DNA from: an uncultured Eubacteriales bacterium
GTDB taxonomy: Bacteria > Bacillota > Clostridia > Lachnospirales > Lachnospiraceae
DNA: 35,830 nt
Direction: 5' to 3'
Assembly (NCBI GenBank): GCA_900316715.1
Contig: ONEC01000027.1
Location: 1-35,830, forward strand
The translations under genes and the position numbers were made by a program. Shown in pieces: positions 1-35,830 of the stretch (position 1 is its first letter; each line of letters begins with the position of its first letter). A model generated the notes under the pieces. The model had not been told where the DNA came from. It saw only the letters and a list, made by a program, of their open reading frames with translations, and searched no databases.

Positions 1-5
1 TTGGA

Positions 6-183
6 CAAAATTGTTGCTGATTTCCCTGAAATCTGGCATCTGAGCGGACGAAAAAGCAACACAATCGCCGAAATTAGCCAGAATTGTTGCCGACGCCCCT
101 GGAATTCACCGTCTGAGCGGACGAAAAAGCAACACAATCGCTGAAATTAGCCAGAATTGTTGCCGACACCCCTGAATTCACCT
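6..183. repeat. 73-bp-period tandem repeat, about 2.5 copies
   Basis: The motif CTGAGCGGACG recurs at 40 and 113, and the segments 6-39, 79-112 and 152-183 align to each other with the same 73-base offset. The copies differ by a few substitutions and small gaps, and a decayed further copy may continue to about 205. Each unit holds an imperfect dyad (GCAACA ... TGTTGC, at about 56-90 and 129-163). The period is not a multiple of three and no open frame runs through it, so it is not a coding repeat. The array may extend beyond the window start. It lies just after the stop codon of the lipoprotein gene. Confidence 0.8.
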
Positions 184-218
184 AAATTGCTGCCAACAGC
201 GCCGGATGTAGGTAAGCT

Positions 219-1688
219 TTAATTTATATCAAATATTAACGATCCATCCATCGCATTTATTATATATCTTTCTTCTTGACTTCTTATAACCCATGTAGGT
301 ATGAGTTCATATTCCTCTTCTTCGGAATCGTTATCGAGCTTCAGCGGAAAATAAACAAGATCTATATCGATAAAATCGACATTTGAATATAAATCTTCCA
401 TATTTACATTATCATAAAAGTGATTTAATTCCGTTACAGCCGATTCGATATTGATGAGAGGCGTATCATCATATATTACATCTTCAATAGTGAAAGCATA
501 TTCAAGATTGAATCCAAAAACTCCATTGTTATCTATAAGTACTACTCCACCTTTAAATTCCTTGGAATAATCACCTATATCATCCGGGGTGTTTGGTTTA
601 TATATCGGTATACCGTTAACAGTATTTCCAACAGAAACTGCATAACCGTTTCTCACAGCTCCGTCAAAGTTTTCACTTTGCATGGACTTATCTGTATAAA
701 ATACACATTCACATTTTACCGGAAGTGAATCTCCTTTTATATCAAATGTTTTACCTTCATATATATTTTCATATAAGTCTATCTGATCTTCCGGAATCAG
801 CATTCCCGGTACATCCTTAAATGTTTCGTATATTGTTCTGGAGATATCTTTATCACTTAAATCTGCCTTATTACTTCTGTCAGACATAGTGCCGTTTAAA
901 TCTATGATTCTGGAATTATCCCAATTACCTATAAGCAGAGAACCGCTGATATCCGAACAGCCCATTTGTGTAATGGACGTATCACCTATAAACTCCCCTA
1001 TATTCTTAGGATACAGTGATACATACAGTCTTTTAGCATATTCACTGTAGAATATAAGAAGGCGGCAGGTATTGCCATTATATTCTCCTTCATAAATATG
1101 GGAATAATATGTAGTTTTATCTATCCATGAAGATAAGGTGTCCAGATCAGCATAATGTACATCTTCAGGTTCTAACCACCAATTATCTGACATTCTTTTC
1201 TGTAATTCCGCAAATAAGAAGTTACCGTAATCTTCTTCATAGTGATATTCAAATGCATTCGAATCCTTCATAGGTACGGCTGTGTCACCGAATAAAGCCG
1301 ATACTATATCAGCTTCCAAAGCTTCATTATCACTGACCACATTCACCTTATATGTAGGTACTCTATCCACTTCTTCCGGAATCGTATAGGAAAGATCATA
1401 TGTAATCTTCATTCCGTCTATAGTTAATTCTTTATTATAGGAAAGCGTTCCTTCTTTTTGATATTCTGATATATAGGCCAGAGTTCCTGCAGCTTCGCCG
1501 TAATCTTCTGAATCATACTCAGAATTATCCTCCACGGAAGTCTTCTCTGCCTCAGTTTTTACCGTTTCTCCAACAGGATACTCTACCACTTCGTCTGCCG
1601 GTTTCTGCCCGCATCCTGCCATTAACATCATTGCGCATACAGCCCCCGCAACTTGCGCTGTTCTTCTAGTATTCATACTTTTAACCAT
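219..1688 (-). CDS. Predicted secreted lipoprotein of unknown function
   Basis: This is a 489-aa protein with a short basic N-terminus, a hydrophobic stretch and a lipobox (LMAGC, Cys at about residue 26), so it is probably exported and lipid-anchored. An acidic Ser/Glu-rich linker follows, then a long mixed alpha/beta body with no motif I recognise. The C-terminus (PTWVI, then YIINAMDGSLI) resembles the ends of PepSY/YycI-like extracytoplasmic domains, but this is a loose resemblance. A G-rich ribosome-binding site lies right before the first ATG; the ATG at 1676 is an alternative start that gives a more usual signal peptide. It lies downstream of the rplT terminator, so it needs its own promoter or readthrough. 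Function unknown. Confidence 0.75.
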   Translation of the reverse strand: MVKSMNTRRTAQVAGAVCAMMLMAGCGQKPADEVVEYPVGETVKTEAEKTSVEDNSEYDSEDYGEAAGTLAYISEYQKEGTLSYNKELTIDGMKITYDLSYTIPEEVDRVPTYKVNVVSDNEALEADIVSALFGDTAVPMKDSNAFEYHYEEDYGNFLFAELQKRMSDNWWLEPEDVHYADLDTLSSWIDKTTYYSHIYEGEYNGNTCRLLIFYSEYAKRLYVSLYPKNIGEFIGDTSITQMGCSDISGSLLIGNWDNSRIIDLNGTMSDRSNKADLSDKDISRTIYETFKDVPGMLIPEDQIDLYENIYEGKTFDIKGDSLPVKCECVFYTDKSMQSENFDGAVRNGYAVSVGNTVNGIPIYKPNTPDDIGDYSKEFKGGVVLIDNNGVFGFNLEYAFTIEDVIYDDTPLINIESAVTELNHFYDNVNMEDLYSNVDFIDIDLVYFPLKLDNDSEEEEYELIPTWVIRSQEERYIINAMDGSLIFDIN

Positions 1689-1712
1689 ACACCCCCATTT
1701 TTTTGTTTTATA

Positions 1713-1754
1713 ATAAGAAAAAAACCACCTAAAAGCAATTAACTTTTAGATGGT
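1713..1754 (-). terminator. Rho-independent terminator of the infC-rpmI-rplT operon
   Basis: On the minus strand a 12-bp stem (ACCATCTAAAAG with CTTTTAGGTGGT, one G-U pair, loop of 7) is followed directly by a run of T with one C. It lies 33 bases past the rplT stop codon. Confidence 0.85.
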
Positions 1755-1787
1755 AATTTTCTTACTATTTTATTAATTCCGCTTAGA

Positions 1788-2144
1788 TTATGCAATTGCC
1801 TTCTTAGCAACGTCTACAAGACTAGCGAAACCTTCTGCATCATTAACAGCCATCTCAGCGAGCATCTTTCTGTTGATGTCTACGCCTGCTACCTTAAGAC
1901 CATGCATAAGGTTGCTGTATGAGATATCATTCTGTCTAGCTGCAGCGTTGATACGAGCGATCCAAAGCTTACGGAAATCTCTCTTTCTCTCTCTTCTACC
2001 AGCAAATGCTGTAGCATCAGCTCTCATTACAGACTGCTTAGCAACTCTGTACTGCTTTGATCTTGCTCCGATATATCCCTTTGCTGCCTTTAATGTCTTA
2101 TTATGCTTCTTCTTGGCATTAGCGCCACCTTTAATTCTTGCCAT
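1788..2144 (-). CDS. rplT: 50S ribosomal protein L20
   Basis: This is a 118-aa basic protein of the usual L20 length. The N-terminus (MARIKGG) and the conserved [11 protein letters not shown] and [16 protein letters not shown] segments identify it. L20 binds 23S rRNA early in 50S assembly and in Bacillus represses its own operon through the infC leader. It is the last gene of infC-rpmI-rplT. A strong AGGAGG sits upstream of the ATG, and a terminator follows the gene. Confidence 0.98.
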
Positions 2145-2171
2145 TACTATATCCTCCTAATCAAATCATCC

Positions 2172-2369
2172 TTAGATGTAAGGTAAAATCTTCTTCATGT
2201 TCTTGACATTTGTCTTGTCAGTCATGGTTGCTTTTCTCAGGTTTCTCTTTCTCTTTGTTGTCTTCTTAGTAAGGATATGGCTCTTATAAGCCTTATTTCT
2301 CTTAAGCTTACCTGTACCTGTAGCCTTAAAACGCTTTGCTGCTGCCCTCTTTGTCTTTAACTTTGGCAT
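2172..2369 (-). CDS. rpmI: 50S ribosomal protein L35
   Basis: This 65-aa, very basic protein has the typical L35 opening ([15 protein letters not shown]) and the [16 protein letters not shown] core. It is a component of the large ribosomal subunit. It sits between infC and rplT, the standard order, with AAGGAGG upstream of its ATG. Confidence 0.98.
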
Positions 2370-2389
2370 TGTTTTTTCCTCCTTATAAA

Positions 2390-2899
2390 CTACTTGGTTG
2401 TTTTTGCTGCAAGGAACATGAACATGCTCCTGCCTTCGAACTTAGCCTGCTTATCAACAGTAGAAATGTCCGAAAGAAGCTCAGCAAAATTATCAAGTAT
2501 TACTTTGCTTTGATTAACATATGCAAGCTCACGTCCTCTGAATCTGAGAGTAACCTTAACTCTGTTACCCTTCTGAAGAAACTTACGAGCCTGATTTACC
2601 TTAGTATTAAGGTCGTTCTCTTCAATGTTTGGAGATAATCTCACTTCCTTGATCTCAACAACCTTCTGCTTCTTTTTGGCATCCTTTTCCTTACGAGCGA
2701 GCTCATAACGGAACTTTCCAAAATCAATGATCTTACAAACCGGTGGATTTGCATTTGGCGAAACTCTTACAAGGTCAAGTCCTGCCTCGTCGGCCTTCTC
2801 TCTTGCTTCTGCTATGGACATCACACCAAGCTGTCCACCCTCAGCGCCGATAACACGCACCTCTTTGTCTTTGATCTGTTCGTTAATTAAATAGTCTAT
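2390..2899 (-). CDS. infC: Translation initiation factor IF-3, apparent ATA start
   Basis: IF-3 binds the 30S subunit and checks start codon and initiator tRNA choice. The family opening ([15 protein letters not shown]), the hallmark [22 protein letters not shown] and the C-terminal domain ending in FAAKTTK are all present. An in-frame ATG exists upstream at 2962, but reading from it would translate the leader terminator hairpin and the ribosome-binding site as protein. The GGAGGG at about 2907-2912 is instead spaced about 8 bases before an ATA codon at 2897-2899, which gives a 169-aa protein of normal length. Rare start codons (AUU and similar) are established for infC and serve autoregulation by IF-3. 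The exact start is inferred. Confidence 0.93.
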
Positions 2900-2926
2900 T
2901 GCTTTGCCCTCCGAAAAATAAAACAT

Positions 2927-2960
2927 AAAAAAAGTGGATACCCAAGACATGAGTATCCAC
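2927..2960 (-). terminator. Leader attenuator terminator upstream of infC
   Basis: On the minus strand GTGGATAC (2960-2953) pairs perfectly with GTATCCAC (2941-2934), followed by seven T at 2933-2927. It lies only about 15 bases before the infC ribosome-binding site. Confidence 0.85.
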
Positions 2961-3080
2961 ACAAAGAACAGCCGTAGCTGTTTTTTATAAGTTTAAACCC
3001 GGCCGCGCATTTGCAGCTCTAGGTGAGAGCGGATACTCTGCTTAATTCTGAAGAGACCTATAGCTCTTCAATTCACACTT
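2927..3080 (-). ncRNA. L20-type autoregulatory leader of infC-rpmI-rplT
   Basis: The roughly 150-base untranslated leader has several elements in order of transcription. First is a hairpin at 3049-3070 (TGAAGAG/CTCTTCA). Next is a segment GAGTATCCGC at 3029-3038, then a hairpin AACAGC-TACG-GCTGTT at 2967-2982 with a UNCG-type loop, then a terminator at 2927-2960. The 3029-3038 segment pairs with GTGGATACTC at 2951-2960 (10 bp, one wobble), which would disrupt the terminator. This is the layout of the L20 leaders known in Firmicutes, where L20 binding favours termination. The structure is seen in sequence; the L20 ligand is inferred from the downstream genes. Confidence 0.75.
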
Positions 3081-3085
3081 GACAT

Positions 3086-3114
3086 AGATTATCACATTGA
3101 GTAACCCTTGTCAA
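3086..3114 (-). promoter_or_regulatory. Sigma-A promoter of the infC operon
   Basis: TTGACA (3114-3109) and TAATCT (3091-3086) are separated by exactly 17 bases. The -35 box lies inside the last codons of the upstream Hpt gene and the -10 box directly follows its stop. This gives the operon its own promoter and a predicted start near 3079. Confidence 0.8.
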
Positions 3115-3715
3115 TAAATATTTTAATTAATTCCTGTGCCCTGTCAGTATCATAATCTTCTATAGCTTCTATGACCTGAGACATTGTTTCTTTAAGAGGT
3201 TTTCTTCTGAAGCTGCAGCCTGAAAGTTCTTTCATAACCTTCTCTGCTTCAAGTACTTCTGAGGTATTAAGCAGTCTGGTTATATTTACAAGCATCTGTC
3301 TCAGCACAGGCTCATTTATCTCTTTATCATCGTCATCATCACTATCGCCATCATCGATAGCTTTCTGGATCCGCATTGCTGTTTCAGCATAAACACTCAG
3401 AAGATTATCAATCCCCTCATCGATGACCGGCATATCATCTTCGATAGCTGCCATCTCCTGCTCAAAGGCAAGAGCACTGAGTTGATCGGCACCGATAGTC
3501 TTCGCTGCACTCTTCAGTCCATGCACCCGGATCTGATAATCCTTCATATCCTTATTAACATATGCCGCTTTTATACCGGCAGCTCTCTCATATTCATTCT
3601 TCGCAAAATCGCTGACGATCTCTATGTAGAACTCCTTATCTCCGGCAATATACTCCATAGCAGCAGCTATGTTAAATCCCTGTTCCTTAAGCCTTGATAT
3701 CTTCTCATCTTCCAT
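3092..3715 (-). CDS. Hpt (histidine phosphotransfer) domain protein
   Basis: This is a 207-aa soluble protein. Residues about 15-120 form an Hpt-like helical bundle with the phospho-acceptor motif HGLKSAAKTIGA (His65). An acidic Asp-rich linker at about 123-132 leads to a helical C-terminal tail (about 133-207) like the tails that follow Hpt modules in hybrid histidine kinases. Hpt proteins relay phosphate between receiver domains of sensor and regulator. No kinase or response regulator is nearby, so its partners are unknown. It starts 47 bases after the FolB-FolK-PheA fusion with a G-rich ribosome-binding site and is probably the last gene of the folate operon. Confidence 0.85.
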   Translation of the reverse strand: MEDEKISRLKEQGFNIAAAMEYIAGDKEFYIEIVSDFAKNEYERAAGIKAAYVNKDMKDYQIRVHGLKSAAKTIGADQLSALAFEQEMAAIEDDMPVIDEGIDNLLSVYAETAMRIQKAIDDGDSDDDDDKEINEPVLRQMLVNITRLLNTSEVLEAEKVMKELSGCSFRRKPLKETMSQVIEAIEDYDTDRAQELIKIFIDKGYSM

Positions 3716-3762
3716 ACGCTGTCCACCCCATATTTTGTAATGCTTCGGAATCTACTATCTAC

Positions 3763-5448
3763 TTAAAATGTTCCCAATAGGTTCATCTCTCTGGCTTCTG
3801 CATGAATCTCTCCAAGCGCTTTACGTACATTTTTATCTGTAAGCTTTCCCTCAAAACTTACATAGAACACATACTCCCATTTCTTTCTGAGAGAAGGTCT
3901 CGACTCTATGCTGGTCATGTTGACACCATTTTCATTGATGCGTCCCAGAATCTCATAGAGAGAACCAACCTTATGCTGGAGAGTAAATGATATGCTTATC
4001 TTATCTGATGTTGATAAGAATATCTTCTTTGCTGTTACGATAACAAACTTCGTGGAATTATCATTCTGGAAGTTTATTCTTCTTGCAAGTATCTTAAGTC
4101 CATAGAGTTCAGCCGCACGCTCACTGGCGATGGCTGCCTCCCTGATATCTCCCTTATCCTTAACACGTCTTGCAGCAAGGGCTGTATTGCTGAGACTCTC
4201 AGCCTGAAATCCATGTTCATCTATAAAGTCCTTACACTGCATAAGCCCCTGTGGATGGGAGTAAACTTTTCTTATATCGGAAATGTGTGCATCCGGCAGA
4301 CCAAGAAGCGCATGCTCTATATCAAGTACTACCTGACCTACAATCTGAACACCACTGTTTCTGATTATATCATATATTCCGGCTACAAATCCTGCTGAAC
4401 TGTTCTCAATAGGAAGAACACCAAACTCCGCCTTGCCGGAAACGGTCTCACTGACAACATCATCAAAGCTCTTTACATTATATACATCTGCATCTTCGCC
4501 AAAATACTTCTTGGCAGCAGACTCTGCATAAGCTCCCGGGACACCGCAGTATACTATCCTGCTCTTCTCCGTTGCCAGTTCTTCTACTTCTGAATATTCA
4601 TCTGTATCATAAGGCTCTGCCTCATGCTCCAGCTTACGTATGAGCCTTGCATAAAGCTCCTCAACCGTCTTTCTGTATATCGGATGATATGCATAAGGAG
4701 CTATCTCATTAAGAGGCTTTAATACGAATTCCCTGTTGGTCATCTCAGGATGAGGTATCTTCAGCTTCTCATCAGCTGTGATAACATCATCAAAGAGAAG
4801 TATATCTATATCAAGAGTTCTCGGTCCCCAATGAACGATTCTCTCTCTTCCTGCTTCATTCTCTATATCATTTATTACATGAAGAAGCTGATGAGGAGAA
4901 TAAATAGTACTGATCTCAACTACTCCGTTCAGGAAGTCCGGCTGTTCCACAAGTCCCACCGGCTCAGTGTTTATGAACTCTGATACTCTCTCTACGCTTA
5001 TCAGTTCATCTCTTCCCAGCTGCTCTATAGCAAAGTCCAGATAGTTCTCTCTGTCGCCGAGATTTGAACCTATTCCCAGATATGCTGTATGTCTTGATCT
5101 GGATATCTCTACTGAAACATCAGAAAACTCAAGCTCTATCGGTGCTTCAGGCTTACTGATCTTTACATCGACTGTTTTTATGACCGGGAACTTAAGAAGT
5201 ATCTCTGTTGCAACAGTTTCAGCTACTGTCTCTATAAGATCATACTTCTCACTTCTCACAGTATCATCTATAAGATGAGCTACCGAATCATAGTTTACTG
5301 TCTTTGAAAGGTCGTCATTCCTTGAGGCTTTTCTTACATCAAGGTGAAGCCTTGCTGATACATAGAAAACCTGACCTTCCTTCTTCTCTTCTTCAAATAC
5401 GCCGTGATAAGCGTATACTTTAAGTTTTTCGATTGTAATGATATCCAT
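3763..5448 (-). CDS. FolB-FolK-prephenate dehydratase (ACT) triple fusion
   Basis: One 561-aa frame carries three enzymes. Residues 1-119 are dihydroneopterin aldolase (VYAYHGVFEEE at the start, NYDSV, and LIETVAE with the conserved Glu). Residues 121-272 are HPPK (LGIGSNLGDR, QPDFLN, GPRTLDIDILLF with the metal-binding Asp pair). After a short acidic linker, residues about 296-475 are prephenate dehydratase (IENSSAG, SHPQGLMQC, NTALAARRV), with STKF where TRF is usual. Residues 482-561 are an ACT domain with ESRP, typical of phenylalanine feedback. The first two parts make 6-hydroxymethyl-dihydropterin diphosphate for folate; the third turns prephenate into phenylpyruvate. No chorismate mutase domain is present. 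Its ATG directly abuts the folP stop codon, so translation is probably coupled. Confidence 0.93.
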   Translation of the reverse strand: MDIITIEKLKVYAYHGVFEEEKKEGQVFYVSARLHLDVRKASRNDDLSKTVNYDSVAHLIDDTVRSEKYDLIETVAETVATEILLKFPVIKTVDVKISKPEAPIELEFSDVSVEISRSRHTAYLGIGSNLGDRENYLDFAIEQLGRDELISVERVSEFINTEPVGLVEQPDFLNGVVEISTIYSPHQLLHVINDIENEAGRERIVHWGPRTLDIDILLFDDVITADEKLKIPHPEMTNREFVLKPLNEIAPYAYHPIYRKTVEELYARLIRKLEHEAEPYDTDEYSEVEELATEKSRIVYCGVPGAYAESAAKKYFGEDADVYNVKSFDDVVSETVSGKAEFGVLPIENSSAGFVAGIYDIIRNSGVQIVGQVVLDIEHALLGLPDAHISDIRKVYSHPQGLMQCKDFIDEHGFQAESLSNTALAARRVKDKGDIREAAIASERAAELYGLKILARRINFQNDNSTKFVIVTAKKIFLSTSDKISISFTLQHKVGSLYEILGRINENGVNMTSIESRPSLRKKWEYVFYVSFEGKLTDKNVRKALGEIHAEAREMNLLGTF

Positions 5449-6264
5449 TTAGACCCTCTGTATACCTGCAATCATATCAAGTGCTCTTCTGTGAGCCTTT
5501 ACATCATGTACTCTGAATATGCGGCATCCTGCAAGATAGCCCGCTACATTTACTGCTATTGTTCCTTCAAGTCTCTCATCAACCGGGAGGTTCAGTGTAA
5601 GTCCTATCATGGACTTTCTTGAAACTCCAAGCAGCATTGGGAGCTTAAATTCATCTATTATCTCACCCAGGTGCTTCATAACACCCAGATTATCTTCCAA
5701 GGTTTTACCAAAGCCGATACCCGGATCAAGTATTAATCTGTCTTCAGGTATTCCTGCATTTCTTGCAAGAACAATGCACTCTCTTAAGTCTGATTCCACA
5801 TCCTCTATAAGGTTTGTATAGTCTGCTTCTTTACGGTTATGCATAAGGATAACGCCCGGCTTATCAGACGCAGCGATAACTCCTGCCAGACGAGGATCAG
5901 CCTTCAGTCCCCAGATATCGTTGATCATATCTGCGCCGGCCTTCAGTCCAGCTTCTGCAACATCTGCTTTATACGTATCCAGTGTTATCGGAATGTCAAA
6001 ACGTGCCTTAATAGCTTCGATTACAGGAGCTGTACGTTCTATCTCTTCCGGTACTGGAACAACAGTATAACCCGGTCTTGTCGACTCTCCGCCGATATCT
6101 ATGATATCTGCGCCCTCGCCTATCATTTCCTCTGTATGCTGCAGTGCCTTATCTATTGTATTAAAGGAACCTCCATCTGAGAAGGAATCCGGTGTAACAT
6201 TCAGGATTCCCATCACATATGGTGTATAGCCTTCCAGTTCAAATTCTCTGTTTCCTATTTTCAC
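5449..6264 (-). CDS. folP: Dihydropteroate synthase
   Basis: This 271-aa protein has the family signatures ILNVTPDSFSDGG (residues about 20-32) and DIIDIGGESTRPG (about 54-66), plus LDPGIGFGK and GVSRKSMIG further on. It joins 4-aminobenzoate to 6-hydroxymethyl-dihydropterin diphosphate to give dihydropteroate, and is the sulfonamide target. The start codon is GTG, preceded by GAGGTG at suitable spacing. It lies between folC-HD and the FolB-FolK-PheA fusion, so substrate supply and use are co-transcribed. Confidence 0.96.
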   Translation of the reverse strand: MKIGNREFELEGYTPYVMGILNVTPDSFSDGGSFNTIDKALQHTEEMIGEGADIIDIGGESTRPGYTVVPVPEEIERTAPVIEAIKARFDIPITLDTYKADVAEAGLKAGADMINDIWGLKADPRLAGVIAASDKPGVILMHNRKEADYTNLIEDVESDLRECIVLARNAGIPEDRLILDPGIGFGKTLEDNLGVMKHLGEIIDEFKLPMLLGVSRKSMIGLTLNLPVDERLEGTIAVNVAGYLAGCRIFRVHDVKAHRRALDMIAGIQRV

Positions 6265-6294
6265 TTCAAGTCACCTCATCAAGTTAAGTTTAGT

Positions 6295-8064
6295 CTAGTA
6301 CAGAAGCCCCTTGTTCTTAAGAGCCTCATCCCAGAAGCACTCCGGCTCTGCCTCACATCTGAAGCAGTTTCTCGAAAGCTTATCAGCTCTGAAGAGAAGT
6401 TTTGCCAGCGTTCCGTCAGGAGCTGTATCTTCGCCATGAAGCTTTATGGCTTCTAAGATTACCTTCACTTCTGTATCACTGTATCCCACACGGTGCAGGA
6501 TATCTTCAGCTATTATAACGCCCGCATCAGCGTGGCTCATATTCTTATCCTTAGTGTATTCAGAACATCTTCCTATATCATGAAGAAGTGCCGCTGCGTA
6601 TATCACATCTCTGTCTATATCCAGTCCTTCATCTGAAGCTATAAGTGCTCCGATCCTTGCAACGCTTACCAGATGCTCTATCCCATGTCTGCAGAACCTT
6701 CTGGTGCTTTCCTCTTCTTCTATCTTGTTAAGTCTCTCCTGAAACACCTTATCCTTCAGGATAAGATTATGTCTTTCACTTTTCATGATATTTATGATCT
6801 CTCCGGCAAATGTAAGAGTTCCGCACGCTATTATAACGTCCGTCTCTTCTATGTCAGACAAAGCGATCCTTACTGCGTCCCTGCAGTTTTCAGCATACTC
6901 GCCTTCTATGCCCCGGGCCTGAACTTCCTTAAGAAGCTTTTCTCCATCCAGAGCTCTCGGACTTACTGTGGTTACAGTAACTGCCTTCTTCATATATGGA
7001 CACAGGCTGTCCAGCATACGGGTATATTCCTTGTCTGCCAACACTCCCATTATAAAGATGAATCTCTTGTTTGTAAAACATTTACTGAGCGTATCTGCAA
7101 GTCTTACCCAGGCATCTCTGTTATGAGCACCGTCCACTACAAAAAGAGGCTCACGGCTTACAATGGTCATTCGGCCCTGCCACTCAGTCTCTTCCAGTCC
7201 TGTCTGTATATCACTGTCACTTAGTTTGAGTCCGCCCTCTGATTCAGGAATCTCGCTGAGAAGGTGCAGCACTTCAATCGCTGTACATGCATTTAATACC
7301 TGATAATCACCGCTTAAGTTTATCTTATAATCTGTTCCCTTATAGGAAAATGCACTTCCACTGATATCTCTCGACTTTATATCCAGTTCATCCCGGTCCG
7401 GATATACCACTTTATAATCTCTTTCCTCGGAATCCTTATCTATTACAGCTTTCACTGAATCTGTCTGAGGATAGGAAACCAATCTTCCTCCGGTTCTTAC
7501 TATGCCGAGTTTCTCCTCGCATATCACTTCAGGAGTATTTCCAAGGAACTGCATATGGTCAAGGCTGACCGATGCCAGAACATCTATCACGGCACCTTCT
7601 ATAACATTGGTTGCGTCGCCCTTGCCGCCCATGCCGCACTCGATCAGCATGTAATCGCAGCCTTCTTCTGCAAAATAAAGGAATGCCAGAGCAGTCTCAA
7701 TCTCAAAGGAGGTCGGTGATCTGAAACCATCAGCTATCATTTCCTCCACAACGAAAGCTATACGGGTCATGAGCGATGCGCATTTTTCTTTCCCGATATA
7801 CTGCTTGTTGATCTGCCAGCGTTCTCTATAATCAAAAATAGCAGGGGATATATATCGCCCTACCTTAAGATTCTTGAGAATAAGGGTCTCTTCCACATAA
7901 GCCATTATGCTTCCCTTACCATTAGTCCCTGCAATATGAAGAGCTTTTACGCGATTCTCAGGTGAACCGAGTCTCTTTAAAAGCTCCATAATAGCGGAAA
8001 TGCCCGGCATACTGCCGAGCTTATTCTTCTCCGTTATATAGTTTAAAACTTCTGTATAATTCAT
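6295..8064 (-). CDS. folC: FolC (folylpolyglutamate/dihydrofolate synthase) fused to an HD phosphohydrolase domain
   Basis: Residues 1 to about 430 are FolC, a Mur-ligase-like enzyme that adds glutamate to dihydropteroate and folates. The P-loop HIAGTNGKGS (43-52), ECGMGGKGDATNVI, SLDHMQFLG and VVDGAHNRDA (310-318) are visible. Ordinary FolC ends there. Residues about 440-589 form an HD domain: His460 or His464, HD at 495-496 (AALLHDIGR), His511 and Asp561 (RADKLSR). Such domains hydrolyse phosphate esters or nucleotides. Its fusion to a folate enzyme suggests a folate role, perhaps removal of phosphates from dihydroneopterin triphosphate, but this is inference. The gene starts 7 bases after the deacetylase gene. 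Several Cys lie near the C-terminus (CFRCEAEPEC). Confidence 0.93.
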   Translation of the reverse strand: MNYTEVLNYITEKNKLGSMPGISAIMELLKRLGSPENRVKALHIAGTNGKGSIMAYVEETLILKNLKVGRYISPAIFDYRERWQINKQYIGKEKCASLMTRIAFVVEEMIADGFRSPTSFEIETALAFLYFAEEGCDYMLIECGMGGKGDATNVIEGAVIDVLASVSLDHMQFLGNTPEVICEEKLGIVRTGGRLVSYPQTDSVKAVIDKDSEERDYKVVYPDRDELDIKSRDISGSAFSYKGTDYKINLSGDYQVLNACTAIEVLHLLSEIPESEGGLKLSDSDIQTGLEETEWQGRMTIVSREPLFVVDGAHNRDAWVRLADTLSKCFTNKRFIFIMGVLADKEYTRMLDSLCPYMKKAVTVTTVSPRALDGEKLLKEVQARGIEGEYAENCRDAVRIALSDIEETDVIIACGTLTFAGEIINIMKSERHNLILKDKVFQERLNKIEEEESTRRFCRHGIEHLVSVARIGALIASDEGLDIDRDVIYAAALLHDIGRCSEYTKDKNMSHADAGVIIAEDILHRVGYSDTEVKVILEAIKLHGEDTAPDGTLAKLLFRADKLSRNCFRCEAEPECFWDEALKNKGLLY

Positions 8065-8071
8065 CTGTACA

Positions 8072-9076
8072 CTATTCCTCTGTACTTTCTTCAGCCTTAT
8101 GCTGTACAGGTTTTGTTGTATCGTCTATAGGAAGGATCTCATATCCCTCACTTTTAAGCGTATCAATAAGACCTGGCAGTGCTTCAACTGTTGCATAATG
8201 ATTTCCAAGATCATGCAGAAGTACTGTTGAGTTACCAGGATTGTTATGAACATAGCCCATAACATTTGTATTCAGCTCATCTGCTGTATAGTCTACATAC
8301 TCTGCATCACCGTTAAGTGCATTCCAGTCAAAGTATGTGATGCCTCTCTCATTCAGATAATTGATGCACTCATCTATAGATACATCAGCTACTGTATTGG
8401 AACTTCCACCCGGGAATCTGTAATACTTGCAGTCAACACCTGTCATATAGTACAGCAGGTCATGAAGTCCGTTAACATCCTGCTTGAAGGAATCAATGTC
8501 CTTATATATTACGTCATACTTATGTGACATAGAATGCATAGCCAGTGTATGTCCCTCAGCAACTATACGATTCATCTCATCAGCATAAGTAAAATCATCA
8601 GCAACTACGAAGAATGTAGCTTTAACACCCTTCTCCTTCAGGATGTCAAGAATCTCATTGGTATATGGTCCAGGACCATCATCAAAGGTAAGATATACCT
8701 TGTGACCGTTATATACAGCATCTGTATCTGTAGCCTTGGTCTTAAGAAGGAGCTCTGATGAATCATCTACCTGCTTATCCAGGTCATTGATCGCATCTGC
8801 ATCTTCCTTAGCCATCTGCTGCTTAGGTGATGGAACGTCTGCGACCTCCGTCGTCTGCCATATACGGGCCTCCGCAAGAGCAGCATCATTCTCTGTTGCT
8901 ACCTCAACCTCTGACTGTGAGTTGTTTTTGAGATATTCATCAAACTTCTTCTCCAGCCGGCCAATTCTGATCATCAGCACTATACACAGTATGATAGGCA
9001 CAAAGATCAGTATACAAATGGTTGCTATGATCATCTTCTTTATTCTGTTAACACTTGCTCTGTTGCCTTCTTCCAT
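8072..9076 (-). CDS. Membrane-anchored polysaccharide deacetylase (NodB/PgdA family)
   Basis: This 334-aa protein has an N-terminal membrane segment at about residues 13-37 without a cleavage site, then a charged linker and an extracytoplasmic NodB domain from about 125. The family motifs appear in order: TFDDGP (130-135), HSMSH (181-185, zinc ligands), RFPGGSSN (220-227), FDWN (249-252) and a LLHD near the end. Such enzymes remove N-acetyl groups, most often from peptidoglycan GlcNAc, which protects against lysozyme; the exact substrate here is not shown. It is the first gene after the strong promoter at 9119-9148 and is followed closely by folC-HD. Confidence 0.9.
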   Translation of the reverse strand: MEEGNRASVNRIKKMIIATICILIFVPIILCIVLMIRIGRLEKKFDEYLKNNSQSEVEVATENDAALAEARIWQTTEVADVPSPKQQMAKEDADAINDLDKQVDDSSELLLKTKATDTDAVYNGHKVYLTFDDGPGPYTNEILDILKEKGVKATFFVVADDFTYADEMNRIVAEGHTLAMHSMSHKYDVIYKDIDSFKQDVNGLHDLLYYMTGVDCKYYRFPGGSSNTVADVSIDECINYLNERGITYFDWNALNGDAEYVDYTADELNTNVMGYVHNNPGNSTVLLHDLGNHYATVEALPGLIDTLKSEGYEILPIDDTTKPVQHKAEESTEE

Positions 9077-9086
9077 AGCTTATCCT

Positions 9087-9122
9087 TAATACTTCTATAT
9101 CATTAGCGGGTAAGAAGTATTA
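9087..9122. promoter_or_regulatory. 10-bp inverted repeat overlapping the -10 region (candidate operator)
   Basis: TAATACTTCT (9087-9096) and AGAAGTATTA (9113-9122) are perfect complements with a 16-base spacer. One arm overlaps the -10 box of the promoter at 9119-9148 and the other lies in the early transcribed region, just before the deacetylase ribosome-binding site. No T run follows. The position suits a repressor site, but no regulator is identified. Confidence 0.45.
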
Positions 9123-9148
9123 TAGCCTTTCAGAAAAGGCTTTGTCAA
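9119..9148 (-). promoter_or_regulatory. Consensus sigma-A promoter of the deacetylase-folate operon
   Basis: TTGACA (9148-9143) and TATAAT (9124-9119) match the consensus exactly with an 18-base spacer. The spacer itself holds a 7-bp dyad (AGCCTTT/AAAGGCT). The promoter sits in the last codons of the upstream small membrane protein gene and points at the gene starting at 9076. Confidence 0.8.
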
Positions 9149-9485
9149 CGCCTTCTTTCTTCTTTCTCATCTCATCATACTGTCTGTACATATACTGGAC
9201 TGAATTCTCCAGCAGATAATAGTGCATGCAGTAAGGAATAAGCAGCACAAAAAGCATGACGATAAGCGGCAGAATGACTATCTTTTCTGAAACAACAAGT
9301 GCGAGAATCGATATAACCGTGCATATGGCAACCAGTATAAAAACTAAGAGATGCACCAGTCTTTCATGCATGAAGAATCCTATCTGATTCAGATGCTTCT
9401 CTATCTCCAGATCCCAGTCTCTTTCTTCATCACTCTTCAGGAGTTCATCTATATATGCCGTGTAGGCCTTTATTCTCTTTTTCAT
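9120..9485 (-). CDS. Small two-helix membrane protein, function unknown
   Basis: This 121-aa protein has a charged N-terminal cytoplasmic part (about 1-40), two hydrophobic helices at about 42-65 and 68-90, and a charged Lys/Arg/Glu-rich tail. I do not recognise a family. It follows the glycerophosphodiesterase gene by about 50 bases, so the two may be co-transcribed. Its 3' end contains the promoter of the next operon. Confidence 0.75.
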   Translation of the reverse strand: MKKRIKAYTAYIDELLKSDEERDWDLEIEKHLNQIGFFMHERLVHLLVFILVAICTVISILALVVSEKIVILPLIVMLFVLLIPYCMHYYLLENSVQYMYRQYDEMRKKKEGVDKAFSERL

Positions 9486-9537
9486 AACCCTCTAGCCTCC
9501 CCATATAACAGCAGCATCTCTATATCACTCTTCCTTA

Positions 9538-10278
9538 TTACTTCTCGAGAGTCCTCCTCATAGGCTTACGCTGCTTTATAAGCTCTTTCCTTACAAAAAG
9601 CGCTGCATCCGGCTTATCAGTGATAAGACCATCCACACCCATTTTGAGATATCTCTTCATGGTCCTCTTCTTGTTTACTGTCCATACATATACAGGAATC
9701 TTATGGAAATGCATTCTTTCCACGAATCCGAATCTCATAAGCCACTCATTTGGAGATACGAAATCACATCTGCAGCGATGAACCCTTCCGTATGGAAAGA
9801 TCTCACTGAGTCTTCTCAGCGGACTCATGGTCCTCATACCGAGCAGCAGTCCTGTGGTGATATTCTTATCCAGCTTCTTAACCTTATATACTATCTTCTC
9901 AAAGAATGATTTGATCGTATACTCATCATAATCCAGATATTTCTGGCATATCTTAACAAGCTTACTCTCGAAGCCGGATTCCTTGATCTCTATATCCATT
10001 CTGATCTTACCGTGACAGAGTTCAAGTACCTCTTCAAAGGTCGGGATATGGAATCCTCTTGCCTCAGCCTCTTTCTCCAGATTATCAAAAGTAAGCCATG
10101 ATATCGGCGAATCCGCAAATGTACTGTCATGAAAAGCCACCAGTACATTATCTCTTGTACTTCTAACATCAAATTCAACCATATCTGCTCCCAGCTCTAT
10201 AGCCAGGCGGAAGCTTTCCAAAGTGTTATCTCTTCCGGCCAGATATGAAGCGCCCCTGTGGGCTACAATCTTAGTCAT
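9538..10278 (-). CDS. Glycerophosphodiester phosphodiesterase family protein
   Basis: This 246-aa protein has a GDPD TIM-barrel pattern: VAHRGAS (catalytic His and Arg), NTLESFRLAIELGADMVEFDV (metal-binding Glu and Asp), FHDSTF, and a C-terminal VYVWTVN and GVDGLITDKPD. There is no signal peptide, so it is probably cytosolic. Family members cut glycerophosphodiesters to glycerol-3-phosphate and an alcohol. The ATG follows GGAGG. It is divergent from clpX. I saw no clear promoter for it in the 156-base gap, which holds the clpX promoter on the other strand. Confidence 0.9.
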   Translation of the reverse strand: MTKIVAHRGASYLAGRDNTLESFRLAIELGADMVEFDVRSTRDNVLVAFHDSTFADSPISWLTFDNLEKEAEARGFHIPTFEEVLELCHGKIRMDIEIKESGFESKLVKICQKYLDYDEYTIKSFFEKIVYKVKKLDKNITTGLLLGMRTMSPLRRLSEIFPYGRVHRCRCDFVSPNEWLMRFGFVERMHFHKIPVYVWTVNKKRTMKRYLKMGVDGLITDKPDAALFVRKELIKQRKPMRRTLEK

Positions 10279-10334
10279 ATCAGTCTATTCCTCCTACCCG
10301 CGTATCTTATCACTAACGGACGTTCATTTCAATA

Positions 10335-10364
10335 TTGTAAAGTCTAACAGAGTTTTGTTATAAT
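10335..10364 (+). promoter_or_regulatory. Sigma-A promoter of clpX
   Basis: TTGTAA (10335-10340) and TATAAT (10359-10364) are 18 bases apart on the plus strand, with a predicted start near 10371 and a leader of about 64 bases. Confidence 0.65.
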
Positions 10365-10394
10365 CTATGACATAAGTGTAAATTTTTAACAACT

Positions 10395-10414
10395 GTCCTG
10401 TGGGTATACAGGAC
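10395..10414 (+). promoter_or_regulatory. Hairpin in the clpX leader
   Basis: GTCCTGT (10395-10401) pairs perfectly with ACAGGAC (10408-10414) around a 6-base loop. It ends 5 bases before the ribosome-binding site GGAGG at 10420-10424. It has no T run, so it is not a terminator. It may affect mRNA stability or translation. Confidence 0.5.
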
Positions 10415-10434
10415 CAATCGGAGGAACTAAATAT

Positions 10435-11871
10435 ATGCCAGACAACAACGGAAACAACGATCAGAATAATAATGATGATGAATATGAAAAGTACTGTTAT
10501 ATGTGTAAGCGTCCCGAGTCACAGGCCGGAAAGCTTATCACTCTTTCAAAGGGAGTAAATGTTTGTGCAGACTGCATCAACAAGACTCTTAACCAGATCA
10601 ATAACAGTCCTTTCTCCATCCTCGGAAATATTCCGGGAATAGATAACATGAACATGATATTCCCTAACATGGATATTCCGAACTCACAGAAAGTTAAGAA
10701 GAGAAAGACCGAGTCAAAGAGCTCTGACCCTATGGGAGCTTCTCCGGACAGCAAGACTGATTCAACCGGAAAGATCAAGTCTCTCAAGGATCTTCCTGCT
10801 CCACATGATATCAAGAAACTCCTTGATCTCGATGTAGTCGGTCAGGAATATGCTAAGAAGGTTATATCAGTTGCTGTATATAACCACTATAAGAGAGTTT
10901 TCTCAGAGAAAGCCGGTTCAAAGAATGCTCCGGACGATCTCGATAATGTAGAGATCGAAAAGTCCAACATGCTTATGATAGGACCTACAGGATGTGGTAA
11001 GACTTATCTTGTTAAGACTATTGCTAAGATACTTGATGTACCTCTTGCCATCACAGATGCAACCTCTCTTACTGAGGCAGGCTACATCGGCGATGATGTT
11101 GAAAGCGTACTTTCTAAGCTTCTTGCAGCTGCAGATAACGATGTAGATCGCGCAGAGCACGGAATCGTCTTCATCGATGAGATTGATAAGATAGCTAAGA
11201 AACAGGAACAGCGTTCAAGGGACGTAAGCGGTGAAGCAGTTCAGCAGGGACTCCTGAAGCTTCTTGAAGGATCTGAGGTTGAAGTACCTGTAGGATCAGG
11301 AAGTAAGAACGCTATGACTCCGACCACTATGATGGATACAACCAATATCCTCTTCATCTGTGGTGGTGCTTTCCCTGATATTGAAGACATCATCAAGGAA
11401 CGTCTTGCAGCCAAGTCTTCTATGGGCTTCGGTGCATCACTTCGTTCAGAACTTGATAACGATAAAAAGCTTCTGTCTCACGTTACAACAGATGACCTTA
11501 GAAGCTTTGGTATGATTCCTGAGTTTATAGGACGTCTTCCTGTAATCTTCACTCTCGACGCTCTCGATAAGGATATGTATGAAAGAATCCTTAAGGAGCC
11601 AAGAAATGCAATCGTTAAGCAGTATCAGAAGCTGCTCCGTCTCGATGAAGTAAAGCTGGAATTCGACGATTCAGCTTACGCTGCTATCGCAGAGAAGGCT
11701 GCCGAGAGAAAGACAGGTGCAAGAGCTCTCCGTTCCATCATGGAAGACTTCATGCTGGATATCATGTACATGGTACCACGTGATGACACCATCGGATCAG
11801 TTACAATTACCGGTGACTACATAAACGGCAAGGGTTCACCTATCATAAAACTCCGCGGACAGGACGATTAA
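10435..11871 (+). CDS. clpX: ClpX-type AAA+ unfoldase, divergent
   Basis: ClpX unfolds tagged proteins and feeds them to ClpP. This 478-aa version has the N-terminal four-Cys zinc-binding domain (CYMC at 21-24, CADC at 44-47), a long low-complexity linker (about 55-120), Walker A GPTGCGKT (183-190), Walker B IVFIDEID (244-251), a ClpP-docking loop MGF (330-332) where IGF is usual, arginine-finger region FIGRLP and sensor 2 GAR. The pore loop reads GYIG (216-219) instead of GYVG. The RKH/ENPS loop before RDVSGEAVQQ is shortened. No clpP, tig or lon is beside it, unlike many clpX loci, so it may be a second, specialised copy. It is the only plus-strand gene here. Confidence 0.9.
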   Translation: MPDNNGNNDQNNNDDEYEKYCYMCKRPESQAGKLITLSKGVNVCADCINKTLNQINNSPFSILGNIPGIDNMNMIFPNMDIPNSQKVKKRKTESKSSDPMGASPDSKTDSTGKIKSLKDLPAPHDIKKLLDLDVVGQEYAKKVISVAVYNHYKRVFSEKAGSKNAPDDLDNVEIEKSNMLMIGPTGCGKTYLVKTIAKILDVPLAITDATSLTEAGYIGDDVESVLSKLLAAADNDVDRAEHGIVFIDEIDKIAKKQEQRSRDVSGEAVQQGLLKLLEGSEVEVPVGSGSKNAMTPTTMMDTTNILFICGGAFPDIEDIIKERLAAKSSMGFGASLRSELDNDKKLLSHVTTDDLRSFGMIPEFIGRLPVIFTLDALDKDMYERILKEPRNAIVKQYQKLLRLDEVKLEFDDSAYAAIAEKAAERKTGARALRSIMEDFMLDIMYMVPRDDTIGSVTITGDYINGKGSPIIKLRGQDD

Positions 11872-11886
11872 ATCAACTAAACAAAA

Positions 11887-11945
11887 CGGCCGGGTTCAGC
11901 CCGGCCGATAAAAAAAGCGACAGGCAAAAACCTGTCGCTTTATTA
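11887..11945. terminator. Convergent bidirectional terminator region
   Basis: Two hairpins lie in tandem. CGGCCGGG (11887-11894) pairs with CCCGGCCG (11900-11907), and GCGACAGG (11917-11924) pairs with CCTGTCGC (11931-11938). On the plus strand the second hairpin is followed by TTTATTATTTTA, ending clpX. On the minus strand it is followed by seven T, and the GC-rich hairpin by TTTTGTTT, ending the DUF6465-like gene. Confidence 0.85.
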
Positions 11946-11966
11946 TTTTATTTAAAAAAGCAAATC

Positions 11967-12655
11967 TTAGTAGTTGAAAGAACCGTTCTCACCATCTGCT
12001 GTGAAGTAAACGATGTTGTTCTCTGGCTGATAATATACATTAAGCTCCTTAACTGTCTTCTTTCCGGAAACTTCAAGAGCCTTCTTTACGATATCATCTG
12101 TAGAAACATTTCCGCCCTGATACTGAACGAAAAGGTTAACTGTAGACTTCTTTGCTGCAGGCTTCTTAGCTGCTGCTGCCTTTGGAGCTGCCTTCTTAGC
12201 TGGAGCTGCCTTAGCTGCTGTCTTTGCAGGTGCCTTCTTTGCTGGCTCAGCCTTGCCTTCTTAGCTTCTTCCTTCTTTGCCGGCTCTGCCTTCGTTGCTG
12301 CTGCCTTTGGAGCTGCCTTCTTAGCTGGCTCTGCCTTCTTTGCAGGTGCCTTCTTAGCTGCTTCCTTCTTTGCCGGCTCTGCCTTCTTTGCTGCTGCTGC
12401 CTTAGGAGCTGCTGCCTTCTTAGCTGGCTCTGCCTTCTTTGCTGGTGCCTTCTTTGCTGGTGCCTTCTTAGCTGCTTCCTTCTTTGCCGGCTCTGCTGCC
12501 TTAGGAGCTTCTGCCTTAGCTGGCTCTGCCTTAGGAGCTTCTACCTTAGCTTCTACCTTCTTAGCCTCTTCCTTAACCTCAACCTTAGCCTCAGCCTTCT
12601 TTGCTGCTGCTGCCTTCTCAGCGAGATCCTTAACGCTTGCCTTCTTAACTGCCAT
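11967..12655 (-). pseudogene. DUF6465-like Lys/Ala/Pro-rich protein gene with a frameshift
   Basis: The ATG at 12655 has a strong GGAGG. The first roughly 130 residues are an AKKA/PAKK/AEPAKK repeat tail like histone H1. At about 12254-12256 the pattern GCT AAG AAG GC(-) AAG GCT GAG is missing one base, and frame 0 runs into an unrelated Gln/Arg-rich end (stop at 12086). In the shifted frame the Lys/Ala repeat continues, then a folded domain (STVNLFVQYQGG ... NVYYQPENNIVYFTADGE ... NGSFNY) ends at a stop at 11967. An intact product would be about 229 aa. The C-terminal domain resembles DUF6465 proteins common in Lachnospiraceae. The role is unknown; the basic tail suggests nucleic acid binding. 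The frameshift could be a real mutation or an assembly error in repetitive sequence. Confidence 0.8.
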
Positions 12656-12723
12656 TTTGATTTCCTCCGTTTTAACTAAACATAATTAATACGTTATTAA
12701 AAATACTGAAGTTTACGTGCTAA

Positions 12724-12752
12724 ATTGTAATATTTTTTTAACATTTTTTCAA
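12724..12752 (-). promoter_or_regulatory. Sigma-A promoter of the DUF6465-like gene
   Basis: TTGAAA (12752-12747) and TACAAT (12729-12724) are 17 bases apart in a very AT-rich gap of 190 bases between hscC and this gene. The predicted leader is about 60 bases. Confidence 0.65.
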
Positions 12753-12845
12753 TATATACTAAAATTTTCTCCGTTTTTGATAGTTTTGACAAATTTTAGC
12801 CATATCTTTTGTACAATTTAACATACGTTAAACGGTTCAGGCCCA

Positions 12846-14543
12846 TCAAAATTCTCCCTTTTCCCATTCATCAAGAAATTCCGTAAGAGCCTTACGCTCC
12901 TTCTCGATCATTCTCTTATCCTGGGACGCAAGTGCAAGCTCAAACTTTCTGACCTGCTCTTCGATATATTCTCTGTCCATTCCGAGGCTCTCTTCATAGA
13001 GTCTTTCACATCTCAGAAGAACGAGTTTGTTCTCTTCCTGATCACGCGGATGAATCTTCAGATATGACAGTTCCTGGAATCTCTTCTCAATCTCCTCATC
13101 TGTCATCTCTGTATACTGACCCTTGATGATCTTTCTTACCTTCTTACCTGTAGCAACGACTGTAACCTCAACCTCAAGGATAGAGTTAATGTCGTAGGTA
13201 TATGTAACATCAACTGCCTGGTCTCCCGCCTTGCCCTTCGGAACCTCAAGTTCAAGAGTTCCAAGAAGCAGGTTGTTGCGTGCCATACGGCTCTCACCCT
13301 GAAGAACCTCTATATCTATCTTGGTCTGATCATCCCTTACCGTGTAGAATCTTTCTGTACGGCTGGCAGGAATAACTGTATTTCTCTCAATGATCGGGAA
13401 GAAATGTCCCGACTCTCTGTGATTTCCGCCAAGATCAACTGATACGTCTGTTCCCAGAGTAAACGGACATACATCAGTAAGTACCACTTCCTTGATGGAT
13501 TCACGTCTCTCCTTCATAGCTCCCTGGATAGCCGCTCCAAGAGCAACTGCCTCATCAGGATTAACTGTAGTGTCAGGGAATGTCTTAAAAAGTTTGCTGA
13601 CAAAGCTTCTTACTCCCGGAAGACGGGTAGCTCCACCGACAAGTACGATCTTATCGATGTCACTGAGCTTAAGCTTTGCATCTGCAAGAGCTCTCTTTAC
13701 AGGACCTCTAATCTTCTCGTAGAGATCCTCGCACTCTTTATCATATTCCTTCTCGGAAATCTCTGTTTCTATTATCTCTTCGCCGATCTTACACTTCATC
13801 ACTGCAGTGCCTGACTCAGAGAAACTCTTCTTTGCCAGCTCTGCCTGTCTGTGGATCATCTTAAGTTCACGATAGTCCAGCGCTTCCTTGCGTACCTTCT
13901 CGTTCTTCTCAAAGAACATTCTCTCAAGAACCTCTGTGAAGTCCTCTCCTCCAAGGAAGTTATCTCCTGCTACCGCCCTTACCTCAAGTATCGGTGGGAA
14001 GTAGTCAAGGATAGATACATCGAAGGTACCGCCGCCCAGATCGAATACCAGATTCTTTGCAGGCTTTGTATCGTTATAAAGTCCGTAAGCAATGGCTGCA
14101 GCTGTCGGCTCACTTATGATTCTCTCAACCTTAAGTCCTGCCAGCTCTCCTGCCCTCTTTGTGGACTTTCTTCTCATATCGTTAAAGTAAGCCGGTACGG
14201 ATATAACCGCCTCAGTTACTTCTTCTCCAAGAAATGTCTCGGCATCTTCCTTAAGAGATCTGAGTACGAAGCTTGAAAGTTCCTCTGCTGTAAAAGACTT
14301 TGAACCAAGCTCAAACTTCTTATCAGAACCCATGCTTCTCTTAAATACTGCCGCACTGGTTTCAGGGTAAAGCTGCATTCTTTCGATAGCTGTCTTACCT
14401 ACAAATATATTGTCATTTTCATCTATACTTACAACTGATGGTGTAAGCACTTCACCAAATCTATTCGGTATTACCTTTGGTCCCTCATCGGTATAGTAAG
14501 CAACGAGGCTGTTGGTGGTACCGAGATCAATTCCAATAATCAA
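12846..14543 (-). CDS. hscC: HscC-type Hsp70 chaperone, TTG start
   Basis: The 565-aa Hsp70 opens with the ATPase motif [16 protein letters not shown]. It has the phosphate and adenosine motifs [16 protein letters not shown] and [10 protein letters not shown] and a beta-rich substrate domain ([28 protein letters not shown]). It is shorter than DnaK (about 610-640) and has a reduced helical lid, as in the HscC class. The start codon is TTG at 14543, overlapping the TGA stop of the upstream J-like gene, and the ribosome-binding site AGGAGG lies within that gene's last codons. The two products are therefore translationally coupled. A grpE partner is not seen here. Clients are unknown. Confidence 0.9.
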
Positions 14544-17500
14544 TTTCTACCTCCTGTGAATGCAATCATCGCGCTGATTACCTCACTGTCATCACGTCCA
14601 ATTTCGTTTGCTTTTCTATAATACTCCAAAGCACCCGCTTTGTCATTCTTAAATTCACATATCTTAGCCAGCGAGAGGTATGCCTCATAACATGAGCCGT
14701 GTCTGCAGAAAGAGCATCTCGGAGCATCCACAGCACTCTCAGCCATTGCCACCGCTTCATCCCACTTACCGGCAAATGCCAGAAGCAAGGCATAATCCTT
14801 CTTGCGGTAGGTTGAATTCCTATGATAATTAAGATAGTTCTCAACCGATCCCGACATCTTCTTTATGGTAAGGATAGCTGCTTCAGCAAGTCTCATTGAA
14901 ACACCGTACTTACCGAGTCTCCAGGCCGCTCCTCCCATCTCGACACATATATCTATCAGAGTCGATCTCATGTTGTTATCGGTCACAGACGAAACCGGCA
15001 GGAGAAGATTATAGGCTTTATCATAAATCTTATAAGCTTTCGCATAATCTCTCGCATCATAATATTCAATCGATGCAACCTTCTGAAGAATACTACAGGA
15101 TACGTTATTATTCTTTATAGCTCTTTTACCGGTTAAAAGACGGTTATCATTAACCATCTTATAGATTCGCTCATCTTTTATGAACTGAGCCTTTCGATAA
15201 TCACCCTTGCTCAGGCATACAGTGAACATCTGATCATAATCTTCCATTATGTATTCAAGATACCATTCATTTCCCGTCTCTTGAAACTTCTCCTGATGGT
15301 ACTTGAGCATCGTCTCACATTCATTTAAAGCTTCATCATATCTTCCGGCCCTTCGGAGAGATTTTGCTATCCTGCTGTGAACGTTTATATTTTCGCCGAA
15401 GGTAATGATGATATTTCTCAAAACCGTGATCGACTCATTGAATTTCTCCTGCATCTCGTAGCATCTTGCCAGGTTATGATACAGATTGGACAGCTTGTCG
15501 TTCACGTCCACATCCTTCATAAGTCTGATTCCGGTCATAAAGCTTTCTTCAGCATGCTTATAGTCCTTAAGCATCATGTACGCATAGCCTCTGGCATTAA
15601 ATGCATAGTAGTTGGTCTCGTCCTTCTCTATTGCCTTATCGCAGTCAGCTATAACCTTTTCAAATTCATAGCCTGATGAATAAAGGAGCGCCCTCTCTAC
15701 ATAGTAGTAATCATCATCATTGTTATCCAGCTGCTTAGTGGCATGAACTACTGCCAGATCATACTTTGCCGGATCCTCTGAATCATCATAGATGTCAGAA
15801 TAGATACGGGACAGCTTGTTGTTGGCTGCATGATGTCTAGGATTATATTCAAGAGTCTTCTTAAAGAACGTTTCCGCCTCTGCATATTTATCATGCTCAT
15901 AAAGATAGAGACCGTATGCATAGTTAAGCGGTGCGTCCTGTGGGTACTTGGCAAGTCCTGCCTTATAATACTCCTCCGGAGATTCATCCTTGATATTCTT
16001 AAAATGTCCGGCTGACAGATAGTAATCTCTCAGGGCTTCGCAGTCCTCGAGGTCTCCCTCACCCTTTGCCAGCTCATCATCCAGTTCCTTATATATCTTC
16101 TCTGCGGCTTCAAGATTACTCTGCTCTTTATAGTAATCTGCCTTTACAAGCTGCAGTGCTGAGCTGTGAATGCCGTTCTCCTCTGCCCTTTTAAATACAT
16201 CCTTCAGATCCTCGTTATGATCGTAGATATAAAATATCTTAGCTGCAAAGAAGTAGGACTTCGGATACTGCGGTGCATGCTGTATCAGCACATTATAATC
16301 ATCGATTACAAGCTGTGCATCTCTCATCTTATAGGCTGTCTCCTGCCTGTGGATATAGGTGGATGCGTTATACTTGTTAAGTTCCAGCATATGATTCCAA
16401 ACTTCCATTGCTGCAGCATAGTCAGCTCTCTGATGATAAAGAAGTCCGAGAGTCTCAAGATAATAAGGTATATCAACCTCGTCCTTTTCTTTCTCTACAG
16501 ACAGCTTTATATACTTCTCTGCATCCTCCAGCTTATCAAGCCTGAAGTTTGCAGCCCCAAGAAGATAGTAGCTGTAGCCTATCCTCTTAAGACGCTTTGC
16601 ATCTTCCTCGTTAACACTGTCCGGATCTTTATTATATCTTTCCTCAATAAGCGTCAGTCTGCGGAGCCACTCTGCAAGGAACGGCTCAGCCTTCTCAAAG
16701 TCATCGATCCTGCTGTAACATCTTCCGATAAGATTACAATAATCTATATAAAGCTCGTCATCTTTGTCTATATATGACAGTGCCTCCAGCTCTTCAATTG
16801 CTTCTTCCTTTCTGTCGCATCTGAAGAGGCTCCAGCACTTATCGATCTTATGCCTCATATTGTCCGGTTCTGCGGCCACTCTGTCAGCATAGAAATCTAC
16901 AAGTTTATTGTTGATGTATGGAAGAAGGATTGATGCATCAGAGTTCTGATTATCCACCTCAAACAGCTTAAGCAGCACTTCATTTGCATCCTCGTACTCT
17001 CCCTTAAGGCAGAGCAGCATGATCTTTGCACGAAGGCCAAGATTAAATCTCTCCCTTTCAGCCAGAACCTGTTCCAGAGTTTCCTCGATAACCTTCATAT
17101 CCTCATCTGTGATAAGCGGATGATTCTTTCTCTCAGGTTCTATCTCCGGATTAATGCTGTTAATAAGCGCATGGTTCACTATTACATAGCAGGCACTGGT
17201 CCTGCCATAGATATCCATAAACTCGCCCAGACGGGTATTAAGGATAGCTCTTGCCATAGCATGTGCATCCTCGTAACGTCCCTCATCATCCAGGAGTCTC
17301 ATCATTCCTGTATATTCCATCGGATGCCATATTTCGGCTGTAAGGAACATACGAACTGATCCATAAAGCTTATTTAAAGCATCAGGCTCTGCATTTGCAG
17401 GAATAAGCTCAGGATTCTCGCTCTTTCTGACTGCGTTGATATCTTCCACCGGCTGGATCACCACAGCTGCCTCTCTGATATAGTTATCATAGTGGCATAA

Positions 17501-18121
17501 ATATTCTGCCAGCTTATAATCGCACTCTCTCTTATGAAGTTCAGGAATGGTAACATCAGCTTCTCTGATGATCTCCTTGAAGCTTTCTCTCGGCATCAGA
17601 TAGCTGTACTCAAAGAAGTCCTCATTCTGGATATGAAATGCAATGTAATCCATAAAGTCCGGAGGAAATACTTCTTTAAGATTCTTCAGCTCCATCATAA
17701 TGGAAAAGGTATCATCTGCCAGCTTCCATACCTCATGAGGCAGATAGAATCTGTCCAGTGCGAGCTTCAGGAATTCTTCCCTTGCCTGATCTGCTGTATC
17801 CAGATCGTTGCAGAGCGGATCGCTGAATATCTCTTTCCATACATCTAAGTCTATTCTTAATTCAATATCATCGTAGGTCTCAACCATTCTGTCTACTAAT
17901 GGCTGAAATCTTGGATCAGCAGCTTCTCTTGAGTCGGTCTCCCCCTCTGATTCCTGACTTCGTCTCATAGCTTCCTCAAATGCTTCTCTAAGGCGCTTAA
18001 AGCCCTCCGGATCATCCTCCGGATTGACGCTTACAACCTTTGCACGATAGGCAGCTATGATGCTGTCCTGATCCTTCGTTTCTTCAATTCCTAAAACACT
18101 CCAAACTTCACCAATGTCCAT
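14540..18121 (-). CDS. Giant J-like-domain TPR protein paired with HscC
   Basis: This 1193-aa, acidic, soluble protein has an N-terminal J-like module (about residues 1-55: [20 protein letters not shown], then [21 protein letters not shown]). The helix pattern matches a J-domain, but the HPD loop is replaced by NPE (33-35). From about residue 250 to the end it is built of tetratricopeptide-like repeats, for example [20 protein letters not shown] and [20 protein letters not shown], giving a long superhelix suited to binding clients. It follows tex by 3 bases and overlaps hscC by 4. In E. coli hscC also lies near J-like genes (djlB, djlC), which supports a co-chaperone role. Direct function is inferred. 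Confidence 0.88.
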
Positions 18122-18124
18122 ATA

Positions 18125-20257
18125 TTAGATTCCCTTCATGGATAAACCTATTCTGTTCTTCTGTGTATCGATATTTATGATCTTAACATCAACTACATCT
18201 CCGACACTTACTACGTCCAGAGGATGCTTTACAAATTTCTTATCAGTAAGCTGTGATATATGAACCAGTCCATCCTGATGTACTCCGATATCTACAAATG
18301 CACCGAAGTCGATTACATTTCTAACAGTTCCCTTAAGAACCATTCCGACTTCAAGATCCTTGATATCAAGGACATCGCTTCTGAGGATTGGCTTCGGCAT
18401 ATCAAGACGTGGATCACGGCTTGGCTTCATAAGCTCCTTGATCATATCATCAAGAGTGATATCTCCGATTCCGAGTTCTTCTGAAAGCTTCTTCTTCTCA
18501 GCCTTATCAAGCTTTCCGAGAGCAGCTGTATCATCATCCACTGACTTAAGAAGCTTTCCTGCTGCTTCGTAGCTTTCAGGGTGAACTGCTGTATCATCAA
18601 GAGGATTGCTTCCTCCATGGATTCTGAGGAATCCGGCACACTGCTCATAAGCCTTTGCACCAAGCTTCGGAACCTTAAGGAGTTCCTTCCTGTTATCGAA
18701 TCTTCCGTTCTCTTCTCTATATGAAACAATGTTCTTTGCAACGTTCTTGTTAATACCTGAAATGTATGTCAGAAGAGATACTGATGCAGTATTAAGATCT
18801 ACACCTACGCTGTTAACGCAGTCCTCAACTACATTTGAGAGAGACTCTCCAAGCTTCTTCTGGTTCATATCATGCTGATACTGTCCTACACCGATGGACT
18901 TAGGATCTATCTTAACAAGCTCTGCAAGCGGATCCTGTACACGGCGTGCTATAGAAGTTGCTGATCTTTGTCCAACATCGAACTCAGGAAACTCTTCTGT
19001 TGCAAGAGCACTTGCTGAATATACAGAAGCACCTGCTTCGTTGGTGATAACATATTCAACCTTCTCAGGTATTTCCTTCAGCATCTCAACGATGATCTGC
19101 TCTGATTCACGGGATGCTGTTCCGTTACCTACTGATATAAGTGATATATTGTATTTCTTTATAAGGCGCTTTACTGTTTCCTTTGCAGCACGGATCTTCT
19201 CAGGTGTTGTAGGCGCTGTAGGATATACAACAGTTGTATCAAGTACCTTTCCTGTCTCATCTACAACAGCCAGCTTACATCCTGTTCTAAATGCAGGATC
19301 CCAGCCGAGAACTGTACGTCCGCTGATTGGAGGCTGCATAAGAAGCTGTGTAAGGTTCTTGCCGAATACCTTGATGGCTCCATCTTCTGCGTCCTCTGTA
19401 AGGGCACTTCTTATCTCTCTTTCGATAGAAGGTGCGATGAGTCTCTCATAAGCATCAGCTGCTGCTGCCTTAAGGATATCTGCTGTATCACAGTCATCCT
19501 TTCCGACAACCTTCTTCTCAAGATATTTAAGAATATCCTCTTCAGGAGCTTCTATTACTACAGAAAGTATCTTCTCCTTCTCTCCTCTGTTAACAGCAAG
19601 AGTCTTATATCCGGACATCTTTGCTACAGGTTCATGGAAGTCATAATAGTTCTCATATACAGACTTTTCTTCCGGATCCTTGGCTGTACTTACGAGAATA
19701 CCCTTCTTTACAGTTATATCTCTTATCCAGGTTCTGTAATCCGCATCATCTGAAATGTTCTCAGCTATAATGTCTGAAGCACCGGCAAGAGCTGCCTCTG
19801 CAGACTCAACGCCCTTCTCCTCAGAAATGTATGCCTCAGCTTCAACTGCTATAGGCTTCTTATTCAGCTGCATATATATGAGATTTGCAAGAGGCTCAAG
19901 ACCTGCCTCCTTAGCGATAGTTGCTCTGGTTCTTCTCTTTGGCTTATAAGGTCTGTAAATATCTTCAAGAGCTACCATGGTCTCTGCTTCCTCGATAGCT
20001 TTCATAAGCTCAGGAGTCATCTTTTCCTGCTCTTCAATAGTTGATATAACAGTAGCCTTTCTTTCCTCGAGATTTCTGAGGAAGTTAAGTCTGTCATACA
20101 GAGTTCTAAGCTGCTCATCATTCAGAGCACCTGTCTTCTCCTTACGATAACGTGCTATAAAAGGAACTGTGCATCCGTCATCCAGGAGCTCAACTGCCGC
20201 CTTTACCTGTCCCTCCTTTACTTCAAGTTCACCTGCAATCTTCTTAATAATGTCCAT
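18125..20257 (-). CDS. tex: Tex family S1 RNA-binding protein
   Basis: The 710-aa protein matches Tex in length and layout. It has an N-terminal helical region (FIARYRKEKTGALNDEQLR), a YqgF-like RNase H fold (GWDPAFRTGCKLAVVDETG), helix-hairpin-helix motifs (KVPKLGAKAYEQCAGFLRI), and a C-terminal S1 domain (about 635-708: GTVRNVIDFGAFVDIGVHQD). Tex is a nucleic-acid-binding transcription accessory factor. A TATAAT at 20279-20274 lies only about 17 bases upstream of the ATG without a clear -35 box, so the start of transcription is uncertain. It leads the tex, J-like, hscC group. Confidence 0.96.
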   Translation of the reverse strand: MDIIKKIAGELEVKEGQVKAAVELLDDGCTVPFIARYRKEKTGALNDEQLRTLYDRLNFLRNLEERKATVISTIEEQEKMTPELMKAIEEAETMVALEDIYRPYKPKRRTRATIAKEAGLEPLANLIYMQLNKKPIAVEAEAYISEEKGVESAEAALAGASDIIAENISDDADYRTWIRDITVKKGILVSTAKDPEEKSVYENYYDFHEPVAKMSGYKTLAVNRGEKEKILSVVIEAPEEDILKYLEKKVVGKDDCDTADILKAAAADAYERLIAPSIEREIRSALTEDAEDGAIKVFGKNLTQLLMQPPISGRTVLGWDPAFRTGCKLAVVDETGKVLDTTVVYPTAPTTPEKIRAAKETVKRLIKKYNISLISVGNGTASRESEQIIVEMLKEIPEKVEYVITNEAGASVYSASALATEEFPEFDVGQRSATSIARRVQDPLAELVKIDPKSIGVGQYQHDMNQKKLGESLSNVVEDCVNSVGVDLNTASVSLLTYISGINKNVAKNIVSYREENGRFDNRKELLKVPKLGAKAYEQCAGFLRIHGGSNPLDDTAVHPESYEAAGKLLKSVDDDTAALGKLDKAEKKKLSEELGIGDITLDDMIKELMKPSRDPRLDMPKPILRSDVLDIKDLEVGMVLKGTVRNVIDFGAFVDIGVHQDGLVHISQLTDKKFVKHPLDVVSVGDVVDVKIINIDTQKNRIGLSMKGI

Positions 20258-20304
20258 TGTGTCAAAATCCTCTATTATATCTTTATTTTGTCAAAAACTC
20301 ATCT

Positions 20305-20339
20305 ACAAAAAGAATGAGGCAGAGGTTTTTACCTCTGCC
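20305..20339 (-). terminator. Rho-independent terminator after the HU gene
   Basis: On the minus strand GGCAGAGGT (20339-20331) pairs with ACCTCTGCC (20326-20318) around a 4-base loop, followed by TCATTCTTTTTG. It separates HU from tex. Confidence 0.8.
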
Positions 20340-20374
20340 CCTCTTAATTACTTGTAACATTCAGCTTAACTGAA

Positions 20375-20677
20375 TTACTTCTTCTTTGCTGACTTCTTTG
20401 GCTTTGTATTAACAAGCTCCTTGAGAGCTGCACCAGCCTTGAACTTAGGAACTGCTGCTGCCTTGATCTTGATAGCCTCACCAGTCTGTGGGTTACGAGC
20501 TGTTCTAGCCTTTCTCTCACCAACTTCGAATGTACCGAAACCGATAAGCTGTACCTTGCCCTTGTTCTGGAGCTCTGTAGATACAACGTTTACGAATGAC
20601 TTTACTGCAGCCTCAGCATCCTTCTTAGAAAGACCTGTCTCTGCTGCAATAGCTGTTACAAGTTCTGTCTTGTTCAT
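20375..20677 (-). CDS. hup: HU family DNA-binding protein
   Basis: A 100-aa histone-like protein: MNKTELVTAIAAETGLSKKDAE at the start, the GFGTFEVGERKARTARNPQTGE DNA-binding arm, and a Lys-rich extra tail (PKKSAKKK). HU bends and compacts DNA as a dimer. It is monocistronic, with its own consensus promoter and terminator, which fits high expression. The short basic tail is slightly longer than the about 90-aa norm. Confidence 0.97.
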   Translation of the reverse strand: MNKTELVTAIAAETGLSKKDAEAAVKSFVNVVSTELQNKGKVQLIGFGTFEVGERKARTARNPQTGEAIKIKAAAVPKFKAGAALKELVNTKPKKSAKKK

Positions 20678-20730
20678 AGTGTTTTACCTCTCAATACATA
20701 TGATATTGTGTCGTTTTTGCGACTACAATG

Positions 20731-20759
20731 ATTATACTTGTTTATAGGCGTTAAATCAA
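20731..20759 (-). promoter_or_regulatory. Sigma-A promoter of the HU gene
   Basis: TTGATT (20759-20754) and TATAAT (20736-20731) are 17 bases apart. The leader of about 50 bases contains a small GTCG/CGAC hairpin with an A-rich loop. Confidence 0.8.
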
Positions 20760-20839
20760 TCTATTTCTTACAATTTTGCGTATTTTTTTTATAAAAATGT
20801 AACAAATCTGCCACATTTTTACGATTTATTTAAACATTT

Positions 20840-22753
20840 TTACATATCTATGTTAGCATCGCGGCTATTTTCCTCAATATAGGCACGTCTAGGGGCAACT
20901 TCAGTACCCATAAGAGTCTTTGTAATAGAGCTTGCTTCGGCTACGCTGGCTATTGAAACCTGCTTCAGTACACGACTTTCAGGATCCATTGTCGTCTCAA
21001 AAAGCTGACTCGCATCCATCTCTCCGAGACCCTTGTATCTCTGGATTGTAAACTTACCTTTATGGTTATTTCTGTACTTGGTAAGTTCATCATCCGAGTA
21101 GAGATATTTCATATTCTTTCCCTCTCCTACTCTGTAAAGTGGAGGGATAGCTATATAGATATGACCTTCATTGATAAGATCCGGATAGAATCTATAGAAG
21201 AATGTGAGGAGCAGTGTTGCAATATGGGCTCCATCCACATCGGCATCTGTCATGATTATGATCTTATCGTAGTTGAGCTTGCTGATATCAAAGTCATTAC
21301 CGAAGCCCTGGGAGAAACCGCATCCGAAGGCATTGATCATAGCCTTGATCTCTGCGTTCTCAAGTACCTTTGTTACAGGCACCTTCTCAACATTGAGGAT
21401 CTTACCTCTAAGTGGAAGTATGGCCTGATATTTTCTGTTACGGGCTGTCTTGGCAGAGCCGCCGGCGGAATCACCCTCGACTATAAAGATCTCGCACTTC
21501 TCTGCATCGTTGCTTTCCTGACGTACCAGCTTTCCGTTGCCTTCGAAGGAGAACTTGCTGAGGTTAACCTTAGCCTTGGACTTAGCCTTCTCCTTAGCTG
21601 TCTCAACTGCCTTATCTACTATATCTCTCAGTACATCGTAGTTTCTGTCGAAGTATACTGTGAGCTGCTCACGCATGATAGCATCTACTGCGTTAGTTAC
21701 ATCTGTATTGGACAGTCTGGTCTTGGTCTGTCCTTCAAACTGTGGATCCGGATGCTTTACGGATATGATAGTCTGCATACCCTGTCTTATATCAGCACCT
21801 GAAAGGTTCGGATCCTTATCCTTAAGAACTCCAAGTTCGTTTCTTGCATAGTTATTGATGATCTTTGCAAATGCAGACTTAAAGCCTGTTACATGAGTAC
21901 CGCCTTCAGGGTTGGTGATGTTATTGGTGAATCCGATAACATTCTCATCACCGTCCTCTGTTGCAACAAATACTATGTCTGCTGCGATACCGTTCTTCTC
22001 TCCTGATATGGATACTACAGGTGAAGTCTTGGTGAGATCCTGGGATATATCCTCCACAAAGCTTACCAGACCTCCCGGCTGATGGAAGGTTTCCGGTGGA
22101 TATCCATCACGTCTGTTCTCATAGGTTATAGACAGATCCGGGTTAAGATATGCAGTTTCCTTAAGTCTCTGTCTTATGGCAGCTGACTTAAATCTTACTG
22201 TCTCAAATATCGTGTCATCCGGATAAAGAGTTACGCTTGTACCTGTCCTCTTACCTCTTATCGGTTCTGAAGGAAGCAGGCCGTCTATAAGCTTTGTGGT
22301 CGGCTTGCCGTACTCATAGGTGTCGTGATATACATTTCCTTCTCTGTAAACGTCTACGATAAGCTTCTTGGAAAGGGCATTAACAACCGCAGAACCAACG
22401 CCGTGAAGACCACCGCTTATCTTATATATGGAATCGTTGAACTTACCTCCGGAGTGAAGGACTGTGAAGACTACTCGCTCCGCAGACTTCTTCTCAGTCG
22501 GATGCATATCAACAGGTATACCTCTTCCATCATCCTCAACTGTGGCAGAACCATCTTCGTTGAGAATAACCTTTATATTCTTGCAGAAGCCGGCCAGGTG
22601 CTCATCAACTGCGTTATCTATAAGCTCCTGTACCAGGTGATTAAGACCTGTACGTCCCGTGCTTCCGATATACATACCCGGTCTCAGACGGACCGGCTCA
22701 AGGCCCTTAAGGACCTTTATCGCTTCTGAATTATAATCCTGATTTGCTGCCAT
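20840..22753 (-). CDS. parE: Type IIA DNA topoisomerase subunit B (ParE/GyrB-like)
   Basis: The 637-aa ATPase subunit has the GHKL motifs ELIDNAVDEHLAG, VEDDGRGIPVDMHP and GGLHGVGSAVVNALS, and the TOPRIM motifs VEGDSAGGSA and TDADVDGAHI, then QRYKGLGEMDASQL. It powers strand passage together with the A subunit, whose gene ends 2 bases upstream, so the two are coupled. Sequence alone does not decide firmly between ParE and GyrB. I prefer ParE because the gene order A then B and the altered A-subunit C-terminus are unlike a standard gyrBA locus. Confidence 0.85.
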   Translation of the reverse strand: MAANQDYNSEAIKVLKGLEPVRLRPGMYIGSTGRTGLNHLVQELIDNAVDEHLAGFCKNIKVILNEDGSATVEDDGRGIPVDMHPTEKKSAERVVFTVLHSGGKFNDSIYKISGGLHGVGSAVVNALSKKLIVDVYREGNVYHDTYEYGKPTTKLIDGLLPSEPIRGKRTGTSVTLYPDDTIFETVRFKSAAIRQRLKETAYLNPDLSITYENRRDGYPPETFHQPGGLVSFVEDISQDLTKTSPVVSISGEKNGIAADIVFVATEDGDENVIGFTNNITNPEGGTHVTGFKSAFAKIINNYARNELGVLKDKDPNLSGADIRQGMQTIISVKHPDPQFEGQTKTRLSNTDVTNAVDAIMREQLTVYFDRNYDVLRDIVDKAVETAKEKAKSKAKVNLSKFSFEGNGKLVRQESNDAEKCEIFIVEGDSAGGSAKTARNRKYQAILPLRGKILNVEKVPVTKVLENAEIKAMINAFGCGFSQGFGNDFDISKLNYDKIIIMTDADVDGAHIATLLLTFFYRFYPDLINEGHIYIAIPPLYRVGEGKNMKYLYSDDELTKYRNNHKGKFTIQRYKGLGEMDASQLFETTMDPESRVLKQVSIASVAEASSITKTLMGTEVAPRRAYIEENSRDANIDM

Positions 22754-22755
22754 CT

Positions 22756-25176
22756 TTATCTCCCCTTCTTATTTCCCTTGCCGCCTCGTTTTACGGCCTT
22801 CATGTCAGACAGGCTGATATCATTAAAGCTGTCGGCGTTGCTTCCGCTCATGGCTCTGACAACCTTATCGCCCTTTCTGAGAGATATAAGAGTTACTCCT
22901 CCTGCTCCCTTACCCTGAACAGGAAGCTCGCTGGACTTAACCTTGATCGAATAGCCGTCAGCAGTCTCAGCAACTACATAGTCATCTTCAAAACCGACAA
23001 ATACAGGCTTTGCCTTGAGTGCCTGTGCAGTCTTGCGGGCTGTATCAAAGAGCGCTGCATTTACCCTCTTTGCCTTACCCTCTTCTGTTACGAAGATGAG
23101 GTTTCTGCCGATATTCATACCGCCTACATCGGTATCGGTAAAATCAGTCTCAGCATCATAGCTTGCCGGTGCAGTGAAATCCGCACCCATATCTATCTCT
23201 TCAAGACTTCCGCCGGACAGGCTTCCGTCTACCATATCATCAAAGAACATCTCTTCAGGAGCTGCTTCAACCGGAGCCGGCGCTGTCTGTGCCACACTCT
23301 CCTCTGCAATGGTTCCTGCAGGGTTCAGTTCTGATACTGCCATCATGGCAACCACATCTGCATCTGAACTCATTCCGCAGAAGTCAAATATCTGTATACC
23401 CTTATCAGTTATCCTGAACTTCTTATCCTTCTTTGTCTGCTTCTTCAGAATATCCGAAACCTTGATGATGTGAACCATACCTTCGCTGTCAAAGAGTGCA
23501 ACCCTGTCATCACTCATACAGTTAACAGCAAACTTATATGGCGTTTCCTGGTTCTTCATGAATACTGCTCTCGGAGCTGACTTGATATAGAAGAATCTGT
23601 CAAGAAGTACTGTCTCTTCTGTAGCCACAGCCTTCTCCTTGGCAACTATAACCTCACCGAGGTTCTCGATAACTGTTCTTCTGGGAATGGCATACTTCTT
23701 CTTAAGTTCTTCAATATCAGAGATCATCTGCTTCTTCATCTCACGGTCAGACTCAAGAAGTCTTGTGTATCTTGCAAGAAGTCTCTCAGTCTCAGCAAGT
23801 TCCTTTCTTAAGACATCAACCTCCAGACCGATGAGCTTCTGAAGTCTCATGGCAAGGATAGCCTCTGTCTGTCTCTCTGTGAAATGCAGTTCTTTGGCAT
23901 CAGCTTCCGAACCCTTATATCTGAACTTGATATTATCTGTCTTACCGTACATCAGGCAGTCCTTGGCGTCCTTAGTGTTCTGGGAGCCGCGGAGAACTTC
24001 AATGATAAGATCGATAACGTCAACTGCCTCAAGAAGACCGGTCTTAACTTCTCTTACGTCTTCCTGCTCAGCCTTAAGTGCCTGATACTTATCCTTATAA
24101 ACCTGCCACTTATATTCTGTATAAGTCTGAAGTACGCGGCGCAGGCCCATTACCTCAGGCTTCTTGTTATAGATACAGTTAATGTTAACACTATAGGTGT
24201 CCTCGAGTCCTGCCTTCTTATAAAGAATGTTGATGATCTTCTGGATCTCTTCCTCTGTGGTGCCCTTCTTAACATCGATACACAGACACTCACCTTCCTT
24301 ATCACCTCTGTCGGCAATATCAACAACAGCCGGAAGGGTTCCCTTACGGACTAACTCGGCAACTGTATTAAGAAACTTCTCTGTGGAATTGATCATGGTA
24401 ACAGGTATCTCGGTAACGCAAATGGACTTACGTCCCTTTCCGATATCTCTGACCTCTACCTTTCCTCTGACTCTCAGCTTTCCAAGACCGGTTTCATATA
24501 TCTGAAGAAGAGATTCCTCATCGATATTGATGATTCCTCCCGTAGCAAAGTCCGGTCCCTTCACGATTCTGAGAAGAGCTTCTGTTGAAATGTCAGGATC
24601 CTGCAGATAGGCAATCTCTGCGTCTGCAACCTCCTGAAGATTATGAGTTGGTATATTTGTTGCCATACCAACGGCAATGCCCGTAGCGCCGCTGGTAAGC
24701 ATGTTCGGAATAAGGAAAGGAATATGTACGGGCTCCTTCTCCGTTCCGTCAAAATTCGGTATGAAATCGCAGTATTTAAGATCCTTGAGACCTTCCTCTG
24801 CGTACTTTGATATACGAGCCTCGGTATAACGCATGGCAGCCGCTCCCGAACCTGACACGTCACCGAAGTTTCCGTGAGGGTCTACAAGCGGTATAGGCAG
24901 CTTCCAGTTCTGCGCAAGGTTAACAAGACCTTCGTAGATAGAGCTGTCTCCATGAGGATGGTACTTACCCATGGTATCGCCGACTATTCTCGCACATTTT
25001 CTATGAGGGCTGTCAGAACGCGTGAGCTCCGACAGTGAATAGAGGATTCTTCTCTGAACAGGCTTGAGTCCGTCCTTAACGTCCGGAAGTGCACGCTCGG
25101 TAATAACCGACATGGCATAATCCACGTAGTCCTGTCCCATCTCCTCTTCATAATTTACACTTTGAATCTTTTCCAT
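22756..25176 (-). CDS. parC: Type IIA DNA topoisomerase subunit A (ParC/GyrA-like) with acidic insert
   Basis: The 806-aa breakage-reunion subunit has LPDVKDGLKPVQRRIL, the quinolone-region KYHPHGDSSIYEGLV (Ser78 and Glu82 at the usual resistance positions, so not visibly resistant) and the active-site Tyr117 in AAAMRYTEAR. A coiled-coil gate and a C-terminal beta-pinwheel region follow. The pinwheel is broken by an acidic, Ala/Glu/Asp-rich insert at about residues 613-690. A canonical GyrA box (QRRGGKG) is absent in mid-domain, but VQGKGAGGV is a weak match and VKRGGKG stands near the extreme C-terminus. It precedes the B subunit by 2 bases. Confidence 0.87.
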   Translation of the reverse strand: MEKIQSVNYEEEMGQDYVDYAMSVITERALPDVKDGLKPVQRRILYSLSELTRSDSPHRKCARIVGDTMGKYHPHGDSSIYEGLVNLAQNWKLPIPLVDPHGNFGDVSGSGAAAMRYTEARISKYAEEGLKDLKYCDFIPNFDGTEKEPVHIPFLIPNMLTSGATGIAVGMATNIPTHNLQEVADAEIAYLQDPDISTEALLRIVKGPDFATGGIINIDEESLLQIYETGLGKLRVRGKVEVRDIGKGRKSICVTEIPVTMINSTEKFLNTVAELVRKGTLPAVVDIADRGDKEGECLCIDVKKGTTEEEIQKIINILYKKAGLEDTYSVNINCIYNKKPEVMGLRRVLQTYTEYKWQVYKDKYQALKAEQEDVREVKTGLLEAVDVIDLIIEVLRGSQNTKDAKDCLMYGKTDNIKFRYKGSEADAKELHFTERQTEAILAMRLQKLIGLEVDVLRKELAETERLLARYTRLLESDREMKKQMISDIEELKKKYAIPRRTVIENLGEVIVAKEKAVATEETVLLDRFFYIKSAPRAVFMKNQETPYKFAVNCMSDDRVALFDSEGMVHIIKVSDILKKQTKKDKKFRITDKGIQIFDFCGMSSDADVVAMMAVSELNPAGTIAEESVAQTAPAPVEAAPEEMFFDDMVDGSLSGGSLEEIDMGADFTAPASYDAETDFTDTDVGGMNIGRNLIFVTEEGKAKRVNAALFDTARKTAQALKAKPVFVGFEDDYVVAETADGYSIKVKSSELPVQGKGAGGVTLISLRKGDKVVRAMSGSNADSFNDISLSDMKAVKRGGKGNKKGR

Positions 25177-25195
25177 TTGAAACCCCTTTACATTT

Positions 25196-25237
25196 CAAGA
25201 TATGGTGTTGCAATCCTTAATACTTTACCATATCTTG
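25196..25237. promoter_or_regulatory. 11-bp perfect inverted repeat at the topoisomerase promoter (candidate operator)
   Basis: CAAGATATGGT (25196-25206) and ACCATATCTTG (25227-25237) are perfect complements with a 20-base spacer. One arm fills the spacer next to the -10 box and the other lies about 10-20 bases into the transcript. There is no T run, so a DNA-level site is more likely than a terminator. Confidence 0.55.
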
Positions 25238-25250
25238 TTGTGGGTGTCAA
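25222..25250 (-). promoter_or_regulatory. Sigma-A promoter of the topoisomerase operon
   Basis: TTGACA (25250-25245) and TAAAGT (25227-25222) are 17 bases apart. The predicted start is near 25215, about 40 bases before the A-subunit ATG. Confidence 0.65.
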
Positions 25251-25272
25251 AAGGACAATCTTATATCAGATT

Positions 25273-26916
25273 TTACTTCTTTGCCTCTTCTTCAGGCTCA
25301 CGTCCGGTCATCTTCTCGAGTATTATCATTACTACAAGCAGAATGACGATTCCTGCCGGAAGGCTTATAACAGGACTCTTAGTGAATCCGGCTATGATAT
25401 ATGTTACACAGGATACTGCCGCGCAGGTAAGGGCATATGGCAGCTGTGTAGATACATGATTTATATGATTACTCTGAGCACCTGCTGATGCCATGATGGT
25501 CGTATCTGATATAGGTGAGCAGTGATCTCCGCATACAGCGCCTGCAAGACAGGAAGCTATAGAGATAACCATCATCTCTCCGCTTGGGAAAACTCCCATA
25601 ACGATCGGAATAAGGATTCCGAAGGTTCCCCATGAAGTACCTGTAGCAAAGGCAAGACCAAGAGCTACAAGGAAGATAACAGCAGGAAGCAGAGACTGAA
25701 GGGATGCCGCATGGCCTGCTACCTTGGCTGCTACGAAGAACTTAGCTCCAAGAAGGCCTGTCATACCTGAAAGTGTCCATGCAAGTGTCAGGACAAGGAT
25801 AGGAGCAACCATGGCCTTAAAGCCCTCAGGAATACATTTCATAAAATCATCAAAGGTGATGATATCTCTAAGGAGATAGAAGAAAAATGTAAATACTATG
25901 GTGATTATTCCGCCAAGTACAAGGGCAGCTGATGCATCAGCATCACCAAAGGCTGTTACAAAGTCAACTCCACTGAAGAAGCCGCCTGTGTAAACCATTG
26001 TAAAGATACAGATGACGATAAGGAATGCAACCGGAACAACAAGGTCAACAACCTTACCCTTCTTACTAACCTGCTCTTCGATCATACGGTCAGCTGACTC
26101 CTGGCCTGATGTAAAGAGATCGCCCTTATATGCATTTAACTCATGCTTCTTCATAGGTCCGAAGTCCACTCTTCTGAAGATCATGTAGAACATCATGATA
26201 AGAGTGAGTATCGCATAGAAGTTGTAAGGAATTGTCTGAATGAATACCTGGAAACCGTTAACTCCTGATTCAGGCGGAACAGATGATGAAACTGCTGCTG
26301 CCCAGGAGCTGATAGGTGCGATGATACATATAGGTGCTGCTGTGGCATCGATGATGTATGCCAGCTTTGCGCGGGATACCTTATGTGTATCTGTAACAGG
26401 TCTCATAACGCTTCCGACTGTAAGACAGTTGAAATAGTCATCTATAAAGATCAGCATACCGAGTATAACGGTTGCAACCTGTGCACCGATACGGGTCTTT
26501 ATATGCCTGGTTGCCCATTTACCGAAAGCTGCTGAACCACCGGCCTTATTCATAAGTGCGACGAGAATTCCAAGAAGTACGAGGAATATCAGGATACCTG
26601 CATTAAAGCTGTCAGATATCTTTGAAAGCATACCGCCTTCTTCGTTAAAGAACAGTGTATTAAGTGCAAGTTCAAGATTAAATTCTGAATAAATAAGCGC
26701 ACCGCTTATAGCACCTATAAAGAGTGATGAATACACTTCCTTTGTTATAAGCGCAAGCACAATCGCTATAACCGGTGGAAGAAGTCCTACCCAGGTTGCA
26801 TACGCAGCAGGTACATATTCCTCCAGTGCCCCCATATCTACCGGATTCATAATGGTGTATCCGATAAGTACAAGAACTATAACCAGAAACACTCCAACAA
26901 CTACTCGTTTTAACAT
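25273..26916 (-). CDS. NhaC-family Na+/H+ antiporter
   Basis: A 547-aa polytopic membrane protein with about 11-13 hydrophobic helices. The segments IDDYFNCLTVGSVMRPVTD, IDATAAPICIIAPISSW and GDHCSPISDTTIMASAG are typical of the NhaC family (PF03553). It exchanges cytosolic Na+ or a related solute for H+; some relatives move amino or organic acids, so the substrate is open. The frame is open further upstream to 26997, but AAGGAGGG stands right before the ATG at 26916, and an upstream start would overlap the carboxypeptidase gene. The gap to that gene is 22 bases, so they are probably co-transcribed. Confidence 0.88.
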   Translation of the reverse strand: MLKRVVVGVFLVIVLVLIGYTIMNPVDMGALEEYVPAAYATWVGLLPPVIAIVLALITKEVYSSLFIGAISGALIYSEFNLELALNTLFFNEEGGMLSKISDSFNAGILIFLVLLGILVALMNKAGGSAAFGKWATRHIKTRIGAQVATVILGMLIFIDDYFNCLTVGSVMRPVTDTHKVSRAKLAYIIDATAAPICIIAPISSWAAAVSSSVPPESGVNGFQVFIQTIPYNFYAILTLIMMFYMIFRRVDFGPMKKHELNAYKGDLFTSGQESADRMIEEQVSKKGKVVDLVVPVAFLIVICIFTMVYTGGFFSGVDFVTAFGDADASAALVLGGIITIVFTFFFYLLRDIITFDDFMKCIPEGFKAMVAPILVLTLAWTLSGMTGLLGAKFFVAAKVAGHAASLQSLLPAVIFLVALGLAFATGTSWGTFGILIPIVMGVFPSGEMMVISIASCLAGAVCGDHCSPISDTTIMASAGAQSNHINHVSTQLPYALTCAAVSCVTYIIAGFTKSPVISLPAGIVILLVVMIILEKMTGREPEEEAKK

Positions 26917-26938
26917 TGATGTCCCTCCTTCTATCTCA

Positions 26939-28333
26939 TCACTTTGTATAGGCCCTGTAAAGTGATATATGATCAAAGATCGTTCTCCAGTTTCCATCAG
27001 AATTAGCTGTCACACATATGTAGTGATGTCCCGTGTAGGTTTCAAGATAACTTACACAGCAGAAACCTGCTTCTGATATGAAACCGGTCTTAGCAGCCAC
27101 GACCTTGCCGTTGCATTCATATGTGCCTATACGTCTCAGGAACCAGTTGGACAGGTCCACACCCTCTTCGTCTTTCTGGGTCGGAACTGTCTTGTACTGC
27201 TCCGTGGACATGGCGTCCAGTATAAGCGGATTCTGAATTGCGGTTGACATAATGACTGCTATATCATTAACGGTGCAGTGATGTTCGGGATCGTATGCAC
27301 CGATAACATTTGTGAAATGCGCCGTATCGGATATACCCATATCGTAGGCTCTTTTGTTAAGCAGCTCCACCATATTGGCTTCCGTACCTGCCAGATAATG
27401 AGTAAGTGCATAGTCGGCATCCGCTCCCGAGCAGACCATCATTCCATAGAACAGGTCCTTGGCTGGAAGTATGTCTCCTGCCGTAGTTCCAACTGCACTG
27501 AATCTCTCATAATAGGTTTTAAGGATTTCCTCTTCCTTCATGACATATTCGCCCTCCAGCCTTCTGGCAGACAGGTAATCCGCCATACAGATTGCTGTAA
27601 GGACCTTTGACATGGAAGCCGGGTATATGACCTCTTCTGAAGCTCTTGATACCACCACTTCATCCTTGTCCAGATCTACAAGTATTATATTAGTACTGTA
27701 TACGCTGTTCATCTTGAGAGGGTCACTGGCAGCCTCTGCTATCTCCTTCCTGGTCTTTGGATCAGGATTATTGATAGTTTCCGGATCGATCACAGTCCCC
27801 GGTATAAATGGCGTTCCTGCGTCAGGAAGGGACTCCAGCGGGAGCGGGTTATATATCGTAAGATTCGGCTCTATAACCTCTCCATCCTCGCTGGTGGTCT
27901 CCTCTGTGCGGATTTCCTCGCCTCTCTCTATCATTCCTGCCTTAACTTCCTCGTAAACCTCCTGGTAAGGCTTCAGTTCTATAGTATTCTCCGTATACTT
28001 AAAGGAATGGTATTTATAATCAAACTCTGCATCCGTTGATGTTGCTACCGGATTCTCCCATTCAGCCCAGTATCTTGCTTCTATCTCTTCAGGGCTTTCT
28101 GTGGCTGTAGCTGCTTCTGCCGCAAGCCTCTCTTCTTCCTTGCGTCTTTCCTCTTCTTCCCTTTTCTTCTCTTCTTCCCGGGAAGCCTCTTCCTGTCTGA
28201 AATACTCTGCTCTCTTCTCGTCCTCTTTACGCTCATATTCATCAGAAAGAAGTTTGATGGAAAGAATGATAACTGCTATAACGCCTACCATAGCGATCAG
28301 CATTGTCAGTACTAAAAGACATTTCTTAAGCAT
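26939..28333 (-). CDS. D-alanyl-D-alanine carboxypeptidase-like protein (S11 family), altered SxN motif
   Basis: A 464-aa protein with one N-terminal membrane helix (about 7-30), a Glu/Arg-rich probable coiled coil (31-72), a long linker, and a peptidase S11 domain from about 212. The nucleophile motif SMSK (240-243) and KTG (415-417) are intact. The middle motif reads SGA (302-304), within CSGADADYAL, where SGN is usual. Family members trim the terminal D-Ala from peptidoglycan stem peptides. Loss of the Asn may weaken activity or change the substrate. There is no C-terminal anchor helix; the N-terminal helix is the anchor. It is the last cell-wall gene of the moxR/DUF58 group. Confidence 0.88.
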   Translation of the reverse strand: MLKKCLLVLTMLIAMVGVIAVIILSIKLLSDEYERKEDEKRAEYFRQEEASREEEKKREEEERRKEEERLAAEAATATESPEEIEARYWAEWENPVATSTDAEFDYKYHSFKYTENTIELKPYQEVYEEVKAGMIERGEEIRTEETTSEDGEVIEPNLTIYNPLPLESLPDAGTPFIPGTVIDPETINNPDPKTRKEIAEAASDPLKMNSVYSTNIILVDLDKDEVVVSRASEEVIYPASMSKVLTAICMADYLSARRLEGEYVMKEEEILKTYYERFSAVGTTAGDILPAKDLFYGMMVCSGADADYALTHYLAGTEANMVELLNKRAYDMGISDTAHFTNVIGAYDPEHHCTVNDIAVIMSTAIQNPLILDAMSTEQYKTVPTQKDEEGVDLSNWFLRRIGTYECNGKVVAAKTGFISEAGFCCVSYLETYTGHHYICVTANSDGNWRTIFDHISLYRAYTK

Positions 28334-28335
28334 GA

Positions 28336-29583
28336 CTAGCTCCTCTGCATTTTCCTTAAGTAATCAGCATCCGGCTTTACAGTTCCGTATCGTACTGCTT
28401 CATAAAGTGTTGTAAGTTCTTCGATGCTTCCGCCTTCTTTTTGCAGTTCCTCCTGCGCCCTCGTGAAATGCTCTGCTATATCTGACGGAGTATCCAGCTG
28501 TGTCGGAACATACTTCTTCTTAACGGCTTCAACACGTTTCTTATATATCTTACGAGCTCTCTGCTCCATGGAGAAACGGCTGTCGTCCTTCTCTTTTACT
28601 ATCTTTTCCTTCTTGGTATTCTTCATATCCGGCTTCTTGATCCTTGTAAAACTGTCAGAATCAAAGCGTGCCCTTTTCTCAAGTATTGTGTCATATATCT
28701 TCTTAAAGAGCTTTATTACCAGGAATACTGCGAGGCCTATAAGGAACAGCTTAAGGGTGAACATGAATATGATCTCGATTACATTTGTTCCCTTAACCTC
28801 TTCCTGAATAAGTACCACATCCCTCTCATATCCACTGCCTGAAGAGCTTGGGCTGATCAGGCCGGCCACGATCTTATAAAGGATAACAAAGACTCTGAAT
28901 ATAACCCTGAGTCCTACTACCAGAGCTCTTCCCAAAGCTCTCAGTGCATCATTAAATCCAAGAAGATTTGCAAGTACTATTACTACGACCATGATGACAA
29001 AGATACCGCATACCACTATGGTATTCATCGGAATTATCTTGTCTACAGGCATGGCCGATACATTTTTCATCATGAATATATAATTCTCAAGGTTCTGAAG
29101 ATAAACCATGAGGATATATACGAGGTAGATAAAGACAGCTATAACAAAGCACATCTTTACCAGGTCCATGGAATGGTTATAAAGTCCGAATCCTACCACT
29201 GCAAGGAACAGCAGGAAGGATGGCCATGGAACATCAAATACCGTAGGAAGTCTGTAGCCCTGCTGCATATATCTGGCAGCCATGAAGCACTCCACCATGA
29301 TTATGCATATAAGTGTCCATTTCGGAATTCCCGGCTGAATAATATAGAATATTCCCACCGAAAGCGCCACATGAACAATGATTATTCCTATTATCCTGGT
29401 AAGCCTCTCTCTCATAAAGTAGGATATCATCATACATGCCGCAAGCACCGCTATCTCCTTGAAGCCCACCATCGGCTGTTCCAATGCCACTACACAGAAA
29501 TCCATAATGAGGACATAGTGCAGCATAACATAAACATATCTTATTATTCTTGAGACTATACCTATCTTACTGTTATGAGGCAT
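28336..29583 (-). CDS. Polytopic membrane protein, possibly DUF4129-like
   Basis: A 415-aa protein with about nine hydrophobic helices up to about residue 300 and a basic cytosolic tail. The tail (FTRAQEELQKEGGSIEELTTLYEAVRYGT) resembles the C-terminal DUF4129-type helix region found on membrane-bound transglutaminase proteins that travel with moxR and DUF58. No transglutaminase triad is seen in this protein itself. It overlaps the DUF58 gene by 11 bases, a sign of coupled translation. Function is unknown. Confidence 0.8.
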   Translation of the reverse strand: MPHNSKIGIVSRIIRYVYVMLHYVLIMDFCVVALEQPMVGFKEIAVLAACMMISYFMRERLTRIIGIIIVHVALSVGIFYIIQPGIPKWTLICIIMVECFMAARYMQQGYRLPTVFDVPWPSFLLFLAVVGFGLYNHSMDLVKMCFVIAVFIYLVYILMVYLQNLENYIFMMKNVSAMPVDKIIPMNTIVVCGIFVIMVVVIVLANLLGFNDALRALGRALVVGLRVIFRVFVILYKIVAGLISPSSSGSGYERDVVLIQEEVKGTNVIEIIFMFTLKLFLIGLAVFLVIKLFKKIYDTILEKRARFDSDSFTRIKKPDMKNTKKEKIVKEKDDSRFSMEQRARKIYKKRVEAVKKKYVPTQLDTPSDIAEHFTRAQEELQKEGGSIEELTTLYEAVRYGTVKPDADYLRKMQRS

Positions 29584-30694
29584 GCAGATTCACCTCCCAT
29601 CCTGAGATATAATCCGCATCCGGCTGATATGGATAAGTATGATAGAAAGGAACAATCATATTTACTCCTGCACCGGCAGATTTAAGAAGCTCTATCTTCT
29701 CCATAAGGTCTTCCTTGTGATATGGAGATATGATGAGATAATGTGTATTTTCAGAAGCTGACTTAATCTCTGATTCAATCTTCTGTATAAATATGTCTGA
29801 ACCACGGGAGGTCTTAACCTCTGTAAGAACCTTGTCTATTGTAATTCCGTGGGATATATCCTGTCCTGATCCAGTCTCATGGATGATATTTCCGTTTCGG
29901 TCCAGCGCATTTACATAGAGTGATACAGCCATCTTGCTGAGAAGGATACGTCTTGTAAAGCTGCTTGCAAGAGACAGGGTCTCTTCAAATACTCTGTCCA
30001 CCTCTATCATGGAATCCGTATCAAGATTCACAAGGATCTTAACCTCTGAATCCATGGAATATCCTCTGACATTGACCATAAGGTCTCCGGACTTGGCAGA
30101 CTGCTTCCAGTTGATGCTTCTCATACCGTCAAAGGGCTGATACTCCCTTATTCCACGAAAAGTAAGCCTGTCTTCTATCAGGCTTCTTCTTGTCTCGATA
30201 TTTCCGACTATTCCACGGAAAAACATATCGAATCTCATATCCACCATTTTTCTTGGGAATACATAGATTGTGTCACTGTCTCCTATGGTAGCAGCAAATG
30301 CACTGCTCATCAGGAAATCGTGAACTATCATGCTCATATCACTTATGGTCACTACACCTCTGGCTGCACCGATAAAGGAAAGCTTTCTCGTCACCCTCTG
30401 ATTACTCATAAGAGCGAAAACCTCACTCTTATAATACTTATCGGTGATGGCAGCATTTACCATATCTTCGAATTCAAGAGATTTCTCAACCGAGAACTTC
30501 AGCTGAAAGATGGGGAGCGGCAGATACTTTGCATTTTCTACCACAAGCCTGAGTTCTGCTGATTCTCCGCAATCTATAAAATCCCTGGAAAAACGGCATG
30601 ATGCGCCAAGGCCTTTAGACCAGGTCTTAGCATAAATAACCTTTTGCAATACATATATTAAAACGACTACGATAGTCGCGGTGATAAGCGGCAT
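29573..30694 (-). CDS. DUF58 domain protein
   Basis: A 373-aa protein with an N-terminal hydrophobic helix, a beta-rich middle region (GESAELRLVVENAKYLPLP) and the DUF58 signature FRGIREYQPFDGMRSINWKQ, followed by a von Willebrand-A-like region (VKILVNLDTDSM). DUF58 proteins are regular partners of MoxR ATPases. It begins 10 bases after moxR. Confidence 0.9.
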   Translation of the reverse strand: MPLITATIVVVLIYVLQKVIYAKTWSKGLGASCRFSRDFIDCGESAELRLVVENAKYLPLPIFQLKFSVEKSLEFEDMVNAAITDKYYKSEVFALMSNQRVTRKLSFIGAARGVVTISDMSMIVHDFLMSSAFAATIGDSDTIYVFPRKMVDMRFDMFFRGIVGNIETRRSLIEDRLTFRGIREYQPFDGMRSINWKQSAKSGDLMVNVRGYSMDSEVKILVNLDTDSMIEVDRVFEETLSLASSFTRRILLSKMAVSLYVNALDRNGNIIHETGSGQDISHGITIDKVLTEVKTSRGSDIFIQKIESEIKSASENTHYLIISPYHKEDLMEKIELLKSAGAGVNMIVPFYHTYPYQPDADYISGWEVNLHAS

Positions 30695-30704
30695 ACATTA
30701 CCCC

Positions 30705-31658
30705 CTAGTTTTTCCAGTCCTCTACCGGTACCTCAACTGTGCCGGCAACTTCTGCAACAATCTTGCGTGTCTCCAGGACATTTGAGCTTCCTGATGCCGG
30801 AATGATCCTGTGTGCAAAAACATAAGGTGCCAGGAATCTTACATCATCCGGTGTAACATAGTCTCTTCCTGAGATAGCCGCAAAGGCCTGAGCCACTCTC
30901 ATAAGTGAAAGAGATGCTCTAGGGCTTACTCCGTGGTATATCTTTGAAGAATTTCTTGTTGCATCAGCAATCGCTGTAATGTACTTCATTATCAGCTTCT
31001 TTACCGTAACTGTCTTAATGGCAGCTGCAGCCTCAACTATATCAGAGGCCTCTGCTACCGGCTGGATAGCCTTAAGGGGTTCATCATGTATAAAACGCTC
31101 GAGGATACTTGTCTCTTCTTCAAGACTCAGCTCTCCCATGGTGAGCTTCATCGTGAATCTGTCGAGCTGTGCTTCAGGCAGCGGGAAGGTTCCCGTTGTC
31201 TCGATAGGATTTTCTGTAGCTATAACTATAAATGGAGCGATAAGTGTCATATCTTCTCCATCGATTGTAACCATACGCTCTTCCATAGCCTGAAGAAGCG
31301 CACTCTGTGTACGTGGTGTAGCTCTGTTTATCTCATCTGCGAGAAGGATATTGGTGAAGACAGGTCCCTTAACAAGATGGAACTCGTCGTCCTTCTGACT
31401 GAATATATTCAGTCCTGTAATATCCTGAGGCATAAGATCGGGTGTAAACTGAATTCTTCTGAACTCTCCATTTATACTCTCTGCTATAACCTTTGCCATG
31501 GTTGTCTTTCCCGTTCCGGGATTATCCTCCAGAAGTACATGTCCTCCGGCAAGCATAGATGAAAATATAAGTGAGGATACTTCCTCGCTTCCGATCATTA
31601 CGCTCTTGATGTTGCCAAGCACCTTAAGATACAGTGCTCTTATATCGTTTACTTCCAT
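30705..31658 (-). CDS. MoxR-family AAA+ ATPase
   Basis: A 317-aa ATPase: Walker A DNPGTGKTT, Walker B ILLADEINRATPRTQSALLQAMEE, sensor 1 ATENP and a C-terminal lid (GVSPRASLSLMRVAQAFA). MoxR proteins act as chaperone-like maturation factors for partner complexes, often with DUF58 and VWA proteins. The start at 31658 is chosen because AAGGAGAAGG precedes it; an upstream start at 31727 would overlap the CoA-transferase gene and add a poorly fitting basic stretch. The 55-base gap before it is AT-rich and may hold a weak promoter. Confidence 0.94.
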   Translation of the reverse strand: MEVNDIRALYLKVLGNIKSVMIGSEEVSSLIFSSMLAGGHVLLEDNPGTGKTTMAKVIAESINGEFRRIQFTPDLMPQDITGLNIFSQKDDEFHLVKGPVFTNILLADEINRATPRTQSALLQAMEERMVTIDGEDMTLIAPFIVIATENPIETTGTFPLPEAQLDRFTMKLTMGELSLEEETSILERFIHDEPLKAIQPVAEASDIVEAAAAIKTVTVKKLIMKYITAIADATRNSSKIYHGVSPRASLSLMRVAQAFAAISGRDYVTPDDVRFLAPYVFAHRIIPASGSSNVLETRKIVAEVAGTVEVPVEDWKN

Positions 31659-31713
31659 TAACCTTCTCCTTCTTTGTAACCTTATTGCTAAATTATGTAA
31701 ACTAATATTATGT

Positions 31714-33225
31714 TTATGATATAACACTAAACGGCAGCTGTGATATGATATCCCTTTCCTTATCGATTCCGGGATATACCTCTATCAGCTTAAGTCCGTC
31801 CTTAGTCAGTTCAAATACACATCTTTCAGTAACATAGAGAACCTTCTGTCCGTTTTGGATAGCTCTCTTTCCTGAAAAGCTTATGCTGTGAACCTTTTCT
31901 ACAAACTTAGGTATTCTTCCTTCCTGAACTATCTCGATCTTTCCGTTTTCCTCTTCTACGAAAAGTCCCTTAGCCGTAAATGAAAGGCAGAACACTACTA
32001 TCGGCGTTTTAGCCGTGATGTTTGCGAATCCCCCAATGCCCGCATAGGCACCTTCGCCCCTGTGTGCATTTACATTTCCATACTGATCTACTTCAAGGCC
32101 CCCCATGAAGCAGATGTCCAGTCCGCCGTTATTATAAAGGTCAAACTGGTTTGCCATATCGTATACGGATGCCGCACCGATCATGGCTCCAAACACCGGT
32201 CCTGATGCCGGGAATCCACCTACACCGCCGGACTCAACCGTAAGTGTAACCTTATCCAGTATTCCCTCTTCTTTTGCATATTTGGACACAGTCTCCGGAA
32301 TACCTATTCCGATATTTACGATATCTCCCTCTGAAAGCTCCTTTGTTGCTCTTCGTCCGATGATATCTGCAACTACGCTGTTTTGACGATGGGAGGATGA
32401 GAGACGCTCTATGATCTCTACCCACATGTCCCACTGTCCTGACGGAATCTCAAAGCTACCTGTAAGAGCTTCGTAGCCGCTTCCCAGAGGCTCCTGCTCA
32501 ACTACAACTATGGCATCTACGAGACATCCCGGAATAATAGCGTTACGCGGACGTGAAGGCTTTCTGACAAGCTTATCCACCTGTACGATGACCTTTCCTC
32601 CGTTAGCCTTGGCTGCCTGACATATGGAGAGTGCATCTCCTGACATATACATATCATCAAAGGATATGTTGCCTCGTCTGTCGGCCGCTGTACCCTTTAT
32701 AAGGGCTATATCGATCTTTGGAAGCTTGTAGTAGAGGAATTCCTCTCCGTCTACATCCACAAGCTTTACAAGCTCTTTATCATTGGAAATGTTATTAATA
32801 CCGGGACCTTCTATTCTCGGATCTACGAAGATATCAAGACCAACCTTGGATAATGCTCCGGGAATACCGCCTGCCTGTGCACGGATAGCGTGGGATATGC
32901 ATCCCAGCGGCAGGTTATAGGCTTCAAATCTATCCTCAAGAACCAGCTTCTTTGTACTAAGCATTGCTCCGAAATGACCACATATAAGCTTATCTACAGC
33001 ACCTTCTCTGATATAGCTCTCAGCATTTCTGTTCTCATCCCAGAGACCGAAACCGGCGCTGGATACTATGGTCAGATTCTTAGGAGAACCTGTCTCCTTA
33101 AATCTTTCATAGATTGCTTCATGAAGTTCTACCGGATTCTCTATACCTACGAAGGAATTAACGCAGATACAGTCTCCGTCCTTTATAATACCGACCGCTT
33201 CAGCCGGAGTCATAATCTGATACAT
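31714..33225 (-). CDS. Acyl-CoA:acetate-type CoA-transferase (class I, Pct/YdiF-like)
   Basis: A 503-aa protein with fused alpha and beta halves, as in propionate CoA-transferase. The N-terminal half has GIENPVELHEAIYERF and GHFGAM; the C-terminal half has NIGIGIPETVSKYAKEEG and the catalytic Glu331 in LTVESGGVGGFP, which forms the glutamyl-CoA thioester. It moves CoA between short acyl groups and acetate, a usual step in clostridial fermentation. The preferred acid cannot be read from sequence. It begins 3 bases after the NUDIX gene. Confidence 0.9.
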   Translation of the reverse strand: MYQIMTPAEAVGIIKDGDCICVNSFVGIENPVELHEAIYERFKETGSPKNLTIVSSAGFGLWDENRNAESYIREGAVDKLICGHFGAMLSTKKLVLEDRFEAYNLPLGCISHAIRAQAGGIPGALSKVGLDIFVDPRIEGPGINNISNDKELVKLVDVDGEEFLYYKLPKIDIALIKGTAADRRGNISFDDMYMSGDALSICQAAKANGGKVIVQVDKLVRKPSRPRNAIIPGCLVDAIVVVEQEPLGSGYEALTGSFEIPSGQWDMWVEIIERLSSSHRQNSVVADIIGRRATKELSEGDIVNIGIGIPETVSKYAKEEGILDKVTLTVESGGVGGFPASGPVFGAMIGAASVYDMANQFDLYNNGGLDICFMGGLEVDQYGNVNAHRGEGAYAGIGGFANITAKTPIVVFCLSFTAKGLFVEEENGKIEIVQEGRIPKFVEKVHSISFSGKRAIQNGQKVLYVTERCVFELTKDGLKLIEVYPGIDKERDIISQLPFSVIS

Positions 33226-33228
33226 GAC

Positions 33229-33801
33229 CTACCTCCCATTCGACAGGAACCATGCAAGCATATGTACCGCCTGCTGAAAATTTCCCGATGAGATAAGCTC
33301 TTCTATCTCATCCGCCGAATATTTTTTTACATTCAGGAATTCCATATCATCCAGATCCTGGCCTGAAACCTTCCTGCAGTTTCTGGCTCTGTAGATATGC
33401 GCGAAATTATCTGATATGGTGGCATAAGACGGAATGGTCTGAATATGCTCCCATTCATCGGATTCGTAACCTGTTTCCTCCCTCAGTTCACGTTTTGCCG
33501 TCTCAAGGGCATCAGTCTCTCCGTTTTCTATACAGCCAGCTGTAAACTCAGTGGTAACCTGTCTTATACCCTGTCTGAACTGTCGTACACAGAGGTACTT
33601 TCCCTCGGTATCCGATGCGACTATCACCACATAGTCTTTGCGTGTAAAGCTGTAATAGGGTTCATATACGCTTCCGTCCGGAAACCTGAAAGCGGACCTT
33701 CTGAAGTCTATCCATTGGTCCTGAACTATATGTTCGGTGGAAAGTTCTTCCCACACCAGTTCTTTATCTTCGTCAGATAAAATCTTCTTCTCTTCCATCA
33801 T
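33229..33801 (-). CDS. NUDIX hydrolase, ADP-ribose pyrophosphatase-like
   Basis: A 190-aa cytosolic protein with a Nudix box at about residues 89-112 (AGCIENGETDALETAKRELR, then EETGY). The box has one residue more than the usual seven between the first Glu and REL, checked on the DNA. The preceding VRQFRQGIRQVTTEFTAG pattern is typical of the ADP-ribose pyrophosphatase group, which cleaves nucleoside diphosphate sugars. The ATG follows the corA stop codon directly with no clear ribosome-binding site, so it depends on coupled translation. Confidence 0.9.
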   Translation of the reverse strand: MMEEKKILSDEDKELVWEELSTEHIVQDQWIDFRRSAFRFPDGSVYEPYYSFTRKDYVVIVASDTEGKYLCVRQFRQGIRQVTTEFTAGCIENGETDALETAKRELREETGYESDEWEHIQTIPSYATISDNFAHIYRARNCRKVSGQDLDDMEFLNVKKYSADEIEELISSGNFQQAVHMLAWFLSNGR

Positions 33802-34719
33802 CTATAACCATTTCTTTTTCTTAAAGTAAATAAGACTCAGCACCACAATAAGAACACTGACTATAAATACCACCGGATATGACCAGTGCCATTCCAGCTC
33901 CGGCATGAACTTGAAGTTCATTCCATACCATCCAACGATAAGGGTCAGCGGCATGAAGATTGTTGTAACCACTGTAAGCAGTGTCATTATACGGTTCTGT
34001 TTGATATCAAGCTGCGTATGCTGAAGATCTCGAACCTGCATGGTGTATTCATGAAGACCACGGGCCTCATCTCTGAGTCGGTCCATTCTGTTAAGGAACA
34101 GACGGAAGTAACGGAGATTGTCCTCTTTGAAGAAATCATTCTCATTCTCTTCCAGCTCCTGACCAAGGTCGGTAAGCTGCTCATAATGGATACGAAGATC
34201 TCGGATATCACTTCTGATATCACTTATTCTGTTAAGATCCACATCTTCCACATCCTTAAGAATGGCATCTTCTATCTTATCCAGCTCCAGTTCATATTGC
34301 TCCATAAGCTGCTGGTCTCTATATATGATCTGTTCAAGAAAGTCATATATAAAGCGCTCCAGACTAGGCATACGCCATCTTTTCTGACGGCATACCCGGC
34401 GTATCATTTTCTTTACACGGCCGGAATCATCAATAAAGATAATTCCCTTTTCATCAAGTACGAAGGTAAACTTGTAGTACTGTTCGGTAATGTTATTTCT
34501 GTCAGGAATCATAAATGTTCCTGTAAGAGAGTCATAGTTCACTACCGCTTTCGTACTGTGGATCTCGTTCAGATCCAGTTCCATATCGATTCCGAGATCA
34601 AAACAGTCCTTATATTTTATCCACTCTTCTTTAGTAAGTACAGAAACATACTGAAACTCAGTATTCTTAAGCTCAGAAATATCACATTCGATAAGAGTAT
34701 CCTTGATATGATAAAACAT
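33802..34719 (-). CDS. corA: CorA-family divalent cation transporter
   Basis: A 305-aa protein: a soluble N-terminal domain with long helices (about 130-240), then two C-terminal membrane helices joined by the signature YGMNFKFMPELEW. It ends in a Lys-rich tail. CorA proteins form pentameric Mg2+ channels. The G-rich ribosome-binding site is followed by ATG, 18 bases after the transglutaminase-like gene. Confidence 0.93.
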   Translation of the reverse strand: MFYHIKDTLIECDISELKNTEFQYVSVLTKEEWIKYKDCFDLGIDMELDLNEIHSTKAVVNYDSLTGTFMIPDRNNITEQYYKFTFVLDEKGIIFIDDSGRVKKMIRRVCRQKRWRMPSLERFIYDFLEQIIYRDQQLMEQYELELDKIEDAILKDVEDVDLNRISDIRSDIRDLRIHYEQLTDLGQELEENENDFFKEDNLRYFRLFLNRMDRLRDEARGLHEYTMQVRDLQHTQLDIKQNRIMTLLTVVTTIFMPLTLIVGWYGMNFKFMPELEWHWSYPVVFIVSVLIVVLSLIYFKKKKWL

Positions 34720-34737
34720 GTTCCTGCCCCCCTTTCA

Positions 34738-35808
34738 TCAGTATGTCATATTATCTTTATCTGAACTGAACAGTTCTCTTTCCGTCGACGTCAGCTTCTG
34801 AGTCTCCATGGAAGGAGTATGTTCGTTATCCTTCATCCATTCATCAAAATCGTCCTTCACTACAGTTCCTGTCGGTACCGTATTCTTCTTAGATGACGCA
34901 GTGATAAACTTAAAATAAATGATCATAAGAATAATCACCAGTAATACCAGTCCTTTAATGACTGAACTCTTGCCCATATAAAATGGGTGCTTATAGGACT
35001 TCTCTGCTATACGTACATTAAAGTTAGCATTATTATATCCGCCGGATCTTGTATGATTCGGAAAGTCCTTATCACTCTTCAGAAAGTAATCATAACTCTT
35101 TGGCATATTGCCTCTGTCATCCCAGGTAACATCCAGGTTATACCATTCGTCTCCCAGTTTTACCAGGTTCCACATATGAGGGCCGCCACCGCCATCTCCG
35201 GTTAATATTCTTGTTTCAACTCCGGCTTCATTCAGAAGATAATATGTGGCAAGTCCATATCCGGAACATACCATTACTCCATCTTTGAAACCATCTATAT
35301 CTGTATGATTCTCCATAGAAGATCTATGGTCGTATTCGTAGTTATCGATCAGATAATCATGAACATTGACAATGGTGTCATAGTCCGTCTCACCCTTAAG
35401 GCTCTGGGCCAGTCTGGCCATCATCTCAAAATGTTCATCCATGTTTCCCTTCGGATAAGGAAAGTTGATCATTACTTTTAAAGTCTGATTCTGATATGTG
35501 GTATAGATAGTATCCACATAGTAGATCAGATAACAACCACTGAGCAGTGGTTCCTCTGCATTATAATGGCAGGAAAAGGCTTCCATATCCAGATGATACA
35601 GCGAGTCCATAAGCGTACTGTCTGTAACCGTATAATATCCGAGCGCTTCCCTGTCATATATCTGCTGAGCCAACAGATCATAAAACTCTTCTTTTGTGTT
35701 TACTTCATTTTTGGCAGCCGAAACGGTTACGGCCGAAGCCGTAACCACTGCAGCTGTTATAGCTATAAAAATAGCAAAATATATGATAAATCTAGTCCAT
35801 CTTTTCAT
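34738..35808 (-). CDS. Membrane-anchored transglutaminase-like protein
   Basis: A 356-aa protein with an N-terminal hydrophobic export segment (about 5-31, ending in AVTVSAA), an outside transglutaminase/protease fold and a C-terminal membrane helix (about 285-302) with a cytosolic tail. The triad is visible: Cys181 (GVMVCSGYG), His211 (PHMWNLV) and Asp227 (LDVTWDD). Family members act as thiol proteases, peptidoglycan peptide ligases or protein crosslinkers. The substrate is not shown. It lies upstream of corA and not far from moxR/DUF58, a context usual for this domain. The promoter lies beyond the window edge. Confidence 0.88.
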   Translation of the reverse strand: MKRWTRFIIYFAIFIAITAAVVTASAVTVSAAKNEVNTKEEFYDLLAQQIYDREALGYYTVTDSTLMDSLYHLDMEAFSCHYNAEEPLLSGCYLIYYVDTIYTTYQNQTLKVMINFPYPKGNMDEHFEMMARLAQSLKGETDYDTIVNVHDYLIDNYEYDHRSSMENHTDIDGFKDGVMVCSGYGLATYYLLNEAGVETRILTGDGGGGPHMWNLVKLGDEWYNLDVTWDDRGNMPKSYDYFLKSDKDFPNHTRSGGYNNANFNVRIAEKSYKHPFYMGKSSVIKGLVLLVIILMIIYFKFITASSKKNTVPTGTVVKDDFDEWMKDNEHTPSMETQKLTSTERELFSSDKDNMTY

Positions 35809-35830
35809 TACAGTAATATTCTTCCCCGTG

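Follow-up and report, generated by a model that had tools for sequence, protein, structure and literature searches.

A FolB-FolK-prephenate dehydratase-ACT fusion gene in a folate gene cluster of Lachnospiraceae

The fused gene and its surroundings

The window analysed here, a 35,830-nucleotide contig (ONEC01000027.1, assembly GCA_900316715.1) of an uncultured bacterium of the family Lachnospiraceae, carries on its minus strand a gene in which two folate enzymes are followed by prephenate dehydratase (PDT) and an ACT domain (Table 1). A preliminary description had proposed, from the letters alone, that three enzymes and an ACT domain share one frame, and this is borne out by the sequence, which is open for 561 amino acids with zero internal stops, while the plus-strand reading of the same positions is rich in stops. 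Each of the four domains lies above its curated Pfam cut-off: FolB with 125.5 bits against 31.8 (and 120.6 against 72.15 for TIGR00525), HPPK with 138.5 against 25.7 (141.7 against 54.1 for TIGR01498), PDT with 184.4 bits over profile positions 1–180 of 181, and ACT with 32.2 against 27. The cut-offs of three NCBIfam PDT equivalogs were all missed, the nearest of them narrowly (211.2 versus 219), and none of the 11 NCBIfam models listed covers the whole triple. Codons 241–312, which span the join, contain no in-frame ATG, GTG or TTG.

Table 1 Features of the folate cluster in the window and mutase-containing proteins of related loci
Feature	Position or locus	Strand	Basis
Fused gene FolB-HPPK-PDT-ACT, 561 aa	3763..5448	-	ORF and Pfam
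FolB (dihydroneopterin aldolase) domain, residues 4-115	5104..5439	-	PF02152, E 1.8e-36
HPPK (FolK) domain, residues 123-251	4696..5082	-	PF01288, E 1.7e-40
HPPK tail and linker, residues 252-297	4558..4695	-	between Pfam domains
Prephenate dehydratase (PDT) domain, residues 298-475	4024..4557	-	PF00800, E 2.3e-54
ACT domain, residues 485-548; ESRP at 515-518	3805..3996	-	PF01842, E 9.3e-8
folP (dihydropteroate synthase)	5449..6264	-	Pfam PF00809, NCBIfam TIGR01496
folC fused to HD domain	6295..8064	-	Pfam Mur ligase domains and HD; NCBIfam TIGR01499 folC
CM-ACT proteins, about 285 aa, with decayed-looking PDT middle	L089-L094, L099, L123, L132, L134, L135		
CM-ACT proteins, grouped apart, with decayed-looking PDT middle	L095, L097, L098		
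Shorter forms of CM-ACT proteins	L100, L101, L133, L136		

The single domains are ordinary, and both FolB-FolK and chorismate mutase (CM)-PDT-ACT fusions are already known. In a search of the PDB, in which 59 sequences matched, the best match to the first half was the bifunctional FolB-FolK (DHNA-HPPK) protein 2cg8, from Streptococcus pneumoniae, and the best match to the second half was the stand-alone prephenate dehydratase 2qmx (residues 298–561, E 1.4e-46); none of the best stretches listed bridges both halves. Residues 1–268 of the 270-residue 2cg8 chain align with residues 1–269 of the window's protein (E 1.7e-54), so that the pair of folate steps and their order agree, but 2cg8 ends after HPPK whereas the window's protein continues into PDT and ACT. 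PDT is followed by ACT in PheA (the P-protein, CM-PDT) and in 2qmx, as it is here. The window's protein does not belong with the P-proteins, since Pfam finds no CM_2 domain in it: its N-terminal partner is FolB-HPPK, and the mutase is encoded by a separate gene. Eukaryotes are reported to have FolB-FolK-FolP fusions (PMC4224340), triple proteins that likewise start with FolB-FolK; their third part is the next folate enzyme, whereas here it belongs to another pathway and FolP is encoded separately next door.

The ATG of the fusion follows directly on the folP stop codon, and the next folate gene upstream, beyond folP, is folC-HD. The HD gene stands alone beside folC and folP in many of the relatives that we fetched; one guess for the HD part of FolC-HD is a pterin phosphatase. 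Within the genus, some loci such as L116 (G004) and L119 (G007) have no folP in the folate cluster and carry it elsewhere in the same genome; loss of folP was considered for these members and rejected, as a FolP match was present in all 31 genomes with a completeness of 90% or more and a contamination of 5% or less, and in 58 of the 61 genus genomes overall. No Rfam family, riboswitch or T-box, reached its gathering score within the window. Between positions 2200 and 12000 we counted 25 promoter-like sites (21.1 expected) and 16 terminator-like sites (4.8 expected), and we do not use these counts as evidence. Elsewhere in the window, two minus-strand frames, 219–1688 (489 aa) and 9120–9485 (121 aa), had no Pfam match at E 0.001, and at 12846–18121 (minus strand) the frames of an Hsp70-like protein with a TTG start and of a 1193-aa tetratricopeptide-repeat protein share 4 bases.

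Distribution and conservation of the fusion

The architecture recurs well beyond the window. Of the 16 loci that came from named genomes, 7 have it, at 58–96% identity, the nearest named relative being Lachnospiraceae bacterium UBA2864, whose fused gene is 96% identical. Within the window's own genus, 51 of 61 genomes carry the fusion (49 complete and two seen in part, cut by contig ends), with the domains checked in all 51, and a PDT match of any kind was found in 58 of the 61. The other ten genus genomes, in which we saw no fusion, comprise four with another type of CM-PDT-ACT (G003, G017, G013, G037), two whose PDT-ACT stands separately (G021, G035), one whose PDT is cut by a contig end (G039) and three that gave no PDT match (G036, G042, G049). 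Two further genera, g270 and g266, carry the fusion in nine of ten and four of four genomes respectively, with the domains checked in eight and three newly fetched genomes plus G329 and G325. One g270 genome is discordant: G754 has an unfused FolBK that is 65% identical to residues 1–268 of the window's protein (L145, L167), whereas the fused proteins from the rest of the genus share 42–46% identity with the window's protein over their length. Misassignment, transfer and contamination are possible readings of this discrepancy.

In a wider Lachnospiraceae sample, 6 of 299 genomes and 5 of 298 genera had a full-length match among the matches listed, best first. In a sample of the order (344 genomes, 151 genera, E 1e-90) the window's own protein was the sole full-length match among the 22 rows listed, the other 21 of which all belong to the same family, and in a sample of the phylum (398 genomes, E 1e-60) no full-length match other than the window's own was found, at thresholds that could miss more diverged fusions. 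The preliminary description had also raised the prospect that the architecture might prove to be well described across many taxa. Many species do carry it, yet we found no description of FolB-FolK-PDT-ACT in the open-access literature searched, outside which most subscription journals lie.

The catalytic residues are strongly conserved. Whole fused frames were present at 57 loci, and removal of 13 duplicates left 44 distinct fused proteins for counting, a set that leaves out ten genomes fetched later. FolB residues E21, Y53, E73 and K99, and HPPK residues R201, W207, R210, D213, D215, H233 and R239, are kept in 44 of 44 and likewise in 11 of 11 further fused proteins. These are the catalytic Glu, Tyr, Glu and Lys of FolB, and the two Mg-binding aspartates and the substrate residues of HPPK. 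In PDT, the Thr and Phe of the T-x-F motif are present in all 44, with a middle Lys in 26 and Arg in 18. The earlier statement that all active-site patterns are intact thus stands with one nuance: the PDT motif Thr-Arg-Phe (TRF) reads TKF in the window's protein. The ACT domain has its ESRP in 44 of 44; of the 11 further proteins, the E is missing in one and the R in one, perhaps the same protein. A phenylalanine-binding ACT domain of the PheA kind is recognised by the ACT fold behind PDT, by ESRP and by the motif G-[AS]-L, and we class the present domain as one on its Pfam match and its ESRP.

The stretch between HPPK and PDT, 44–47 residues long in the 44 proteins, is the least conserved part, with a mean identity of 34% compared with 52–68% in the four domains. 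Against the 96%-identical UBA2864 copy, dN/dS is 0.02 for the whole gene and 0.09 for residues 273–297, values that are rough because dS exceeds 1; for the same residues it is 0.46 against L079, and several other pairwise comparisons were saturated.

The fusion is therefore real. An error of sequencing or assembly, be it the missed stop or the frameshift at the junction that the preliminary description had allowed for, has next to no chance of being correct: the window does come from a draft genome of 195 contigs, but the same frame recurs in independent genomes (the 96%-identical copy, 51 of the 61 genus genomes and two further clades), and the gene has no internal stop and a low dN/dS.

Adjacent genes and the number of fusion events

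In the unfused relatives that we fetched, folC, the HD-domain gene, folP, folBK and pheA (CM-PDT-ACT) are often consecutive. Starting from 96 FolBK places and 138 PDT places among the best matches listed, 47 unfused genomes had both genes, and in 18 of these PDT lies within 6 kb of folBK; were the genes placed at random in a genome of 3 Mb, the expectation would be about 0.4% per genome. In 17 of the 18 close pairs PDT is downstream of FolBK on the same strand; four more adjacent pairs in fetched loci (G218, G293, G067, G356) stand outside this count. A further gene of the set is fused in G340 (L068, 4365–6839, minus strand), where FolC is joined to CM-PDT-ACT in a protein of 824 aa. This protein and FolC-HD indicate that other neighbours of this gene set fuse too.

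One relative (G062, L056) has the two halves as overlapping genes: its folBK overlaps by 8 bp a PDT-ACT gene that has no mutase. The 27-aa tail of this FolBK and the 19-aa leader of its PDT add up to 46 residues, as in the HPPK-PDT gap of the window's protein. The PDT of L056 is sister to the main fused clade with unstarred support (82/88 and 89/88 in two PDT trees, the first of which left out frames cut by the locus end and identical rows). The FolBK half of this relative (L042/L056) has no such sister position: the FolBK tree places it with L046, L044 and the g270 fusion L036, and it is L038 that comes closest there to the main clade of fusions (95/89). Transfer or weak resolution may lie behind these discordant halves. 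Since its FolBK half groups elsewhere, we take L056 as a model of an intermediate and not as a demonstrated ancestor.

The PDT domains of the fused proteins fall into three clades, all at 100% bootstrap: a main clade (the window's genus, g71 and g130), g270 and g266. Fused rows were thinned for these analyses (to 23 of 44 in the FolBK tree, and to 21 of the 42 of the main clade in an enlarged PDT tree, which was built without the other CM-PDT type, the two separate PDT-ACT proteins and the exported rows). A single fused clade was rejected for PDT (p-AU 0.008, and 0.002 with more g270 and g266 members) and for FolBK (p-AU 0.001). Pairs of clades were rejected more weakly for PDT, with p-AU of 0.003–0.018 in the enlarged tree and of 0.013 and 0.049 earlier, the pairing of the main clade with L037 being borderline at 0.049. 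Long-branch error, considered for two odd fused rows, was set aside when more g270 and g266 members were added and the rows still stood apart.

From these sequence comparisons, the fusion probably arose more than once. Tree shape by itself does not distinguish fusion from fission, and gain and loss look alike in it, so a single ancient FolBK-PDT-ACT fusion in the family that was later split many times deserves weighing. The linker lengths are indeed similar across clades (44–47 residues in the main clade, 47 in a g270 member and 45 in a g266 member), and fission is reported to be common among eukaryotic folate gene fusions (PMC4224340). The same length also results from the FolBK tail and PDT leader of the unfused L056, however; a single fused clade is rejected for both halves; and in most of the unfused PDT genes that we examined there is a chorismate mutase domain, which would have to be regained. 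We therefore regard the ancient fusion as unlikely. Repeated fusion is the simpler reading, since the mutase domain is present in most unfused relatives.

Rare fusions of a phenylalanine-pathway dehydratase have precedent in exported CM-cyclohexadienyl dehydratase proteins, whose two topologies are reported as independent fusion events (PMC10520331). Those proteins differ from the present one in that the dehydratase is of another family, the protein is exported and the partner is chorismate mutase. The three fused clades provide a natural replicate in which to ask whether repeated neighbour fusion reflects function or proximity only.

Separate mutases, likely function and other dehydratases

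That no chorismate mutase is attached to the fused protein had been noted at the outset, and the genome agrees: its one CM_2 domain is in a separate 90-aa protein on another contig (C194), and a mutase hidden in the linker was rejected as Pfam finds none there. A further pheA, which the preliminary description had suggested looking for, was not found either; in this genome, 98.64% complete, the fusion holds the only PDT that we saw. Across the genus, CM_2 occurs in 57 of 61 genomes, and the four that have none are all fused and 58–73% complete. In 47 of the 51 fused genus genomes a mutase match lies outside the fusion, and in G019 this match is partial.

We inspected 25 separate mutase frames, a chosen set that includes some from unfused genomes. 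Seven are bare mutases of 90–119 aa. Four, of 187–212 aa, have a weakly ACT-like tail, which was under the Pfam cut-off in the two tested. Eleven, of 282–298 aa, consist of mutase, a middle part and ACT. In an hhalign comparison this middle part shows a faint likeness to PDT (probability 79, 54 columns); of four such proteins run against Pfam, none gave PDT, and ACT exceeded its cut-off in two, equalled it in one and fell short in one. The remaining three (G001, G002, G032) are of a further kind, with a clear N-terminal PDT part (probability 98.5, 3 sequences). Their sequences suggest that the 282–298-aa and further-kind proteins derive from P-proteins in which the dehydratase part decayed when a different PDT had become available. 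In a mutase tree, from which two rows were skipped as too short, the window's mutase falls among the separate mutases (92/92, unstarred; short alignment and long branches).

FolB and HPPK catalyse consecutive steps of folate synthesis, and PDT is not known to share an intermediate with either, so we expect no channelling from one half to the other. Cores of dihydroneopterin aldolase are octamers and PDT forms dimers or tetramers, so a single chain that serves both would be expected to build a large assembly. We consider it probable that the protein is a trifunctional enzyme in which phenylalanine inhibits PDT alone, and that it arose by fusion of neighbours in a folate operon after loss of the mutase. 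Dihydroneopterin aldolase and HPPK would perform their two consecutive folate steps, the PDT part would convert prephenate to phenylpyruvate, and phenylalanine bound to the ACT domain would most likely feed back on the dehydratase alone. The starting state would have been an operon folC-HD-folP-folBK with pheA (chorismate mutase-PDT-ACT) as its downstream neighbour; a pheA copy would have lost its mutase domain, the remaining PDT-ACT gene would have joined folBK through a variable linker, and chorismate mutase would be supplied from a separate gene. The main benefit may be a fixed production ratio of the enzymes from one operon. The sequences themselves show the architecture and its conservation, the gene neighbourhood, the relative with overlapping genes, several fused clades and the separate mutase; from these we infer the three working activities, the action of ACT on PDT alone and this order of events. 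The relatives offer plausible in-between steps, namely neighbouring genes, overlapping genes, the fused gene and decayed old copies.

A more far-reaching proposal, close to one raised in the preliminary description, is that phenylalanine at the ACT domain alters the rate of HPPK or dihydroneopterin aldolase and so tunes both users of chorismate. It could draw on the ESRP kept in all 44 distinct fused proteins, on the retention of the fusion in 51 of the 61 genus genomes, and on the three separate fused clades, which repeated selection could explain. We nevertheless find it rather improbable: conservation is lowest in the linker, at 34% identity; FolB and HPPK are not known to use chorismate, which only the 4-aminobenzoate branch does; ACT control of PDT needs no folate part; and adjacency (18 of 47 genomes) together with the other fusions of the same gene set suffices to account for the join. 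Equally doubtful is its strongest form, a repeatedly evolved regulatory device in which ACT-bound phenylalanine influences the aldolase-HPPK core by way of linker and oligomer while the mutase has been split off into its own gene; if it were true, folate synthesis would answer to phenylalanine. Under the favoured reading, of a trifunctional enzyme with phenylalanine acting on PDT alone, two pathways, folate and phenylalanine, are still joined in one polypeptide. This matters for annotation: the protein may be named by one of its domains, and prephenate dehydratase or FolK would then seem to be missing from the genome.

Five members of the genus (L105, at 3559–4509, whose protein is the same as that of L006; L106; L111; L112; L113) carry an extra PDT-family protein with no ACT match, and the five form one clade (100/100). 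The L105 protein has a full PDT domain in Pfam (E 7e-59), and those of L105, L106, L111 and L113 have a hydrophobic N-terminus that by eye resembles a signal or lipoprotein peptide. By these sequence features, the extra protein is possibly an exported prephenate dehydratase.
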